Under the pieces are notes generated by a model. The model was not told where the DNA came from. It did not search any database and saw nothing but the letters and a program-made list of their open reading frames with translations. From the NCBI RefSeq assembly GCF_007994985.1, contig NZ_VOQF01000005.1, positions 372,001 through 436,000 of the forward strand: a stretch of 64,000 bases of DNA. The letters run 5' to 3'. How positions within the stretch are numbered: position 1 is the stretch's first letter; each line of letters opens with the position of its first letter. The stretch is from Metabacillus litoralis. GTDB taxonomy: Bacteria; Bacillota; Bacilli; Bacillales; Bacillaceae. This document shows, one piece after another, positions 1 through 64,000 of this stretch. Made by a program: the position numbers and the translations under genes.

Positions 1-1
1 T

Positions 2-67
2 CCAATGGAATATGCAGTTGAGATGAACCGTCTAATCAAGTTCGAGATGGAAGGTTCAATCGGTTAA
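2..67 (+). CDS. sufB: SufB C-terminal end (Fe-S cluster assembly), cut by the window edge
   Basis: Only the last 21 codons are in the window. They read PMEYAVEMNRLIKFEMEG followed by SIG and stop, which matches the highly conserved C-terminus of SufB, the scaffold subunit of the SufBCD Fe-S assembly complex. In Bacillus, sufB is the last gene of sufCDSUB. That fits the strong terminator that follows directly. The identification rests on a short but characteristic tail. Confidence 0.85.
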   Translation, partial: PMEYAVEMNRLIKFEMEGSIG

Positions 68-80
68 TATAAATATAATG

Positions 81-118
81 AAAAAGGGACTGACAGAAAA
101 ATGTCAGTCCCTTTTTCT
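81..118 (+). terminator. Intrinsic terminator of the suf operon
   Basis: A perfect 15-bp stem (AAAAAGGGACTGACA pairing with TGTCAGTCCCTTTTT) closes a six-base A-rich loop and ends in T residues. It lies 13 bases after the sufB stop. The core GACTGACA/TGTCAGTC recurs in two other terminators of this window. Confidence 0.93.
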
Positions 119-259
119 ATTTTAATCCTATAAATCCTGTCATGTGTGATATCCTTTTTCAGTCATGTTATAGTAGATTTATTATACTCTATGTGAAGAA
201 ATCTTTTTCGAGTAAGAATACTGCTTTATTCACCTTAAATGAGGAAATAGCCTATTTTA

Positions 260-426
260 TAAAGGCTCTTTTCTGAAAGGTTGTTGCTAACTAACCAAAA
301 TATGCAGTAGAAACAGTGTTTTTTCGCATAAAGGCTCTTTTTTGTGAAGAAAAGATGCCACTAGACTTAATACAATGCTGTTTTCTGCGGGTATTTATAA
401 GCAACAAAACAGCCTTTATGAAAAAA
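260..426 (+). repeat. Interspersed repeat family C, copy 1 (upstream of yunF)
   Basis: This copy begins near GGCTCTTTTCTGAAAG and ends near AACAGCCTTTATG. It shares long blocks, such as GAAAAGATGCCACTAGACTT and TATTTATAAGCAACAAA, with copies at 10833-11000 (same strand) and 63452-63606 (opposite strand). It carries an extra GGCTCTTTTTTG segment in the middle. It fills most of the gap between sufB and yunF and ends about 37 bases before the yunF start. No long open frame is present. The rest of 119-259 shows nothing recognisable. Confidence 0.85.
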
Positions 427-462
427 GACGATTGTTTCATACTAGTATAGAGGATGATTTTT

Positions 463-1332
463 TTGTCAACAATTCAAATCGGGTTAACTGGCTGGGGTGA
501 TCATGATTCTCTCTACTCAGCTACAACAAATACATCAAAAAAACTACAAGAATACGCTGCACATTTTCCTACTGTTGAAATTGATGCTAGCTTTTATGCG
601 ATTCAGCCAGAACGCAATATCAGAAAATGGCTAAAAGAAACTCCTGAAAATTTTCAATTTATACCAAAAGCATATCAAGGAATGACTGGGCATCTTCATG
701 GAGAGCTTCCTTTTACTACTAAGGAGGAAATGTTCAGTGCATTTATTAAATCTGTAGAGCCTCTAAAAGCTCAGAATAAACTTGCAATGGTTCTATTTCA
801 ATTTCCACCATGGTATGACTGTACAAAGGAAAATGTTGAATATTTGAAATGGTGTCGAGATCAATTAGGAGACTTAGACGTAGCTCTTGAATTTCGTAAC
901 AGATCATGGTTTTCACCTGCCTATTACGAAAAAACATTACAGTTCATGGGATCAGAAAAATGGATACATAGTATTGTTGATGAGCCACAGGCTGGAATGA
1001 GGTCGATACCAACAGTCTTACAACCAACTGATCCTAACAAAACGCTTGTCCGGTTACATGGAAGAAATGTACATGGGTGGAATAAACCAGCTTCAGGTGA
1101 GGATTGGAGAGATGTTAGATATTTGTATCGCTATAATCAGGAGGAGTTAGAGACGTGGAAGGAGAATCTTGAAACTCTGCGAAACCATTCAAAAAATATC
1201 TATATGCTGTTTAATAATAATTCTGGTGGAGATGCTGCAGCAAATGCAAAAATGATGATCAATATTCTTGATATAACATATTCCGGTTTAGCAGAAAAAC
1301 AATTAAGCTTGTTTCCTGATGAGGAGAGATAG
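463..1332 (+). CDS. yunF: DUF72 family protein YunF
   Basis: The protein is about 289 aa and belongs to the DUF72 (YecE-like) family, whose fold is TIM-barrel-like and whose reaction is unknown. The family N-terminus GLTGWGDHDSLY is seen at residues 5-16, with DVALEFRNRSWF and LVRLHGRN further on. I chose TTG at 463 because AGAGG at 449-453 lies 9 bases upstream. An ATG at 454 overlaps that Shine-Dalgarno (SD) and cannot use it. yunE follows after 6 bases, so the two are probably co-transcribed, as are the yun genes of B. subtilis. Function not established. Confidence 0.9.
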   Translation: MSTIQIGLTGWGDHDSLYSATTNTSKKLQEYAAHFPTVEIDASFYAIQPERNIRKWLKETPENFQFIPKAYQGMTGHLHGELPFTTKEEMFSAFIKSVEPLKAQNKLAMVLFQFPPWYDCTKENVEYLKWCRDQLGDLDVALEFRNRSWFSPAYYEKTLQFMGSEKWIHSIVDEPQAGMRSIPTVLQPTDPNKTLVRLHGRNVHGWNKPASGEDWRDVRYLYRYNQEELETWKENLETLRNHSKNIYMLFNNNSGGDAAANAKMMINILDITYSGLAEKQLSLFPDEER

Positions 1333-1338
1333 AATACT

Positions 1339-2163
1339 GTGGAATGGATTATTTTATTAGTAGTTGGAATCGCTGCTGGTACACTTGGCAGTTTAGTTGG
1401 TTTAGGTGGCGGCATTATTGTTGTTCCAATGTTGCTCTCATTAGGAACATATTTTTCTGGATTTGCTGATGTTTCACCACAGGTTGCAGTTGGTACATCT
1501 CTACTTGTCGTTATTTTCACGGGTCTTTCCTCAACATTAACTTATATGAAGTATAAGAAAGTTGATTATAAAAGTGGGTTAATCTTCTTTATTGGAAGCG
1601 GTCCTGGTGGGATTTTAGGTGCTTATGTTAATAAATTTTTTAACACAACAACATTTTCAATTTGGTTCGGATTGTTTATGATTGTTGTATCAATTCTATT
1701 AATGATCAAAGAAAAATTACCTAAAATGAAGCAAAAAACCGGTAAAACAATCAGCCGTTCCTATATAAATCAAGAAGGAAAGGAACAATTTTATTCTTTT
1801 AAACCTGTTTCAGGAATCATAATAGCCTTTGTTGTTGGGTTTATTTCAGGTTTATTCGGAATAGGTGGAGGAGCTCTTATGGTACCTGCCATGATTTTAT
1901 TGTTTATGTTTCCACCACATATAGCGGTTGCAACTTCCATGTTTATCATCTTTTTATCTGCTACAATTAGTTCAATTACACATATTACATTAGGTAATAT
2001 CAATTGGTTATATGCCGCAATACTTATACCAGGTGCATGGTTTGGTGGAAGATTTGGAGCGATTATTAACTCAAAATTAAAAGGGAAAACAGTTGTAAAT
2101 CTACTACGAGTTGTACTGGTTATTGCTGGCTTAAAGTTAATATATGAAGGTTTCTTAGGCTGA
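1339..2163 (+). CDS. yunE: TauE/SafE family membrane permease YunE
   Basis: The 274-aa membrane protein has about eight hydrophobic helices. It carries two copies of the family signature, LVGLGGGIIVVPMLL near residues 20-34 and LFGIGGGALMVPAMILL near 173-189, reflecting the internal duplication of TauE/SafE (DUF81) transporters. Family members export or take up sulfite, sulfoacetate and related organosulfur anions; the substrate here cannot be read from sequence. GTG start at 1339 follows GAGGAGAG at the end of yunF, so translation is probably coupled. Confidence 0.9.
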   Translation: MEWIILLVVGIAAGTLGSLVGLGGGIIVVPMLLSLGTYFSGFADVSPQVAVGTSLLVVIFTGLSSTLTYMKYKKVDYKSGLIFFIGSGPGGILGAYVNKFFNTTTFSIWFGLFMIVVSILLMIKEKLPKMKQKTGKTISRSYINQEGKEQFYSFKPVSGIIIAFVVGFISGLFGIGGGALMVPAMILLFMFPPHIAVATSMFIIFLSATISSITHITLGNINWLYAAILIPGAWFGGRFGAIINSKLKGKTVVNLLRVVLVIAGLKLIYEGFLG

Positions 2164-2216
2164 TCTTTTAATCGGTAATATCAATCAAGATAGTCTAAGT
2201 CTAAGGAGAGAGACAA

Positions 2217-3620
2217 ATGATAGAAACCATACACCTTTATCATACAAATGATTTACATAGTCATTTTGAAAATTGGCCTAAAATTGTTCGATTTTTACAA
2301 GATAGAAAGAAGCTTCATGAACTAGATAATGAGGAAATGTTACTTGTGGATATTGGTGATCATGCTGATCGATTCCATCCAATTACAGAGGCAACAAAAG
2401 GAAAAGCAAATGTTTCGTTGTTAAATCAACTTCATTATAATGCCGTTACCATTGGAAACAATGAAGGAATCACATTTGCTCACGAAGATTTAAACGAATT
2501 ATACCGTGAAGCTGAATTTTCAGTAATCATTTCAAACTTTTATACCGAGCATGGAGAACGTCCTGAATGGGTTATACCCTATGAAATAAAGACACTCAAG
2601 AATGGGTATAGAGTAGCTTTTCTAGGAGTAACAGTCTTTTATGAAAAGTTCTATGAGCTTCTTGGCTGGAAGGTGAAGGATCCATTTGAAAGTTTACTAG
2701 AAGTGATCCAGGAAATAAAAGGGCAGGCAGATATGATTGTGTTACTCTCACATTTAGGAATAACGGATGATGAGCGTATTGCTGATGATTTTCCTGATAT
2801 TGATATTATTATTGGGGGACATACACATCACGTTTTACAAAAAGGTAAAAAAATAAATTCAACACTAGTAGCAGGTGCAGGAAAATATGGGCAGTATATT
2901 GGCTATATTTCAATTGGAATTGATACTTCAAACAAGCAGTTACTAGAAAAAAAAGCAGAGCTTTTTTCGACTATAGAATTACATGCTATCTGCAAAGAAA
3001 CAGCATTATTTCTCAATCATCTTTATGATGAAAGCGAACAAATACTTTCTGAAGAAATTGGAGTATTAGATCAAGAGCTTTCAGTAGATTGGTTTAACGA
3101 TTCACCCTTTCCACACCTTTTAGTAACGGCAATAAGGGAGTGGTGTGATGGAGAAGTCGCAATGGTTAATTCAGGTATATTACTAGAATCCTTACAAAAG
3201 GGACCTGTAACAAGAAAGAATATTCACCATATTTGTCCTCATCCAATTAATCCTTGTAAAGTCTATTTAAAGGGAGACGTATTAAAAGAGGTTATTCTCC
3301 AATCAAGAGATGAAAAAATGGAGCAATTACAGTTAAAAGGATTAGGATTTCGTGGAAAAGTCATGGGGAGAATGGTTTTTGATGGGATTATAGTAAAAAC
3401 TGAGTTATTAAGTGATGGAAAGAAGCATGTTACAGAAATTCTTATCAAGAACCAAACCATAGATCCAGACCGCTTATATGCAGTTGCTACGATCGATATG
3501 TTTACATTAGGTCCATTATATCCAGAGATTAGCCATGCTGAAAAGAAGATATTTTATATGCCTGAGTTGTTACGTGATGTTTTAGCATGGAAGCTAGGTA
3601 AATACCAAATAAAAAGTTAG
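2217..3620 (+). CDS. yunD: Metallophosphatase / 5'-nucleotidase family protein YunD
   Basis: The 467-aa protein has the calcineurin-like metallophosphoesterase motifs in order: HTNDLHSHF near residues 9-17, DIGDHADR near 45, GNNEG near 81, LLSHLG near 178 and GGHTHH near 201. A 5'-nucleotidase C-terminal domain follows (about 290-450). No signal peptide is visible, so unlike periplasmic UshA-type enzymes it should be cytoplasmic. ATG 2217 is preceded by AAGGAGAG. Nucleotide or nucleotide-sugar hydrolysis is the family role; the true substrate is unknown. Confidence 0.9.
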   Translation: MIETIHLYHTNDLHSHFENWPKIVRFLQDRKKLHELDNEEMLLVDIGDHADRFHPITEATKGKANVSLLNQLHYNAVTIGNNEGITFAHEDLNELYREAEFSVIISNFYTEHGERPEWVIPYEIKTLKNGYRVAFLGVTVFYEKFYELLGWKVKDPFESLLEVIQEIKGQADMIVLLSHLGITDDERIADDFPDIDIIIGGHTHHVLQKGKKINSTLVAGAGKYGQYIGYISIGIDTSNKQLLEKKAELFSTIELHAICKETALFLNHLYDESEQILSEEIGVLDQELSVDWFNDSPFPHLLVTAIREWCDGEVAMVNSGILLESLQKGPVTRKNIHHICPHPINPCKVYLKGDVLKEVILQSRDEKMEQLQLKGLGFRGKVMGRMVFDGIIVKTELLSDGKKHVTEILIKNQTIDPDRLYAVATIDMFTLGPLYPEISHAEKKIFYMPELLRDVLAWKLGKYQIKS

Positions 3621-3686
3621 ACGAATAACTACACAAATTTGTTCATATGTCATAAAGATATATGAAGAAAGGAGTGTAGTTATTAA

Positions 3687-3989
3687 ATGGTTACAATGAC
3701 ACCTGTTACGATTGAAGGAAAACAATTTACTGCGATTACGGTTGCTTTGCCTAAAACAAATTTTATGGCCATTACAACTGATAAAGGATATATCATGTGT
3801 GGTGCACTTGATGTTGGGCTTTTAAATGAAAAATTAAAAGATCGAGGAATTATCGCTGGTCGGGCAGTAGGTGTGAGAACAATTGAACAACTATTAGAAG
3901 CTCCACTTGAATCTGTTACCTATGAAGCTGAAAATCGTGGAATAACTGTGGGTACAAAAGGAAAAGATGCTTTACTTAAGATGTTGTAA
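3687..3989 (+). CDS. yunC: DUF1805 family protein YunC
   Basis: This 100-aa protein matches the YunC/DUF1805 family by length, position and the segment FMAITTDKGYIMCGALDVGLLN. The family has a small alpha/beta fold and no assigned reaction. The gene follows yunD by 66 bases and has AGAAAGGAG upstream of ATG 3687. A conserved yunD-yunC pairing suggests joint expression, but the role is unknown. Confidence 0.88.
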   Translation: MVTMTPVTIEGKQFTAITVALPKTNFMAITTDKGYIMCGALDVGLLNEKLKDRGIIAGRAVGVRTIEQLLEAPLESVTYEAENRGITVGTKGKDALLKML

Positions 3990-4065
3990 GGGGGGACCGT
4001 TAGTGGTTGTCTCCTATACATGTTCAATAAATAAATCTAAATAATCTTAGAAAATGATGCGTACA

Positions 4066-4105
4066 TCCCTCCTTACATGCATAAACATAGCTTGTAAAGG
4101 AGGGA
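4066..4105 (+). promoter_or_regulatory. RNA hairpin that would mask the yunB ribosome binding site
   Basis: Left arm TCCCTCCTTACATGC (4066-4080) pairs almost perfectly with right arm GCTTGTAAAGGAGGGA (4090-4105) across a 9-base loop. The right arm contains the complete yunB SD, AAAGGAGGG. No T-tract follows, so it is not a terminator. If formed in the mRNA, it should reduce yunB translation. Confidence 0.75.
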
Positions 4106-4111
4106 TTAATT

Positions 4112-4858
4112 TTGGCTAAATATTTCGGTCGTCGCCGCCCTCGTAGAGGACCTTTGCCTTTTCGATATGTGTTATTGCTAACATTGGTTATTTTTATTAT
4201 TTTAACCGCAGGTAGTTTTTGGGTTGTAAATAAAGAAATCAAACCAACTTTGCTTAGAATCGCTAATCTTGAGGCCTCCTCTGTTGCAACAACGATTATT
4301 CAGGAGGCAGTAAAAGAAGAGGTCATAAATACGGGTCAAGCAGAGACGTTAGTTTTAACAGATAAGGATAAAAACGGAAAAATTAATATGATCACCTTTA
4401 ATGCTAGTACTGTAAATAATATCCACAGGAAAGTGACAGATAATATCACATCAAAGCTTGAGGAAATAGAAAAGGAAAATTTCCATAGCACAAAAAAGGG
4501 AAGTCAAGAGATGGAATTAGATCATGGCATTGTTTATTCTATTCCATTAGGTCAAATAACTGATAATGCTATTTTAAGTACGTTAGGTCCTGATATTCCG
4601 ATTCGGTTTTATTTAATTGGTGATGTACATACTGATGTAAAACAAACAACAAAGGAATATGGAATTAATAGTGCTAATCATCAAGTATCGATATTTGTTG
4701 AAGTAACTGTTCAGGTTGTTATACCATTCGCTACTGAAAAAATAACGATCACAAACACTGTTCCAGTTATAGATATTCTCGAGCCAGGTGATGTTCCACA
4801 GTACTATAATAATAGTGGCAAAGATACTCCGGCTATTGAATTACCAAAAGTTGAATAG
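4112..4858 (+). CDS. yunB: Sporulation protein YunB
   Basis: The 248-aa protein has a basic N-terminus (RRRPRRG), one membrane segment at about residues 18-37, and an extracytoplasmic domain. This matches YunB, a B. subtilis protein produced in the mother cell under SigE and needed for efficient sporulation. Residues 57-75 (ATTIIQEAVKEEV) and the end (VPVIDILEPGDVP) fit the family. The TTG start at 4112 lies 8 bases after AAAGGAGGG. The SD sits inside a strong hairpin (4066-4105), which is unusual. Confidence 0.9.
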   Translation: MAKYFGRRRPRRGPLPFRYVLLLTLVIFIILTAGSFWVVNKEIKPTLLRIANLEASSVATTIIQEAVKEEVINTGQAETLVLTDKDKNGKINMITFNASTVNNIHRKVTDNITSKLEEIEKENFHSTKKGSQEMELDHGIVYSIPLGQITDNAILSTLGPDIPIRFYLIGDVHTDVKQTTKEYGINSANHQVSIFVEVTVQVVIPFATEKITITNTVPVIDILEPGDVPQYYNNSGKDTPAIELPKVE

Positions 4859-4887
4859 TTGTCATGATGTACCTTATTTGATAAACT
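4859..4887 (+). promoter_or_regulatory. Probable SigA promoter of the lysine riboswitch leader
   Basis: TTGTCA (4859-4864), a 17-base spacer and TAAACT (4882-4887) lie about 45 bases before the riboswitch. The -35 overlaps the yunB stop codon region. Called by inspection only. Confidence 0.55.
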
Positions 4888-4930
4888 ATAAAATGTTGAA
4901 AATCTAATATGACCAAACCACCTTATCTCA

Positions 4931-5110
4931 AGATGAGGTAGAGGAGCAATAAACATTAGTACAATATGTGAGGATGACAACGATGACCATATTGAAAAGG
5001 GTTTATTGCCGAAGTGAATGAGTACTTGTCTGGTATCATTTATTGGTATTACTTTAAATAAGAGTAATACTGTCATTATAGTTATTCTATAATGGAGGGC
5101 TACTGATCGG
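4931..5110 (+). promoter_or_regulatory. Lysine riboswitch (L box)
   Basis: The segment follows the L-box consensus in order: AGAGGAGCAAT, then TTAGTACAA, GTGAGGATGAC, TTGAAAAGGG, TTGCCGAAGTGAAT, TCTGGTAT, ACTGTCATTATAG and ATGGAGGGCTACTGATC. Spacing is like that of the B. subtilis lysC leader. The only core difference noted is GAGGAGC for the usual GAGGTGC. P1 would pair about 4932-4941 with 5099-5108. A terminator follows at 5136, so lysine binding should switch off the downstream NhaC-family gene. Confidence 0.93.
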
Positions 5111-5135
5111 GATGGAGGATAACATGACATTATTC

Positions 5136-5177
5136 AAAAAGAGTAATGATAGTTATTTTCTATCGTTACTCTTTTTT
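5136..5177 (+). terminator. Riboswitch-controlled terminator
   Basis: AAAAAGAGTAATGATAG pairs with CTATCGTTACTCTTTTT across a 7-base loop and runs into T residues. It lies 25 bases after the L box and 122 bases before the transporter start. This is the expected expression platform. A 24-codon frame (5124-5198, MTLFKKSND...) overlaps it but is probably chance. Confidence 0.9.
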
Positions 5178-5298
5178 ATGTTCATTTTTTCGAAGTGAAA
5201 TCCCAAAAAGGACATTTATATAATTAACAATATATAAAAACAACTTTACCATAGCATCAGGATGGCCCTTCTATATTTTTAGGGAGGCTTTATACATC

Positions 5299-6849
5299 AT
5301 GTCAGGAACTATTTTATCTATTGTCCCACCTTTAATTGCTATTATAATGGTAATTTTAACGAGAAGGGTGTTACTTTCTTTAGGTGTTGGAATTGTATCA
5401 GCAGCGTTAATTTTAAAGGAATTTTCTATTGTAAAGTCTGGAATGGCAATACTTGACGCTATTAAAGCTATTTTTATTTCAGATGGTGAGTTAAATACAT
5501 GGAATGTTTATATTATTCTATTTTTACTTATTTTGGGAATGATTACAGCACTTATTTCTATCTCTGGAGGAAGCCGAGCATTTGGTGAATGGGCACAAAA
5601 GCGTGTGAAAACTCGTGTAGGTGCACAATTTACAGCAGCTTTACTTGGAATTCTTATTTTTATTGATGATTATTTTAATGCACTTGCAGTAGGACAAGTT
5701 AGTCGTCCAATTACTGATCGTCAAAAGGTATCTCGTGCGAAGCTTGCCTATATTATTGATTCAACTTCTGCACCAGTTTGTGTTGTATCACCTATTTCTA
5801 GCTGGGGTGCTTACATCATTGCGATGATTGCAACAATTTTAACAACACATGGTGTAACTGAATACTCACCACTAGGTGCGTTTATGACCATGGTTCCGAT
5901 GAACTATTATGTATTCGCAGCACTTGTACTTGTTTTTGCAGTAGCGTATTTCAATATTAATCTTGGTAGTATGAAGGTTCATGAAGAACGTGCAATGAAA
6001 ACTGGACAAGTTGTGGATCCAGAAAAAGAAGTGTTAGGTGAAATGAAAGAGGATCTACCTTCTAGTGATAAAGGAACAATTAGTAATCTTGTTTGGCCAA
6101 TTTTAGCGTTAATTATTGGGACTGTTTCATCGATGTTATATACAGGATATTCAGCGGTAGAAGATAAAGCTGAAGTAAATATTCTTGCTATTTTTGAAAA
6201 TACGGATGTGTCTACATCACTTTTATATGGTGGTTTATTTGGTCTTGCTATTACGATTCTTTTATTCTTTTCTAAAGGAATCAAGGGAAGTTATTTTCCT
6301 TTAGCTATTAAAGAAGGAATAAAGTCCATGTTACCGGCCATTTATATCTTAATGTTTGCATGGGTTATTGTTGATCTAATAGGTCAATTAGAGACTGGTG
6401 AATATTTAGCGGGAATTGTTGAAAAATCTGATTTAAATCTCTCATATCTTCCAGTCGTTATGTTTGCATTAGGAGCATTTATGGCTTTTGCAACAGGAAC
6501 ATCATGGGGGACTTTTGGAATCATGCTACCTATTGCTGGAGAAATAACGGCTGCTACAGATATTAATATGCTATTGCCTGCAATGGCAGCGGTTCTTGCT
6601 GGTTCTGTTTTAGGAGATCATTGTTCACCAATTTCTGATACGACAATCTTGTCATCAACAGGGGCAGGAAGCCATCATATTGACCATGTACTAACACAAC
6701 TTCCATATGCATTAATAGGTGGAGCTTTTGCTGCAGTTGGATATTTAGCTCTAGGAATTACAGGAAGTAGTTTAGTAGGATTTATTGTTGTTGCTGTTTT
6801 ATTAGTCGGTTTTATTTTTATCTTTGCAAAAAAATCCAAAGTCGCATAA
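5299..6849 (+). CDS. NhaC-family Na+/H+ antiporter-like transporter, probable lysine transporter
   Basis: The 516-aa protein has about twelve membrane helices. It carries the NhaC-family segment GDHCSPISDTTILSSTGAG at about residues 440-458, plus FIDDYFNALAVG near 120. Sequence alone says Na+-coupled antiporter superfamily. The lysine riboswitch in front makes lysine uptake the better prediction, since NhaC-like proteins under L-box control have been proposed as lysine transporters (LysW-type). ATG 5299 follows AGGGAGG by 11 bases. It is a single-gene unit bounded by terminators. Substrate is inferred from regulation, not shown. Confidence 0.85.
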   Translation: MSGTILSIVPPLIAIIMVILTRRVLLSLGVGIVSAALILKEFSIVKSGMAILDAIKAIFISDGELNTWNVYIILFLLILGMITALISISGGSRAFGEWAQKRVKTRVGAQFTAALLGILIFIDDYFNALAVGQVSRPITDRQKVSRAKLAYIIDSTSAPVCVVSPISSWGAYIIAMIATILTTHGVTEYSPLGAFMTMVPMNYYVFAALVLVFAVAYFNINLGSMKVHEERAMKTGQVVDPEKEVLGEMKEDLPSSDKGTISNLVWPILALIIGTVSSMLYTGYSAVEDKAEVNILAIFENTDVSTSLLYGGLFGLAITILLFFSKGIKGSYFPLAIKEGIKSMLPAIYILMFAWVIVDLIGQLETGEYLAGIVEKSDLNLSYLPVVMFALGAFMAFATGTSWGTFGIMLPIAGEITAATDINMLLPAMAAVLAGSVLGDHCSPISDTTILSSTGAGSHHIDHVLTQLPYALIGGAFAAVGYLALGITGSSLVGFIVVAVLLVGFIFIFAKKSKVA

Positions 6850-6883
6850 AAATTCAGGGTGCAACAAAGTAAATCACAATTTT

Positions 6884-6918
6884 AGGCGTGAATTCACATT
6901 CGAATTCACGCCTTTTAT
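6884..6918 (+). terminator. Terminator of the NhaC-family gene
   Basis: AGGCGTGAATTC and GAATTCACGCCT form a perfect 12-bp stem around ACATTC, followed by TTTTATTATT. It lies 34 bases after the stop codon. Confidence 0.9.
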
Positions 6919-7090
6919 TATTGTTGATGAATTGAGTTTCTTTTTTTAATCTATTAGAATTAACTGATAGTTTCTTAGTTTTTCTAATGTTGAATTAGAA
7001 GATGTAAGAAACAAATAAAAAAGTTCAATGGTTGATGTATTTGAAATACCTCAAAAAATATTTTTTGGAAATTAAAAGTTTGATGAACTT

Positions 7091-7221
7091 AGTGGAATGG
7101 AGCGGCAGACACTTGACTCCTACGGGAGGTAGAGGAAAGGCTGAGACCCCGCAGCCGAAGGCGAGGAGACTCAGCTTCCTCCCCGTGGAAAGCAAGTGTC
7201 TGGAGCGAAATGAAGCGAACT
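7091..7221 (+). repeat. Intergenic hairpin repeat family A, copy 1
   Basis: GTGGAATGGAGCG...CGAAATGAAGCGAAC encloses nested arms: GACACTTG with CAAGTGTC, and GGAAAGGCTGAG with CTCAGCTTCC. It is related to copies at 13366, 20371, 24597, 37221 and 39492. The segment is much more G+C-rich than its surroundings. The open frame of 63 codons across it is a by-product of the repeat. Confidence 0.88.
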
Positions 7222-7723
7222 AGGTTTTACTTTTAACCTATAAAATAAGCAAAAGTATCTAAATCAAAAATGACCAGCTGTATCAATGTTATTACTCATA
7301 TGTAATTCCTTCGTGGTTTTTTAAAAAGTACAATAAGTTATTTGACTGTTTGCACCTTTAGTGGAACTGATTAGTTTACTCAACTACTATTTTATTATTA
7401 TAGAAATAATAGTTTCGCTATCGGTTATCAAGAAATCCCTCGGAAATATTTATTTCGTTAATAGGTAAAAGCAGTAGTGAAGAGAGATATTTTGTTGAAC
7501 TTTACAACAAAAAGGAAAAATAGAACAAATTTTTTTATAATTATTTCCTATAAATAGGAATATTCTGAAATATCATACTAAAATAGTATTTTTTCAAAAT
7601 TTTATATAGACATAGGCAAAATGTCCATATATACTATGTATAGATTATAAAAAATAATCAGAATATTAGATTATTTCAAATTGTTCTATCATTTAAGATG
7701 ATAAAGTAAAAGGAGGAAAAAAC
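7222..7723. other. Gene-free A+T-rich leader region of the metPS pair
   Basis: These 500 bases are strongly A+T-rich. I see no open frame, riboswitch or clear terminator. Several TATAAT-like hexamers occur around 7560-7660, but no -35/-10 pair stands out. The promoter for the transporter at 7724 should lie here. AAAAGGAGG at 7707-7716 is its SD. Confidence 0.5.
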
Positions 7724-9244
7724 ATGGAAAATCGTCCACAGTGGGGGACAAGGGCAGGCTTTATTTTAGCAGCCGTTGGTTCTGCAGTTGGTTTAGGTAA
7801 TATTTGGAGATTCCCAGCAACAGCTTATGAAAATGGTGGAGGAGCATTCTTCATTCCATATTTATTTGCTTTATTAACAGCTGGTATTCCGTTACTAGTT
7901 ATGGAGTTTACAATCGGTCATAAGTACCGTGGATCTGCTCCGATGTCATTAGGAAGATTAAGTAAAGGCTCAGAATGGATTGGTTGGTGGCAGGTTGCGG
8001 TAGCATTCGTTATTTCTACTTACTATGCCGTTATTATAGCTTGGGCAATGTCCTACTCAGTCTTTTCGTTTAACCTAAGTTGGGGAGAAGATACAGGCGG
8101 CTTCTTAATGGGAGATTACTTAAATCGTATTGACTTAGATGGCGGTGCAATTGGTGATTTCGGAAGTTTAGTTCCTGGAGTATTAATACCACTAGTAATT
8201 GTTTGGGCTGTTACATTAGGTGTTCTTTTTGCAGGTGTTAAAAAAGGTATCGAAGTTGCAAATAAAATCTTTATTCCAGCATTAGTTATTTTATTTACTA
8301 TTATCGTAATTAGAGCGTTAACTTTAGAAGGAGCAGCAGCAGGTTTGGATGCATTCTTTAAGCCTGATTGGAGTAAGATTACTGATGGAAAGGTTTGGGT
8401 AGCAGCATACGGTCAGATTTTCTTTAGTTTATCTATTGCTTTTGCTATTATGATTACTTATTCAAGTTACCTACCAAAGAAATCAGATATTACAAACAAT
8501 GCATTTATCACAGGTTTCAGTAACTCTGCATTTGAATTATTAGCAGGTATTGGAGTATTTAGTGCATTAGGATTTATGGCGGCACAACAAGGTGTTCCTG
8601 TAAGTGAAGTTGTTTCTGCAGGAGTAGGATTAGCATTTGTTGTTTTTCCACAAATTATTAATGAATTCCCAGCGTTTAATGAGCTGTTTGGTTTCTTATT
8701 CTTCGGATCATTAGTACTTGCAGGGCTATCATCACTTATTTCTATTGTTGAAACATTTGTTGCAGGTGTTCAAGAGAAATTCAAAATTTCTCGTGTGAAA
8801 GCAGTTGTAATTGGTGGAGGGGCTTCAGCGTTACTTTCATTAGTTTTTGCAACACAAGGTGGACTATTCTTCCTTGATGCAGCGGATTACTTTATCAATC
8901 AATTTGGTGTAGCTTTAGCTGGACTATTTGAGGTAATTGCAATTGCTTGGTTTGCGAAAGAATTGAAAAATCTTCAATCACATGCTAATTCAATGTCAGA
9001 TATTCAACTTGGAACTTGGTGGAGAGTTTGTTTAGGATTAATTACACCAGTTGTATTAGGATATATGATGTTTGATAACTTACGTACGAACTTAACAACT
9101 GAGTATGAAGGATATCCACGTGAGTTCTTATTCAGTTGGGGTTGGACAGTTGCGATTGGCGCAATTTTAGTTGGAGTATTATTTACAATTAAGAAAAGAG
9201 CAAATTCAACGACAACATCATCATCTAAGGGGGTATCACAGTAA
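7724..9244 (+). CDS. metP: Neurotransmitter:sodium symporter family transporter (MetP-like)
   Basis: The 506-aa protein begins with the NSS hallmark RAGFILAAVGSAVGLGNIWRF, corresponding to the Na+ and substrate site in helix 1. It has about twelve hydrophobic helices and continues with FSLSIAFAIMITYSSYL in helix 6-7. Family members co-transport amino acids with Na+. The stop codon overlaps the start of a tiny one-helix gene of the MetS type. By analogy with MetPS of Corynebacterium glutamicum, methionine and alanine uptake is likely. No S-box or T-box was found upstream. The substrate is inferred from the small subunit. Confidence 0.85.
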   Translation: MENRPQWGTRAGFILAAVGSAVGLGNIWRFPATAYENGGGAFFIPYLFALLTAGIPLLVMEFTIGHKYRGSAPMSLGRLSKGSEWIGWWQVAVAFVISTYYAVIIAWAMSYSVFSFNLSWGEDTGGFLMGDYLNRIDLDGGAIGDFGSLVPGVLIPLVIVWAVTLGVLFAGVKKGIEVANKIFIPALVILFTIIVIRALTLEGAAAGLDAFFKPDWSKITDGKVWVAAYGQIFFSLSIAFAIMITYSSYLPKKSDITNNAFITGFSNSAFELLAGIGVFSALGFMAAQQGVPVSEVVSAGVGLAFVVFPQIINEFPAFNELFGFLFFGSLVLAGLSSLISIVETFVAGVQEKFKISRVKAVVIGGGASALLSLVFATQGGLFFLDAADYFINQFGVALAGLFEVIAIAWFAKELKNLQSHANSMSDIQLGTWWRVCLGLITPVVLGYMMFDNLRTNLTTEYEGYPREFLFSWGWTVAIGAILVGVLFTIKKRANSTTTSSSKGVSQ

Positions 9245-9348
9245 TGAGTGGAAGCGCGATTGCAATGATGGTTATCGGTATGGTTATTATCTGGGGCGGA
9301 ATGGCTGCAAGTATTACGAATGCTGTGATCAAAGCAAAACAAAAATAA
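9244..9348 (+). CDS. metS: Methionine/alanine importer small subunit (MetS-like)
   Basis: This 34-aa peptide is a single membrane helix, MSGSAIAMMVIGMVIIWGGM then AASITNAVIKAKQK. It has the short N-terminus, the W-G-G at the helix end and the basic tail of the MaAIMP small-subunit family. Its ATG shares a base with the transporter stop (TAATG), so translation is coupled. AAGGGGG lies about 11 bases upstream. It is expected to assemble with the NSS protein encoded just before it. Confidence 0.88.
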   Translation: MSGSAIAMMVIGMVIIWGGMAASITNAVIKAKQK

Positions 9349-9355
9349 TTTTTAG

Positions 9356-9387
9356 GAAGAGGCGGAGAACATCTGCCTCTTCTTTTT
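9356..9387 (+). terminator. Terminator of metPS
   Basis: GAAGAGGC and GCCTCTTC pair around a GGAGAACATCT loop and are followed by TTTTTATATTTT, directly after metS. Confidence 0.9.
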
Positions 9388-9455
9388 ATATTTTGGCTCT
9401 TTTTCAAAAGGAATTGTTGTTTTTTATAGTTCGTCTACGCACTAAACTATTTAGG

Positions 9456-9584
9456 GTTGATTGGAGTGAAATGTGCGAGACTCCAGCGGGAGCAGCGGGA
9501 CAGGTGAGATCCCACAGGCGCCGTGCGCAGAGGAAGCTCACCGCCCGCCTCGCGGAAAGCGAGCATCCTGTAGCGGAAATCAAC
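9456..9584 (+). repeat. Intergenic repeat family B, copy 1
   Basis: The element starts GTTGATTGGAGTGAAATG and ends GCGGAAATCAAC, so its ends form a short inverted repeat (GTTGATT/AATCAAC). The interior is G+C-rich. Related copies lie at 37641 and 46749. It sits between the metPS terminator and the 3' end of lytH. Confidence 0.85.
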
Positions 9585-9638
9585 CTAACCTATAACCCTT
9601 TATATAGTTTATTAATACAGCCTAAATGTTTAATTTGC

Positions 9639-10631
9639 TTATTTCTTTTTTTGCCTTTCAGCTCGTTCCCATGATTTTAAATGTGGAAAAGGATCAAATG
9701 ACCATTCAGTTCTTCCATTGTCTTTATAAAGTCCATAATGCAAATGTGGAGGAAACTTACCTGAAGTACCAGGAGGACCGTAACCTGAGCTTCCTACAGA
9801 TCCAATAAGCTGTCCAGGTTCAACGATTTGTCCAGTTTGCAAACCATCAGCAAAACCATTTAGGTGAGCAAAGTAGTGGTAGGTATTATCAATATCACGA
9901 ATTCCTACTCTCCAACCACCAAATCGGTTCCAGCCCTTCATTTCTATTACTCCATAGCAGGTGGATTTCACAGGAACACCATAGTTAGCAAAAATATCAG
10001 TTCCTTCATGAATTCTTCTTCCACCCCAGCCTCTTGCATCACCCCAAGTGTTTTTATAACTATAATTATGGTTTAAAGGAACAGGAAAGGAATGCTGAGC
10101 TAAATTTAAATGACCAAACTTTTTATATAACTTCATATGCCCTAATATAATTCCTACTGTTTTATCTCGTTGATAGTAATCCCATAAACCAATTTTTAAG
10201 TTTTCCATATCAGTTCCATAAGATCGTAGGTAATTAGCGAATGAATAAAGTACATCTTCGTCATTAGTTAGCTCAGCAAGGTCATCACCATCACCGTCTT
10301 CACCAATTCCGCCAAATAATCCGATGCTTCTTGGATTTTTATCTTCTTTATTTGGATTTAATGGACCTGCCCATACCTCAGGCTTAATGAAAATCTCGAT
10401 TAATCCCTCAGCTTTCGGAATGTCTTTTCGTGAATGGCGCACATTTCTTTCATACTGATCCACAGCTGCTAACACATACCAAGGGATATTTGTTATAGCT
10501 TCAACCTTTGTATATAAGCTCATTAGCTTTTTTTCGTCTTCTTCCTGATTTGTTTCAGCACCATATGTTAAAGTTTGTGCTGATAAACTAATCACCATAA
10601 AGATGATGACACTGGTTATTGCTTTATGCAC
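9639..10631 (-). CDS. lytH: Sporulation L-Ala-D-Glu endopeptidase LytH (M23 family)
   Basis: The 330-aa protein has a signal peptide at about residues 1-25 and a C-terminal M23 zinc peptidase domain. Zinc ligands are visible as H208-x3-D212 (HEGTD) and H296-x-H298 (HLH), with H256 as a further conserved His. The N-terminal half resembles the B. subtilis LytH (YunA) accessory region, and length is nearly the same. LytH trims peptide side chains in the spore cortex to single L-alanine and is a late mother-cell gene. The GTG start at 10631 follows AAAGGAG. I did not find a convincing SigK promoter. Confidence 0.9.
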   Translation of the reverse strand: MHKAITSVIIFMVISLSAQTLTYGAETNQEEDEKKLMSLYTKVEAITNIPWYVLAAVDQYERNVRHSRKDIPKAEGLIEIFIKPEVWAGPLNPNKEDKNPRSIGLFGGIGEDGDGDDLAELTNDEDVLYSFANYLRSYGTDMENLKIGLWDYYQRDKTVGIILGHMKLYKKFGHLNLAQHSFPVPLNHNYSYKNTWGDARGWGGRRIHEGTDIFANYGVPVKSTCYGVIEMKGWNRFGGWRVGIRDIDNTYHYFAHLNGFADGLQTGQIVEPGQLIGSVGSSGYGPPGTSGKFPPHLHYGLYKDNGRTEWSFDPFPHLKSWERAERQKKK

Positions 10632-10832
10632 AGTAATGAGCTCCTTTCAAACAAAACTTTAGAATTTAGTAGTGCTGATCGATTTACTATTCTTTTTATA
10701 GTTTGGTTCTTGTTAGGAATTTAATTAATAGAAAATGTTAGAAATTACAAAGGACCCTTTCTCTTGTCCCACTTGAGTGCTTATGTTAAAGTGGTAACGT
10801 ATATGGAAAATGTTCTGATTATCTCTTTTGGT

Positions 10833-11000
10833 ATGGCTCTTTTCTGAAAGATTGCTGCTATTTGACCAAATAACTGACGAAAACAGTGTTTTTATTGTAT
10901 CAAAGGTTCGATTCTAAAAAGAAAAGATGACACTAGACTTGATACAGGGTTGTTTCCTTTTGTTCTTATAGTAACAAAGTTTACGAAAACTGCCTTTGGG
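10833..11000 (+). repeat. Interspersed repeat family C, copy 2 (upstream of lipA)
   Basis: It shares GGCTCTTTTCTGAAAG, GAAAAGATGACACTAGACTT and AGTAACAAAGTTTACGAAAA with the other two copies. It lies on the same strand as lipA and ends about 35 bases before its start codon, so the lipA promoter is either inside it or upstream. The remainder of 10632-10832 shows nothing recognisable beyond the lytH SD. Confidence 0.85.
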
Positions 11001-11034
11001 ATAAATCTTAGATAATGTAATGGAGTTGAATCAG

Positions 11035-11931
11035 ATGGCGAAAAAAGAAGAATATTTGCGTAAGCCAGAATGGTTGAAGATAAAGTTAAACACAAACGAG
11101 AACTATACAGATTTGAAAAAGCTAATGAGGGAAAAGAATCTTAATACTGTATGTGAAGAAGCAAAATGTCCTAATATTCATGAGTGCTGGGCTGTTCGTC
11201 GTACAGCTACATTTATGATCTTAGGAGCTGTTTGTACACGTGCTTGTCGCTTCTGCGCTGTTAAAACAGGATTACCAACAGAGCTTGACTTAGCTGAGCC
11301 AGAACGTGTAGCAGACTCTGTTGCACTTATGAATTTAAAACATGCTGTTGTTACAGCTGTAGCACGCGATGACTTAAAGGATGGTGGCGCACAGGTATTT
11401 GCTGAAACTGTCCGAGCAATCCGACGTAAAAGTCCATTTACAACAATTGAAGTATTGCCATCAGACATGGGTGGAGATTACGATAATTTAAAAATGTTAA
11501 TGGATGCTAAGCCTGATATCTTGAATCATAATATTGAAACAGTTCGTGAACTAACACCAAGAGTTCGTGCACGTGCTAAATATGATCGATCATTAGAAGT
11601 ACTTAAACGTGCAAAAGAAATGCAACCACAAATTCCAACAAAATCAAGCCTTATGATCGGACTTGGTGAAACAAAAGAACAAATCATTGAAACAATGGAT
11701 GATTTAAGAGCTAATGATGTAGATATTATGACAATAGGTCAATATCTACAACCAACAAAAAAACATTTAAAAGTTCAAAAATACTATCATCCTGATGAAT
11801 TTGCAGAATTACGTGAAATTGCTTTAAGCAAAGGGTTTAGCCATTGTGAGGCAGGTCCGTTAGTTCGTTCATCTTATCATGCAGATGAGCAAGTAAACGC
11901 AGCAGCAAAACAAAAACAAGCACATGCATAA
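11035..11931 (+). CDS. lipA: Lipoyl synthase LipA
   Basis: The 298-aa radical SAM enzyme inserts two sulfurs into protein-bound octanoyl groups to make lipoyl cofactor. Both Fe-S sites are visible: C40, C45 and C51 ([12 protein letters not shown]) for the auxiliary cluster, and C67-x3-C71-x2-C74 (CTRACRFC) for the SAM cluster. The C-terminal RSSYHA is also conserved. ATG at 11035 gives the family start [13 protein letters not shown] and has GGAG about 9 bases upstream. The in-frame ATG at 11020 precedes the SD. Confidence 0.97.
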
Positions 11932-11939
11932 TATGTAGG

Positions 11940-11971
11940 AAAAAAGGAAGAGGAGTGCTCTTCCTTTTTTC
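11940..11971 (+). terminator. Terminator of lipA
   Basis: AAAAAAGGAAGAG pairs with CTCTTCCTTTTTT around GAGTG. It is symmetrical enough to serve yutC from the other strand as well. Confidence 0.92.
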
Positions 11972-12003
11972 TTTTTAGAAACTAAGCTCCAGTCTTGCGC
12001 TTT

Positions 12004-12690
12004 TTATTGCATTTGTTCTTTTTTATAGCGAGATTTTTCGTATTGATCTTTCATATCGTCATCGATTTCTTCGTTCATCTCTCCGTAGCCTTCACCATTG
12101 GCATTTTCTCCTGTATTAAGTGCACGACCTTGTGGAGATTCAAGCATTTTATTGATGGTTTTAGTGATAATTTCATCAATATCACGGCTTGTAGAATCGA
12201 GTGGACTATATGCCTCAATTTGCTGAATCATATTAGGATTATCTGAAACGTAAACGTGATAGTACCTTGGGATTGCAGATAAGGCAGTCTTTTTTACTTG
12301 ATCTGCCGTTTCAAAGCGATCTTCTGAATCTGTATTATAGGCCACAAGTACTTCCTCATCTGTTACTAAAGTGGCAACATCCTCTACGTTAGGAAGTTGA
12401 ACAGCTAAACTGCTTATTGTGTTTGCAACTTGTTCACGATCTAAACCTGGTGTTTTTGTATAGGTAACATCTTGAGGAATGCCACTTTTTTGATGTCTTA
12501 CAAATCCGAAATTAGCATCATTATCGTTAGCATTTGGCATACCTTCTTCATTGTAAAGTTCCGGGCGATCATGTACATTTAATGTATTACCACTTTGATG
12601 AAAAAGAGAGTTTTCCTCTTCAGCTCCATACTGACAAGCAGTTAATAATGATAACCCAATTACACCTATTGCTAATTTTGTTTTTATCAA
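12004..12690 (-). CDS. yutC: YhcN/YlaJ-family sporulation lipoprotein YutC
   Basis: The 228-aa lipoprotein begins MIKTKLAIGVIGLSLLTAC, with the lipobox LTAC placing the lipidated Cys at residue 19. The central region (REQVANTISSLAVQLPNVEDVATLVTDEEV) matches the YhcN/YlaJ sporulation lipoprotein family. The tail is acidic and then basic (DDMKDQYEKSRYKKEQ). TTG at 12690 is favoured because AGGAGGTG lies 6 bases upstream, whereas the in-frame GTG at 12699 is part of that SD. It is divergent from yutD, as in B. subtilis. Confidence 0.88.
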   Translation of the reverse strand: MIKTKLAIGVIGLSLLTACQYGAEEENSLFHQSGNTLNVHDRPELYNEEGMPNANDNDANFGFVRHQKSGIPQDVTYTKTPGLDREQVANTISSLAVQLPNVEDVATLVTDEEVLVAYNTDSEDRFETADQVKKTALSAIPRYYHVYVSDNPNMIQQIEAYSPLDSTSRDIDEIITKTINKMLESPQGRALNTGENANGEGYGEMNEEIDDDMKDQYEKSRYKKEQMQ

Positions 12691-12814
12691 TATTAGCACC
12701 TCCTCAACCTTATCATTACCAAAGATAAGATAAATTTTCTTAGTAATTGATGGTTGTGATTGATTAGATTATGATAAAGGTAATAGAATAAGGAATATGA
12801 CGAGGTGAAAAAAC

Positions 12815-13090
12815 ATGATTGTTGTTCAAAATCAGAATTTTGAATTGATAAGAGAAGAAAAAGATGGTTTTAATGAAGAAGCCTTCAAAGAAAGATATAG
12901 CGATATCCTAAACAAGTATGATTTTATTGTAGGAGATTGGGGATATAGCCAATTAAGACTTAGAGGTTTTTTTGATGATCAAAATCAAAAAGCAACTTAT
13001 GATACTAAAATTAGCACTTTGGATGAATATATTTATGAATACTGTAATTTTGGTTGTGCTTATTTTGTGTTAAAGAAGGTAAAAAAATAA
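12815..13090 (+). CDS. yutD: DUF1027 family protein YutD
   Basis: This 91-aa protein matches YutD (DUF1027), with the family block KYDFIVGDWGYSQLRLRGFF at about residues 35-54 and a Cys pair YCNFGC near 77-82. It has a good SD (CGAGGTG) before ATG 12815. The family is widespread in Bacilli and has no assigned reaction. The product ends in a basic tail (KKVKK). Confidence 0.9.
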   Translation: MIVVQNQNFELIREEKDGFNEEAFKERYSDILNKYDFIVGDWGYSQLRLRGFFDDQNQKATYDTKISTLDEYIYEYCNFGCAYFVLKKVKK

Positions 13091-13115
13091 GGATGTTTCT
13101 TTGTCGGATTTTGTA

Positions 13116-13179
13116 GGATCGCTGATAAATATCGAAAATCGCCGATAAATCCACAGAATCGCCGATCATCTTAAAAATC
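13116..13179 (+). repeat. Tandem array D1, 20-bp unit, three units
   Basis: Three consecutive units read ATCGCTGATAAATATCGAAA, ATCGCCGATAAATCCACAGA and ATCGCCGATCATCTTAAAA. The first half is conserved and the second half varies. It lies just after yutD. A four-unit relative is at 53252-53331. There is no spacer/repeat pattern of CRISPR type. Confidence 0.8.
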
Positions 13180-13236
13180 GAAGTAAAGTGAAATTGCGGT
13201 TTTGCAGTTGGTGTCTATAAATTTATAAGAAAAAAA

Positions 13237-13568
13237 GAGGATGGGACATAAGTATTTAAGCTAATGAAAAACCCGTATTATTAGGTGATATGTCAATTAA
13301 ACATTCGCCTAATAATTCGGGTTTTTATTAGCAGTTTTTTGATTTAGCATACTATTTTTAAGAACTAGTGAAATGGAGCGGAAGACACTCGACTCCTACG
13401 GGAATTGAGGAAAGGCTGAGACCCCGCAGGCATGCCGTGGAGGCTCAGCTTCCTCCCCGTGGAAAGCGAGTGTCTGCAGCGCAATGGAACGAATTTATTT
13501 CTTTCAGCTTTACTCAATTTAGATTTATACGTCTTTTTGAATGATTTCTTTAATTATGTCCCAGCCTC
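13237..13568 (+). repeat. MITE-like composite element with terminal inverted repeats, copy 1
   Basis: The 332-bp element is bounded by GAGGATGGGACATAA (13237-13251) and TTATGTCCCAGCCTC (13554-13568), a 15-bp inverted repeat with one mismatch. Inside are a terminator-like hairpin (13268-13330; AAACCCG...CGGGTTTTT with TTAGGTGA/TCGCCTAA arms) and a family A hairpin repeat (13366-13494; AGACACTCG paired with CGAGTGTCT). No coding frame is present. A second near-complete copy is at 39356-39697 and a truncated inverted copy at 20352-20625. Confidence 0.85.
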
Positions 13569-13597
13569 ATAACATCTTGAAACTAATTCAAATACAC

Positions 13598-13885
13598 CTA
13601 TTTAGAAGTATATGGTGGTTCTTCATTTTTATTAGGATCATCATGTGTAGGATGCGCTGGGGCATCTTGTCTTTCTAAATTTTGATGAAGAGATTTATTT
13701 TCATAGTTAAAAGCACTATAGTACCGTTGACCTTCCTGCCACGGTGTACTTTTATTGAAAACTGGTTCATTTTTTCCCCTGGGTGATCCGTAAGGACCTT
13801 CCGGAAGCTGCTCTGGAACTAAAAAGTTTCTCATTGTTTCTACATTTGAAAAATCGGTATATGTTTCTTGTTCTTTATCATCCAT
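13598..13885 (-). CDS. Conserved small hydrophilic protein, function unknown
   Basis: The product is 95 aa, very hydrophilic, rich in Pro, Asn, Glu and Asp, with no membrane segment. Motifs include YTDFSNVETMRNFLVPE near the N-terminus and RYYSAFNYENKSLHQNLERQ with APAHPTHDDP near the C-terminus. I recognise it as a conserved Bacillus hypothetical (often named 'cytosolic protein') but no activity is known. ATG 13885 is chosen with AGGTGA 5 bases upstream; an in-frame GTG at 13894 is possible. It abuts the end of a MITE-like repeat. Confidence 0.8.
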   Translation of the reverse strand: MDDKEQETYTDFSNVETMRNFLVPEQLPEGPYGSPRGKNEPVFNKSTPWQEGQRYYSAFNYENKSLHQNLERQDAPAHPTHDDPNKNEEPPYTSK

Positions 13886-13939
13886 TACCTTCACCTACCT
13901 TAAACTTAGGTTTTACAGGAATGATGATTGAAATACATG

Positions 13940-14206
13940 TTAAACAATCTGATATAAAAAATCACGAAGTTCTTCAGCGTCTTCCTTATTAAGCTTGTAT
14001 GCAAATTCTAAATATCCCGGTTCTTTCAAGTCATCTTCACCAATAATGGCAAAGCGATTTCCTTGAATGTCGAGAACGATTTGTTTACCGTAATATCGAT
14101 CACTTTGAATAATTGCTAAATCAAAGCGTTGATTTTTCCCCATAAAACTAACAAATCTCGTCTTCGTTTCCACTGTGTCATCGTACAAAAAAAATCTTTC
14201 TGACAT
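13940..14206 (-). CDS. DUF3055 family protein
   Basis: This 88-aa protein starts MSERFFLYDDTVETKTRFVS and continues with FDLAIIQSDRYYGKQIVLDI, which is typical of DUF3055, a small Bacillaceae family of unknown function. ATG at 14206 follows TAGGAGCG by 7 bases. Upstream in-frame codons would extend it but lack a suitable SD. It is probably co-transcribed with the gene downstream at 13598-13885. Confidence 0.85.
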   Translation of the reverse strand: MSERFFLYDDTVETKTRFVSFMGKNQRFDLAIIQSDRYYGKQIVLDIQGNRFAIIGEDDLKEPGYLEFAYKLNKEDAEELRDFLYQIV

Positions 14207-14407
14207 AATATCGCTCCTATAGATACTATTTTCTACCATTGATTAACCTAATCTCATTTTATCATAAGGAATAATAAAAAATCTTTTCGATGATTTTTAG
14301 ACAAATTTCTCGGGAAAAATAAAATTTACCAAGAAATAAGTCGAATGATAAAATTTTGTGATAAAATATGAATACGTAAAGGTGAATGCCAGAAGGGTTG
14401 AGTACTT

Positions 14408-15715
14408 ATGAATAGTGGATTTTGGAATAAGAATTATAGGAGAGTAAAAAAGTGGAGTAAGCTTTTTTATCCACAGCGTAAGTTAAGATATTATCCTCCT
14501 AAATTTGTACTTAGAGACCCCGTGTTTGAAGGAGTATATCATGCAATGAATAGTGGCCAACAGGTTGCTGTTATTGTTGTATCTATTTCTAATATCCGCG
14601 AATTTTCACAACAGTTCGAACCAAAACAACTTGAAGAATATAAAAACGAAATAAAAATAGGATTCCAACATATCTTTGAGGAATCATCATATAGTGAAGA
14701 TCTTTTAGTAGTACATGACTATTATAATGAAGGATTAACAGTATTCTTAAAAATACATGATGAGAAACAAAGTGTAGTACATATTGAAAATATGCTTAGA
14801 ATTCTAACCCCGAAACTTGAAAGATGGATGTATGCGAAGTATCCATATTTTAATCAGACATTTGAAATAGGCTATATGTTTGTTGAAAAAAATGACGGTT
14901 CAACACAAGACGCACTATATACAGCACAGCAGCAGGCTGTAGCTATGGCAGAAAAGCGTATACAATCACGCTATATAGAAACCCTATTAGAAATGCGAGA
15001 TATCATTCAAAAACGAGAAATCACTTTATTAGCTCAACCAATTATTGATTTAGCTACAAAGCAGATTAAAGCTTGGGAATTTTTGACAAGAGGTCCGAAA
15101 AACACGTCACTTGAAAATCCTTTACAGCTCTTTTCTCTTGCTAGGCAATCAAACTTAATATACGACCTTGAATTATTGGTTTTAGAGAAGGCTTTTCAAA
15201 TGATTGGTCGAGTAGGTTGTCGTGATGATGTGTTTTTGAATTTCACACCTATTACATTAGGAAATAAACGGTTTATTCCAGCGCTTGAAAAGCTTTTAAA
15301 GCGCTATGAAGATATTTTGCCAAATAAAATGATCTTTGAGGTGACAGAAAGAGATTCTATTGATGGTTTAACATTCTTCCATGATAATATAAAGGAATTA
15401 CGCAAGATGGGCTTTAGGATCGCTGTAGATGATACTGGAGCAGGATATTCTAGCTTGCATACTATTAGTGAGATTCTTCCAGATATTATTAAAATTGATC
15501 GTTCGGTTATCCAAGATATTGATACAAATACCGTTAAAGAATCAATGCTAAAAGGACTTATCCTAATTGCAAAGGAAACAGGTTCTTTAGTTGTCGCTGA
15601 GGGAATTGAAAAGAAAGAAGAAGCTGACGTACTTATGAGGAATCAAGTTGATTTGGCACAGGGATATTTTTATGCTAAGCCTGGAACATTAGAAAAAGGA
15701 AGAGTAGCTTTATAA
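14408..15715 (+). CDS. EAL-domain c-di-GMP phosphodiesterase with degenerate GGDEF domain
   Basis: The 435-aa protein is soluble. The N-terminal region (about 45-190) looks like a GGDEF fold that has lost the GGDEF signature. The EAL domain (about 195-430) retains the catalytic set: EFL for EAL (near 218), NFTP (near 275), FEVTERD (near 313), AVDDTGAGYSS (near 340), IKIDRS (near 364), VVAEGIE (near 396) and AQGYFYAKP (near 418). It should hydrolyse c-di-GMP to pGpG. I know of no B. subtilis counterpart at this position, so it may be an insertion relative to that genome. Confidence 0.88.
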   Translation: MNSGFWNKNYRRVKKWSKLFYPQRKLRYYPPKFVLRDPVFEGVYHAMNSGQQVAVIVVSISNIREFSQQFEPKQLEEYKNEIKIGFQHIFEESSYSEDLLVVHDYYNEGLTVFLKIHDEKQSVVHIENMLRILTPKLERWMYAKYPYFNQTFEIGYMFVEKNDGSTQDALYTAQQQAVAMAEKRIQSRYIETLLEMRDIIQKREITLLAQPIIDLATKQIKAWEFLTRGPKNTSLENPLQLFSLARQSNLIYDLELLVLEKAFQMIGRVGCRDDVFLNFTPITLGNKRFIPALEKLLKRYEDILPNKMIFEVTERDSIDGLTFFHDNIKELRKMGFRIAVDDTGAGYSSLHTISEILPDIIKIDRSVIQDIDTNTVKESMLKGLILIAKETGSLVVAEGIEKKEEADVLMRNQVDLAQGYFYAKPGTLEKGRVAL

Positions 15716-15734
15716 TTAGGGATGGTGATTGAAA

Positions 15735-16178
15735 GTGTATTTTGTTGATCGGGAAGATATTGAGGCAAAATTGATTTATTTAGAAGATCAGATAAAATTA
15801 TTTAGAAGTCAACCTTCTTGGGAAAGTTCTATAGAAAAAGCCGCGTTAGAAAGAATTTGTCACATGACAATTGAAACAATTATAGATGTGGGAAATTCGA
15901 TGATTGATGGCTTCATTATGCGTGATCCTGGTAGCTATGAAGATATAATTGACATCTTATTAGACGAAAAAGTTGTAAATGACTCTGAATCAAATGGACT
16001 AAAAAAACTAATTGGCCTAAGAAAAATACTTGTTCAGGATTATCTTCAAATAAATTATGATGATTTATTAGCTGTTTACTCAGAACAAGAAGATCACTTA
16101 ACTGAATTTCCTAAAAAAGTCCGTACATACATTGAAAATGAATTAGGTCCTGTATCTGCTTTCAAACCAGTAAATTAA
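15735..16178 (+). CDS. yutE: HepT-like (DUF86) protein YutE
   Basis: The 147-aa helical protein matches YutE (DUF86/HepT-like), with LERICHMTIETIIDVGNSMIDG and RDPGSYEDIIDIL. HepT proteins act as toxins with MntA nucleotidyltransferase antitoxins. No MntA-like gene is adjacent, and the HepT motif R-x4-6-H is only partly recognisable, so I do not propose a toxin role. GTG 15735 gives MYFVDREDIE, like B. subtilis YutE, and lies 6 bases after GGTGAT. Confidence 0.85.
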   Translation: MYFVDREDIEAKLIYLEDQIKLFRSQPSWESSIEKAALERICHMTIETIIDVGNSMIDGFIMRDPGSYEDIIDILLDEKVVNDSESNGLKKLIGLRKILVQDYLQINYDDLLAVYSEQEDHLTEFPKKVRTYIENELGPVSAFKPVN

Positions 16179-16188
16179 TAGTACATGT

Positions 16189-16218
16189 GGGATGGTCTTA
16201 ATAAGGTCATCCTTTTTG
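16189..16218 (+). terminator. Terminator of yutE
   Basis: GGGATG and CATCC pair across a 13-base loop with internal pairing (GTCTTAATAAGGT) and are followed by TTTTTG. Confidence 0.75.
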
Positions 16219-16303
16219 TTTATTAAATTATAATAGAGATTTTTGCAGATTATTTGAGATGAGAAGAAGCATATAAAAAGATCATACAAAAGGAGTAACA
16301 ACC

Positions 16304-17074
16304 ATGAAAACATACAAAGGTTATTTAATTGATTTGGATGGGACAATGTATCGAGGTAGTGAGCAGATTGAAGCGGCTAGTGAATTTGTTACATATTTAG
16401 CAAAAAATAACCTACCTTATCTTTTTGTTACAAATAATTCCTCACAAACTCCTCAGCAGGTAGCTGAAAAGTTAAATCGTTTTCAGATTTCGGCAACAAA
16501 AGAAAGTGTTTTTACCACGAGTCAGGCAACAGCTAATTATATAAGCGAAGAGAAAGAGAATGCTACAATTTATGTAATTGGAGAAGAGGGCTTGAAACAA
16601 GCATTAATCAACAATGGACACCAACTAGTTGATGATCATCCTGATTATGTTGTTATAGGAATTGATCGGGAAATATCGTATGAAAAATTATCAAAAGCTT
16701 GTATTGCAGTACGTAATGGTGCAACATTTATTTCAACGAATGGAGATATTGCCATTCCAACAGAAAAAGGTTTATTACCTGGTAATGGTGCATTAACATC
16801 GGTGATCTCAGTTTCTACAAATACATCGCCAATTTTTATTGGTAAGCCTGAGCGTATTATCGTTGAACAAGCATTACAGCAACTAGGAGTTGCAAAGCAG
16901 GATACTGTCATGGTAGGAGATAACTATGCTACAGATATTATGGCTGGGATTAATTGTGGGTTAGATACATTGCTTGTTCACACAGGAGTAACAACTAGAG
17001 AGCATCTTGTACATTACCCAATACAACCAACTTATACAGTAGATTCTTTAACAGATTATCTTAAACAGCTGTAG
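16304..17074 (+). CDS. yutF: HAD-IIA family sugar phosphatase YutF (NagD-like)
   Basis: The 256-aa enzyme shows the HAD motifs: LIDLDGTMYRG (DxDGT, residues 7-17), FVTNNSSQTP near 40, IGKPE near 184 and VMVGDNYATDI near 205. A C2 cap domain lies between. Members of this NagD/TIGR01457 group dephosphorylate nucleotides and sugar phosphates in the cytoplasm. AAAGGAG precedes ATG 16304. The physiological substrate is unknown. Confidence 0.92.
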   Translation: MKTYKGYLIDLDGTMYRGSEQIEAASEFVTYLAKNNLPYLFVTNNSSQTPQQVAEKLNRFQISATKESVFTTSQATANYISEEKENATIYVIGEEGLKQALINNGHQLVDDHPDYVVIGIDREISYEKLSKACIAVRNGATFISTNGDIAIPTEKGLLPGNGALTSVISVSTNTSPIFIGKPERIIVEQALQQLGVAKQDTVMVGDNYATDIMAGINCGLDTLLVHTGVTTREHLVHYPIQPTYTVDSLTDYLKQL

Positions 17075-17145
17075 AAAGTGAGTTAGGTAGCTTTTGAAGA
17101 GGCTCCTGTGCTTTCTAAGCTTATAAACAAAGGGGGAATAATAAG

Positions 17146-17206
17146 TTAATAGCCACTCAAGCTTTTAAGTATGTAGTCATACACATGGGCTCATAGTGGC
17201 TATTAC
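17146..17206. terminator. Possible bidirectional terminator between yutF and yutG
   Basis: TAATAGCCACT (about 17147-17157) and AGTGGCTATTA (17195-17205) pair across a 37-base A+T-rich interval between two convergent genes. T-tracts are weak, so this is tentative. Confidence 0.4.
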
Positions 17207-17215
17207 TTTTAGTAC

Positions 17216-17716
17216 TTATTCAACATCTCTTGCACGGTGAGCGAGCCTGCTTGACGCAGCAGCTGCAATCGCTCCAACAATATCATCTAGAAACGTATGA
17301 CATTTACCACCTGATTTATCATTTAAATATTGCAGGATACCAGGCTTTAGTTTATCGATATAACCATAATTTGTGAAACCAATTGAACCATATATATTTA
17401 CAATGGAGAAAGCAAGAATTTCATCTACTCCGTACAAGCTTTCATCTGTAGCAATGATCGATTGAAGTGGTTCCTCAAGTTGTCCTTTTTCAGCTAATAT
17501 ATCGAATTGAATTCCTGTTAAAACCGCATTCTGTACTTCTCTTTTAGTAAGAACACGATCTACATTCTCAAGACAATCCTCCATTTTTAGATCAGGATGA
17601 TATTTTTCTTGTAAAAAATACACAAGGTCAGCTATATCTTCAAGTTTTACACCACGCTTGACCATCCAATCTCGTGCTGTTTTTTCGACGATATCCATTT
17701 TTTCTTCACTTTTCAT
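17216..17716 (-). CDS. yutG: Phosphatidylglycerophosphatase A-like protein YutG
   Basis: The 166-aa protein matches the YutG/PgpA-like family: an N-terminal helical part, GVDEILAFSIVNIYGSIGFTNYGYIDK, and the end KCHTFLDDIVGAIAAAASSRLAHR. Family members related to PgpA dephosphorylate phosphatidylglycerol phosphate. This Bacillus subgroup lacks the obvious membrane helices of PgpA, so the activity is not certain. ATG 17716 has AGGTGAC 7 bases upstream. Confidence 0.85.
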   Translation of the reverse strand: MKSEEKMDIVEKTARDWMVKRGVKLEDIADLVYFLQEKYHPDLKMEDCLENVDRVLTKREVQNAVLTGIQFDILAEKGQLEEPLQSIIATDESLYGVDEILAFSIVNIYGSIGFTNYGYIDKLKPGILQYLNDKSGGKCHTFLDDIVGAIAAAASSRLAHRARDVE

Positions 17717-18064
17717 TTAAAGTCACCTATCTCTCTTTTTTGCGTATTTATTCATTGTATGACAACTCTTCCACAACTATTCAAAACGAATACAAAATGA
17801 GCTAGCTTATTCATTTTATCTTTTTAGCATCAGGTAATGTAAAAGCTATTCACTGGCATCTCGAGTTGGTGTATAAATATTAGGGTCACATACTTCTAAT
17901 TTTATACAAAAAAATGAGATTGTAATCAGCATGTGTCTCCACTTTTGACATATACCCTCTTTACTTCTTCTATAAAACTGTTAAACTCCCTGCTTTAATT
18001 CATCATAAATAGGTGATGATTTGATTACGATAGAATAAGAACCATTTCTCTGGAGGGGAAGACA
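17717..18064. other. Divergent intergenic region yutG-yutH
   Basis: About 350 bases between two divergent genes. I see the SDs of both genes and a TTGACA at 17945-17950 without a well-placed -10. No repeat, terminator or RNA motif is apparent. Confidence 0.5.
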
Positions 18065-19075
18065 TTGAAAAAAACAATACATGATGTGTATGGGATAAAA
18101 GTTAAGGAACTTACAAAAGAAGGACAGTTTGAGACATTTCAATTACATCAATCACGTTTTTTAATCGTTCCAGCTTCACATATTGATGAAGATGAGCTTT
18201 ATGAGTTATATCAACTAAGTCAATACATGATAGAAAAAAGAGAACCAAATATCGCAAGCATTGTTTTAACAAAAGAAAATCATCTTTTTTTTGAGAAAGA
18301 TAAAATCAAATATGTCATATTAAAATGTTCTCCATACAATCAAGCAAGATTAACTCAATTAGGTCGTGACTTAGCGCGTTTTCACTTAAAAGGTAGAACA
18401 TACCCTTATCAGGTATCTAAAACGCAAAGAATTGGGCAGTGGAAATTACTATGGGAAAAACGATTAGATCAATTGGAGAATTTTTGGAGAGGTAAAATAC
18501 AAAGTCAGCCTTTAACTTCTTTTGAAAAAATGTTTGTAGAATCATTTCCTTATTATTTAGGATTAGCAGAAAATGCGATTCAATATTTAGTAGATACTGA
18601 ATTGGATGAGGAACCACAACCAATTGATTCAGCAACAATTTGTCATCACCGTTTCCATTCAAACACATGGAATGATGTAATGTGTGTAAAATCTCCAATT
18701 GATTGGGTTTTTGATCATAGTAGTAGAGATATTGCAGAGTATATGAGATATCTTTATTTTGAAAAGCAAGAAGAGTTCAAATTAAGCGGATATAAATTTT
18801 TAGATGATTATGATCGTACATCACCACTATCGTCTTTCTCATGGAGACTCATTTATAGCAGATTATTATTTCCTATTCATTATTTTGAATGTGTAGAAAG
18901 TTATTATTTAGCAGGAGACGATATGAAGCTTGTATTAGAGGACAGGATGGAGGAAATTCTCAAATCTTCTGGTCATTATGAATCCTTTTTACGAAGCTAC
19001 TCAAGTATGCTCTCTATGAGAACAAAGAGAATTCAATTACCAGCTGTAGATTGGTTAGTGAATATTGGGCATTAA
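18065..19075 (+). CDS. yutH: CotS-family spore coat associated protein YutH
   Basis: The 336-aa protein belongs to the CotS/YutH group of aminoglycoside-phosphotransferase-like spore proteins. FHLKGRTYP near residue 110, CHHRFHSNTWND near 195 and DWVFDHSSRDIAEYMRYL near 212 fit the degenerate kinase fold. The catalytic HGD loop is replaced by HHRFHSN, so kinase activity is doubtful. TTG at 18065 follows CTGGAGGGG. A GAGGCTG/CAGCCTC hairpin with a poor T-tract follows at 19085-19112. Confidence 0.85.
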   Translation: MKKTIHDVYGIKVKELTKEGQFETFQLHQSRFLIVPASHIDEDELYELYQLSQYMIEKREPNIASIVLTKENHLFFEKDKIKYVILKCSPYNQARLTQLGRDLARFHLKGRTYPYQVSKTQRIGQWKLLWEKRLDQLENFWRGKIQSQPLTSFEKMFVESFPYYLGLAENAIQYLVDTELDEEPQPIDSATICHHRFHSNTWNDVMCVKSPIDWVFDHSSRDIAEYMRYLYFEKQEEFKLSGYKFLDDYDRTSPLSSFSWRLIYSRLLFPIHYFECVESYYLAGDDMKLVLEDRMEEILKSSGHYESFLRSYSSMLSMRTKRIQLPAVDWLVNIGH

Positions 19076-19310
19076 CTTTTGGTGGAGGCTGGAGATTCTA
19101 ACGTTCAGCCTCTAACTTATCACAACTTGATTTCATAGCTTATGATAAAATAGACTATAAGTTTTTATTCTGACTGTTTACGTTAATCTAAGCTGTTAAT
19201 AACAGTATCTTTGCTTTGAGAAAGTCTTATAAAGCATGATTACATACATAGTTACAAAGCAACCAAATCATAAAAGAAAATATCTTTAATACTGTGTAGG
19301 GGTGTGTATA

Positions 19311-20282
19311 TTGACAAAGCCTTATATTTTTATAACTAGAAAATGTTCAGAACAGCAGTTAAAAGCATTATATGAAATCGCAGATGTTGAAATGTGGCCA
19401 GAAGAGGAAGCTCCTTGTCCTAGAGAAATATTAGTCGAAAAAGCAAAAATGGCAGATGGTCTTTTAACGATGCTCTCTGACTCGATTGATCAAGAATTAT
19501 TAGATTGTGCTACGAACTTAAAAGTTGTCGCAAACTTAGCGGTTGGTTTTGATAATATTGACATTAAGTATGCAGAAGCAAAAGGAATTGTGGTTTGTAA
19601 TACACCAGATATTTTAACAGACACTACAGCAGATTTAACATTTGGATTATTATTGTCTACAGCAAGGAGATTGATAGAAGCAGCAGATTATGTGAAAAAT
19701 AATCAGTGGAAAAGTTGGGGGCCATTACTTTTAGCAGGTTATGATGTACATCATAAAACAATTGGTATTGTTGGTATGGGGAAAATTGGACAAGCCTTAG
19801 CAAAGCGTGCAACAGGATTTGAAATGGATATTCTTTATCATAACCGTTCTAGAAATACTGAAGCTGAAGAGATATTAGGTGCAAGATATTGTTCCTTAGA
19901 TGAATTATTACAAACATCAGACTTTGTTGTATGCCTTACTCCACTAACGAATGACACTAAAGAGCTATTTAATAAGATATCATTTCAGAAAATGAAATCT
20001 ACAGCAATTTTTATTAATGCAAGTCGTGGAGCTGTCGTTAATGAGCGAGATTTATACGAAGCTTTAATAGATAAAGAAATTGCTGGTGCAGGTTTGGATG
20101 TATTTACGAAAGAACCCATTTCAGCAGATCATCCCCTTGTAGGATTACCTAATGTCGTAGCATTACCACATATAGGAAGCGCTAGTATAGAAACTAGATT
20201 ATCGATGGTCGAACTGTGTGCTGCAAATATGTATGCAGTCTTAACAGGAATGGAGCCAAAAACTAGGGTTAAAGTAAAATAA
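19311..20282 (+). CDS. D-isomer-specific 2-hydroxyacid dehydrogenase (glyoxylate/hydroxypyruvate reductase-like)
   Basis: The 323-aa enzyme has the NAD(P) dinucleotide fold GIVGMGKIGQALAKRA near residue 150, the substrate segment NLAVGFDNID near 75, NASRGAVVNERDL near 235, and catalytic His in LPHIGSAS near 284, with Arg and Glu in the expected places. This is the GhrB/YvcT-type branch that reduces glyoxylate, hydroxypyruvate or 2-ketogluconate. TTG 19311 gives MTKPYIFITRK and follows TAGGGGTG by about 6 bases. No partner gene indicates the substrate. Confidence 0.88.
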   Translation: MTKPYIFITRKCSEQQLKALYEIADVEMWPEEEAPCPREILVEKAKMADGLLTMLSDSIDQELLDCATNLKVVANLAVGFDNIDIKYAEAKGIVVCNTPDILTDTTADLTFGLLLSTARRLIEAADYVKNNQWKSWGPLLLAGYDVHHKTIGIVGMGKIGQALAKRATGFEMDILYHNRSRNTEAEEILGARYCSLDELLQTSDFVVCLTPLTNDTKELFNKISFQKMKSTAIFINASRGAVVNERDLYEALIDKEIAGAGLDVFTKEPISADHPLVGLPNVVALPHIGSASIETRLSMVELCAANMYAVLTGMEPKTRVKVK

Positions 20283-20351
20283 TTGTTTAGTAGGAAATTA
20301 TGTTCCTCAGTTAACGTTTTTGGCTTGTTATATATTTTTCCTAATAATCAC

Positions 20352-20625
20352 AGTTAAGCTAGAGGAAAAAGTTCGTTCCATTGCACTGCGGATACTCGCG
20401 TTCCACGGGGAGGAAGCTGAACTCCTCGGCAACGCCTTGCGGGGTCTCAGCCTTTCCTCTAGTCTAGTACCCCAGGTGCCCTAGTGTCTTCATCTCCATT
20501 TTACTAGTTCTTAAAAACAGTAGACAAAATCAAAAAAACTTCTGAAGAGAAAGATCCGAACTATTAGAGATTAATTGAAATATCACCTTAATAATCATTA
20601 ACTTAAATACTTATGTCCCAGCCAC
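20352..20625 (-). repeat. Truncated composite element (family A plus one terminal repeat), copy 3
   Basis: Read on the minus strand, the element begins with the terminal repeat (TTATGTCCCAGCCAC on plus, 20611-20625). It continues with half of the TTAGGTGATATTTC hairpin and a family A repeat (20371-20510). The opposite terminal repeat is missing, and the family A part is diverged around 20460-20490. The remaining 20283-20351 holds nothing recognisable. Confidence 0.75.
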
Positions 20626-20678
20626 AATTAATTTTATAAAAAGAAATTATTAAATTTAATCCTTAATGCAACAACCAT

Positions 20679-20692
20679 GTAAACGTTTTCTT
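20679..20692 (+). promoter_or_regulatory. Possible CcpA (cre-like) site upstream of hom
   Basis: TGTAAACGTTTTCT matches the cre consensus TGNAARCGNTTTCA except for the last base. It lies 36 bases upstream of the -10/-35 region of the hom promoter. One-site inspection only. Confidence 0.35.
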
Positions 20693-20714
20693 TTAAAAAA
20701 CTGAAAATTCACCC

Positions 20715-20758
20715 TTGTAAAACAGTTATAAGCATTTTATAATGACAAGTATATCATT
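20715..20758 (+). promoter_or_regulatory. hom-thrCB promoter with overlapping palindrome
   Basis: TTGTAA (20715-20720), a 17-base spacer and TATAAT (20738-20743) form a good SigA promoter. AATGACAAGTATATCATT (20741-20758) is an inverted repeat overlapping the start region, a position suited to a repressor such as ThrR of B. subtilis. The repressor assignment is inference. Confidence 0.65.
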
Positions 20759-20815
20759 AGTGTCTTTTAAGAGAGAACAATTGTACTCTATAGATGAACA
20801 AAAGGAGTGGGAAGA

Positions 20816-22114
20816 GTGAAAGCAATTCATGTAGGACTTTTAGGACTTGGAACGGTTGGAAGTGGTGTTGTTAAGATAATCGAAGATCACCAAGATAAAT
20901 TAATGCATCAAGTTGGTTGTCCAGTGCAAGTAAAGAAGGTTCTTGTTAAAAATATAGAAAAAGATCGCCAAGTTCATATTAGTAAAGAAATGCTTACAAC
21001 GAACGTTGAGGATGTTATAAACAATCCTGATATAGATGTGGTTATAGAAGTAATGGGTGGAGTAGAAGAAACTCGCCAGCATTTAGTTGATGCTCTAAAA
21101 GCTAAAAAACATGTAGTAACAGCAAATAAAGATTTAATGGCAGTGTACGGAACAGAATTACTTTCAATTGCTACTGAAAATGGCTGTGATTTATTTTATG
21201 AAGCAAGTGTAGCTGGTGGAATCCCAATTCTACGTAGTTTAGTTGATGGTTTAGCATCAGACAGAATTACAAAAATGATGGGAATTGTGAACGGAACAAC
21301 GAACTTTATACTAACAAAGATGACTAAGCTTGGAAGTGCTTATGATGAAGTATTGAAGGAAGCACAAGATCTTGGTTATGCAGAATCTGATCCTACATCA
21401 GATGTAGAAGGATTAGATGCAGCTAGAAAAATGGCTATTCTTGCAAGACTAGGATTTTCTATGCATGTTGATTTAGAAGATGTAAGTGTTAAAGGGATTT
21501 CTAGTGTTACAGATGATGATATTAGCTATAGTAAACGTCTTGGATACACAATGAAGCTTATCGGTATTGCACAACGTGAGAATGGAAAGATTGAAGTCGC
21601 TGTTGAACCAACACTTTTACCAGAGACTCACCCTTTAGCTGCTGTAAATGATGAATTTAATGCAGTTTATGTTTATGGAGAAGCTGTAGGTGAAACAATG
21701 TTTTACGGACCAGGTGCAGGAAGTCTTCCTACTGCAACAGCTGTTGTTTCAGATCTAGTAGGAGTAATGAAAAATATGAGATTAGGTGTTAATGGCCGCA
21801 GTGCAGTAGCACCACAATTTGAAAAACAATTAAAGAGTCCAGAACATATTTACGCACAGCATTTCTTACGTATAAGCGCGAAAGATCAGGTTGGAGCATT
21901 TTCAAATATTACCTCTCTTTTCTCAGAACGAGGCGTAAGCTTTGAAAAAATCCTTCAGCTTCCTATTAAAAATAGTAATCTAGCAGAAATTGTTATTGTG
22001 ACACATAAAGCAGCTCAAAGTGATTTTGAAGAAATTTTACAGCGTTTAAATGATTTACCTGTTGTTGAAGAAGTGAAAAGTACGTATAGAGTGGAAGGGA
22101 ACGGTTCGATATGA
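20816..22114 (+). CDS. hom: Homoserine dehydrogenase
   Basis: The 432-aa enzyme reduces aspartate semialdehyde to homoserine. It has the NAD(P) site [12 protein letters not shown] near residues 7-18, the catalytic block [14 protein letters not shown] near 155, [15 protein letters not shown] near 195, and a C-terminal ACT domain (about 350-425, [20 protein letters not shown]) for threonine feedback. GTG 20816 gives [15 protein letters not shown] as in B. subtilis and lies 8 bases after AAAGGAG. It is first in the overlapping hom-thrC-thrB operon. Confidence 0.96.
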
Positions 22115-23172
22115 TGTGGAAGGGACTTATTCAAGAGTTCGAAGAATTTTTACCAGTAACTGAAAATACACCAAGATTAACTTTGCAAGAAGGAAATACA
22201 CCACTTATTCATTTACCTAAGCTTTCTGAAAAGCTTGGAATTGAATTGTATGTTAAAACAGAAGGTACAAATCCTACAGGCTCTTTTAAAGATCGTGGAA
22301 TGGTTATGGCAGTTGCTAAAGCTAAAGAAGCTGGCAGCGATACGGTAATTTGTGCGTCAACAGGTAATACTTCAGCAGCAGCAGCAGCGTATGCTGCAAG
22401 AGCAAATATGAAGTGTATCGTTTTGATTCCAGATGGTAAGATTGCCTTTGGTAAGCTAGCACAAGCTGTTATGTATGGTGCAGAAATTTATGCGATTCAA
22501 GGAAACTTTGACCATGCATTAACTATGGTCCGAAATATCAGTGAAAAGTTACCGATTACTTTAGTTAACTCTGTTAATCCATATCGTATTGAAGGTCAAA
22601 AAACGGCAGCTTTTGAAGTGTGTGAGCAGCTTGGAAGTGCACCAGATTATTTAGCTATTCCAGTTGGGAATGCAGGAAATATCACGGCTTACTGGAAAGG
22701 CTTTAAAGAATATAACGAGAAGAAGCAAACAGGTTTACCAATTATTCATGGCTTCCAGGCTGAAGGTGCAGCAGCAATTGTTAGAGGAGAGCCAATTGAG
22801 AACCCGGAAACAATTGCAACAGCGATTCGTATCGGAAATCCAGCTAGCTGGGAAACGGCTGTAAGAGCTAAAGAAGAGTCTAACGGTAAAATTGATTCTG
22901 TTACAGATGAAGAAATTATAGAAGCATATCAGTTAATTGCGCGTGAAGAGGGAGTATTCGCAGAGCCAGGATCATGTGCTTCAATTGCTGGGTTAATTAA
23001 ACATCGTAAATTAGGTTTAATTAAAGAAGGAAGTAAAGTTGTAGCAGTACTAACAGGAAATGGCTTAAAAGATCCTAACACAGCAATTGACGTTTCTGAG
23101 ATCAAGCCGCTTGTTTTACCTAATGATGAAGAAGTTTTTCTGCAACAATTGACTGGAGTCGCGGTTCGATGA
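22111..23172 (+). CDS. thrC: Threonine synthase
   Basis: The 353-aa PLP enzyme converts O-phosphohomoserine to threonine. The PLP lysine is K60 in [10 protein letters not shown], and the phosphate-binding loop is [30 protein letters not shown] is also conserved. Its start overlaps the hom stop by 4 bases (ATGA), indicating translational coupling. A second ATG at 22114 could be used and would give the B. subtilis N-terminus MWKGLI. Confidence 0.96.
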
Positions 23173-24089
23173 AAGAAGGAGAGATGTTAAAGATTACAGT
23201 GCCAGGTAGTACGGCTAATTTAGGACCAGGTTTCGATTCGATTGGCCTTGCACTTGGTAAATATTTAACTCTTGAAGTCAAGACAGCTGAGCAAATACGT
23301 TTCATACCAATGACAGAAGATGTTAAGGATATCCCGACAAATGAGGATAACCTTATTGCTAAAGTTGCTTTAAAAGTAGCATCCATGCATACCAAACCTT
23401 TACCAACGTGTGAGGTAAAGGTTTGGAGCGAAATTCCGATGGCAAGAGGTATTGGAAGTAGTGCAGCAGCTATAATAGCAGGAATTGAATTAGCTAATCA
23501 GCTTTGTCAGCTACAATTAACAAACGATGATAAACTAAGAATCGCAAGCCTTGAAGAAGGTCATCCAGATAATGTGGGGGCATCTCTTTACGGTGGGTTG
23601 GTAATAGGTCTTCATGAACAGGAACAAACTGAAATAATTTGTGTGAAGAATATCGATGTTGATGCAGTAGTTGTTGTACCAAAATATGAGGTATTCACTA
23701 GTGATGCAAGAAATGTATTACCTCAAGTTTTAGAATATAAAACGGCTGTTGAAGCAAGTGCAATAGGTAATATGTTAGTGGCAGGCCTTATGACGAATAA
23801 TTGGTCACTAGTAGGAAAGATGATGAACAAGGATTTACTTCATCAACCATATCGCTCATCCCTTATTCCTGAAATTTCGTTAGTTCAAGAAAAAATGGAT
23901 GAACTTGGTGCATATGGTTCAGCATTAAGTGGAGCTGGTCCAACAGTGATCTGTTTTATTGAAAAAGGAAAAGGTAATACTTTAGCGAAAATGCTAGCTG
24001 CGGATTTCACTAATTGTGATGTAGAGCATTTAAGTATTGATCTAGAAGGTTGCAAAGTGGAGCTAATACAAGAAGTAAAAAATGTATAA
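23169..24089 (+). CDS. thrB: Homoserine kinase
   Basis: The 306-aa GHMP kinase phosphorylates homoserine. The ATP loop [14 protein letters not shown] lies near residues 92-105, the N-terminal [19 protein letters not shown] near 10-28 and [12 protein letters not shown] near 250. ATG 23169 overlaps the thrC stop by 4 bases and gives [12 protein letters not shown], like B. subtilis ThrB. The ATG at 23184 sits only 2 bases from its SD and is less likely. It is the last gene of the operon. Confidence 0.95.
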
Positions 24090-24094
24090 AAATT

Positions 24095-24124
24095 AAAAGG
24101 ACTGACAATTGTCAGTCCTTTTTC
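24095..24124 (+). terminator. Terminator of hom-thrCB
   Basis: AAAAGGACTGACA pairs with TGTCAGTCCTTTT around ATT, followed by T residues. It shares its core stem with the sufB and yutM terminators. Confidence 0.93.
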
Positions 24125-24175
24125 AGTGGTCTTCAAAGTAGAAAATCACTTAGTTTTAGGTGCCTGTAGATCTTA

Positions 24176-24409
24176 TTAAAATACCTGTTCTACTTCAATA
24201 ATACCTGGTACTTCTTCTAATAGTGCACGCTCTATACCAGCTTTTAAAGTGATTGTTGAGCTTGGGCAGCTTCCACAAGCACCTAAAAGGCGTAGCTTTA
24301 CAATTCCATCCTCTACATCAACTAATTCACAATCTCCTCCATCGCGAAGTAAGAAGGGACGTAGTTTATCTAGAACTTCTTGAACCTGATCATTAATAGT
24401 TGCTTCCAT
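24176..24409 (-). CDS. yutI: NifU C-terminal domain (Nfu-type) Fe-S carrier YutI
   Basis: The 77-aa protein is a single Nfu domain, with the cluster ligands C45-x2-C48 in [11 protein letters not shown] and the [15 protein letters not shown] block before it. It carries or transfers Fe-S clusters to apo-proteins. An ATG with AAAGGAG upstream starts it at 24409. It is convergent with thrB. Together with sufB, yutM and lipA it makes Fe-S metabolism a theme of this window. Confidence 0.93.
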
Positions 24410-24596
24410 TCAAATCAAACTCCTTTCTTTCCTTAATCATATTATATTTGAAATGTCGCAAAAAATCTAATCGAAAGATTAAAATATGTTTCCATTTTAT
24501 TCCTGTGTATATAAAAGGATTATTCTAAATACGCAAACTAAAGAATCACCCTTTGGTACTATATTATCATAAATAACGCAGAAGGTAACGAAAATT

Positions 24597-24703
24597 GCTC
24601 CTTTTCGCTCCAGACACACGAATAGCGGGGAAGGAAGCTGTGGGGTCTTTGGCTTACCTCTATACCTGCAGGAGAAAAGTGTTATATTCTCTTCCACTAT
24701 TAG
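24597..24703 (-). repeat. Degenerate family A repeat
   Basis: TTTTCGCTCCAGACAC, GGGGAAGGAAGCTG, TGGGGTCTTTGGC and TACCTGCAGGAG match the minus-strand form of family A seen at 37221-37352, but long stretches have decayed. The surrounding 24410-24820 has no gene. AAATGTCGCAAAAAATC and other A+T-rich sequence carry no clear motif. Confidence 0.65.
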
Positions 24704-24820
24704 CTCCAATCTTGAAACAGAGTGAAAAGTAGTTTGTTTAAAATGTCATTTTCCGCGATAAGAATGGTCATAATTTCATTATTCGAATACAATGGAGAAA
24801 AAGAAGTGTAGGTGTGATGG

Positions 24821-25147
24821 ATGAAAACTGTGGAAATTTGCGTATATGGAGCCGAGATTCTTTGTCCAAGCTGTGTGAATTTGCCGTCAGCTAAAGAAAC
24901 ATATGAATGGTTAGAGGCAGCGCTTAAAAGGAAGTATAAAGAACAGCACTTTAAAATAGCTTATGTTGACATACATGAGCCCCCGAATGATCCAGAAAAA
25001 AAAGAGTTTGCTGAAAAAATTCTAGAAGATGAATATTTCTATCCTCTTGTTGTGATAGAAGGCAATGTAGTTGGTGAGGGAAATCCTCGGTTAAAAAGAA
25101 TATATGAAGAATTTGATAAATATGGTTATGTGAGTACTACACCTTAA
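24821..25147 (+). CDS. yuzD: YuzD family thioredoxin-like protein (DUF1462)
   Basis: The 108-aa protein matches YuzD. It has the CPSC motif (residues 15-18, ILCPSCVNLPS) at the position of a thioredoxin active site, YVDIHEPPNDPEKKEFAEKILEDEYFYPLVVI near 45-78, and GEGNPRLKRIYEEF at the end. The thioredoxin-like fold suggests a redox or metal-handling role, but none is established. ATG 24821 follows GTGATGG with a modest SD (TAGGTGTG). Confidence 0.9.
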   Translation: MKTVEICVYGAEILCPSCVNLPSAKETYEWLEAALKRKYKEQHFKIAYVDIHEPPNDPEKKEFAEKILEDEYFYPLVVIEGNVVGEGNPRLKRIYEEFDKYGYVSTTP

Positions 25148-25181
25148 TTTTTAAATAGTATTAATATCAGCCATCAAAAAA

Positions 25182-25240
25182 AGAGGATAATTATAAAGAG
25201 AAGCTTCAATTTTGATCATCTCTTTTATAATTATCCTCTT
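25182..25240. terminator. Bidirectional terminator between yuzD and yutJ
   Basis: AGAGGATAATTATAAAGAGA (25183-25202) pairs with the complementary TCTCTTTTATAATTATCCTCT across a short loop. A-tracts and T-tracts flank both sides, serving two convergent genes. Confidence 0.88.
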
Positions 25241-25251
25241 GTCTATTTAGT

Positions 25252-26319
25252 TTATCCGTTATGATATTTATACATCCAAAGTACACCAGATTTAAGTAGA
25301 CGTGGCACACGCCCCATTAAAGGTCGATCATTTACAAGCCCGAAGCCTTGTTTTTTACCTAATGACCCTAGAACACCTTTTAATTTAAAAGGTGGGAATG
25401 ATTCTGGTAATGGCTGGTTATTCCATTTTTTTAGTAAAACCTGAACAATTTGCTCAGCCTGGGCTTCCGCCAATTGTGCACTTGGTGCGTGGGGTAAGCT
25501 TGCACAATCACCTAGAACAAATGCATCTTCATAATTTGGAATAAAGTGCTGTGTTGTTAAAATAACTCGACCTTGGTTGTCTTTTTCAACAGGTAGATCA
25601 CGGACAACCTGATTAGGCTGAATACCAGCAGTCCAAACAATTACATCACAATCAAATGGTTGATCATGATTATAGACAACATTCGGTTCAACTTTGGTAA
25701 TGTTGGCCCCACTAATAATTTCAACACCATGCTCTGTAAACCATTTTTCAACATAACTACTTAATCTTTCAGGGAAGCTAGACAAAATATGTTTACTGCG
25801 ATCAAATAATTTAATGTTTAGATCTTTGCGGCTTTCTCTAAGCTCACTTGCTAGCTCAACGCCACTTAAACCAGCACCAACGATTGCGACAGTAGCATCT
25901 GCAGATAAATTATTTAACTTTTGATACGTGCTACGAGATTGATCAATTGTTTGTATACTATAAGTGAATTCATCTGCACCTGGGACATTATGATATTTAT
26001 CTTCACAACCTAATCCAATAATTAAGTCATCATAAGGAATAGTATCTTCGTTTTCTAAAACTACTTCCTTTTTCTCGAGATCAACAGAAACGACATTTCC
26101 GAATTTTGAATGCAGACGAGGGTGCTCTGGAAAAGAAACTCGAATATGATTGTCAGAAATTGTTCCTGCAGCCAATGCATAGTATTCGGTTTTAAGACAA
26201 TGATAAGGATTTCTATCAATAAGTGTTATTTGAACATCATCAGGCAACTGGTTTGGTAAAAGCCTTAAAAGGACACGCATTCCGCCGTACCCGCCGCCAA
26301 GAATCACTAGGTTTTTCAT
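25252..26319 (-). CDS. yutJ: NADH dehydrogenase-like flavoprotein YutJ
   Basis: The 355-aa type II NADH dehydrogenase-like protein has the FAD site LVILGGGYGGMRVLLRLL at residues 4-21, the NAD site VAIVGAGLSGVELASEL near 143-159, and the second FAD motif NYEDAFVLGDCASL near 265. B. subtilis YutJ has the same length. No C-terminal membrane helix is obvious. The acceptor (quinone or other) is not known. ATG 26319 is preceded by a weak SD region. Confidence 0.9.
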   Translation of the reverse strand: MKNLVILGGGYGGMRVLLRLLPNQLPDDVQITLIDRNPYHCLKTEYYALAAGTISDNHIRVSFPEHPRLHSKFGNVVSVDLEKKEVVLENEDTIPYDDLIIGLGCEDKYHNVPGADEFTYSIQTIDQSRSTYQKLNNLSADATVAIVGAGLSGVELASELRESRKDLNIKLFDRSKHILSSFPERLSSYVEKWFTEHGVEIISGANITKVEPNVVYNHDQPFDCDVIVWTAGIQPNQVVRDLPVEKDNQGRVILTTQHFIPNYEDAFVLGDCASLPHAPSAQLAEAQAEQIVQVLLKKWNNQPLPESFPPFKLKGVLGSLGKKQGFGLVNDRPLMGRVPRLLKSGVLWMYKYHNG

Positions 26320-26754
26320 ATTTGATACCCCTTTTTCCCCACGTTTTTATAAAGTATGAGAGTAGTTATAGCATTAATTAAGTCTTAAGTGGTATGGTTA
26401 AGGTCGAGAATCAATTACACCTTAGGACTAACTGCAAACTTATAATAATTTAATTATAACGAAAATTTGTGGACATGTATCTTATAATTTAGTCATTTAT
26501 TTATGAAATATGAAAAAAGAAAGTGGACTAGATAATAAAAAAATATAATCCTCTCTTATACAAAATACCATAAAAAAGTATATCGAATTTCATATAAAAT
26601 CACAACATATTCTTAATAAAACGTTTTCTTTTATAGTAAAATTTCACTTATCTTAAATTAGTAGAACACATTTTACTTCTTATGTAGAACATATAGTTAT
26701 GCTCTTATTATTATTAAGCTGAAAATAGTTAAGTATGATAGGCAATAATAAAGT
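26320..26754. other. A+T-rich gene-free region upstream of yutJ and yuzB
   Basis: More than 430 bases between divergent genes. The sequence is very A+T-rich, with several TATAAT-like strings, and I found no RNA motif, repeat or coding frame. The yutJ promoter must lie near 26330-26420 but is not clear. Confidence 0.5.
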
Positions 26755-26783
26755 TTGACGTAATTGCTGATACCTATTAGGAT
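26755..26783 (+). promoter_or_regulatory. Probable SigA promoter of yuzB
   Basis: TTGACG (26755-26760), a 17-base spacer and TAGGAT (26778-26783) lie 27 bases before the yuzB start, leaving a short leader with AGAGAGGTG. Confidence 0.6.
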
Positions 26784-26809
26784 AGAAATTAAATAGAGAG
26801 GTGTGAAGA

Positions 26810-27046
26810 ATGAAGCCGATAATTGAATTTTGTATTAGTAATTTGGCAAATGGATCTCAAGCTGCTTTAGAAATACTTGAGAAAGACCCAAATTTAGATA
26901 TTATTGAATATGGTTGTCTTAGTTATTGTGGCAAATGCTACAGTTCATTATATGCGTTAGTAAATGGTGAAATTGTTACAGGAGAAAATCCAGAGGGTTT
27001 GGTCGAAAATATCTATACGTATTTAGAAGAAAACCCAATGTTTTAA
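26810..27046 (+). CDS. yuzB: YuzB family protein (DUF1450)
   Basis: The 78-aa protein matches YuzB/DUF1450, with [20 protein letters not shown] at the N-terminus and [22 protein letters not shown], which contains C-x3-C-x2-C, at residues 42-64. The Cys pattern suggests a metal or redox role, unproven. It has an SD GAGAGGTG and its own promoter and terminator. Confidence 0.9.
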
Positions 27047-27054
27047 ATTCCTAT

Positions 27055-27107
27055 AAAAAAAGCTGATACAGAAGTGATGATAAGATACTTCTGTATCAGC
27101 TTTTTAT
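27055..27107. terminator. Terminator between yuzB and the DUF2225 gene
   Basis: AAAAAAGCTGATACAGAAGT pairs with ACTTCTGTATCAGCTTTTT (loop about 10 bases). It can serve both convergent genes. Confidence 0.92.
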
Positions 27108-27118
27108 ATTTGCCCCTT

Positions 27119-27811
27119 TTAGCCTGACTTTTGCTCGCGCATTTCTGACCAACGATCTTTTGCCATTTGGACAATTCCTTTTTCGACTGTATCTTTTTGT
27201 TTTTCAATAACTCTTGAGAAATATCTTGTTGCTTGTACGTGATTGTCGACACGACGGCTAAGCTCTCCGATAATATATAGTAGCTTAACCTCTGATAAAT
27301 GAGTTTCAGAATAGTCACTATTCATATAAGATTTAAGATACTCTTCTAATGCAAGACGAATAAAACGTTGTTCTTCTGCTATGTTTATTTCTTCTGTTCG
27401 GTATAACCATGATAAGCGTAAATAAAGTCCAGCTAACGCAATATTCTTTTCTTTTTTTATAGTGGCGCAGTAAATGGCTAATTTATATGAGTTAATTGCA
27501 GTTTCTAAAGATCGCTCATCACAATAGAACTTGTTGTTCCAGTTTGTAGAAATTTTCTCTTGGATAGCTTCCATAGTCATAGGTGGAAAGTAATTACTAG
27601 ATTCTTCTGTGGAAGAAAATCCACATGATGGACAAACATGGACATAATATAAAAGTGGATTTATCTTTGTAGTAACATAAAAAGAACAAAAGTCTGTATC
27701 ATGATTATGAGCACGAATGTACCTAGAAAGTACCTTCTTAGTAGTGTATGAAGTTTTACAACTATAGCAATCGACTTTCCTGTCATATAAATAGTCAAGG
27801 TTCTTTTCCAT
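27119..27811 (-). CDS. DUF2225 family protein
   Basis: The 230-aa protein matches DUF2225. Two CxxC knuckles (CYSC at residues 15-18 and CPSC near 60) look like a zinc ribbon, followed by an all-helical TPR-like region (AINSYKLAIYCATI, AGLYLRLSWLYRTEE, ATRYFSRVIEKQ). The family is common in Firmicutes and has no known function. The ATG at 27811 has AAGGAAGTGATCCG upstream. Confidence 0.88.
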   Translation of the reverse strand: MEKNLDYLYDRKVDCYSCKTSYTTKKVLSRYIRAHNHDTDFCSFYVTTKINPLLYYVHVCPSCGFSSTEESSNYFPPMTMEAIQEKISTNWNNKFYCDERSLETAINSYKLAIYCATIKKEKNIALAGLYLRLSWLYRTEEINIAEEQRFIRLALEEYLKSYMNSDYSETHLSEVKLLYIIGELSRRVDNHVQATRYFSRVIEKQKDTVEKGIVQMAKDRWSEMREQKSG

Positions 27812-27933
27812 ATCGGATCACTTCCTTATACCTATAAAAGTTATAATCAATTATACCTATATGAAAAGTATACCAAATAAATGAGTAAAAGGAACTGTTT
27901 TTCAGGAAGAAAATTGGTCTGGGATCAAAAAAT

Positions 27934-27964
27934 AAAAGCTCTCTGTTATAAACAGTGAGCTTTT
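27934..27964. other. Inverted repeat between the DUF2225 gene and dapF
   Basis: AAAAGCTCTCTGTT and AACAGTGAGCTTTT form a stem with one mismatch around ATA, in the divergent region. It has a terminator look but no gene reads into it from the left. It may be a leader hairpin of dapF or a leftover element. Confidence 0.5.
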
Positions 27965-28049
27965 ACTTATATAAAACGGGGGATATTTATATTGTGTTCA
28001 TATTTCCAACATTTTATACTAATAAAAACGATGAAATTTGGAGGCAGCA

Positions 28050-28904
28050 ATGAAATCATTTAAATTCACTAAAATGCACGGATTAGGTAATAATTATATA
28101 TATGTTAATACTTTTGAGGAAAATCTAGACGAAGAAAAATTACCGGATATTGCTGTACAAGTTTCAAATATTAATACAGGTATTGGATCTGATGGATTGA
28201 TCTTAATATGTCCTTCTGATAAAGCTGATGTTAAAATGAGAATTTTCAATAATGATGGATCAGAAGGTAAGAACTGTGGAAATGGATTACGCTGTGTAGC
28301 TAAGTATGCCTATGAACATAAGTTAGTGACAGAAACAACATTTAAAATCGAAACTCTGTCAGGATTAGTTGAAGCTAGCTTGGAGATTGAAAACGAAGTG
28401 GTTAAACTAATTACAGTCGATATGGGTGAACCTAGACTGTTAAAATCACAAATTCCAATGCTGGGTCAAGCTAGTGACAAGGCAATTGATGAGGAAATGG
28501 TTTTTAGCGGACATACATTAAGAGGTACAACAGTATCTATGGGTAACCCGCATATTATTTTTTATGTAGACGATATTACACAAGCTCCTGTAACAACTTT
28601 AGGCCCAATTATTGAAAAAGATAGCTGTTTCCCTGAAGGAGTTAACGTTGAGTTCGTTGAGGTTGTTTCAAAGAACGAATTACACTTTAGGGTTTGGGAA
28701 AGAGGCTCAGGTGTCACTCAAGCTTGTGGAACAGGCGCATGTGCAGCAGTTGTATCATCAGTATTAAATCATCACACTGTACAAGGAGAACTAACAACAG
28801 TTCATTTAGCTGGTGGTGATCTTCATATTAATTGGACATCTGAAGGAAATGTACTTATGACAGGTCCAGCAGAAGTAATATGTACAGGAACGTTTTATCT
28901 TTAA
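28050..28904 (+). CDS. dapF: Diaminopimelate epimerase
   Basis: The 284-aa enzyme interconverts LL- and meso-diaminopimelate for peptidoglycan and lysine synthesis. Both catalytic cysteines are visible: C76 in [16 protein letters not shown] and the second in [14 protein letters not shown] near 222. ATG 28050 gives [15 protein letters not shown], as in B. subtilis, and follows TTGGAGG. An upstream in-frame TTG is part of that SD. No L box precedes it. Confidence 0.95.
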
Positions 28905-29002
28905 AAGTCTAGTGGCTTGGTCGGTTCAATTATTTGAGTGATTGCATACCTTAGATTATAATAAATAGATAATCCTTTCACAAAAAGCAAGGAGGTATAA
29001 AT

Positions 29003-29365
29003 ATGACTGAGATTGTTAGTATATCTGAAGCAGCAGCTTTTCAAATAAAAGATATGATGAAAGAAAGTGAAGAAGAACAGGCTTATCTTCGCGTTGGAGT
29101 AAAAGGGGGAGGCTGTAGCGGTCTTTCTTATGGAATGGGCTTTGAACATGAAATAACGGATGAAGATGAAATTTTAAAGCAGCATGGTTTAACAATTCTT
29201 ATAAAAAAAGAGGATGCACCTATTCTTAATGGCACACAAATTGATTATAAACAATCCATGATGGGTGGAGGATTTACAATCGAAAATCCTAATGCGATCG
29301 CAAATTGTGGTTGTGGATCTTCATTTAGAACAGCAGTTAATACTGGGACTCCAGAAGAATGTTAA
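29003..29365 (+). CDS. yutM: A-type Fe-S cluster carrier YutM (HesB/IscA family)
   Basis: The 120-aa protein has the three conserved A-type cysteines C38 (GGGCSGLSYG), C102 and C104 (NCGCGSSF). It delivers Fe-S clusters to target proteins. AAGGAGG precedes ATG 29003. The terminator follows directly, so it is a single-gene unit or the end of a dapF transcript. Confidence 0.93.
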   Translation: MTEIVSISEAAAFQIKDMMKESEEEQAYLRVGVKGGGCSGLSYGMGFEHEITDEDEILKQHGLTILIKKEDAPILNGTQIDYKQSMMGGGFTIENPNAIANCGCGSSFRTAVNTGTPEEC

Positions 29366-29367
29366 TA

Positions 29368-29402
29368 TAAAAACGACTGACAATTTTGTCAGTCGTTTTT
29401 TA
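29368..29402 (+). terminator. Terminator of yutM
   Basis: AAAACGACTGACA pairs with TGTCAGTCGTTTT around ATTT and is followed by TT. Its core matches the sufB and thrB terminators. Confidence 0.92.
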
Positions 29403-29420
29403 GTAAGCTCGTATTTTAAT

Positions 29421-30413
29421 CTAGTTAAATAAACTTGTGCTGTGTAGTGGTTGAACTTTAGCTTTAGGATCCATATAAGCTTTGGCGTTATTAACAGCTG
29501 TTGGAGCTTCTCCAAAGCCACTCGCAATTAGCTTAACTTTTCCATCATATGTACAGATATCTCCTGCTGCATAGATGCCTTCGATATTTGTTTCCATTTT
29601 AGAATTAACAACAATTGAATTTTTCTCAATTTCTAATTCCCAATTTTTAATGGGTCCTAAAGACGAAACAAAGCCGTAATTGATGATGAGATCATCGATA
29701 TCTAAAACTTCCTTACGATCTCCTTTAACTTCTTCTAAAACGAGCTGCTTAATAGATTCTTCCCCAATTAACTCTGTTGGAACAAAAGGTGTGACAACAT
29801 TAACTTTGGAGTTCATTAATAATTCAACACTATGTTCATGTGCTCTAAATTTATCTCTCCGATGAATAAGAGCAACACTTTCTGCAATTGGTTCAAGCAT
29901 TAATGCCCAATCTACTGCAGAATCTCCTCCACCGCAAAGAGCAACACGTTTTCCGGCAAACTTATTTAAATCATCTACAAAATAATGTAGATTTGCACCT
30001 TCATATTTAGTCGCATCCTCAATTTCCAGCTTTCGAGGTTTAAATGCACCATTTCCAGCTGTAATGATTATTGTTTTTGTATAATGAATTTCACTATTAG
30101 TTGTTAATTTAAAGACACCATCAGCTTGTTTTTCAACTTCTTCAACTGCTTGTTCTAGAGAAATAGTTGGCGAGAATTGATCCATCTGTTCCTTTAAATT
30201 ATCCACAAGCTCCTGTGCCCTTACTTTAGGAAACCCAGCTACATCATAAATATACTTTTCTGGATATAGAGCAGAAAGCTGACCGCCCAGCTGTGGAAGA
30301 CTTTCGATGATCTTAACACTTGCCTGCCTCATCCCACCATAAAAAGCAGTAAATAGTCCAACAGGTCCTCCACCAATAATGGTGATATCATAAACTTTAG
30401 TATCTTCTTTCAT
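29421..30413 (-). CDS. yumC: Ferredoxin/flavodoxin-NADP+ reductase, thioredoxin-reductase type
   Basis: The 330-aa flavoprotein matches YumC. It has the FAD site [19 protein letters not shown] at the N-terminus, [26 protein letters not shown], the NADP site [17 protein letters not shown] near 155, and the terminal FAD motif [32 protein letters not shown]. It lacks the CxxC of thioredoxin reductase, as expected for FNR type 2. ATG 30413 follows AAAGGAGGATC; the longer frame upstream lacks an SD. Confidence 0.92.
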
Positions 30414-30770
30414 ATGAGATCCTCCTTTTATCGTACGAATGCTTATTAGGGAAATCTTATCATAATACATCGTTACATTACATTTAGTGTGTTCAGAAAT
30501 CTTAAATGTTTCTAGTTTTAAGTGTAAATTTTCATTGAGGATTTTTTGTGAAATCCTTACATTTTGTAGATGTAGTTATAAATTGTAAGTGTTTTATGGC
30601 TTTTTAGCAATAAAAGTGGTAGGTATTATACTTCTTTTTCATGAAAAAACAAACCATGTTGTTAGAAAAAATTACTTGAAAAATGTTCATTATATATATA
30701 TGATTGGATATAGGTGCAATTATATATATTTATACGTTTTAATGAAACATTTATATTCGTATGCATAGGT

Positions 30771-30788
30771 AAGTGAATGATTTCACAA
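30771..30788 (-). promoter_or_regulatory. Rex-like operator upstream of yumB
   Basis: Read on the minus strand this is TTGTGAAATCATTCACTT, close to the Rex consensus TTGTGAAnnnnTTCACAA (first half perfect, five of seven in the second). A weaker half-site, TTGTGAAATCCTTACA, lies at about 30547-30562. Rex represses genes when NADH is low relative to NAD+, which suits an NADH dehydrogenase gene. The rest of 30414-30895 is A+T-rich without other motifs. Confidence 0.55.
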
Positions 30789-30895
30789 AGTTTTATTTCT
30801 TTAAATCAAAATAAAAAGTTGTATTTCAGTGGATTATAGATAATAGACATAATTCGAGCATTACAACAACTTTAGAGTAAAGGTGGATGTATCCG

Positions 30896-32110
30896 TTGAG
30901 AAAGCCAAGAATTGTCGTTTTAGGTGCAGGTTATGGTGGATTAATTACAGTTACACGATTACAAAAGCAAGTCGGTGTTGACGAAGCAGAAATTACATTA
31001 ATAAATAAAAATGACTATCATTATGAAACTACATGGTTACATGAAGCTTCAGCAGGAACTTTACATCATGATAAAGCTCGTTATCAAATTAAGGATATTA
31101 TTGATAATAGTCGTGTGAATTTTGTTCAAGACACTGTTGTTTCTATTGATAAAGAAGCAAAAAAAGTTGTCATGACAAATGGCGAAGTAGAATATGACTA
31201 TCTAGTTATTTCTTTAGGTGCTCATCCAGAAACATTTGGTATCCAAGGCTTAAAAGAGTTTGCTTTCGGAATTACAAGCATTGATTCTGCTCGCCAACTA
31301 CGTGAGCATATTGAATACCAATTCGCTACATATAACATGGAAGCGGAGAAGAAAGATGAGCGTCTAACAATTGTTGTTGGAGGCGCTGGCTTCACTGGAA
31401 TTGAATTCCTTGGAGAATTAGGAAACAGAATTCCAGAGCTTTGTAAAGAGTATGATGTAGATTTTAATAAAGTTCGTATTATCTGTGTGGAAGCAGCACC
31501 AACAGCCTTACCAGGCTTTGATCCTGAATTAGTTGACTACGCAGTTAACCATTTACAGAAAAAAGGCGTAGAATTCATGATTGGTACAGCAATTAAGGAA
31601 TGTATTGAAGAAGGTATCATCGTTGCTAAAGGTGAAGAGCTTGAGACAATTAAAGCTGGTACTGTTGTATGGGCAGCAGGTGTACGTGGTAATAGCGTTG
31701 TTGAAGAAGCGGGCTTTGAAAACATGCGTGGTCGTGTAAAAGTTGATGGTTTCTTACGTGCTCCAGGTCATGATGATGTATTTATCATTGGTGATTGTGC
31801 ATTAATCATTAACGAAGAAATTAACCGTCCATATCCTCCGACAGCTCAAATTGCTATGCAACAAGGTGAGGTATGTGCGAAAAACTTATCTGTAGCAATT
31901 CGTGAGCGCGGTGAAATGGCTACATTTACTCCGGATATTAAAGGATCTGTTGCATCATTAGGAGAACATGATGCAGTTGGTGTTGTATTTGGTAAAAAGT
32001 TAGTTGGTACAAAAGCTTCATTTATGAAAAAGATGATCGATAACCGTGCATTATTCATGGTTGGCGGACCATCATTAGTAGTGAAAAAAGGGAAATTTAA
32101 TATTTTGTAA
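30896..32110 (+). CDS. yumB: Type II NADH dehydrogenase YumB
   Basis: The 404-aa flavoprotein has [17 protein letters not shown] at residues 6-22 (FAD), [19 protein letters not shown] near 160 (NADH), [10 protein letters not shown] near 265, and [15 protein letters not shown] with [12 protein letters not shown] near 300, all typical of NDH-2 and very similar to YumB. It would oxidise NADH and pass electrons to menaquinone. TTG 30896 is chosen because AAAGGTGG abuts the in-frame ATG at 30887. Confidence 0.92.
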
Positions 32111-32126
32111 AATTATAGAAAACACT

Positions 32127-32158
32127 AAAGGACAAGGGCTCATGCTCTTGTCCTTTTC
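32127..32158 (+). terminator. Terminator of yumB
   Basis: AAAGGACAAG pairs with CTTGTCCTTT around a GGCTCATGCT loop and runs into TTCT. Confidence 0.85.
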
Positions 32159-32374
32159 TACAATAAGTAAATACCCACTATAATATCGCTCTTAGGGCTT
32201 CTATTCTACTTTAGAAATTATATTTTCTAAATAGTAAGAAAATTAAAGAGAAATAAAGCATGATCAGTATGTATTCGCTTACATAAACAATTTTGTCAGA
32301 ATATCTCCCTTTATAATTGTCAGAATAATTGGTATATTATCTAAAACAATTCATTTTCCAAAGGGGAGACGTTT

Positions 32375-32497
32375 ATGAATACAACAGAGGTAATAACAAA
32401 GGAATGTCCCTATTGTTCTGGTAAAGGGTATTTTCAGCTAATGCTCGGTGGATCTGAAACATGTGGAAGTTGTGAAGGTTCAGGTAAGAAGTCATAA
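32375..32497 (+). CDS. yuiA: Small zinc-finger protein YuiA
   Basis: The 40-aa protein has two knuckles, CPYC (residues 11-14) and CGSC (30-33), each followed by G-x-G, like a single DnaJ-type zinc module (CPYCSGKGYFQL, GSETCGSCEGSGK). It matches B. subtilis YuiA, of unknown function, in length and position before yuiB. SD AAAGGGGAG lies about 7 bases before ATG 32375. Confidence 0.88.
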   Translation: MNTTEVITKECPYCSGKGYFQLMLGGSETCGSCEGSGKKS

Positions 32498-32572
32498 AAC
32501 GTTCACTGACTTTCAATTGACTGTCCTTCAATCGTCCTTTACACTAATAATGGTGTAATGGAGGTGATAGCG

Positions 32573-32893
32573 ATGTTAAGCTTACCTGTTTTATTAATAT
32601 CTATGCTTTTATTTTTAGTTTTATTTTTTGGAATCGGTTTTTTATTAAATATGCTTTTACGTATGTCATGGATAATGGCAATTATATATCCTTTAGTTTG
32701 TATTTTTATTATAGATGATGTGAGATTTATACAATATTTCCAAAATCCTGGTGAGTCTTTTGCTGAATTAGGTAATAAAATAACCTCACTTGCTCTTGCT
32801 GACTTATTAATCTTATCTTTTGGCTTAATAGGTGCGATTCTTGCTGGAGTTACAATTAAAATGCTGCGTAAAAGAGGCTATCAAATGTTTTAA
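32573..32893 (+). CDS. yuiB: Membrane protein YuiB
   Basis: The 106-aa protein has three hydrophobic segments (about 4-28, 31-52 and 75-97) with IDDVRFIQYFQNPGESFAELGNKI between them. Position after yuiA and before yuiC and the length match YuiB. ATG 32573 follows GAGGTGAT; an in-frame upstream ATG lies within the SD region. Function unknown. An imperfect hairpin without a strong T-tract follows at about 32910-32937. Confidence 0.85.
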   Translation: MLSLPVLLISMLLFLVLFFGIGFLLNMLLRMSWIMAIIYPLVCIFIIDDVRFIQYFQNPGESFAELGNKITSLALADLLILSFGLIGAILAGVTIKMLRKRGYQMF

Positions 32894-33099
32894 ACATATA
32901 CTTAATACAAGCTTCGCATCAAAATTTGATGTGAGGCTATTTGCGTTATATATGAATATCATTGGCGCCAGACCCCTTTATTAACAAGGATTTGAAAAGG
33001 TGCAAAATGTTGTAAAATTACTCCTGCTAAACTCTCAATATATATTTTTTTTTCATTATTTATGAATACTTTCTTGCAAATTAGGGAACGAATAAATTT

Positions 33100-33849
33100 G
33101 TGAGAGGAGTGGAAAGTAAATATATGATAAGTATAAAGAGAGTAAGTAAAAGAATTATTATGACCTTATTATTTTTAGGTGCATTAACGACAACATTTGA
33201 AGCTATATCAGGTGTTAAAGCAAAGGACATTGCAAACTGGTATGGATATGATCAGGTAAACTCAGGATATAATAATAGTGTTAATAAGTCAGAAGAGAAA
33301 GATACATTTAAGTTTTTGGGACTTTCTTTCAAATCGTTAAGAAGTGAACCTACTGTTACTAAAGAAATTTCTTCAAGTGTAGAAGCGGTGAATAGTGATG
33401 TTTCATTGGAGGATGCTTTTGACTGGTCGAAGTTTCCAACAAAAAAAGTTGTCGCAACTGGATATACAGCAGGTGTAGAATCAACAGGTAAAAACCCTGA
33501 TCATCCTAGTTATGGAATTACATATTCAGGAGTAAAGGTAAAGCGTGATTTATACTCTACTGTTGCTGCAGATCTAGATGTGTTCCCATTAGGGACAATC
33601 TTATTTATTCCAGGTTATGGATATGGTGTTGTAGCAGATAAAGGTGGGGCAATAAAAGGGAATAAATTAGATCTCTTTTATGAAACAGTATCTGAGGTTT
33701 ACAATGATTGGGGCAAGAAGCATTTAGATGTATATGTTGTCGAGATGGGTGACGGCACAATAACAGAACAAGAATTAGAAAAGCTAAACAATGATGAGTC
33801 CATGCAGGTATTTAGACAAAAATATATAAAAGATAAAACAAAAAGCTAA
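33100..33849 (+). CDS. yuiC: 3D-domain protein YuiC (peptidoglycan lytic transglycosylase-like)
   Basis: The protein (249 aa from GTG 33100, or 241 from ATG 33124) has a signal anchor followed by a 3D domain at the C-terminus. The domain reads from VVATGYTAG to [23 protein letters not shown], with the conserved Asp residues in [16 protein letters not shown]. In B. subtilis, YuiC (Sps-type) can cleave peptidoglycan glycans. Which start is used is unclear: AGAGGAG at 33103-33109 lies 14 bases before ATG 33124. Confidence 0.87.
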
Positions 33850-33872
33850 TGGATTCTTCCATTAGCTTTTTC
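33838..33872. terminator. Bidirectional terminator, overlapping the yuiC stop
   Basis: AAAAAGCTAATGGA pairs with TCCATTAGCTTTTT around TTCT. It lies between convergent yuiC and the BtuF-like gene. Confidence 0.92.
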
Positions 33873-33885
33873 AAATTCATACTAT

Positions 33886-34692
33886 TTAAAGCAAGAGCTC
33901 ATTTTCCTTTGGCTGTGGATATAAAGTAGGATGTAATATAAAAGCAAGCTTTTGAAGTCCATATAGTAGTCTTGGAGAGGGACGACAAAATAATGACTCT
34001 TCTAATAGATGAAGATGCCCATTTTGAACAGCTTTTAGATCTTGAGCATTCGCTCTTTTTAACACATGTGAAGTTTTCATCCTAGACTGTTTAACACCTA
34101 CCCATGATAAACAGATATGATCAGGATCACGGTTAAAAACATCCTCCCAATTTGTTTGAACACTTGCTAATTCTACATCATCAAAAATATTTTTTGCACC
34201 AGCTAATTCACTAAGCTCTGAAAGCCAATTTATTTTACCTGGAGTGAAAATAGGATTTGGCCACCATTCGAAGTAAACTGATGGATGTTGGTCTATAGTC
34301 TCAGAAATGGCACGGTATGTATTCAGAGTATTGTTATATTTTTTTAAAACTTCTCTTGTTTCGGCTTCTTTACCAGTTGCTTTTCCTAATACTTCAAGAT
34401 CACTTGCAATATCGCTGAATGATTGAGGATTAAACACGATATGAGGTATGTTACGAGCTTCTAACTCTTTCACATTTTTCTCCATACCTGGTACGCTTAG
34501 AGAAGCTAACACTAAATCTGGCTTATAGGATTCAAGAAGATCCATATCAATGGATAGATCAGGACCTAGCCTAGGAAGGTGGTTTAATTCTAATGGCCAA
34601 TCAGAAAAGTCATCTAGTGCAACAAGATCGTTCTTTAACCCTAAATAAACTGCAAGCTCTGTATTACTTGGACAAATAGAAATTAGTTTCAC
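33886..34692 (-). CDS. BtuF-like cobalamin-binding protein without signal peptide
   Basis: The 268-aa protein has the type III periplasmic-binding fold: LISICPSNTELAVYLGLKNDLVAL at the N-terminus, LPRLGPDLSIDMDLLESYKPDLVLASL near 38-65, and FRRPSPRLLYGL-like end (FCRPSPRLLYG). It lacks a signal peptide or lipobox, and no ABC permease is adjacent. It therefore cannot be a standard uptake component and may bind a corrinoid or act otherwise in the cytoplasm. It is transcribed with yuiD upstream (13-base gap). Confidence 0.82.
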   Translation of the reverse strand: MKLISICPSNTELAVYLGLKNDLVALDDFSDWPLELNHLPRLGPDLSIDMDLLESYKPDLVLASLSVPGMEKNVKELEARNIPHIVFNPQSFSDIASDLEVLGKATGKEAETREVLKKYNNTLNTYRAISETIDQHPSVYFEWWPNPIFTPGKINWLSELSELAGAKNIFDDVELASVQTNWEDVFNRDPDHICLSWVGVKQSRMKTSHVLKRANAQDLKAVQNGHLHLLEESLFCRPSPRLLYGLQKLAFILHPTLYPQPKENELLL

Positions 34693-34705
34693 ATAATCCC
34701 TCCTC

Positions 34706-35185
34706 TTAAAGTGTAAATAAAAAATGTAATAATAGAGCTAAGCATATCCCAGTTAATCCGCCAAAAAATACTTCAATTGGCTGATGACCTAAGAGCTCTT
34801 TCAACTTCTTTTGTTTATCTTTCATTTCTTTATTTGGCCAAACTTTCGCTTCTTCAACAAAAGTATTGAAATCAAGCACCAATTGATTTAGTACTGTTGC
34901 TTGCTCGCCAGCATGCCTTCTTACTCCTGTAGCATCAAACATTGTAATAATGGCAAAAACGGCTGATATCGCAAAAATTGAAGAATCTAAACCATGATCT
35001 AGTGCAACCCCAGTAGCAAGAGCTGTAACCGCTGCTGAATGGGAGCTAGGCATTCCTCCTGTACTTGTTACAAGAGACCAATCCCACTTTCTTGTTGCAA
35101 TAAATAAAATAGGTACCTTAACAAACTGTGCAAAGAAAATAGCTGCTAATGCTGCAATTAAAGGGAAATTTAGAAATAGTTCCAA
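34706..35185 (-). CDS. yuiD: Divergent PAP2 family membrane protein YuiD
   Basis: The 159-aa protein matches YuiD (DUF212, divergent PAP2). It shows STGGMPSSHSAAVTALATG near residues 40-58 and MFDATGVRRHAGEQATVLNQL near 80-100, the PAP2-like phosphatase signatures, and several membrane helices. The expected role is a lipid or polyprenyl phosphate phosphatase, not proven. TTG 35185 gives MELFLNFPLI with AAAGGAGC 7 bases upstream. Confidence 0.85.
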   Translation of the reverse strand: MELFLNFPLIAALAAIFFAQFVKVPILFIATRKWDWSLVTSTGGMPSSHSAAVTALATGVALDHGLDSSIFAISAVFAIITMFDATGVRRHAGEQATVLNQLVLDFNTFVEEAKVWPNKEMKDKQKKLKELLGHQPIEVFFGGLTGICLALLLHFLFTL

Positions 35186-35502
35186 AATGAGTGCTCCTTT
35201 CAAATGTAAAACATTATTAAAGTGCTTACAATGTTAATTAAACTTTCTATTTGTTACAATCAAATAGAAAAAAAAGCTAGGGAACAAAGATAATTTTGTA
35301 TGTAGTTTTAAATTAGTTAAAACAATAAAAAATGATTTTTCTCATTATAGCATATCTTCTAATCCCACCCTTAAACAATGAGAATTTAGTATTATGCATG
35401 TTTTTATTGATTATAACTACATATACTTACTACGTTCTCTAAAGTTTGATTACAATGTTAAAATAAATACCCAGTTTTTCAAATCCCATGGAGGTGTTTT
35501 TG
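35186..35502. other. Divergent intergenic region yuiD-pepA
   Basis: About 317 A+T-rich bases. I see the two SDs but no convincing promoter pair, repeat or structured RNA. Confidence 0.5.
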
Positions 35503-37005
35503 TTGTTTCAAGTACATAATCAACTTAAGTTAGAAGATCATGAAACACTTGTGATCGGTTTATTTCAACAAAATAATAAATTATCTGGTTACATAGCAGA
35601 TTTAGATAATCAATTAGGTGGTAAACTTTCAGAGTTAATAAAAGATGGAGACTTATCTGCTAAAAGAAAAACCATTACTAAAATACATACCCTTGGTAAG
35701 CTTCCTGTAAAACGTATTTACATAGTTGGTTTGGGTAAAGAGAAATTATTAGACTTTACATCAGTAAAAGAAGTCTTTGGTAAATTGTTCAAAACCGTTC
35801 AAGAAATGAAAGCTCATCACCTGACAGTCGCACTAGAAACATTTGTTGCAGAAAATCTTGATCAAAATGAAGCAGCCCATGCATTGGCAGAAGCTTTTGC
35901 TTTATCTACTTACCAGATACAAGATTATAAGCAGAAATCAAATGAGCCTGAACATAAAATTGAGACAATCCATATTGCAGTTGATACAGAAGACAATGAT
36001 GAAATCAAATCAAGTCTTGAGGTGGGGTATGCGTTTGGACAAGGAACAAATAGTGCAAGAACATTAACAAATATGCCACCAAATCTTTTAACGGCAACAG
36101 ATCTAGCAGCTTATTCAATTGAATTGGCAAAGAAATATCATTTTGAATATGAAATTCTTGAAAAAGAGGAAATGGAACGCCTTGGAATGGGTGCATTATT
36201 AGCTGTAAATAAAGGTTCAGAAGAGCCACCAAAAATGATCGTTTTGAAATATCAAGGCAAGGATGAGTGGACAGACGTTATAGGATTGGTAGGCAAAGGT
36301 ATTACCTATGATACAGGAGGTTATTCAATTAAACCAAAAGATGGAATTGTTGGAATGAAAACAGATATGGGTGGAGCTGCATCTGTTCTTGGAGCAATGG
36401 AAATTATCGGTGAAATCAAGCCGGAACAAAATGTTGTTGCTGTTATTCCATCTACTGATAATATGATCAGTGGTGGTGCATTTAAGCCTGACGACGTTAT
36501 TGTGTCATTAAGTGGAAAAACGATTGAAGTGCTTAATACAGATGCTGAAGGACGACTTGCACTTGCAGATGGAGTGACATATGCAAAACATCATGGTGCA
36601 AATTATTTAGTAGATGTTGCAACATTAACTGGAGGAGTAATAATTGCCTTAGGAACTGATACAACAGGTGCAATGACTAATAATGAGCCATTATTCGAAC
36701 AAATTCTTCAAGCATCCCATGAATGTGAAGAACCAGTGTGGCGCTTACCAATTTTCGAAAAAGATAAAAAACGCGTTCGTAATAGTAAAATGGCAGATCT
36801 AAACAACTCACCAGGTCGTGAAGGTCATGCGATAATGGCTGGTGCCTTTATCGGAGAATTTGCTGAAGAAACTCCATGGGTACATCTTGATATAGCAGGA
36901 ACAGCTACAACTTCAAAAGAAACTGACCTAGGCCCATCAGGCGCAACAGGTGTTATGGCTAGAACATTGGCTACATTTGTAGAACGTTTTGAGATTAATG
37001 AATAA
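35503..37005 (+). CDS. pepA: Leucyl aminopeptidase (M17)
   Basis: The 500-aa cytosolic dizinc aminopeptidase matches YuiE of B. subtilis. Metal and catalytic motifs: [16 protein letters not shown] (near 256), [15 protein letters not shown] (near 282), the signature [13 protein letters not shown] (near 347) and [18 protein letters not shown] 35503 gives MFQVHNQL and matches the B. subtilis length. TTG 35500 is also possible. The SD GGAGGTG lies upstream. Confidence 0.93.
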
Positions 37006-37106
37006 ATTATTTTGTAGAAGGATTGTCTTATTTGTTTAGTAGCTTCTAATTACGAGGAGAAGATCTAAAGTCACATTCTATAGAATTTCAATTAAAATAG
37101 CACGCC

Positions 37107-37147
37107 AAAAAAGCTTGAGGAGTTCTTTTTACCTCAAGCTTTTTTAA
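37107..37147 (+). terminator. Terminator of pepA
   Basis: AAAAAAGCTTGAGG pairs with CCTCAAGCTTTTTT across an 11-base loop. Confidence 0.93.
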
Positions 37148-37220
37148 ATTTTTATTGTGGTATATAGAATTAGCAACAATTTTGTAGAGAAAAGATTAAT
37201 TGAAATGTTTGGTAGTACCG

Positions 37221-37352
37221 TGTTCGTTCCATTTCGCTCCAGACACTTGCTTTCCGCAGGGAGGAAGCTGAGTCTCCTCGGCTTCGCCTGTGGGGTCTCA
37301 GCCTTTCCTCTACACCTGCAGGAGTCAAGTGTCTTCCGCTCCATTCCACTAA
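37221..37352 (-). repeat. Family A repeat, solitary, inverted
   Basis: TGTTCGTTCCATTTCGCTCC...CCATTCCACT is the minus-strand form of the copy at 7091, with paired arms GACACTTG/CAAGTGTC and GGAAGCTGAG/CTCAGCCTTTCC. No terminal GGGACATAA repeat is attached. Open frames across it on both strands are by-products. Confidence 0.85.
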
Positions 37353-37640
37353 AGTTATGGAAATTGTTTAATAGAACACAATCTTTATAAAAAACAAAAA
37401 AGAACCATTAAATAAAATAAGTTATAGCGTACCTTTATTGATGAGGTGAAACAGTTTCTATATGCAATACAAGGTCCGATTATATAAGAAGAAAAAAATG
37501 GACTTTATATAGTGTATTTCTTCAATTTACTTAAATCAACATAGTTTACGAAAAGGTACTTAATTTTAAAAACTAAGTATGAAGAGCGAGCCAGTATTTA
37601 TAGACTAATTTAAAGCACATACTCGGAATATATGCACTTT

Positions 37641-37764
37641 GTTGATTGGAGTGAAATGCAATAGACTTTACAGGCGCGCAGCTTATGAGGAGGAATATTC
37701 TTTCCTAGGAAAAAACGAACTTCATTTTTTTCGGGGAAAGCGTATGCCTATAACGAAAATCAAC
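37641..37764 (+). repeat. Family B repeat, copy 2
   Basis: It starts GTTGATTGGAGTGAAATGC and ends AACGAAAATCAAC. The middle contains CCTAGGAAAAAACGAACTTC, an internal segment also present in copy 3 (46749-46901) but not in copy 1. Parts of the G+C-rich arms have decayed. The surrounding gap 37353-37912 has nothing else recognisable. Confidence 0.75.
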
Positions 37765-37912
37765 AACCAAGTTTAACTCAGACTATTTATAAAGGTTATC
37801 TAAGTATCTCATTTTTGTTATTTAGCACTATAACAGAATTTTCAAAGTCTGATAAATCTTGATTTTTACATGAAGAAGTAATATATCAGTTTATCACAAT
37901 AATAAAATCCTA

Positions 37913-37941
37913 TTGACATAATAAAAAAAGCTATGTTAAAT
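37913..37941 (+). promoter_or_regulatory. Probable SigA promoter of yuiF
   Basis: TTGACA (37913-37918), a 17-base spacer and TTAAAT (37936-37941) lie 65 bases before the yuiF start. Confidence 0.6.
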
Positions 37942-38005
37942 TATACTCTGTTATTTTATTTCTCTACCATATTAGCAAACTAAAGGATTTTTGGAGGTTA
38001 TCATC

Positions 38006-39340
38006 ATGAATGCTGTCATTATTGCAGTTTTAGTCATGCTTATTTTAAGCTTACTAAGAATAAATGTTGTCTTTGCACTTGTAATAGGTGCGCTTATTGG
38101 AGGACTCACTGGAGGTTTAGATGTTGCAACAACAATCCAAACCTTTACAAATGGTCTTGGTGGTAACGCTACAGTTGCGTTAAGTTATGCATTACTAGGT
38201 GCATTTGCTGTTGCATTATCAAAAACAGGGTTACCAGATGCAATTGTAGAAGGTGCGATTAAATTAGTCGGTCGTGAAGGAGAAGCAAGACGAAAAACGC
38301 TTTCTAAAGTTTTAATCATCTTACTAATCCTAATCATTTCAATTTTTTCACAAAATGTGATACCAGTTCATATTGCTTTTATTCCAGTTCTTATTCCACC
38401 ATTGCTAAAAGTTCTAAACGAGCTACAAGTGGATCGACGCTTAATTGCAACAGTCATCACATTTGGATTAATTACACCATACATGTTTTTACCTGTAGGA
38501 TTTGGCGCAATCTTTCATGAAATAATGCAAACAAACATGGAACAAAGTGGTCTTGTTGTTTCATTAGCAGATATTCCAGCAGCAATGTCTATCCCTGCGA
38601 TTGGAATGGTTTTAGGTTTATTAACAGCCATCTTTATTTCTTATCGTAAGAAAAGAATATATGAAACTCGTGAAGTAGCAGGACAGGAAGCGAGTAATAC
38701 TTACACAGCTAAAAGTCTTGTTATCGCTATTGTAGCGATTATCGTGTCACTTTCCGTTCAACTATATCTTTCACAGCAGCTAGGTGTTGAAGGAATGATT
38801 TTTGGTGCATTGGCTGGTGTCGTTGTTATTTATTTAGGAGGATCACTAAAGCGGAATGAAGCAGATGTTATTATGACAAATGGTATGAAAATGATGGCGT
38901 TTATCGGCTTTGTGATGATTACAGCATCTGGTTTTGCTAGTGTCTTGAAAGAAACAGGACATGTTGAATTGTTAGTCCAAGATGCTGCTAGCTTAATAGG
39001 AGGTAATCAAGCAATAGGAGCTTTATTAATGTTGCTTGTTGGATTATTAGTTACAATGGGGATTGGATCTTCTTTCTCTACAATACCTATTATCACAACA
39101 ATTTTTGTTCCATTAAGTTTAGAGTTAGGGTTAAGTCCTATGGCAACAATTGCGATTGTTGGAACGGCTGCGGCGTTAGGTGACGCTGGTTCACCTGCAT
39201 CTGATAGTACTTTAGGTCCTACATCTGGTCTAGCAGCGGATGGTAATCACAATCACATTTGGGATACATGTGTACCAACCTTTATTCATTATAATATTCC
39301 TCTTATTTTATTTGGATGGATTGCAGCAATTATTTTATAA
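38006..39340 (+). CDS. yuiF: Na+/H+ antiporter family (amino acid transporter) protein YuiF
   Basis: The 444-aa membrane protein has about eleven helices and belongs to the YuiF branch of the Na+/H+ antiporter/ion transporter superfamily. It shows [22 protein letters not shown] near 355 and [20 protein letters not shown] near 400. The branch includes predicted amino-acid transporters (histidine or others). Substrate is unknown. ATG 38006 follows TTGGAGG by 8 bases. Confidence 0.87.
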
Positions 39341-39355
39341 GTAGCTTAACAGAAA

Positions 39356-39697
39356 GAGGCTAGCATAAGTAGTTAAGCTATTGTTAAACCCGAATTATTA
39401 GGTGATATTTCAATTAATCATTCCCCTAATAGTTCGGGTTTTTATTTGCCGTCTTCAATATTTTTGATTTTTCATAATATTTTTAAGAACTTAGTGGAAT
39501 GGAGCGGAAGACACTCGACTCCTACGGGAATAGAGGAAAGGCTGAGACCCCACAGGCGCTTGCGCTGAGGAGGCTCAGCTTCCTCCCCGTGGAAAGCGAG
39601 TGTCTGCAGCGCAATGAAACGAACTTGTTTCTTTCAGCTTAACTGAATTTAGATTATTCATCTTTTTGGATGATTTCTTTAATTATGTCCCAGTCTC
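39356..39697 (+). repeat. MITE-like composite element, copy 2
   Basis: Same architecture as 13237-13568: a decayed left terminal repeat (GAGGCTAGCATAA), a hairpin AAACCCGAATTATTAGGTGA/TCCCCTAATAGTTCGGGTTTTT that also works as the yuiF terminator (39390-39442), a family A repeat (39492-39625), and the right terminal repeat TTATGTCCCAGTCTC (39683-39697). Confidence 0.82.
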
Positions 39698-39738
39698 TTT
39701 TCGTACTATTTCATTCTCTCCAGTAACTCCTCATCATC

Positions 39739-39849
39739 CTACTCTAGTATTTGATCTACTAATTCAGGATTGTTCTCTATTAATTCTTTCTCTATCTTTT
39801 CTCTATCTTTTATATCTAAAAAGTACTTTTTTAATAATAAAGCTTTCAT
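39739..39849 (-). CDS. Possible 36-aa peptide, perhaps truncated
   Basis: ATG 39849 is preceded by GAGGGTGA and encodes MKALLLKKYFLDIKDREKIE then a charged helical tail ending DQILE at a TAG. After the TAG the frame continues with DDEELLERMK to another stop at 39706, so an originally 47-aa product may have been shortened. I do not recognise a family. It sits right against the composite repeat. Confidence 0.4.
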   Translation of the reverse strand: MKALLLKKYFLDIKDREKIEKELIENNPELVDQILE

Positions 39850-40027
39850 CTCTATTCACCCTCTTTATTTACTATACTACCTTTATTGACAAAACTAGAA
39901 TCAATTATACATTGAATTTTAAAAAATAGTAAAAATATGAAGAAGATTTTTCGACAAAGCTTTCTCTTGTAATCGATGTTTTAAGCATTGTATCATTAAC
40001 TTATCCTATATTTGGGAGGTGTTTTAA

Positions 40028-40567
40028 CTGATTTGGATCAAAGAACACAAGTTAATCGTTTCTAGTATCGTTATTATATCAATCTTTTTAGGAGTGTTAG
40101 GAGTTATATTAGTAGATATGATTGATAATCAACCTGTTTCTTCATCACAAACAGTTGAGAAGAATGATGTTGATAACGAAGAAAATAAGGATTCTTCTAA
40201 TGAAACGATTGTAACTGAAAATCCCTTTGGAAAAGGTACATCTACTTTGTCAGAGGAAGATATTCTTAATTATATGCATGGAATGTCTCATCAAAAAGTT
40301 GTAGCAGAGGAAAAGTGGCTTCACTATGAAATGACAAGTGAGCGTATTCAGTACTTGATTAACGAAATCGAAAGCGGAGACTATGAAAATGAAGAGAAAT
40401 ATCTTTCTATCCTAAATAAATGGAAAGAGGGTAATTTTTCTGAAGCTGATAAAGATCATAACGTTATTTGGAGCTTACAAGGTGGAACAGTAGGGAAAGC
40501 GACAGGAGTTATGAGTGCTGAACAGGAAGAAAGCTATCTGGAAACGTATGAAGGTAAGATTCAATAA
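40028..40567 (+). CDS. Membrane-anchored protein with DUF6241-like domain, probable CTG start
   Basis: The 179-aa product begins MIWIKEHKLIVSSIVIISIF, giving a single N-terminal membrane helix (about 9-30), an acidic linker, and a domain with NPFGKGTSTLSEEDILNYMHGMSHQKV and WSLQGGTVGKATGVMSAEQE that resembles DUF6241. In this frame the only codon well placed after GGGAGGTG (40014-40021) is CTG at 40028. The next candidate, GTG 40094, would lose most of the membrane helix and has no SD. Function unknown. Confidence 0.7.
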   Translation: MIWIKEHKLIVSSIVIISIFLGVLGVILVDMIDNQPVSSSQTVEKNDVDNEENKDSSNETIVTENPFGKGTSTLSEEDILNYMHGMSHQKVVAEEKWLHYEMTSERIQYLINEIESGDYENEEKYLSILNKWKEGNFSEADKDHNVIWSLQGGTVGKATGVMSAEQEESYLETYEGKIQ

Positions 40568-40572
40568 ATAAG

Positions 40573-40602
40573 TAAAAAGACAGCAGTGATTGCTGTCTTT
40601 TT
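40573..40602. terminator. Bidirectional terminator between the DUF6241-like gene and bioY
   Basis: AAAAAGACAGCA pairs with TGCTGTCTTTTT around GTGAT. Confidence 0.92.
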
Positions 40603-40612
40603 GTTCATTAAT

Positions 40613-41197
40613 TTATGCTGCTATTCTTTTACTTGTTGCTTTTGTAACCGCAAAATAAATACGTGGTGCAATAGCAGCACCAAGAATAGTGAAAGCAACG
40701 TCTTTTACAATAAACCATAACATTACAGCCCATGCCGCCCCATATGACATAGGGGCATTCATCCATACATTTAGAGCAAGCCACATATAAGTAGTACCCA
40801 CTACGTAAATTGTAGTGATTCCAACAAAAGAAGCAGTAAAGAAAGCAGATGCTTTCTTCTCTTTGCTTAATTCCATCACTTTACCAACTAAAAAGGCAGT
40901 AACAATATAAGATAATATAAATCCACCAGTACTTCCAAAAATAACTCCAATACCACCACTAAATTGTGCGAACACAGGAGCTCCAGCGATCCCTACTAAA
41001 GCATAGATCGTCATTGACAATGCACCAAGTCGACTACCTAGTAGTAAACCTGCTAAAATACAGAAAAATGGCTGCATTGATAATGGTACACCTGCGACTT
41101 GAAGGAAAGGTGCCCAAGAAGTAATATTTGCGCCAACGGCCATTAACGCGGCAAACATTCCAACTAATGAAATATCATATGTACTCAATTTTTTCAA
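40613..41197 (-). CDS. bioY: Biotin transporter substrate-binding protein BioY
   Basis: The 194-aa ECF-type S component has about six helices, VPLSMQPFFCILAGLLLGSRLGALSM near 37-62 and the BioY signature GGFILSYIVTAFLVGKVME near 90. It binds biotin in the membrane and works alone or with the shared EcfAAT module. It corresponds to YuiG. A BirA operator overlaps its promoter. AGGGGGAGTT precedes ATG 41197. Confidence 0.93.
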   Translation of the reverse strand: MKKLSTYDISLVGMFAALMAVGANITSWAPFLQVAGVPLSMQPFFCILAGLLLGSRLGALSMTIYALVGIAGAPVFAQFSGGIGVIFGSTGGFILSYIVTAFLVGKVMELSKEKKASAFFTASFVGITTIYVVGTTYMWLALNVWMNAPMSYGAAWAVMLWFIVKDVAFTILGAAIAPRIYFAVTKATSKRIAA

Positions 41198-41234
41198 CTT
41201 AACTCCCCCTAAGATATAATTGATATCTAATGTT

Positions 41235-41289
41235 AGAATAATCTAGGAAAAAAACTATGTCAACTTAATTTTATAAAAGGTTAACAATT
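41235..41289 (-). promoter_or_regulatory. bioY promoter with BirA operator
   Basis: On the minus strand TTGACA (41258-41263), a 17-base spacer and TATTCT (41235-41240) form a good promoter. Overlapping it on plus, TATGTCAACTT (41256-41266) and AGGTTAACAAT (41278-41288) form the split palindrome typical of Bacillus BirA sites. Biotin-loaded BirA should repress bioY. Confidence 0.8.
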
Positions 41290-41309
41290 GATCGGGAGGT
41301 TAGCAGCAT

Positions 41310-41909
41310 ATGTACTTTGGGAAGAAAAGAAACAATAATCAAGAGCCAGGAAGAGTACCACCAAACCAAAACGTCACATCGACATTTCCTGTTCTGCATG
41401 CTGGAAATGTGCCTTATTATAAAGACCTCTCAAAATGGAACTTACAGGTATATGGACTTGTTGAAGCCCCGAAACTCTTTACATTAGAGGAAATTATGTC
41501 TCTGCCTCAAAGTAATACATTAAATGATATTCATTGTGTAACGGGATGGTCAAAGCTTGATACAAACTGGCAAGGTGTTAAAACAAAGGATATAGCGAAA
41601 GAAGTGCAAATCAAGGACAATGCCAAGTTTGTGATATTATATGCAGAAGAGGGATGGACAACAAACCTTTCTATTGATGATTTTCTAAAGGAAACAAGTC
41701 TTTTAGCACATTCATTTGCAAATGAGAAGCTAACACCTGAGCATGGCTTTCCACTTCGGGGAGTTTTTCCTCACTTATATTTTTGGAAAAGTGCAAAATG
41801 GTTAAGAGGTATTCAGTTTACGGAGCAAAATCATCCTGGATTTTGGGAAAGAAATGGTTATCATATGGAAGGTGATCCATTTAAGGAACAACGTTTTAGT
41901 TATGACTGA
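41310..41909 (+). CDS. yuiH: Molybdopterin-dependent (sulfite oxidase-like) oxidoreductase YuiH
   Basis: The 199-aa protein matches YuiH, a soluble protein with the sulfite-oxidase molybdopterin fold. The Mo-ligand Cys is C76 in DIHCVTGWSKLDTNWQGV. GFPLRGVFPHLYFWKSAKWL near 150-170 is also typical of this YedY/MsrP-like group. No signal peptide is visible, so it should be cytoplasmic. ATG 41310 follows GGGAGG. It starts just beyond the BirA operator; in B. subtilis yuiH lies next to bioY. Substrate unknown. Confidence 0.88.
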   Translation: MYFGKKRNNNQEPGRVPPNQNVTSTFPVLHAGNVPYYKDLSKWNLQVYGLVEAPKLFTLEEIMSLPQSNTLNDIHCVTGWSKLDTNWQGVKTKDIAKEVQIKDNAKFVILYAEEGWTTNLSIDDFLKETSLLAHSFANEKLTPEHGFPLRGVFPHLYFWKSAKWLRGIQFTEQNHPGFWERNGYHMEGDPFKEQRFSYD

Positions 41910-42106
41910 TTATTAAGGATAAGGGCAAGACATGGATGTGTTAGTAAAAGTAATCAGCATTTGTTGTTTTGTCTAGTCTTGCCCAATAAGGTTAATGGTG
42001 GACAAATTTGGATAATATTATAACAAAATAATGAAAGAACATTTAGTGTTATTTCGACAACTATAAAAAAGATTGTAGAATTTTGTTTATTTCTTAACGA
42101 CCAACT

Positions 42107-42145
42107 AAGAAAAAAACTGACCCATTATAAATGAGTCAGTTCTTT
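42107..42145 (-). terminator. Terminator of yjfB (minus strand)
   Basis: On the minus strand AACTGACTCAT pairs with ATGGGTCAGTT and is followed by TTTTTTCTT. A second inverted repeat, GGGCAAGAC/GTCTTGCCC without a T-tract (about 41920-41981), lies after yuiH. Confidence 0.8.
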
Positions 42146-42205
42146 GCAAAAAGATGAGAAAGCATACAATTCTGCACTTAGTTTTAGTGTCTTGCGCTCT
42201 TCTTA

Positions 42206-42379
42206 TTACGCTTTAAGATCTAAAGACTTTCCAAGACTAGGATGTGGTGCTTCTAACATCTTCAGCATTTGTTCACTTGTTTGTTGTGATGCATCCATTG
42301 TTTGTTTTGCTAGAGCAATACTGACACTTTGGCCTAAAGAAGCTTGTTTCAGACCAATAGATAAAGCTGCGATATCCAT
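42206..42379 (-). CDS. yjfB: YjfB family small protein
   Basis: The 57-aa protein reads MDIAALSIGLKQASLGQSVS through LAKQTMDASQQTSEQMLKML, which is the YjfB family ('putative motility protein'). It is amphipathic, without a membrane segment. Members are often in SigD (motility) regulons, but no clear SigD promoter was found here. ATG 42379 has GGAGGTGA upstream. Confidence 0.85.
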   Translation of the reverse strand: MDIAALSIGLKQASLGQSVSIALAKQTMDASQQTSEQMLKMLEAPHPSLGKSLDLKA

Positions 42380-42549
42380 AGAGTTCACCTCCACTATAAA
42401 TATCGGCTACATCTTGGATAATGTAACAGAAATAGTGCATTTTAGTTTGTTTTAATAGTCATCGTTATGTAAACATTGACCTACTAATAGATAACATGAT
42501 AAAAAAAGAGCAATCCAAAAATGGAAAGCTCCTAAAGAGAAAGGGTGTA

Positions 42550-42741
42550 TTAAACTTCTTCTAAAACATTTACTGTTTGTCCACATTGATCTAGTGCTGA
42601 CTCAACAGATTGTAAAGAGCTTTGAATTCTTTCACGATTAGAATCCTTTTCAACGGTTTGAAGTGCTTGCTGTAATGAATTCTTAGCATTTTCTAAAGCT
42701 GAATAAGAATCTTGAACATAACCTCGTGCATTTTTTTTCAT
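42550..42741 (-). CDS. Small helical protein, function unknown
   Basis: The 63-aa product is MKKNARGYVQDSYSALENAK then NSLQQALQTVEK...SALDQCGQTVNVLEEV. It looks like two long amphipathic helices with a single Cys. ATG 42741 has an excellent SD (AAGGAGGG) 8 bases upstream, so it is a real gene. I do not recognise the family; it resembles small sporulation-associated helical proteins of Bacillus. Confidence 0.75.
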   Translation of the reverse strand: MKKNARGYVQDSYSALENAKNSLQQALQTVEKDSNRERIQSSLQSVESALDQCGQTVNVLEEV

Positions 42742-42810
42742 GTAAAACACCCTCCTTATTTTTTCAACAGAATTAGTTTGTGAAAAAACAACAAAATTAT
42801 GTCTTCTAAA

Positions 42811-42848
42811 GAAAAAAGAGGATGATAATAGATATCACGCCTCTTTAG
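42811..42848 (-). terminator. Terminator of the ohr gene (minus strand)
   Basis: On the minus strand AAAGAGG pairs with CCTCTTT across an 18-base loop, followed by TTTC. Short stem. Confidence 0.6.
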
Positions 42849-42853
42849 GGTTA

Positions 42854-43276
42854 TTAATATACTTCAGTTTTTAAATTTACATCAATATTGCCGTTTGTTG
42901 CTTTTGAGTATGGACATACGCCATGTGCGATTTTTACTAATTCCTCAGCTTCTGCTAATTCAACACCTTGAATCTCGACTAATAAAGTGGCTTCAAGCTT
43001 AAATCCACCATCAGTATCTTTCCCAATTGAAACCTCTGCTGTTACTTTTGATTCGATTTTCTTTCTTGCTTGTCGTGCGACTAAGCCTAGAGCACTATCA
43101 AAACAAGCTGCATAACCTGCTGCAAATAGTTGTTCGGGATTTGTAGCGCCTGCATCACCTTTGCCTCCTAAAGCTTTTGGCATAGATAACGCTAAATCTA
43201 AAACACCATCACTACTTTGTACTTTACCTATACGACCACCCTCTGCAGACGCTTTTGCTGTGTATAATAATTCCAT
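42854..43276 (-). CDS. ohrB: Organic hydroperoxide resistance protein (Ohr/OhrB)
   Basis: The 140-aa OsmC/Ohr-family peroxidase reduces organic hydroperoxides. Catalytic cysteines are C58 (AACFDSAL) and C121 (GVCPYSKAT). NPEQLFAAGYAACF is the family signature. ATG 43276 follows AGAGGTGGG. It is divergent from the ohrR gene, the classic arrangement in which OhrR represses ohr until oxidised. Whether it corresponds to OhrA or OhrB of B. subtilis cannot be decided by eye. Confidence 0.93.
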   Translation of the reverse strand: MELLYTAKASAEGGRIGKVQSSDGVLDLALSMPKALGGKGDAGATNPEQLFAAGYAACFDSALGLVARQARKKIESKVTAEVSIGKDTDGGFKLEATLLVEIQGVELAEAEELVKIAHGVCPYSKATNGNIDVNLKTEVY

Positions 43277-43313
43277 ACTTATCCCACCTCTTCTAATAAT
43301 AAATTGTTTAAAA

Positions 43314-43333
43314 TTATATTGTGTACAATGTAA
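43314..43333. promoter_or_regulatory. Candidate OhrR operator
   Basis: TTATATTGTGTACAATGTAA is an inverted repeat close to the TACAATT-type OhrR sites of Bacillus. A second imperfect palindrome (TTGTCAACAA) lies at 43355-43364. Both are in the 166-base divergent region between ohr and ohrR. Confidence 0.65.
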
Positions 43334-43442
43334 ATATAAAGCGTTCTATAATAATTGTCAACAATTAGATTGTGAACAACTAAAAATAAATATGGTATGA
43401 TAATGCTAGCTTTATTGTTGAGTAGAAAGGAAATAGAGGGAT

Positions 43443-43871
43443 ATGAAAAATGACATTTTGTCTTTAGAAAATCAATTATGTTTTAAACTATATACAGCTG
43501 AAAAAGAGATCATGAAAATCTATCGTACTTTATTAGAGGATCTTGGGGTAACGTATCCACAATATTTAGCATTGCTGGTTTTGTGGGAGGAACAGGATAT
43601 TTCAGTGAAAAAATTAGGTGAAAAGTTATTTCTAGACTCGGGAACTTTAACACCAATGCTAAAAAGGATGGAAGTAAACGGCTTGATTACCCGTAAAAGA
43701 TCTATAGAAGATGAACGCGTAGTGTTAATAGCTCTTACGGAAAAAGGCGAGGGTTTACAGCAGGAAGCTACTTGTATTCCAAAGCAACTTGTAGAAAAGT
43801 TAATGTTAAATGAAAGTGACTTGATTCAACTAAATAATATCTTATCAACACTTGTTGGAAAGCTTCATTAA
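43443..43871 (+). CDS. ohrR: OhrR, MarR-family peroxide-sensing repressor
   Basis: The 142-aa winged-helix regulator has the sensing Cys at residue 13 (LENQLCFKLYTAEKEI), the position of C15 in B. subtilis OhrR, and a DNA-binding helix region LFLDSGTLTPMLKRMEVNGLI with wing RKRSIEDERVVLIALT. One more Cys is near residue 118. Oxidation of the N-terminal Cys by organic hydroperoxide should release DNA and induce ohr. Confidence 0.93.
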   Translation: MKNDILSLENQLCFKLYTAEKEIMKIYRTLLEDLGVTYPQYLALLVLWEEQDISVKKLGEKLFLDSGTLTPMLKRMEVNGLITRKRSIEDERVVLIALTEKGEGLQQEATCIPKQLVEKLMLNESDLIQLNNILSTLVGKLH

Positions 43872-43944
43872 ATCGTAAAGAATATATAGCTTTATATGTG
43901 AAATTAGACAAAAGGCACCACAGTTAGAATTGAGATGAAATTGA

Positions 43945-43981
43945 TAAAAAAGCAATCCGAAAAGAATCCGGATTGCTTTAA
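43945..43981. terminator. Terminator between ohrR and ald
   Basis: AAAGCAATCCG pairs with CGGATTGCTTT around an 8-base interval. The T-tract is stronger on the minus strand (ald side). Confidence 0.85.
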
Positions 43982-43986
43982 ATAAA

Positions 43987-45120
43987 TTAATTTAATGAAT
44001 ATTCTTTTTCAATTACGTCTCTAACTTCTCTATATGAATAACCTAGGTCTCTAGCAACTGCTTCATATGTGATTTCTCCTGCTATTACGTTTACACCTGC
44101 TTGTAGTGCTGGATTATCACTAATTGCTCTGTATGCGCCTTTATTTGCAATTTGAAGGGCATAAGGAACAGTAACATTTGTTAAAGCAATTGTAGATGTG
44201 CGAGGAACAGCTCCTGGCATGTTAGCAACAGCGTAGTGTAATACACCATGCTTTTCATATGTTGGGTTATCATGTGTTGTAATATGATCAACTGTTTCAA
44301 CGATTCCACCTTGGTCAATTGCAACATCGACAATAACAGATCCGGGGTTCATTGCTTGCACCATTTCCTCTGATACAAGTGTCGGAGCTTTTGCACCAGG
44401 AATTAGTACCGCACAAATTAGTAAATCTGCTTCAGCCACTGCATTAGCGATATTCATTGGGTTAGACATAAGTGTTTTAATTTGTGTGCCAAAGATATCG
44501 TCTAATTGACGTAAGCGGTCTGCACTTAAATCAATAATGGTCACATCAGCACCTAATCCGATTGCCATTTTAGCTGCATTTGTTCCAACAACACCACCGC
44601 CAATAATCGTTACTTTACCACGATTAACGCCTGGAACACCTGCAAGTAAAATTCCTTTTCCACCTTTAGGTTTTTCAAGGAATTGTGCACCGATTTGTGC
44701 TGCCATTCGACCTGCAACTTCACTCATTGGAGTAAGAAGTGGAAGTGTGCGGTTAGCCGTTACCGTTTCATAGGCAATCGCAGTAACACCGCTATCTTTT
44801 AATGCTTTTGCTAGATCAGGCTCTGCTGCTAAATGGAGATATGTGAATAATACTAGGCCTTTTCTAAAATACTGATACTCAGTAGGTAGAGGTTCTTTAA
44901 CTTTCATGACCATTTCAGCATCTGCCCACACTTTTGCAGCCTCTTCAATAATTTCTGCGCCAGCAAATACGTAATCTTCATTTTCAAACCCACTGCCTAA
45001 GCCAGCATTATGTTCTACTAATACGCGATGACCAGAAGCTACTAATTGAGTTACCCCACCTGGAGTTAACGCAACACGATTTTCATTATTTTTAATTTCT
45101 GTAGGAACACCAATAATCAT
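43987..45120 (-). CDS. ald: Alanine dehydrogenase
   Basis: The 377-aa NAD-dependent enzyme converts L-alanine to pyruvate and ammonia. K75 (MKVKEPLP) and H96 (YLHLA) match the substrate-binding and catalytic residues. The NAD fold is [17 protein letters not shown] near 170, and DVAIDQGG and [17 protein letters not shown] follow. The SD AGGGGGAAGG precedes ATG 45120. The adjacent adeR gene on the same strand should encode its activator. Confidence 0.96.
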
Positions 45121-45245
45121 AAAAAACCTTCCCCCTAAAAATCCAAGATTTAAAAATCATCTATTTATTATCGCAAGTATAAATAAAATGAATTGAAAAA
45201 TCTTTGTTTAAAATAGAGAAAGGTTTTTTGGTTGTTTGTGAAAAA

Positions 45246-46478
45246 TCACAAAGACAAGCGATCAAGCTTAAGATCAAGGTAAATTGTTAGCTTTTGATTC
45301 ATATTTTTCAAGTTAATTTCAGCAATTTCAGATATTCTTTTGAGTCGATAATTTAGTGTGTTTACATGAATATTTAACGCCTTTGAAGCATCATGTACAT
45401 GGCTATCTAGATTTAAGAAAACCTCAAGAGTTTCCACAAGGTTTGAACTATGTTGTTTATCATATTCTTTTAGTTTTTGTAAGGAATAATTAACATAATC
45501 AGATTGTTTTCTTAGATCATAAAGGATATCAAGATACTGATAAATACCTAGCTCTGAGAAACTAGTTAACTCCTTTGTTTCCAATGGAAACTTCTTTTTT
45601 AATGTTAAAACAGCTTCAGCTTCTTTATAGCTTTTTTCGATAAAAGTCGGATTGGTACAAATACCACCAATACTTGCCATCACATTTTTGAATGAGTAAC
45701 GTTCATGTAGCTGGCGAAGCATGTGTGTAGTAAATTGTTTGATATCAGTAAGTGGTGAAGCTCCCTTCGAAGATAGCAAAATGACTACCTCGTCAAAGTC
45801 AATTGTATGAAAAATAATATTTACCTGCTGTGTTGTTTGTAACATATACGTTAGTTTTTTTTCAGCTGTAGCATTTAATTCATGAGGGAATTTAAATACA
45901 ACTATGGTAAAAGGGACAGGCAAGCTTAAATTTAATTCTTGAAATCCAGTTATGATTTCAGCTTCAGAAGATATATGACCAGTAAGCAGCTTCCAGAAGA
46001 ATTCTTGATTTCTTTCTTCTTTCTTTGTTTTTCTTACTTGTAAATTTAACATTTTGTTTTTTACAGCTTGTGCTGCTTTCTTAAGAAGAAGTAGTTCGTT
46101 TTCTTCAAGATGCTTTTCAATTTCCAGTGCCCAAATAAAACCTAATACCTCATTATTTTTCCAAATGGAGATGGCAATCCGATTGCCTAGTCCTACTTCA
46201 TCAATCTGACCAACTCTCACTGGTTCGTCCGTTTTTAATAGTTGTGGAATTGTTCCATCCTTCCATAAACTATTAATTACTTTTTCAGGCACTCGTCTAC
46301 CAATAATAGTTGAGATTCTTGCTTGATCTGTGCAATCATCGTGGGTACTATAAGCTAATAGCCGATGATTAACGTCTTCAATGGTAATCGGGCATTGAAG
46401 AACCTCACTAATCTTATCTGCTACATCTTCTAATCTTTCAAAATGATATTTAAATGGATCATAAGAAAATTCATTCAT
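45246..46478 (-). CDS. adeR: AdeR, PucR-type activator of ald
   Basis: The 410-aa regulator has an N-terminal sensory part and a C-terminal PucR helix-turn-helix: LVETLEVFLNLDSHVHDASKALNIHVNTLNYRLKRI near 350-385. It sits 125 bases upstream of ald on the same strand, as AdeR (YukF) does in B. subtilis, where it is needed for alanine-dependent ald expression. The effector is presumably alanine. Confidence 0.9.
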   Translation of the reverse strand: MNEFSYDPFKYHFERLEDVADKISEVLQCPITIEDVNHRLLAYSTHDDCTDQARISTIIGRRVPEKVINSLWKDGTIPQLLKTDEPVRVGQIDEVGLGNRIAISIWKNNEVLGFIWALEIEKHLEENELLLLKKAAQAVKNKMLNLQVRKTKKEERNQEFFWKLLTGHISSEAEIITGFQELNLSLPVPFTIVVFKFPHELNATAEKKLTYMLQTTQQVNIIFHTIDFDEVVILLSSKGASPLTDIKQFTTHMLRQLHERYSFKNVMASIGGICTNPTFIEKSYKEAEAVLTLKKKFPLETKELTSFSELGIYQYLDILYDLRKQSDYVNYSLQKLKEYDKQHSSNLVETLEVFLNLDSHVHDASKALNIHVNTLNYRLKRISEIAEINLKNMNQKLTIYLDLKLDRLSL

Positions 46479-46748
46479 CTTATCCCTACTTATTACGCAA
46501 TTTTTCTATGTTTATTCTGATTTTAGATTAGTATGAAGAAAGCTGTTTGTCAAAGGAACAAATAGTAATTATGTATTACTTGTTTTTGACGACATATTTA
46601 TGATAAAAATGGAGAGGGATATAAGGTAATTAATGGAAGGTTTGTAGTGGAGATCATTTTTGTTTTTAGTGCTTTAATAATAGTGAAAGTGAATAACATG
46701 GTAAAGAATAAGGCTATGTTAAAGCTTAATGTTGATTTTTAGAACTTT

Positions 46749-46901
46749 GTTGATTGGAGGTGAATATATGAGACTCCTGCTTAGAGAAGCGTGTCATAGG
46801 GAGACCCCACAGGCGCGCAGCTTACGAGGAGGCTCCCGGACCTAGGAAAAAACGAACTACCTTTTTTCCCGGGAAAGCGAATGCCTGTAACGGAAATCAA
46901 C
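46749..46901 (+). repeat. Family B repeat, copy 3 (longest)
   Basis: It starts GTTGATTGGAGGTGAATA and ends AACGGAAATCAAC. It carries paired GGGAGACCCC/GGAGGCTCCC-type arms and the internal CCTAGGAAAAAACGAAC block shared with copy 2. It fills the region just upstream of yueD; its end is 43 bases before the start codon. The remaining 46479-46748 has no recognisable feature. Confidence 0.82.
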
Positions 46902-46943
46902 AACAAAGTTTAACAAAGCCAAGAATAAAAAGGAGTGCGGTAA

Positions 46944-47696
46944 ATGAATTACTACATTATAACAGGTGCATCAAAAGGATTAGGAGAAGCAATAGTTAAG
47001 GAATTAATAGGAAAAGATAATACGATCTACTATCTATCGAGATCACAAAATGTGAAATTAGAGGAATTAGCTGCATCTCAACAAATGGAGCTTATCTTTG
47101 AAGAATGTGATTTATCGAACATTGAACAAGCACAAACTGTATTCACTAAAATTTTAAGGAGTATTGACATGCAACATGCTAATAATATTACCTTAATAAA
47201 TAATGCTGGTATGGTGAATCCAATCAAAAATGTTGGTACGATTAAAAAAGAAGAAATGATATTAAATGTACACCTTAATTTACTTACACCGATGCTTCTT
47301 TCAGAAATCTTTATTAAGCATATGAAAAACATACCTGTTCAAGCAGTAATAGCTAACATAACTTCAGGTGCAGCAAACCGACCTATAAGTGGATGGAGTG
47401 CATACTGTAGTACAAAAGCAGGATTAAATATGTTCACAAATACAATAGGTGTTGAGCAGGTGGAAGGGCAAGGAAATGTAGTGGCTATAGGGTTCTCACC
47501 AGGTATTATGGATACAGACATGCAAGAAACTATCCGTAGTGCAAATCAGGAGGATTTTTCCTCAATAGATCAATTTAAAGAGTTTCATGAAAAAGGAATG
47601 TTAAGATCTCCAAGCATTGTTGCCCAGATATTTGTGAAATTATTGTCTAGACCCCTAGATAATGGCAGGATTTATGATGTGAAGGAATTCGTATAA
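46944..47696 (+). CDS. yueD: Short-chain dehydrogenase YueD (benzil reductase type)
   Basis: The 250-aa SDR has the cofactor site YIITGASKGLGEAIV at residues 4-18, INNAG near 88, the catalytic Ser near 139 (NITSGAA) and Y-x3-K (YCSTKAG) near 154. It matches YueD, described as a benzil reductase forming (S)-benzoin, with sepiapterin-reductase-like relatives. SD AAAGGAG precedes ATG 46944. The natural substrate is unknown. Confidence 0.88.
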   Translation: MNYYIITGASKGLGEAIVKELIGKDNTIYYLSRSQNVKLEELAASQQMELIFEECDLSNIEQAQTVFTKILRSIDMQHANNITLINNAGMVNPIKNVGTIKKEEMILNVHLNLLTPMLLSEIFIKHMKNIPVQAVIANITSGAANRPISGWSAYCSTKAGLNMFTNTIGVEQVEGQGNVVAIGFSPGIMDTDMQETIRSANQEDFSSIDQFKEFHEKGMLRSPSIVAQIFVKLLSRPLDNGRIYDVKEFV

Positions 47697-47949
47697 TGGT
47701 TGAAAGAGAAGAATGTGGCATTTTACTTATTTTGAGTGTCTAGTCCTAGGAACTTTTCTTTGTTGATGTTATTTTACATAAATAATGGTGATAATTGTTA
47801 AATTTTTATAGAGAATTCATAAAAAAAGATTCGCAAATTTTGTCAAGTGATGCAATAATAACTTTATAAAGAAAAAAATGTATGCTTATAGTTCTTTACT
47901 CTTATAAACTAGTACTATAGTTAAAGTAAGAACTGTTAAAAGGAAAGTG

Positions 47950-49275
47950 TTGAGGTGGCTGAATATTAAACAATTAAAACAAAAAAAGTTTGTAGTCATC
48001 ATCTCCGTAACCATATTAATAATTACGGTTCTTTCTTCTCTGAATTTATACATCACTTATTCAAACACAAAAAAAACAATTGAATTAACTATTGCTAGTC
48101 AAGCGACGTCCACAGCACATGCTGTATTAAATAATTTTAACACTAGTATATATGAAGAATATCTACAAAACCAAGATTCAATAATTAACCGTCTAAATTT
48201 AGAAAAAGAACTACAAAAAGCCAAAAGTCAAACAGACGCTTTATATGTTTATATTCTAAAAAAAGATAATCAAAATCAACCATTCTTAGTAGCGGATGGA
48301 TTTCCTGGGCTTGATTTAACGACATTAGATGATTGCTGCAAAATTTATAAGATACCTAATAAAGAGTTTACTGAGAAAACTCCATTCACATCAAGAGTAA
48401 ATGATAGAGATAATGAAACATACATAATGTCTGGTGTTCCGATTAATGGTTCAAAAGGACAAGTCATTGGATCACTTGTCGTAGAGATAGGAGCCGCAAA
48501 AGTAAGGGGAATAACTGATGAGGTTCTACACAATAGTTGGACGTTTTTCCTATTTAGTAGCTGTTTTGTTTTATTTGCTTTTAGTATATTTATTGCTTTT
48601 CAATTTTGGTATAGAAAAGAAGTAACATCACAGGTTGGAGAGGCTGAAGAAACATACCAAGGTGAATTTCAGTCAATGCTGCAAACAATGCGTTCCATTC
48701 GACACGATTTTATCAATCATATTCAAGTTATTCAGGGCTTGCTGAAGATTGGTAGAGAAGATCGTGCATTTGAATATGTTAATTCTTTATCAAAAGAAGT
48801 AGAAACAATGGAATTACCGATAAAAATAAAGCATCCAGCTCTCTATATTTTATTACAAACAAAATGGGCAAGAGCTCAAAATGATAAAGTAGACATGCAT
48901 TTGCTAATTGATGACCATCAATTCTCGAAAATTAAATCAATAGACTTAATAAAGATATTTTCAAATTTAATAGATAATGCATTTGATGCAACCTTCTCAC
49001 TGCCAGAATTAGATAGATTTATAAGTGTTGAGGCAACAGTAACACCAACTGCTTATATTTTTAAAGTGGAAAATATTGGACCGACAATTTCAGAAGATCA
49101 AATAACGAAAATATTCCAGGTTGGATTTTCAACAAAAACAGAGAGAAACGGTATTCCAAGAGGAGACGGACTCAGCATAGTAAAGCAGGTTGTCAATAAG
49201 TATTCCGGACAAATTTCTGTTCAATCACAAAAAAACACAACATGTTTTATAGTGCAAATTCCTGTTAAATCATAA
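47950..49275 (+). CDS. Orphan sensor histidine kinase with SpoOB-type phosphoacceptor domain
   Basis: The 441-aa kinase has two membrane helices (about 14-36 and 196-220) flanking an extracytoplasmic PAS-like sensor. The H-box RSIRHDFINHIQVIQGLLKIG (near 250) is of the SpoOB/CitA-DcuS type. The ATPase domain has NLIDNAFDA (N-box) and GDGLSIVKQV (G-box). No response regulator gene is adjacent. TTG 47950 is 6 bases after AAAAGG; GTG 47947 is also possible. The signal and partner are unknown. Confidence 0.88.
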   Translation: MRWLNIKQLKQKKFVVIISVTILIITVLSSLNLYITYSNTKKTIELTIASQATSTAHAVLNNFNTSIYEEYLQNQDSIINRLNLEKELQKAKSQTDALYVYILKKDNQNQPFLVADGFPGLDLTTLDDCCKIYKIPNKEFTEKTPFTSRVNDRDNETYIMSGVPINGSKGQVIGSLVVEIGAAKVRGITDEVLHNSWTFFLFSSCFVLFAFSIFIAFQFWYRKEVTSQVGEAEETYQGEFQSMLQTMRSIRHDFINHIQVIQGLLKIGREDRAFEYVNSLSKEVETMELPIKIKHPALYILLQTKWARAQNDKVDMHLLIDDHQFSKIKSIDLIKIFSNLIDNAFDATFSLPELDRFISVEATVTPTAYIFKVENIGPTISEDQITKIFQVGFSTKTERNGIPRGDGLSIVKQVVNKYSGQISVQSQKNTTCFIVQIPVKS

Positions 49276-49321
49276 AGAGGATAACTTAAGGGCCAGATCC
49301 TTTATAAGTTATCCTCTTTTT
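49274..49321 (+). terminator. Terminator of the orphan kinase gene
   Basis: AAAGAGGATAACTT pairs with AAGTTATCCTCTTT around an 18-base loop, followed by T residues. It overlaps the stop codon. Confidence 0.9.
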
Positions 49322-49491
49322 GATTTTTTTAATATTCTTATGGAAAAATCAATAAATATGTTCCGAATTTTAATTTTCTTCATATATATGAAAAAAGGTC
49401 TTTTTCAGATGTTAGATTAAATGCCATCTCAGTTGAATAGATGAAATAATTATGTTAGATTGTTCTGAATATCATTAAAAGGAGGATGATC

Positions 49492-50025
49492 ATGCGACGA
49501 GTTAAATTGGTGGATGTTTTCACACATCCAATCTCACAAAAATATTTAAATCGTTCTGGTGTGGCCCATGCGATAAAAGTAGCCCAATATGCCGTACAGC
49601 TCGCCGTGAAGCATGAGGTTAATCCTGATATTGCGGCAAAGGCGGCACTTCTCCATGATATCGGTCATTATGAATGGTATACAGATGGAGAATGGGACTT
49701 TGAGGAATACAAAAAAAATGATATTCATGCTATCAAAGGTGCAGAACGTGCACACCGATTATTAATTCGACTTGGAGAAGATCGACAAAATGCCAAGGAA
49801 ATAGCTTTAGCGGTTTTACTTCATACAGATTCATACTTGCCAGATAAAACAATAAAGAAAACATCACTACAGCAAATCATAAGCTCTGCAGATGAAATGG
49901 ATGAAGAGCCATTTGGTAAACACCATTATCGTAGAATTCCACTTGAAGAAGCTTTACACCATGTCATGCAGTTAGATAAAGAGATTGATCTTCATTTGAT
50001 GAGTGAATATAGAAAATCTGTATAA
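49492..50025 (+). CDS. yueE: HD-domain phosphohydrolase YueE
   Basis: The 177-aa protein has the HD motif LLHDIGHYEW near residue 55 and LLHTDSYLPD near 105, with an upstream His (SGVAHAIKVA near 23) as further metal ligand. It matches YueE; the substrate of this small HD family is not known. ATG 49492 lies 6 bases after AAAGGAGG; the in-frame ATG 49486 overlaps the SD. Confidence 0.9.
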   Translation: MRRVKLVDVFTHPISQKYLNRSGVAHAIKVAQYAVQLAVKHEVNPDIAAKAALLHDIGHYEWYTDGEWDFEEYKKNDIHAIKGAERAHRLLIRLGEDRQNAKEIALAVLLHTDSYLPDKTIKKTSLQQIISSADEMDEEPFGKHHYRRIPLEEALHHVMQLDKEIDLHLMSEYRKSV

Positions 50026-50099
50026 ATAATTAAAATGATCGTGACATGAACCTAGCTCCCTTCATATAGTGTAAAGAATTAGAGAAGGGAGATTATAAA

Positions 50100-50330
50100 A
50101 TGAACTATTCCAATCAAATGCATGCTGGTCCTGAAATGGTAACATATGTTGAACCTTATGTTTTTCAAACATTACAAACACTAATAGGTAAATTTGCAGT
50201 CATTCAAACAGTCAGAGATAGTTTAAGAGGAAAAGTGATGGATGTTAAACCAGACCATATCGTTGTACAGGTGGGAGATTCTACGTTTTTTGTTCGCTCA
50301 CAACAAATAGTATCGGTTATGCCTGATTAA
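50100..50330 (+). CDS. yuzF: YuzF family small protein (DUF2642)
   Basis: The 76-aa protein contains QTLIGKFAVIQTVRDSLRGK and VMDVKPDHIVVQVGDSTFFVRSQQIVSVMP, the DUF2642 (YuzF) beta-barrel-like fold related to Sm-like or spore coat modules. The family is often linked to sporulation. SD AGAAGGGAG precedes ATG 50100. Function unknown. Confidence 0.87.
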   Translation: MNYSNQMHAGPEMVTYVEPYVFQTLQTLIGKFAVIQTVRDSLRGKVMDVKPDHIVVQVGDSTFFVRSQQIVSVMPD

Positions 50331-50339
50331 AAAGGCAGA

Positions 50340-50367
50340 TAAACAGGCGTAATAAGCCTGTTTTTTT
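50340..50367 (+). terminator. Terminator of yuzF
   Basis: AAACAGGC pairs with GCCTGTTT around GTAATAA and is followed by TTTTT. Confidence 0.9.
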
Positions 50368-50459
50368 AATACATAAAAGTAAAATTCTAAAAAGTGTAAC
50401 GTTTGACTGTACAGTTTAAGCAGTTTAAAATAATTGTATCAATAATACGAGGTGATACG

Positions 50460-50483
50460 ATGGGGTTTTGTTGTTTAAAATAG
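50460..50483 (+). other. Possible 7-codon leader minigene (MGFCCLK) overlapping the merR start
   Basis: ATG 50460 has the best SD here (GAGGTGAT, 3 bases upstream) and reads MGFCCLK then TAG. It overlaps, in another frame, the first codons of the MerR gene. It could be a real minigene controlling reinitiation, or the sign of a one-base deletion that shifted the true merR start. Confidence 0.4.
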
Positions 50484-50893
50484 GAGAACTAGCTAAAAAG
50501 GCAAATGTATCAAAGCGAACAATTGACTATTATACTCAATTAGGTTTGTTACATATAGAGACTACCTCTGCTTCAAATTATCGTTTATACACTGAAAAGG
50601 CTATTGATGATATACGTTTTATTGAAGACTGTAAAAAATTGAATATGAGTTTACAAGAAATTAAGGAACGTCTTGAATTAAAACGTTTTAATAAGAAGTC
50701 AATTGAAAACGATGAAGCTTGTTTAAAGCATGCAGAGTTGTTAGCTACACATATGAAACAGTTAGAATATGAAATTAAAGAATTAAAACCGATATTTGAA
50801 CAACTTAGTCAAGATTCACAATTAGAAATTACGAATCGAATAAATCCCCAAAGTAAAGCATTAATGCAGTCTATACTATTATTGATACAATAA
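50471..50893 (+). CDS. MerR-family transcriptional regulator
   Basis: The 140-aa regulator starts MFKIGELAKKANVSKRTIDY, a typical MerR winged helix, and continues with LGLLHIETTSASNYRLYTEKAIDDIRFIEDCKKLNMSLQEIKE and a coiled-coil dimer helix (about 75-115). No metal-binding Cys cluster is seen at the C-terminus. The start is TTG 50471 or 50468; neither has a well-spaced SD, whereas the out-of-frame ATG 50460 does. Target genes are unknown; yugP follows on the same strand. Confidence 0.85.
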   Translation: MFKIGELAKKANVSKRTIDYYTQLGLLHIETTSASNYRLYTEKAIDDIRFIEDCKKLNMSLQEIKERLELKRFNKKSIENDEACLKHAELLATHMKQLEYEIKELKPIFEQLSQDSQLEITNRINPQSKALMQSILLLIQ

Positions 50894-50955
50894 TAGCAGA
50901 CAAGAAATATAGTAATTTATAAACTTATGATTTAATACTTAGAGGAGGAATGGAA

Positions 50956-51642
50956 GTGTTTTTCCATCCAATGGATTTTTTAATTTTCGCAGCATTAGGA
51001 CTGTCAATTTGGGCCCAATTTAAGGTGAAGGGGAATTTTAAAAAATGGTCAGAGGTAGCAACATCCTCGCAAAAAACTGGTGCTGAGGTTGCGCGTCATA
51101 TACTTGATCAAAATGGCTTATATCAAGTTAAAGTGGAAGCTGTAAGAGGAACATTAACAGATCATTATGACCCAGTTTCACGAGTTGTTCGATTATCAGA
51201 GCCTGTTTACTTTGGGCACTCTATTGCTTCAGTTTCTGTTGCAGCACATGAAGTAGGTCATGCAATACAGCATCAACAATCATATGGCGCTTTAGTATTA
51301 AGACATAAATTCTTCCCACTTGTTAATTTGACATCTGGTATTGCACCTTTCCTTTTAATAGGAGGACTATTGCTTAATCAGCTTAATTTAATTGGACTCG
51401 GAATTATTCTTTTTTCTTTTGCGGTAGCTTTTCAGTTAATCACTTTGCCTGTTGAGTTTAATGCAAGCTCACGTGCAAAAAAATTAATGGTAGCAGAAGG
51501 AATAATCCGTAACAATGAAGAACATGGAGTAAATAAAGTATTGGGTGCAGCTGCACTAACTTATGTTGCAGGGGCTTTAATGGCTCTATTTGAGTTGATT
51601 AAGTTTGTTATGATTTTTATACAGGGTAATACAGAGGAATAA
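50956..51642 (+). CDS. yugP: YugP family membrane zinc metallopeptidase
   Basis: The 228-aa membrane protein has an N-terminal helix (about 4-20), LTDHYDPVSRVVRLSEPVYFG near 60-80, the zinc site HEVGH near residue 96, a helix pair near 125-165, and PVEFNASSRAKKLM with the third ligand Glu. It matches YugP. Substrates are unknown. GTG 50956 gives MFFHPMDFL with AGGAGG 8 bases upstream; the in-frame ATG 50950 directly abuts the SD. Confidence 0.9.
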   Translation: MFFHPMDFLIFAALGLSIWAQFKVKGNFKKWSEVATSSQKTGAEVARHILDQNGLYQVKVEAVRGTLTDHYDPVSRVVRLSEPVYFGHSIASVSVAAHEVGHAIQHQQSYGALVLRHKFFPLVNLTSGIAPFLLIGGLLLNQLNLIGLGIILFSFAVAFQLITLPVEFNASSRAKKLMVAEGIIRNNEEHGVNKVLGAAALTYVAGALMALFELIKFVMIFIQGNTEE

Positions 51643-51687
51643 TATAGTATTTTTATAACCATGTTTATGTAGGGAATACCATTTTAT

Positions 51688-51767
51688 TAGGAGGTGACAG
51701 GGATAGGCCAGTAAACAGTGTTTCAATGAAAGATTAGTAGAAAGACACTGGTGGACCGTCCCTTATT
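51688..51767 (+). promoter_or_regulatory. Structured leader of the yugS-like gene
   Basis: AGGAGGTGACAG, a strong SD-like sequence, lies about 65 bases before the only usable start (TTG 51768). Between them, AGGGA pairs with TCCCT, CCAGT with ACTGG, and CAGTGTTT with AAGACACTG as an alternative inner stem. The region does not match any riboswitch consensus I know. Confidence 0.5.
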
Positions 51768-53111
51768 TTGGATATAGTTAACCTGATTATTGTTGCGATT
51801 TTAATTGCACTTACCGCATTTTTCGTTGCATCGGAATTTGCGATTGTTAAATTGAGAAGCTCACGGATTGATCAGCTTATAGCAGAAGGTAACACTACTG
51901 CTCTGGCAGCTAAAAAAGTTACTTCAAACCTTGATGGTTATTTATCTGCATGTCAGCTTGGAATAACAATCACTGCTTTAGCTTTAGGTTGGTTAGGAGA
52001 ACAAACCTTAGAAGGCCTTTTGCATCCGATATTTGAGACATTAAATATTAGTGAATCATTAACAAATGTGTTAACAATTGCGATAGCATTTATTTTGATT
52101 ACGTATTTACATGTAGTGATAGGAGAACTTGCTCCTAAAACTGTAGCCATACAGAAGGCTGAATTTATCACCCTTTTATTTGCAAGACCTTTGATCTTTT
52201 TCTATCGAGTGATGTATCCATTTATTTGGATTTTAAATGGATCTGCAAACTTACTCGTTCGATTATTCGGTATTACTCCGGTATCAGAGCATGAGTTGGC
52301 ACATACGGAAGAAGATCTTAGACTTATGCTTTCAGAAAGCTATAAAAGTGGTGAAATCAATCAATCTGAGTTCAAATATGTGAACAGAATCTTTGAATTT
52401 GATGATCGAATTGCAAAGGAAATCATGGTGCCGCGAACAGAAATCGTAACAACTTCGGTAGAGAAATCTTTCCAGGAAAACTTAGATATCATGAGAAGTG
52501 AAAAATTCACTCGATATCCGGTGGTAAATGGAGATAAAGACCATATTCTTGGTATGGTTAATATTAAAGAAATTTTTACTGATTTATATTATTTAACGGC
52601 AGAACAACGAAAAAACACGTCAATTCAAAAATATATTCGACCAATTATTCAGGTAATTGAATCGATTCCTATTCATGATCTTTTAATTAAGATGCAAAAG
52701 GAAAGAGTTCATATGGCGATATTAATGGATGAGTACGGTGGTACTGCTGGTTTAGTAACAGTAGAAGACATAATTGAAGAAATTGTTGGTGATATTCGCG
52801 ATGAATTTGACCAAGACGAAGTACCTGATATCCAAAAACGTGGAGACATGCATTATGTAGTTGATGGAAAGGTTCTCATTTATGAGATTAACAATATGTT
52901 AAACTTGGATATTGATGATGAAGACATTGACACACTCGGTGGATGGATCCTTACTCAGAATATTGAGAGTAAACAAGGTGATAAGTTATCCTATAATGGT
53001 TTTGAGTTTCATATTTTAGATATGGAAGGTCATCTCATTCGCTCTGTTGAGGTATGTAAAATTGCAGAGCAAGAACACGAGCCTTTACAATTAGTAGAGG
53101 TAGAGGAATAA
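51768..53111 (+). CDS. CNNM/CorC-HlyC family membrane protein (YugS-like)
   Basis: The 447-aa protein has an N-terminal DUF21/CNNM transmembrane domain (about 1-190; AFFVASEFAIVKLRSSRIDQL, PKTVAIQ), two CBS domains (about 205-330; MVPRTEIVTT, HMAILMDEYGGTAGLVTVEDIIEEIVGDI) and a C-terminal CorC_HlyC domain (about 355-435). CNNM proteins move or regulate Mg2+; 'hemolysin' is a historical name. TTG 51768 gives MDIVNLIIVAILIALTAFFV, the family start. An in-frame stop (51738) limits upstream starts. Confidence 0.9.
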   Translation: MDIVNLIIVAILIALTAFFVASEFAIVKLRSSRIDQLIAEGNTTALAAKKVTSNLDGYLSACQLGITITALALGWLGEQTLEGLLHPIFETLNISESLTNVLTIAIAFILITYLHVVIGELAPKTVAIQKAEFITLLFARPLIFFYRVMYPFIWILNGSANLLVRLFGITPVSEHELAHTEEDLRLMLSESYKSGEINQSEFKYVNRIFEFDDRIAKEIMVPRTEIVTTSVEKSFQENLDIMRSEKFTRYPVVNGDKDHILGMVNIKEIFTDLYYLTAEQRKNTSIQKYIRPIIQVIESIPIHDLLIKMQKERVHMAILMDEYGGTAGLVTVEDIIEEIVGDIRDEFDQDEVPDIQKRGDMHYVVDGKVLIYEINNMLNLDIDDEDIDTLGGWILTQNIESKQGDKLSYNGFEFHILDMEGHLIRSVEVCKIAEQEHEPLQLVEVEE

Positions 53112-53126
53112 ATAAAATCATAGGAA

Positions 53127-53162
53127 AAGAAGTCAGTCTAATAATGTCTGGCTTCTTTTTTA
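53127..53162 (+). terminator. Terminator of the yugS-like gene
   Basis: AAAGAAGTCAG pairs with CTGGCTTCTTT across an 11-base loop and is followed by TTTTA. Confidence 0.8.
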
Positions 53163-53251
53163 TGGAGCTCTTTTTACGCTTACGCTTTAAAGCAGCCTCT
53201 TTCTACGTTAGAATAGATTTTAAATGGGGGGAGTTTTGTCGTAAATTGTCT

Positions 53252-53331
53252 AATCGCTGATAAATTTTTATAATCGACGATAAATTCGAAAAATCGCTGA
53301 TAATTTGGCAGAATCGACGATAAATGTGAAT
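53252..53331 (+). repeat. Tandem array D2, 20-bp unit, four units
   Basis: Four units begin AATCGCTGATAAA, AATCGACGATAAA, AATCGCTGATAAT and AATCGACGATAAA, each 20 bases long, alternating CTG and ACG at positions 6-8. The unit is related to array D1 (13116-13179). The rest of the gap, 53332-53824, is A+T-rich without recognisable features. Confidence 0.8.
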
Positions 53332-53824
53332 TTCTCTCAATGAGCAGTAGAATATCCACCCTGAGATAGCGTATATTTCAATCGTTCAGTTTGTTTATTT
53401 TGTAGTTTTGCATTCTATTATTGGACATTTTGTCTTTTTGAAGGCTCATTTCTCTAAGATTGCTCCTAATTGTCTTAAAAACAAGTTTTATTTATAAAAG
53501 ACTTGTTAAAAGATGGCACGAATATTTTTATAGTGATTTTTCATTAAGTTACTTTTACAGAGCTAGTAACTGAGTTGAGCCTCATACGTGTTAATATTGA
53601 GCTATGGTTTCAAACCTAATGGAATTATTTATCCAAAAGTACGATAGATAATGGTAAAAACAGTATAAATATTGTACATTTGTATTAGATTGTAAATAAA
53701 CGAAACCTTTGAATCGTTTCATGCGTATTATTGTAATCATACATAGTGCTAAAGTAGAAGGTTTTTATAATAAAATCACAATCAGAGATAGAGATCTATA
53801 GAATTAAATTCAGGAGGAACATGT

Positions 53825-54940
53825 GTGTTTAAATCAAAAACTCATTTTTGGACTTTACAGATATTACTCGTATTATTAATTGTTTATGTTGGTACAATGG
53901 TCTCTTTTTTATTTGAACCAATTATTGTGTTTGCAACAACTCTTTTCTTTCCAATTCTAATTGCTGGGATTTTATTTTTTATTTTTAATCCTTTAGTTAG
54001 GATTTTGGAAAAAAGTAAAGTGCCTAGAACACTTGCAATATTAATTCCGTATATTGTGTTCATCGGTGTTGTATCAGCACTTGTTGCGTTTATAGGACCA
54101 ATCGTTTCACAGCAAATTTCTGATTTAATAAGAAATTTCCCAAGATATGTAGATGAATTCACCGAGTTTGTTATTAGCATGTCTAACAAAGAATGGTTTA
54201 CATGGGTAATGGAACAGGAATATGTTTCCTTAACTCAGATAGAAGAAACGTTAACAGGCTATGCAACTAGCTTACCTGAAAACATTACAACGAGCTTCAC
54301 AAGAGTTCTTGGTGTTGTTACGAATATTACTTTGACGGCTATTACTGTACCTTTTATTCTTTTTTATATGTTAAAAGACGGTCAAAAGCTTCCTTCAACA
54401 GCTGTAAAAGTATTACCAACAGCTTATAGAAGAGAAGGATTAAAGATTCTCCAAGATTTATATGAAACATTAGCAGCATATATACAAGGTCAATTAATTG
54501 TTTCTCTTGCCGTAGGTTTAGGCTGTTTTATTGGTTATTCTATAATCGGACTCGAATATGCATTAGTTCTCGGAATTGTCGTTGCTGTCGCTAATATCAT
54601 TCCATATCTAGGTCCTTTTATTGGTGCTGCACCAGCTGTTGTGATTGCTTTACTTGATTCGCCGACAAAGGCATTACTAGCAGCGTTAGTTGTAACAATT
54701 GTTCAACAAATTGATGGGAATTTTCTTTCACCACTTATTATTGGGAAACGACTCAATACACACCCATTAACAATCATTTTACTATTGATTGGAGCAGGAA
54801 GTTTTGGTGGCATTATTGGGATGATCCTGGCTGTCCCTACTTATGCAGTATTAAAGGCTGTCACATTACATATTATTCGACTAATTAAATTACGAAAAAA
54901 ATATAAAGAAGAATTGAAAACTGAAAAAGTAGAAGTCTAG
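53825..54940 (+). CDS. yueF: AI-2E family transporter YueF
   Basis: The 371-aa membrane protein has about eight helices in the PerM/AI-2E family layout: two N-terminal hairpins, a soluble segment (about 95-160) and the conserved LGIVVAVANIIPYLGPFIGAAPAV near 260-283 with DGNFLSPLIIGKRLNTHPLTIIL near 300. Family members export small molecules or drive Na+(Li+)/H+ antiport; YueF substrate unknown. GTG 53825 follows AGGAGG by 6 bases. Confidence 0.9.
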   Translation: MFKSKTHFWTLQILLVLLIVYVGTMVSFLFEPIIVFATTLFFPILIAGILFFIFNPLVRILEKSKVPRTLAILIPYIVFIGVVSALVAFIGPIVSQQISDLIRNFPRYVDEFTEFVISMSNKEWFTWVMEQEYVSLTQIEETLTGYATSLPENITTSFTRVLGVVTNITLTAITVPFILFYMLKDGQKLPSTAVKVLPTAYRREGLKILQDLYETLAAYIQGQLIVSLAVGLGCFIGYSIIGLEYALVLGIVVAVANIIPYLGPFIGAAPAVVIALLDSPTKALLAALVVTIVQQIDGNFLSPLIIGKRLNTHPLTIILLLIGAGSFGGIIGMILAVPTYAVLKAVTLHIIRLIKLRKKYKEELKTEKVEV

Positions 54941-55004
54941 GCAGAACTTCTCCTTCCTTAATTCCATATAATGATTTTAGCTTGATAGGAAAAAGGAGGA
55001 GAAA

Positions 55005-55229
55005 ATGATGCCTGCATTTGTAGGACCAATTCAATTGAATACAATAGGTAGAAGCGCAATGTTTACTGTAGGTGATTCATTTGCTTTATCACCAAAAAGT
55101 CAAAGTCAGTCATCTATTGGCTCTGGTGGAGCAAATTCGGGTGATTTTATTGATAACCAGAATGTCTTTAACATAACAAATTTCTATGATGCCGATTTAA
55201 TTGATCAAAGTGACTTTCTAAATATGTAA
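55005..55229 (+). CDS. yueG: GerPA/GerPF-family spore protein YueG
   Basis: The 74-aa protein starts MMPAFVGPIQLNTIGRSAMF, and DSFALSPKSQSQSSIGSGGANSGDF with QNVFNITNFYDADLIDQ are typical of GerPF/YueG. GerP proteins sit in the spore coat and help germinants reach the inner spore. SD AAGGAGGAG precedes tandem ATGs at 55005 and 55008. Expected to be expressed late in sporulation. Confidence 0.9.
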   Translation: MMPAFVGPIQLNTIGRSAMFTVGDSFALSPKSQSQSSIGSGGANSGDFIDNQNVFNITNFYDADLIDQSDFLNM

Positions 55230-55235
55230 AACAAG

Positions 55236-55270
55236 AAAAAGGACTTTCTACACGAAGTGTCCTTTTTCTT
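55236..55270 (+). terminator. Terminator of yueG
   Basis: AAAAAGGAC pairs with GTCCTTTTT across a TTTCTACACGAAGT interval that can pair further, followed by C and T residues. Confidence 0.82.
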
Positions 55271-55305
55271 CGGATTTTTTAACATAGGAAATGAGGGTAA
55301 ATAAA

Positions 55306-55554
55306 GTGAAGATCAGAAAAGCAAATGTACATAGTGATAATGAATTAATAACAAATGTTTATATTTATGAAAATAAACAACAGGAGTATAGCATGATTGC
55401 CATCCCCCAATTAGAATGGTCTACTCTTATACCTTATGAAGAAGATAGAAGGGTATTAAAAGATCGATTGTGCAATTCTTTATTGAAGAAAATCGAGAAA
55501 TCACCAGCAGTAGAATTAATGAATAAAATAGTCCAATGGGTTGGAGAGATGTAA
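55306..55554 (+). CDS. yueH: YueH family protein
   Basis: The 82-aa protein (MKIRKANVHSDNELITNVYI...) matches YueH in length, position and the segment IPQLEWSTLIPYEEDRRVLKDRL. It is soluble and of unknown function. GTG 55306 is preferred, with GAGGG about 8 bases upstream, over the earlier in-frame ATG that overlaps the SD. Confidence 0.85.
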   Translation: MKIRKANVHSDNELITNVYIYENKQQEYSMIAIPQLEWSTLIPYEEDRRVLKDRLCNSLLKKIEKSPAVELMNKIVQWVGEM

Positions 55555-55576
55555 CAGGATACAGCTTAAACCAAAG

Positions 55577-55615
55577 CATCTCTTTATGCCTCTGACAGAG
55601 CATAAAGAGATAGTA
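55577..55615. terminator. Bidirectional hairpin between yueH and the hydroxylase gene
   Basis: CATCTCTTTATGC pairs with GCATAAAGAGATAG around CTCTGACAGA. T-tracts are short. Confidence 0.65.
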
Positions 55616-55670
55616 TTTTAGCAGCCTGCCTCCAAAAAACCAGTTACGATCTGTTACCCTCTACCGTTAA

Positions 55671-57119
55671 TTATTCAGACTCGATATTTAAAAAATTATA
55701 CACATGATTGATATATTCATCACGAGGATATCCATTGTATAATTTTGTAGCTAATCGAACAGGATCACCGAAAAAGTACCGCTCATATTGAGTTTGCCTT
55801 GTTCCAAAGCTGCTCATCGTTAAATCCCATACTAATCTTAAAATTTTAGTTTTCGTTACAGCTTCACAAGCTGTTCCTTGATAATAAAGCTCAAGATCAT
55901 TGAACAAGCATGACTCAAAATCCTCTTGGGATGGAATCGAAACTAAGCCTCCAGCACCAATTAATTGTAAAATTTCAATCATGCGAGGATATAGCTTTGG
56001 GAATATATTGACTGCTACAAATAAGGAATCAGCATGTGGTACCATAGTACCCCATTCATCTTCAGCAGCTAAAAGCTCAGCACGATCTAATAAGGCCTTC
56101 ATGGATTCTAAACCTATAATCATTTCACTAATTTTTTCGTGAATATGTTGAAATTCTGATAAATTTAATAGTTTTACCATCGATTGTGCAATTCCTAGAA
56201 TAAATTCAGCTTTTGTTATTTGACGAATAACAACTTGATGTAATGTGTGAGCTGTAAAACTACTACGAGAAAATAGCTTCATAGCAATATCTTGGCGATG
56301 ATAAAAATAAACATTCTCCCATGGAACGAATACATTGTCGAAAATAAGCATTGTATCCATCTCGTGGAAGCGAGATGAAAGCGGGTAATTAAAACTAGAT
56401 TCTCCTTCCCAAAAGGATTCGCGGCATAAAAACTTTACACCATCAGCATTGCTTGGGATACTAACACAAAATGATTGCTCATCATCATTAAGCTTGCCTC
56501 CCGAAGGAAACAGAATGATTTCGTCAGTCATACCACCCTGTGTTGCTAAAAGTCTAGCTCCCTTAATAAACACACCGTCATTATTTTTCTTGATTATTCT
56601 TGCAGCTATAGGTTGATTGGATGATTCTTCATAGGTAACGGAACGATTTATTTGAGGATTGATAAAGCTATGTGTGAAGGAGAGATCATGTTCACGAGCT
56701 CTTTCATAAAGGTTTATTAAATTTTGAGTAAACTGTTCATCTTGATCAGATAAGATGCTTGCTGAAGCTGTTAAAGTCATAATAACTGTATTTAAATAAT
56801 CGGGAGTTCTCCCCATCATTCCAGATGTTTCAAAAGCCCAGGTTTTTATCATATGCCTTCTTGCTTCTAAGTCTTCTTTTGTTTTTGGTTGTAAAAAAGA
56901 AAGTCCTACGCGGTTATCTGTTTTAGGAGATTTATAGGTCATTTTATCAATTAAATCAGGCTTAACTTGTAGATCGTATAAGGAGGCCTTTGTGTGTAAT
57001 GCTCCTTTATAAACAGGGTGTTCACAAATATCCTCTGTGATTTTTTGTCCTTTGATCCAAATATTTGGTTTCAATTTTCTCATTCTGGCTAAGTACTGTT
57101 CACCATTAATTGCAGGCAA
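55671..57119 (-). CDS. HpaB-family FADH2-dependent aromatic hydroxylase (YoaI-like)
   Basis: The 482-aa protein matches the large component of 4-hydroxyphenylacetate 3-monooxygenases: RPDYLN-like GRTPDYLNTVIM near 105, SFTHSFINPQINR near 150, GAKLLATQG-type GARLLATQGGMTDEI near 190, and GTACEAVTKTKILRLVWDLTMSSFGTRQTQYERYFFGDPVR near 430. It would hydroxylate a phenolic substrate with FADH2. No flavin reductase gene is nearby. TTG 57119 gives MPAINGEQYLARM with TAAGGAG 9 bases upstream. Confidence 0.87.
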   Translation of the reverse strand: MPAINGEQYLARMRKLKPNIWIKGQKITEDICEHPVYKGALHTKASLYDLQVKPDLIDKMTYKSPKTDNRVGLSFLQPKTKEDLEARRHMIKTWAFETSGMMGRTPDYLNTVIMTLTASASILSDQDEQFTQNLINLYERAREHDLSFTHSFINPQINRSVTYEESSNQPIAARIIKKNNDGVFIKGARLLATQGGMTDEIILFPSGGKLNDDEQSFCVSIPSNADGVKFLCRESFWEGESSFNYPLSSRFHEMDTMLIFDNVFVPWENVYFYHRQDIAMKLFSRSSFTAHTLHQVVIRQITKAEFILGIAQSMVKLLNLSEFQHIHEKISEMIIGLESMKALLDRAELLAAEDEWGTMVPHADSLFVAVNIFPKLYPRMIEILQLIGAGGLVSIPSQEDFESCLFNDLELYYQGTACEAVTKTKILRLVWDLTMSSFGTRQTQYERYFFGDPVRLATKLYNGYPRDEYINHVYNFLNIESE

Positions 57120-57334
57120 TTTAAACAACTCCTTACCAACTGAATACATACATAATATATGGCTTTTCATGGAAAAGTGTGTGCAGAGCATAGATTCCTT
57201 GAAAATATTGTATGAAATTGATGAACGAAAGAAAGAGGAATTTTGATAAGCAGTACGGAATAATTTTAAGTAATTAGATATGTTCAGTTCTTATTATGAG
57301 CAATCTTGTTAGAGTGAATTTTTGAAAAATATAT

Positions 57335-57348
57335 TGGAAGCGTTTTCT
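57335..57348 (+). promoter_or_regulatory. Possible CcpA (cre) site
   Basis: TGGAAGCGTTTTCT matches the cre consensus TGNAARCGNTTTCA except for the last base. It lies between the divergent hydroxylase gene and a small membrane peptide gene. Confidence 0.45.
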
Positions 57349-57413
57349 TTTTGTTTAATTTTATTCACCAAGGCAAGAATAATTAATGCGTTTTTATTCG
57401 AAAGGTGTGATAA

Positions 57414-57533
57414 ATGATGTACGAAGAGAACTTTTTTAAAGGTATGTTATGGGCATCATTATTAAGTATTCCATTATGGCTTTCTTTTTTTGGCTGGCTT
57501 AAACTTACAATAAGATTGTTTAATCATTTTTAA
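57414..57533 (+). CDS. Small membrane peptide, 39 aa
   Basis: MMYEENFFKGMLWASLLSIP is followed by LWLSFFGWLKLTIRLFNHF and stop: one hydrophobic helix (about 10-29) with an acidic N-terminus and basic C-terminus. AAAGGTG lies 6 bases before ATG 57414. I do not recognise it; it resembles the short membrane peptides often unannotated in Bacillus. Confidence 0.65.
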   Translation: MMYEENFFKGMLWASLLSIPLWLSFFGWLKLTIRLFNHF

Positions 57534-57681
57534 GAGCGGATAATCTAAAAGACACCTTCCTATATTAGGGTTTTTTACCTATAAAAGTGAATATATTTCT
57601 AATTTTAGTAAATTATTGTGAAATATATAGTAGAATAGGTGAAGGATGAAAATATGATTCATATTTTTGGGGGTCAAATAG

Positions 57682-58902
57682 ATGGAAGTGTTTGTTGCCA
57701 GACAACCGATATTAAATAGTAATGAAGACGTTATAGCTTATGAACTTTTATATAGAGGAAGCAATGAAAATGTTTTTCCAAACATTGATGGTGATAGAGC
57801 TACTACAGAGGTAATTATTAATAGTTTTTTAAATATTGGGATGCAGGATTTATCTGAGGGGAAGAAGTGCTTTATTAATTTTACAGGAGCATTATTAAAG
57901 TCCAAGCTTCCTACCTTCTTTAATCCTAGCTCAATTGTTGTTGAAATTCTGGAAAACGTTGAGATAAATGAAGAGTTAGTTTTAGTATGCAAAGAATTAA
58001 AGCAATTGGGTTATACCATTGCTTTAGATGATTTTAAAGTTCAGGAATCTGCTAAACTGTTACCTTCACTTTTGAAATATATTGATATAATAAAAGTTGA
58101 TTTTATGCAATCATCAAGAAATGAGATTTTGTCAATTGTAAATAAATATCGTTCATTAAATATACAATTATTAGCTGAAAAAGTAGAAACTAGAGATGAT
58201 TTCATTTTTGCAAAAAAAATCGGCTACACCTTGTTTCAAGGGTACTTCTTTAGCAAGCCGATCATTATTTCAAGCCATGATGTACCGATGCACTTAAAAA
58301 CGTATTATCATATTTTAGCTGAAATATCAAAAACAGATCCTAATATTGATATAATATCTTCTGATATAGAGCATGATATTTCTTTATCGTATAAGTTGTT
58401 AAAACTTATTAATTCACCAGCGTTTCGCCCGATAAATAAGATCAAGTCGATTAAACAAGCTATAGTATTGTTAGGATTAAACGAGTTAAAAAAATGGATT
58501 TATGTTCTTTCTTTAAAAAATATAAAAAATGTAAAAGACTCAAAAATGGATGAAGTTATCAAAATGTCCTTAGTCCGCGCAAAATTATGTGAGCTACTAG
58601 CTGTAAAGACTGGTAACAGGATGTCAGCACCGTATATGCTAACAGGCCTTTTTTCTTTAATAGATACATTGCTACATAGAGATCTAAATGAAGTATTAAG
58701 TGAATTGCCATTATCAGAAGAAATCCAAGATGCACTTCTTGGCAAAGATAATAATCTTAACAAAGTGTTGTCGTGGGCACTACAAATTGAACAAGCTAAT
58801 TGGGAGTTAGAAGGTATAGAATTATCTAAAGAAGAGATTAATAGATATTATGTTACCGCGATAGATTGGGCTACACATTTAATGGAATTTGATGAGAATT
58901 GA
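57682..58902 (+). CDS. pdeH: c-di-GMP phosphodiesterase PdeH (YuxH), EAL-HDOD
   Basis: The 406-aa protein has an EAL domain (about 1-200) with ELL for EAL (near 21), NFTG (near 65), VEILE (near 87), ALDDF (near 114), IIKVDF (near 136), LLAEKVE (near 164) and FQGYFFSKP (near 180). An HDOD domain follows (about 205-390). All key EAL residues are present, so it should be active. PdeH is the main c-di-GMP phosphodiesterase of B. subtilis and also sits beyond degQ-comQ there. ATG 57682 follows GGGGG. Confidence 0.93.
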   Translation: MEVFVARQPILNSNEDVIAYELLYRGSNENVFPNIDGDRATTEVIINSFLNIGMQDLSEGKKCFINFTGALLKSKLPTFFNPSSIVVEILENVEINEELVLVCKELKQLGYTIALDDFKVQESAKLLPSLLKYIDIIKVDFMQSSRNEILSIVNKYRSLNIQLLAEKVETRDDFIFAKKIGYTLFQGYFFSKPIIISSHDVPMHLKTYYHILAEISKTDPNIDIISSDIEHDISLSYKLLKLINSPAFRPINKIKSIKQAIVLLGLNELKKWIYVLSLKNIKNVKDSKMDEVIKMSLVRAKLCELLAVKTGNRMSAPYMLTGLFSLIDTLLHRDLNEVLSELPLSEEIQDALLGKDNNLNKVLSWALQIEQANWELEGIELSKEEINRYYVTAIDWATHLMEFDEN

Positions 58903-59022
58903 TAACTGTCAATTTGAATGTAAAATAAAAAAGGAATACAGTAAATTTTATAGAATTATTAAAGATAATTAAACTTCCTTGTTCAAACTTCGAGTTGTTA
59001 AACTAAAGGAGGTCTTCACTCT

Positions 59023-59247
59023 ATGGGAGGGCAACCAACTTTTTTTGTATTAGATGATAAAATGGTTGCAGTATTTTCGGTGTTGCAGAATAATTGCGAA
59101 GTGAAAATGGAATGCTTATTTTCTAAAACAGGAATAGAGGATTACACCTTAGAGTATTATGGACCTTTAGAACAGAAATCAGAGTTAATCAAATTAGCAG
59201 TATCAAAAGCACAAAGTATATTTAATGAAAATGTTTTTTCAGTCTAG
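59023..59247 (+). CDS. Small hypothetical protein at the yuzC position
   Basis: The 74-aa protein (MGGQPTFFVLDDKMVAVFSV...) is soluble and mixed alpha/beta in look, with one CEVKMEC Cys pair. It lies between pdeH and degQ, where B. subtilis has yuzC; I cannot confirm homology by eye. AAAGGAGG precedes ATG 59023, so it is a real gene. Confidence 0.75.
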   Translation: MGGQPTFFVLDDKMVAVFSVLQNNCEVKMECLFSKTGIEDYTLEYYGPLEQKSELIKLAVSKAQSIFNENVFSV

Positions 59248-59253
59248 GTGGTT

Positions 59254-59296
59254 GAAGAGAGACTAAAACGAATAGGTTTAGTCTCTCTTCTTTTTA
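59254..59296 (+). terminator. Terminator upstream of the degQ promoter
   Basis: GAAGAGAGACTAAA pairs with TTTAGTCTCTCTTC around a 9-base loop and is followed by TTTTTA. Confidence 0.93.
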
Positions 59297-59441
59297 TTTA
59301 GATTACTTATTTATCGTTAACTCCCCTCAAAAAGACAGGTAGAAAAACGTATCCTTTAAAAGTCATAGTGTTTTCCAAATTCTCACATAAAGGCAATTCT
59401 TTGTACATCGAAAATATATATTTTGGACTATTGCGTTTCTG

Positions 59442-59519
59442 TTGCGGTATCACGCATTGAGTATTACGATTTATTTTCGGTGAAAATTGTCCTGATATAG
59501 CGTAGTATTTAACTATAAT
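59442..59519 (+). promoter_or_regulatory. degQ promoter with ComA box
   Basis: TTGCGGTATCACGCAT (59442-59457) fits the ComA consensus TTGCGG-N4-CCGCAA and closely resembles my recollection of the B. subtilis degQ box. A further half-site, TTGCGT, is at 59431-59436. TATAAT at 59514-59519 is a perfect -10 with no good -35, as expected for an activated promoter. The box centre is about 75 bases upstream of the predicted start point. Confidence 0.85.
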
Positions 59520-59578
59520 CAATTAACATGAAAGTTGGCCCTGCATTCGCGCTTACCAACATTTAAGGAGGGTGAAAA

Positions 59579-59719
59579 GTGGATCAGCAAAAAATTGAAG
59601 AAATGACAAAGCTGCTACTACAAATCGAGCAAGAATTAAAAGAAACGAAGCAATCACTTCTATCTATAAATGAAAGTATTGATAAATATGATAAATATGC
59701 ATTTCTAAATGTATCTTAA
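59579..59719 (+). CDS. degQ: DegQ, stimulator of DegS-DegU signalling
   Basis: The 46-aa protein reads MDQQKIEEMTKLLLQIEQEL then KETKQSLLSINESIDKYDKY then AFLNVS. It has the length and the SxNxSIDxYDKY block of B. subtilis DegQ. DegQ binds DegS and promotes phosphotransfer to DegU, raising degradative enzyme and poly-glutamate production. GTG 59579 follows AAGGAGGGTG. Expression should depend on ComA through the box upstream, so it links quorum sensing to DegU. Confidence 0.95.
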   Translation: MDQQKIEEMTKLLLQIEQELKETKQSLLSINESIDKYDKYAFLNVS

Positions 59720-59721
59720 AG

Positions 59722-59748
59722 AACTTAGCTCCTGCTAAGTTTTTTTTA
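59722..59748 (+). terminator. Terminator of degQ
   Basis: AACTTAGC pairs with GCTAAGTT around TCCT and is followed by TTTTTT. Confidence 0.93.
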
Positions 59749-59941
59749 ATAAGGTTAATAGCTTATGACCTTTTTACGTAGTTTTGGTGTCTAGTGCAAT
59801 CGCTAGACCAAGGGCTTGTGTTTTTCTTAAAATTAACATTGACATATATTGGTGAATTGGGTGAAAATATAATAGATTAGTTGTAAGAATATACTTTTGC
59901 TACTAAACTAATTAGTAATATAGTAATATATAGCAAAAGGG

Positions 59942-60865
59942 GTGGGTGGTATAGAAAATATTGAGTCCAATCGTATTAAAGAAACGATGTTGAATTTAAT
60001 TACTACTCAGCTACAAAATGATGGACTTAAAAGTTTTATATTTTCTTTCCTTACAAATAAAGAAGAAATGAATTTTGCTAACCTTACTATTTTACATCAC
60101 CAAATATTTGATAGGAAAGATCCAGAACTTCTGAATTTAGCAGCAGCTGTTGAACTTTTGGTATTATCATTTGATATTTTTGATGATCTAGAAGATTTAG
60201 ACAATACAGAAGAGCCTTGGATGAAGATTGATCATTCAATAGCCTTGAACGCTGCAACAGTACTGTATACGCTAAGTCAGCAAACAGTATTATCACTTTC
60301 TTCACCATTTAAGCATCAAATCCTTGCATCGCTTCTAAAATACTCCATACAGGCTATGGAAGGACAACATGACGATTTGGAAGATAACATTGCTTCTGAA
60401 GAAGATTGTTTACAAATGATGAAGTTAAAATCAGGATCACTTATTGCTCTAGCATCAGTATGTGGAATGCAATTGGCAGGAGAAAATGACAAATTAGTTG
60501 AAGAGTATGCATACCAAATTGGCATAGCTGCACAAACAGATAATGACTTTAGAGATTTATTTAATCCATTGAAGAATGATATGAAAAATCAAAAAAAATC
60601 TTTAGCAGTTCTTTATTTACAAAGAAATTATAATGAACATGCAAACGATTTGCTCAAATTTTATCAAAGTGGATTAGACATTAAAGAGCAGTTTGGAAGC
60701 ATAGAAAACTATAAGCAAAAGCTTTTAGATTCAGGAGTCATGCAATATCTAAATGTAGTAAAGCAAATTGCTATAAACAGAGCTTCAAGAATGATAGACA
60801 ATTTAAATATAAATAGTGAACATAAAGAGTTTGTTAAATCAATTTTAATCAATAAAAAAACATAA
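59942..60865 (+). CDS. comQ: ComQ, prenyltransferase that matures ComX
   Basis: The 307-aa protein is an isoprenyl diphosphate synthase relative that prenylates and helps process ComX. Asp-rich motifs are DDLED (81-85) and DNDFRD (200-205), with GQHDD at 141-145. The start is uncertain: GTG 59942 is embedded in its own AAAGGGG SD, while ATG 59987 aligns with the B. subtilis ComQ N-terminus (41 residues from Met to TILH...F in both) but has only a weak SD. TATAAT at 59868-59873 may be the -10; no good -35 is spaced from it. comX follows after 19 bases. Confidence 0.93.
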   Translation: MGGIENIESNRIKETMLNLITTQLQNDGLKSFIFSFLTNKEEMNFANLTILHHQIFDRKDPELLNLAAAVELLVLSFDIFDDLEDLDNTEEPWMKIDHSIALNAATVLYTLSQQTVLSLSSPFKHQILASLLKYSIQAMEGQHDDLEDNIASEEDCLQMMKLKSGSLIALASVCGMQLAGENDKLVEEYAYQIGIAAQTDNDFRDLFNPLKNDMKNQKKSLAVLYLQRNYNEHANDLLKFYQSGLDIKEQFGSIENYKQKLLDSGVMQYLNVVKQIAINRASRMIDNLNINSEHKEFVKSILINKKT

Positions 60866-60884
60866 TAATAGGGAGAGATCATTC

Positions 60885-61043
60885 ATGCAGGAAATCGTAA
60901 ACTTTTTAATTGAAAATCCAGAAGTATTAGAGAAAGTAGTTAATGGACAAGCTAGCTTACTTGGTGTTGATATTGAGGATGTATTAGGGTTAGTTGAAGG
61001 TATTGTTGGCTCTGGGACTTTGAAGAATCTTTTCTGGGCGTAA
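60885..61043 (+). CDS. comX: ComX pheromone precursor
   Basis: The 52-aa precursor reads MQEIVNFLIENPEVLEKVVN and ends VGSGTLKNLFWA. N-terminus and length fit ComX (B. subtilis ComX starts MQDLINYFLNYPEALKK). Its only Trp is W51, the penultimate residue, within the C-terminal few residues where ComX is prenylated by ComQ. The mature pheromone should be a short C-terminal peptide, perhaps about 6-10 residues, carrying a geranyl or farnesyl group on W51. No Cys is present. SD GGGAGAG precedes ATG 60885. The peptide sequence defines this strain's pherotype. Confidence 0.93.
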   Translation: MQEIVNFLIENPEVLEKVVNGQASLLGVDIEDVLGLVEGIVGSGTLKNLFWA

Positions 61044-61065
61044 TTATTCTTGAAAGGTGTTAGTA

Positions 61066-63366
61066 ATGCGAAGTAACTTCAATAAAACTTACCAATTATT
61101 TGTAGTATTAAGTATTATACTCTCTATATACATGACATTTTTAAATATTAATTACCCTTATGTCGGTGCAAGTGTAGAAATAAGCGAAGAAGATAAAATA
61201 ATAATAACTTATATAGAGCCGAAATCTTGGGCTGAAAAAGTGGGAATAAAAATTGGTGATGTTCTTATTGAGGTTAATGGCTCAGATCCACTAAAACATA
61301 AACCTTTATTGAATAAACATGTATTAGAACAGGTTGAATCTTTCACTCTTGAAAGAGGTGGACTAGAGAAAGAATATACTTTTTCTAGTTCACCTAATTT
61401 TAATGCACAAAGTTTATTAATTATTATTATACCTTTTACCGTTTTATTTTTATGTTTGTTTTGTAGTTTTTATATTTATAAATCTAATAAAAGTATTAAT
61501 TTAAAATCTGCAAATTTATTAAATGTTTTTTTACTAATTATCTCAATGGCATATATTAGTGCTACTGGTTCTTCAAAAGGTGATGAAATTAGCAGATACG
61601 TTAATTTATGTTTGTTCCTTTTGGTGCCTGTTAGTTATATGCATTTTTTGTACCAATATTTTATTGAATTAGGTAAAAAATTATTTAACTTCCATTTTGT
61701 TAAATTTGGTTATGTATTAGTAGGACTTAATGTTATTGCAGAAATAGCTCAATATTATTTTCTATTTAGTTTTCAATATAATAGAACTATAAATTTAATT
61801 TCCTTCTTTATCCTACTCGTGCTAACTTTTTTACTGAAAATATTCGGATTGAAAAAGATAAAGTACTCTGAACAATCGTATATAGTAAAGATTTTGATTG
61901 TCACAAATATTCTTTCCTTTTCACCTTTTTTATTATTTTATGTAATACCATTTCTGATATTTAAGAAGTATGTTTTTCCACCTACATTTTTAGCGGTCTT
62001 TCTGTTGTTGATTCCCTTTTCATTGGTATATCAATTTTTAGCCACTAAAATTTATGATATTGAGTTCTTACTTGGAAGAATTAGATATTATTCTTTATTG
62101 GCTATTATTCCAAGTTTAATAATAGTTGGAATAATGCTAAATTTAAAAGAAAGTAATCCGAATTTTTACCAAATAAAACTAGCTATTATAATTTATATAG
62201 TGCTCATAGCAGTATTCTACATCAAAGAAATCTTCGACTATCGCTTCAGACTTAAGCGGTTTTCTGAGAAGTATAATTACCAGGATAGTATATTTAAATA
62301 TACACAAAGTATCCGCAAGGCAAGTACTTTAGAACAGGTTGTTTCTGAGCTTAAACAGGTAATTACTGATGTACTTATTGTTAGTAAGGCTTACTTTATA
62401 GAAGTGGATAAGGAAAAAAATATCTCAGCTGTTGATCCTAATGCAAAGAATTCAGATTATGGTCCATATGTGAAAGAAATTAAGAAGGTATCGGTTGAAA
62501 TCGGGAAAATTATCGAAGTTGATAAGGGATTTATTATAAATATTGGAGAAACAGATGATAAAAGCTATGTTCTGCTTTGTTTATCAATATTAAATACTCC
62601 TATTTTAACTAGAGATGAAATTTCCTGGCTTAAAACATTGTCTTTTTATACAAATGTGTCCTTGGAAAATTTCCTTAAAATTGATGAACTTATGCAGCAT
62701 TTGCAAAAGGTTGAAACTGAAGGTCAAAACCCTGGATGGTTAACGAAGCTTTTATTTTCTATTGAAGAGAAGCAGCGTTCTAATTTAGCTAAAGATCTTC
62801 ATGATTCAGTTTTGCAGGATTTAGTTTCGTTAAAGAGACAGTGTGAAATGGCTTTATCAGAGGTAGAAGTGGATTCTGATAAATTGAAAAATCAGTTGCA
62901 GGAAATGAATAGCAATATGACTAAAATCATCAAAACAACAAGAGAAACTTGTCAGGAATTACGACCACAGTTGCTTTATGATTTAGGCTTAGTGAAAGCT
63001 CTTAATAAGCTAGTGATGCAGTATCAAGAAACAGTTGATTTTGACATTCGATTAAATACAGGTAATTTCACAATGAATTTGGATATTGATACGCAGCTGA
63101 ATATTTATCGTATTATCCAGGAGCTTTTAACAAATGCTCAAAAGCATTCAAAGGCATCTAGTGTGTTAATTATTTTAGTATGTATCAAAGATAAAATTGT
63201 CCTGCATTATGAAGATAATGGGATTGGCTTTAAATATAATAATATGAATGACCAATCTGAAAGTATGGGATTGTCAGGTATTAGTGAAAGAGTGAAGGCT
63301 CTAAAGGGAACAATTACGATTGAAACCTCAGAAGGAAGAGGCTTAAAGATAGATGTTGAAATATAG
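61066..63366 (+). CDS. comP: ComP, quorum-sensing histidine kinase
   Basis: The 766-aa kinase has one N-terminal helix (about 10-28), an outside PDZ-like domain (about 35-115; EPKSWAEKVGIKIGDVLIEV), then about eight or nine further helices to residue 395, a GAF-like segment, a HisKA_3 domain with LAKDLHDSVLQDLVSL (His near 575), and an ATPase domain with ELLTNAQKHSKAS, DNGIGFKY and GLSGISERVKAL. It senses modified ComX and phosphorylates ComA. ATG 61066 lies 6 bases after AAAGGTG; the longer in-frame GTG 61057 is part of that SD. Confidence 0.93.
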   Translation: MRSNFNKTYQLFVVLSIILSIYMTFLNINYPYVGASVEISEEDKIIITYIEPKSWAEKVGIKIGDVLIEVNGSDPLKHKPLLNKHVLEQVESFTLERGGLEKEYTFSSSPNFNAQSLLIIIIPFTVLFLCLFCSFYIYKSNKSINLKSANLLNVFLLIISMAYISATGSSKGDEISRYVNLCLFLLVPVSYMHFLYQYFIELGKKLFNFHFVKFGYVLVGLNVIAEIAQYYFLFSFQYNRTINLISFFILLVLTFLLKIFGLKKIKYSEQSYIVKILIVTNILSFSPFLLFYVIPFLIFKKYVFPPTFLAVFLLLIPFSLVYQFLATKIYDIEFLLGRIRYYSLLAIIPSLIIVGIMLNLKESNPNFYQIKLAIIIYIVLIAVFYIKEIFDYRFRLKRFSEKYNYQDSIFKYTQSIRKASTLEQVVSELKQVITDVLIVSKAYFIEVDKEKNISAVDPNAKNSDYGPYVKEIKKVSVEIGKIIEVDKGFIINIGETDDKSYVLLCLSILNTPILTRDEISWLKTLSFYTNVSLENFLKIDELMQHLQKVETEGQNPGWLTKLLFSIEEKQRSNLAKDLHDSVLQDLVSLKRQCEMALSEVEVDSDKLKNQLQEMNSNMTKIIKTTRETCQELRPQLLYDLGLVKALNKLVMQYQETVDFDIRLNTGNFTMNLDIDTQLNIYRIIQELLTNAQKHSKASSVLIILVCIKDKIVLHYEDNGIGFKYNNMNDQSESMGLSGISERVKALKGTITIETSEGRGLKIDVEI

Positions 63367-63451
63367 ACTTGGCATATGCCAGGTCTCTTTTTTAAGATAT
63401 TCAAATAATGGTTTAACATTGAAAGAAAGTAAAACAAGTAGTAAACAATAT

Positions 63452-63606
63452 ATAAGGCTGTTTTCGCAAACTTTGTTGCTTATAAATACCCGAAGAAATC
63501 AGCATTGTATCAAGTCTAGTTGCATCTTTTCTTCGCCAAAATATACTGATTCTCCTGCATATTTTGGTTAAATAGCAACATTCTTTCAGAAAAGAGCCGT
63601 ATATAA
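63452..63606 (-). repeat. Interspersed repeat family C, copy 3 (between comP and comA)
   Basis: Read on the minus strand it starts GGCTCTTTTCTGAAAG and contains CAAAATATGCAGGAGAATCA, GAAGAAAAGATGCAACTAGA and GGGTATTTATAAGCAACAAA, very close to copy 1. It lies inside the 262-base comP-comA gap and ends about 22 bases before the comA start. It gives frames on both strands, which I take as by-products. Confidence 0.87.
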
Positions 63607-63628
63607 AGAATGAACAAAGGGTGGAAAA

Positions 63629-64000
63629 ATGATACATATTTTAGTAGTAGATGATCATCCAGCAGTAAGAGAAGGCACAAAGGCAATTTTAGAAGCAGAA
63701 CCTAGTGTTCAAGTAGAATGCTTGAATCCGCCTTATACAGTTGAAGAAATGAAAAAATTTGATTTTGCTCCCTTTGATGTTATCTTAATGGATTTGAATT
63801 TAGGTGAGATTAACGGAATGGAGTTATCTTCAACAATCTTAAGTCTTCATCCGACTAGTAAAGTGATTCTCTATACAGGTTATGATGTTGAAGATTATTT
63901 TGAGGAAGCACTACAATTAGGTATTTTGGGAGCAGTAAGTAAGACAGAGTCAAAGGAAAAGCTATTAGATTATATTAGACATGTTATTAATGGAGAAATT
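63629..64000 (+). CDS. comA: ComA response regulator, cut by the window edge
   Basis: The first 124 codons are present, covering the receiver domain. Phosphoacceptor D55 lies in VILMDLNLGEINGMEL, the acidic pocket in LVVDDHP (8-9), T83 in YTGYD and K105 in VSKTES. The C-terminal LuxR-type DNA-binding domain is beyond the window. It starts MIHILVVDDHPAVREGTKAI with GGGTGG upstream of ATG 63629. Phosphorylated ComA should bind the box upstream of degQ. An unusually long gap with a repeat separates it from comP. Confidence 0.93.
   Translation, partial: MIHILVVDDHPAVREGTKAILEAEPSVQVECLNPPYTVEEMKKFDFAPFDVILMDLNLGEINGMELSSTILSLHPTSKVILYTGYDVEDYFEEALQLGILGAVSKTESKEKLLDYIRHVINGEI

Follow-up and report, generated by a model that had tools for sequence, protein, structure and literature searches.

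In Bacillus, pherotypes are usually viewed as diversifying by co-evolution of three parts, namely modifier, signal and receptor, and it is puzzling how a new pherotype can emerge without passing through a stage that does not work. The degQ-comQ-comX-comP-comA locus of Metabacillus litoralis raises the question of which of these parts sets the identity of the signal. It lies at the end of the window, which is the whole stretch of 64,000 nucleotides that was analyzed (contig NZ_VOQF01000005.1, positions 372,001 to 436,000). With a probability of roughly 0.78, we read it as a working comQXPA locus in which the ComX tail and the ComP sensor would together form the specificity unit, exchanged whole as one block, and in which ComQ would be a shared and tolerant modifier with no role in setting the pherotype. 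The features of the locus are collected in Table 1.

Table 1. Features of the comQXPA locus and its surroundings, in window coordinates.
Feature	Positions	Strand	Evidence and remarks
EAL-HDOD protein gene (context)	57682-58902	+	Pfam HDOD 9.5e-21, EAL 7.7e-17
ComA-type box, 5' of degQ	59442-59457	+	TTGCGGTATCACGCAT; 2 mismatches to the presumed palindrome
degQ	59579-59719	+	46 aa, GTG start; Pfam DegQ 2e-15; NCBIfam DegQ 2.8e-19 (69 bits, below the 80-bit cut-off)
comQ, predicted Trp prenyltransferase	59942-60865	+	307 aa, GTG start; Pfam polyprenyl_synt 4.3e-17
comX, pheromone precursor	60885-61043	+	52 aa; Pfam ComX (PF05952) 3.1e-9, 37 bits (cut-off 25)
Putative exchanged block, from the final comX codons up to and including the membrane sensor of ComP	61020-62236	+	Borders approximate, 60-120 nt resolution
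comP, sensor kinase	61066-63366	+	766 aa from ATG; HisKA_3 2.6e-13, HATPase_c 7e-11, PDZ 4.4e-6
Copy of dispersed repeat (~160 bp), comP-comA spacer	63450-63609	+	44 matches in own genome at E<=0.01, counting itself and fragments
comA, receiver half (first 124 codons)	63629-64000	+	Response_reg 8.5e-23

The genes comQ, comX, comP and comA are adjacent and on one strand, and judged by its predicted products, the stretch 59442-64000 is a genuine comQXPA locus from a Metabacillus. The first-pass annotation had recognized a ComA box, degQ, comQ, comX, comP and the receiver half of comA, and all were found in place. ComQ belongs to the polyprenyl-synthetase family and carries a FARM (DDLED, aa 81-85) and a pseudo-SARM (NDFRD, aa 201-205), as in the ComQ rule of a DDxxD FARM and an NDxxx or GDxxx pseudo-SARM (PMC5331326). 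Among solved structures it matches isoprenyl diphosphate synthases, with weak matches (E 0.17-0.9) labelled only prenyltransferase. The ComX precursor consists of a leader (residues 1-46) and a tail (47-52), as assigned from the ComX alignment, and ends in GTLKNLFWA, where the penultimate residue is Trp51 of 52 (codon 61035-61037). ComP is a sensor with ten hydrophobic segments up to aa 390 (Kyte-Doolittle hydropathy), a PDZ domain in the first outer loop (aa 29-116) and the HisKA_3 and HATPase_c kinase domains past aa 390. The comA gene runs on along the same contig, and the complete protein of 213 aa has a receiver (Response_reg 3.2e-22) and a LuxR-type GerE helix-turn-helix (1.2e-15). By analogy with Bacillus, ComQ would prenylate Trp51 of the precursor with a geranyl or farnesyl group, the processed tail would bind the outer face of ComP, ComP would then phosphorylate ComA, and ComA~P would act on its targets, degQ among them.

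Upstream of degQ, the box is two mismatches away from TTGCGGN4CCGCAA, which we take to be the ComA consensus palindrome. Its sequence alone is not above chance, with four matches in the window at up to three mismatches and 7.9 expected. Also, the pattern occurs at 23 places in the genome and a reversed control pattern at 30, so it is uninformative genome-wide, and derivation of a ComA regulon from it was dropped. The position of the box is conserved: in 31 of 32 loci tested (chosen out of 81), a two-mismatch box starts 128-150 bp 5' of degQ, the sole exception being Aeribacillus L069, with three mismatches. No RNA element was matched by Rfam up to E 1 in 58900-64000, including the spacer repeat.

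That repeat raises the possibility that the locus is decaying and that comX-comP has ceased to work in quorum sensing. The spacer between comP and comA is already broken by the repeat, and comX and comA have been lost from the home locus of three other Metabacillus genomes. However, all five reading frames are intact, the box before degQ is retained, and dN/dS relative to M. crassostreae is approximately 0.11 for comQ (0.011/0.100) and 0.07 for the kinase part of ComP (0.012/0.166). Decay is therefore very improbable.

The gene order is that of Bacillus ComQXPA loci (168, RO-E-2, RO-H-1, natto and others), and the likeness extends to the FARM and NDxxx pseudo-SARM of ComQ, the ComX leader family and the box before degQ. 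As here, B. velezensis CP021891 has a gene of approximately 407 codons upstream (there termed uncharacterized) and thioesterase and Na+/H+ antiporter genes downstream. According to Pfam and hydropathy, ComP shares the plan of B. amyloliquefaciens ComP, for which the excerpted text of one study describes an AlphaFold model with ten transmembrane helices and a large first outer loop that adopts a PDZ fold and is suggested to bind ComX (PMC9620489). The Trp is second from the end in the window ComX, whereas it is third or fourth in six characterized Bacillus strains and 20th in the natto precursor; the RO-E-2 ComQ accepts Trp from second to fourth from the end in vitro (PMC5331326).

Comparison with M. 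crassostreae reveals a mosaic. Identity is 97.4% in ComQ, 100% in the ComX leader, 97.2% in ComA, 99.4% in ComP 395-560 and 97.6% in the kinase; in the ComX tail it is 50%, and in the ComP sensor 45.6% (1-150), 64.3% (151-290) and 78.0% (291-390), where the blocks are numbered from an upstream GTG and thus 3 higher than from the ATG. Scanned along the DNA, identity is 94-100% across degQ, comQ and the leader part of comX, falls to 54-78% within the central part of the block and is 91-100% for the remainder of comP; apart from the block, only the comP-comA spacer shows a strong drop in this neighbourhood. The trees agree on the flanks, because window and M. crassostreae are joined for both ComQ (99/98) and the kinase (99/97), and a pairing of window with M. 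bambusae is rejected for both (p 6e-42 and 1.3e-7, respectively). For the sensor, the window is joined to M. bambusae (93/90; not a starred branch), and the approximately unbiased test rejects window with M. crassostreae (p 5e-44). A single history for all blocks is rejected by these tree tests. The ComX tail and the membrane sensor of ComP, from the PDZ loop to TM10, thus appear to be of other ancestry than ComQ, the leader, the kinase half and ComA, and the block would have moved as one piece between Metabacillus lineages.

Alternatively, strong diversifying selection acting on the signal and its receptor might have driven the block to diverge without any exchange. The ComP segments that best track the tail, the outer PDZ loop and TM5-EL3-TM6, are indeed plausible ligand contacts. 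However, divergence in place requires the same dS in the block as in its flanks, and the comparison found otherwise: dS in the flanks is 0.10-0.21, compared with 3.9 and 2.4 for ComP blocks 1 and 2 and saturation in block 3. Because synonymous sites are near saturation and the nearest relative of the sensor differs from that of the flanks, selection on amino acids alone is inadequate, and we give this explanation very little credence.

The tail was originally singled out because GTLKNLFWA, with its penultimate Trp, differs from ADPITRQWGD, which we take to be the tail of B. subtilis 168 ComX. This difference stands, and the exact six residues KNLFWA occur in no other ComX among the loci compared. 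The penultimate Trp, in contrast, is a rule of the genus. It is found in 17 of 17 comX-bearing Metabacillus home loci (a count that excludes three comX-less home loci and genome G004, in which neither a ComQ nor a ComX match was found) and in 10 of 10 sister-genus loci, two of which end in WW. These counts refute the notion that Trp at this position is unique to the strain, and because the position is usual in Metabacillus, it does not single out the window locus. The C-terminal residue is aliphatic in 9 of 9 Metabacillus loci of one sensor clade and in 2 of 8 others (Fisher p 0.0023, uncorrected for kinship).

The first-pass annotation also held that ComQ, ComX and ComP co-vary as a triad and that the locus is probably a separate, closed pherotype. 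Such co-variation is the rule in Bacillus, where comQ has only 65-70% nucleotide identity between pherotype clusters and diverges by over 30% among strains of clonal gyrA, as reported in the excerpted text of one study (PMC4408185), and the unique tail is compatible with it. However, the switch between the window and M. crassostreae leaves ComQ and the ComX leader unchanged despite a different tail and sensor. A pherotype in the B. subtilis sense, where ComQ differs along with tail and sensor, is thus not what is found. Also, the closest sensor (80% identical) is that of M. bambusae, whose tail, KNLFWV, is one residue off in the last six. A communication group of its own is therefore doubtful, and pheromone cross-talk between the window strain and M. 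bambusae is a fair prediction. That the group is undescribed agrees with the open-licence literature, in which no Metabacillus pherotype was found.

Comparison across genera also bears on the triad. The Metabacillus set (g1) comprises 17 loci with few close pairs. The sister-genus set (g3-5) comprises 10 of 14 genomes with a ComX match (G065, G070, G071 and G077 were compared as ComX only), and some g3 and g4 records are also labelled Metabacillus. The Bacillus set (g2), a group name inferred from its ComX sequences, which include the RO-E-2 dodecapeptide LSKKCKGIFWEQ, comprises 36 of 41 loci, five without comX, comA or a full comP reading frame being excluded. The statistics for g1 and g3-5 exclude Aeribacillus L069; also excluded is L070, a match of 24 residues from a Methylococcaceae metagenome-assembled genome. 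Partial Mantel correlations of tail with sensor, given kinase and ComA, are 0.20 (p 0.012) in Metabacillus, 0.42 (p 0.011) in g3-5 and 0.81 (p 0.001) in Bacillus; those of tail with ComQ are -0.19 (p 0.997), 0.01 (p 0.46) and 0.73 (p 0.001). The tail-sensor correlations in Metabacillus are weak, reaching 0.13 (p 0.066) with ComQ as an extra control, and tail against ComQ in g3-5 is 0.31 (p 0.05) under another tail measure and control. A closed triad has the Bacillus correlation on its side but not the Metabacillus one, and we regard it as unlikely for this locus.

Among Metabacillus pairs, 9 of 136 have ComA at least 92% identical, and four of these have sensors below 75% with ComQ at 82-97%. 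ComQ is 77-79% identical in two of three swapped-class pairs of g3-5. Close-ComA pairs in Bacillus have sensors below 75% in 105 of 182 cases, with a median ComQ identity of 53%, and ComQ seems nearly always to have been swapped along with tail and sensor. Unlike Bacillus pherotypes, the exchange here would leave both ComQ and the leader of ComX untouched. Such sparing of ComQ is not confined to Metabacillus, because it is also seen in the Bacillus pair L139/L134 (ComQ 97%, sensors 54%). The block borders recur in three pairs: at 90-nt resolution, identity starts to fall within the final ~18 nt of comX, and the drop ends near comP codon 390, the end of the last predicted transmembrane helix. 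Two regions of ComP, 30-118 (p 0.0015) and 201-260 (p 0.0005), track divergence of the ComX tail, p values that are post hoc because the regions were picked after a sliding scan. Kinase windows also pass that scan (601-640 in g1; 461-520 and 681-720 in g1 plus g3-5), and in g3-5 the remaining sensor correlates with the tail equally strongly (0.58). Since the PDZ loop is one of the two segments that best track the tail, post hoc, its suggested binding of ComX may gain some evolutionary support.

The 2014 census searched for the four-gene arrangement, and its 'non-B. subtilis-like' comQXPA loci are the same system outside Bacillus sensu stricto (PMC4008528). Lysinibacillus, Geobacillus and Anoxybacillus are among the genera named in its excerpted text, and Metabacillus is not; the text describes Lysinibacillus genomes that carry two loci, as well as loci whose hypothetical comX lies on the opposite strand, and it discusses neither ComQ-sparing exchange nor comQ-less comX-comP pairs (PMC4008528). 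The PalQ-PalX-PalP cluster of Paenibacillus alvei likewise has a trans-IDS-like prenyltransferase acting on a Trp in the C-terminal region and a histidine kinase (PMC10853753, excerpted text). PalX carries a leader of the NHLP type and ends in Trp, and the reaction is lost when alanines are appended to that Trp (PMC10853753, excerpted text); unlike PalX, the window ComX has one residue after its Trp and is a PF05952 member.

Additional comX-comP pairs without an adjacent comQ, belonging to three families, are found in 6 of 21 Metabacillus genomes, and one sits in an SPbeta-like prophage of isolate 961-2-3Z. The satellite ComX precursors of all three families have Trp at -2, as in resident ComX; one satellite tail reads LSKFWM. 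In second loci with their own comQ (two families, three genomes), the Trp sits at -3 and -4. In the three genomes whose home locus lost comX and comA, a constrained comQ is kept. No ComX relative was found in viral_contigs, and a viral origin of the home cassette was rejected; no relative of the prophage-borne ComP turned up there or, at E 1e-20, among the sequences of the phage collection. Eight plasmid records contain a ComP relative, and in each of the three that were examined, comX and a gene for ComQ or a polyprenyl synthetase adjoin it, so these three are not comQ-less satellites. Perhaps, at about even odds, Metabacillus ComQ serves the whole genome as a shared prenyltransferase, and comX-comP, alone or together with comA, is a portable private-channel module that accounts for home swaps, satellites and a prophage borrowing the host ComQ.

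These observations suggest that one modifying enzyme can serve several private signals. With a constant modifier and a block of approximately 1.2 kb that carries both tail and sensor, one recombination would change signal and receptor together. A system with a constant ComQ permits a direct test, in which one ComQ is combined with several ComX tails, and a comX-comP pair on a prophage would let the phage use a host-modified signal.

The 3' end of the window holds a textbook comQXPA locus: degQ, comQ, comX, comP and the receiver-encoding part of comA share one strand, and all are intact. The finding made in the first-pass annotation is real, and the family is already known. The comA gene is completed beyond the window on the same contig and is followed by a thioesterase gene, past which genes on the opposite strand are read as a Mrp-type antiporter set; upstream of the locus is a gene for an EAL-HDOD protein. 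Similarly, a Bacillus velezensis record has an upstream gene equal in size to the EAL-HDOD gene, followed by degQ, comQ, comX, comP and comA and then by a thioesterase-type hydrolase gene and genes for antiporters. The genome (4.88 Mb, 75 contigs) contains one ComX match, one ComQ and one full-length ComP, and four further ComP matches cover the kinase part only. Two ComK-family genes are also present (L184 and L185, on G000:C74 and G000:C14).

The predicted ComP has kinase domains, a PDZ-type outer loop and ten hydrophobic segments. ComQ carries DDLED as the first Asp-rich motif and NDFRD as the pseudo-second motif, which fit the NDxxx/GDxxx requirement for Trp prenylation stated in PMC5331326. 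A ComA-type box starts 128-150 bp upstream of degQ in 31 of the 32 loci tested; judged on sequence alone, the box is no better than chance.

Comparison with the M. crassostreae locus (L050) reveals a mosaic. Nucleotide identity is 94-100% in degQ, comQ and the comX leader, 54-78% from the last comX codons to approximately comP codon 390, and 91-100% in the remainder of comP. The flanks have a synonymous divergence of 0.10-0.21, versus 2.4-3.9 or saturation in the block formed by the ComX tail and the ComP membrane sensor, so the block is of another ancestry. The partner of the window differs among the sensor, kinase and ComQ trees (22 rows), and AU tests reject exchange of partners among them. 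M. bambusae, with the ComX tail KNLFWV, has the nearest ComP sensor (80%). The comP-comA spacers of the window and M. crassostreae cannot be aligned, and that of the window holds a dispersed repeat.

The same block borders are found in the pairs L055/L057 and L062/L063, and the pairs L051/L170 and L058/L060 share the left border and have a later right border. The loci L060 and L173 represent the converse case, with sensors (96%) and tails (LLSTYWL and LFSTYWL) alike and ComQ at 81%. In Bacillus, ComQ and the leader normally travel with the block: median ComQ identity is 53% (105 pairs from 35 loci), and ComQ reaches at least 80% in five of the 105 pairs, including one at 97%. This agrees with figures in two papers, namely comQ identity of 65-70% between B. 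subtilis pherotype clusters (PMC4408185) and diversity within the B. subtilis clade of 0.46 for ComQ versus 0.13 for ComA (PMC4008528). The Bacillus pair L139/L134 combines 97% identity in ComQ with 54% in the sensor and differing tails, so ComQ-sparing exchange occurs in this genus too.

Within the Metabacillus set, sliding partial Mantel correlation of ComX-tail divergence along ComP is highest in two stretches, the outer PDZ loop (61-120) and TM5-EL3-TM6 (201-260). The kinase window 601-640 also reaches p<0.02, as do windows 461-520 and 681-720 when sister-genus loci are added. For chosen subregions, the Metabacillus values are 0.36 (PDZ loop) and 0.35 (TM5-EL3-TM6), with 0.13 for the sensor remainder and -0.20 for ComQ; in the sister genera, the sensor remainder is as strong as the chosen subregions (0.58), and ComQ gives 0.31 (p 0.05). 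This weak and post hoc signal suggests that the PDZ loop and TM5-EL3-TM6 may track the ComX tail, and it agrees with the proposal in PMC9620489 of ComX binding by the ComP PDZ loop.

The penultimate Trp, which the first-pass annotation noted in this tail, is a genus habit. It occurs in all 17 comX-bearing home loci of the Metabacillus set and in 10 of 10 sister-genus loci, two of which end in WW. Among the 37 ComX sequences obtained from 41 Bacillus loci, the last Trp is at -3 in 16, -4 in eight, -5 in six and -20 in four, with one each at -1, -2 and -7. According to PMC5331326, six strains have the modified Trp third or fourth from the end, the natto precursor has it 20th, and RO-E-2 ComQ tolerates Trp positions 2 to 4 in vitro. 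PF05952 is present in 18 of 21 genus genomes (E<=0.01) and 72 of 80 family genomes (E<=0.001), and the ComX leader is far more constant than the tail (19 sequences, alignment A1).

In three Metabacillus genomes (G003, G006 and G016), the home locus retains comQ and comP, separated by 44-56 bp, and comX and comA are gone. These genomes carry a separate comX-comP set with convergent comA and the tail LSKFWM, with comQ absent from the 13-14 kb fetched; this ComX scores 20.4 bits, below the Pfam cut-off of 25. The dN/dS of comQ is 0.27-0.29 among the three, versus 0.15-0.20 for comX-bearing pairs: comQ of the comX-less home loci is constrained but somewhat relaxed. A different satellite, comX-comP-comA with the tail LQSYFWR, occurs in G010 and G014, without comQ in the 15 kb fetched. 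The third (G019) consists of comX-comP only, with the tail LMKYWG. A nearby MrpR-like recombinase (MrpR C-terminal domain, 3e-28) and AimR approximately 13 kb away (4e-83) place it in an SPbeta-like prophage. Its ComX has no Pfam match and was recognized from its position before comP and its resemblance to the LSKFWM ComX (40% identity, E 9e-6); its ComP has no relatives in viral_contigs, nor any at E 1e-20 in the phage collection. Because this genome is from an uncultured organism, a binning error is possible. ComQ searches of G003, G006, G010 and G019 found only the home ComQ. The second ComQ match in G016 sits among genes read as menaquinone synthesis, and G014 has a second locus bearing comQ. 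Where a second locus brings its own comQ, the Trp is at -3 (G005 and G014) or -4 (G020); the 2014 census describes loci arranged like that of G020, with a comX-like ORF on the opposite strand. Satellite numbers are small, and further satellites may have been missed.

Locations of features in the window and in related loci
Feature	Location	Strand	Remarks
Conserved 74-aa ORF	window 59023-59247		between EAL-HDOD gene and degQ; present in comX-less genomes too; no Pfam match
Dispersed intergenic repeat, ~160 bp	window 63450-63609		comP-comA spacer; 44 matches in the genome at E<=0.01, including itself and fragments; no Rfam match
Home loci without comX and comA	L127, L128, L129		three Metabacillus genomes
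91-aa ORF	L118:7018-7293	-	just upstream of satellite comX; ComX-leader-like by eye, without tail Trp; no Pfam match
comQ-less comX-comP in SPbeta-like prophage (G019)	L121:6149-8643, L178:10200-11375		uncultured Metabacillus
Second comQ-comP-comA locus (G020)	L124:6058-10271		comX-like ORF on opposite strand, tail DTWKPS

The first-pass annotation proposed that the locus defines its own communication group. The window allele is new among the records compared, and such newness is ordinary by itself. Among the open-licence papers listed, we found no report of uncoupling of ComQ from the block, of comQ-less satellites or of prophage comX-comP, and ComX appears together with Metabacillus in one incidental review. 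Tolerance of ComQ may nonetheless have been noticed earlier in print. What merits following up is the uncoupling of ComQ and pherotype block.
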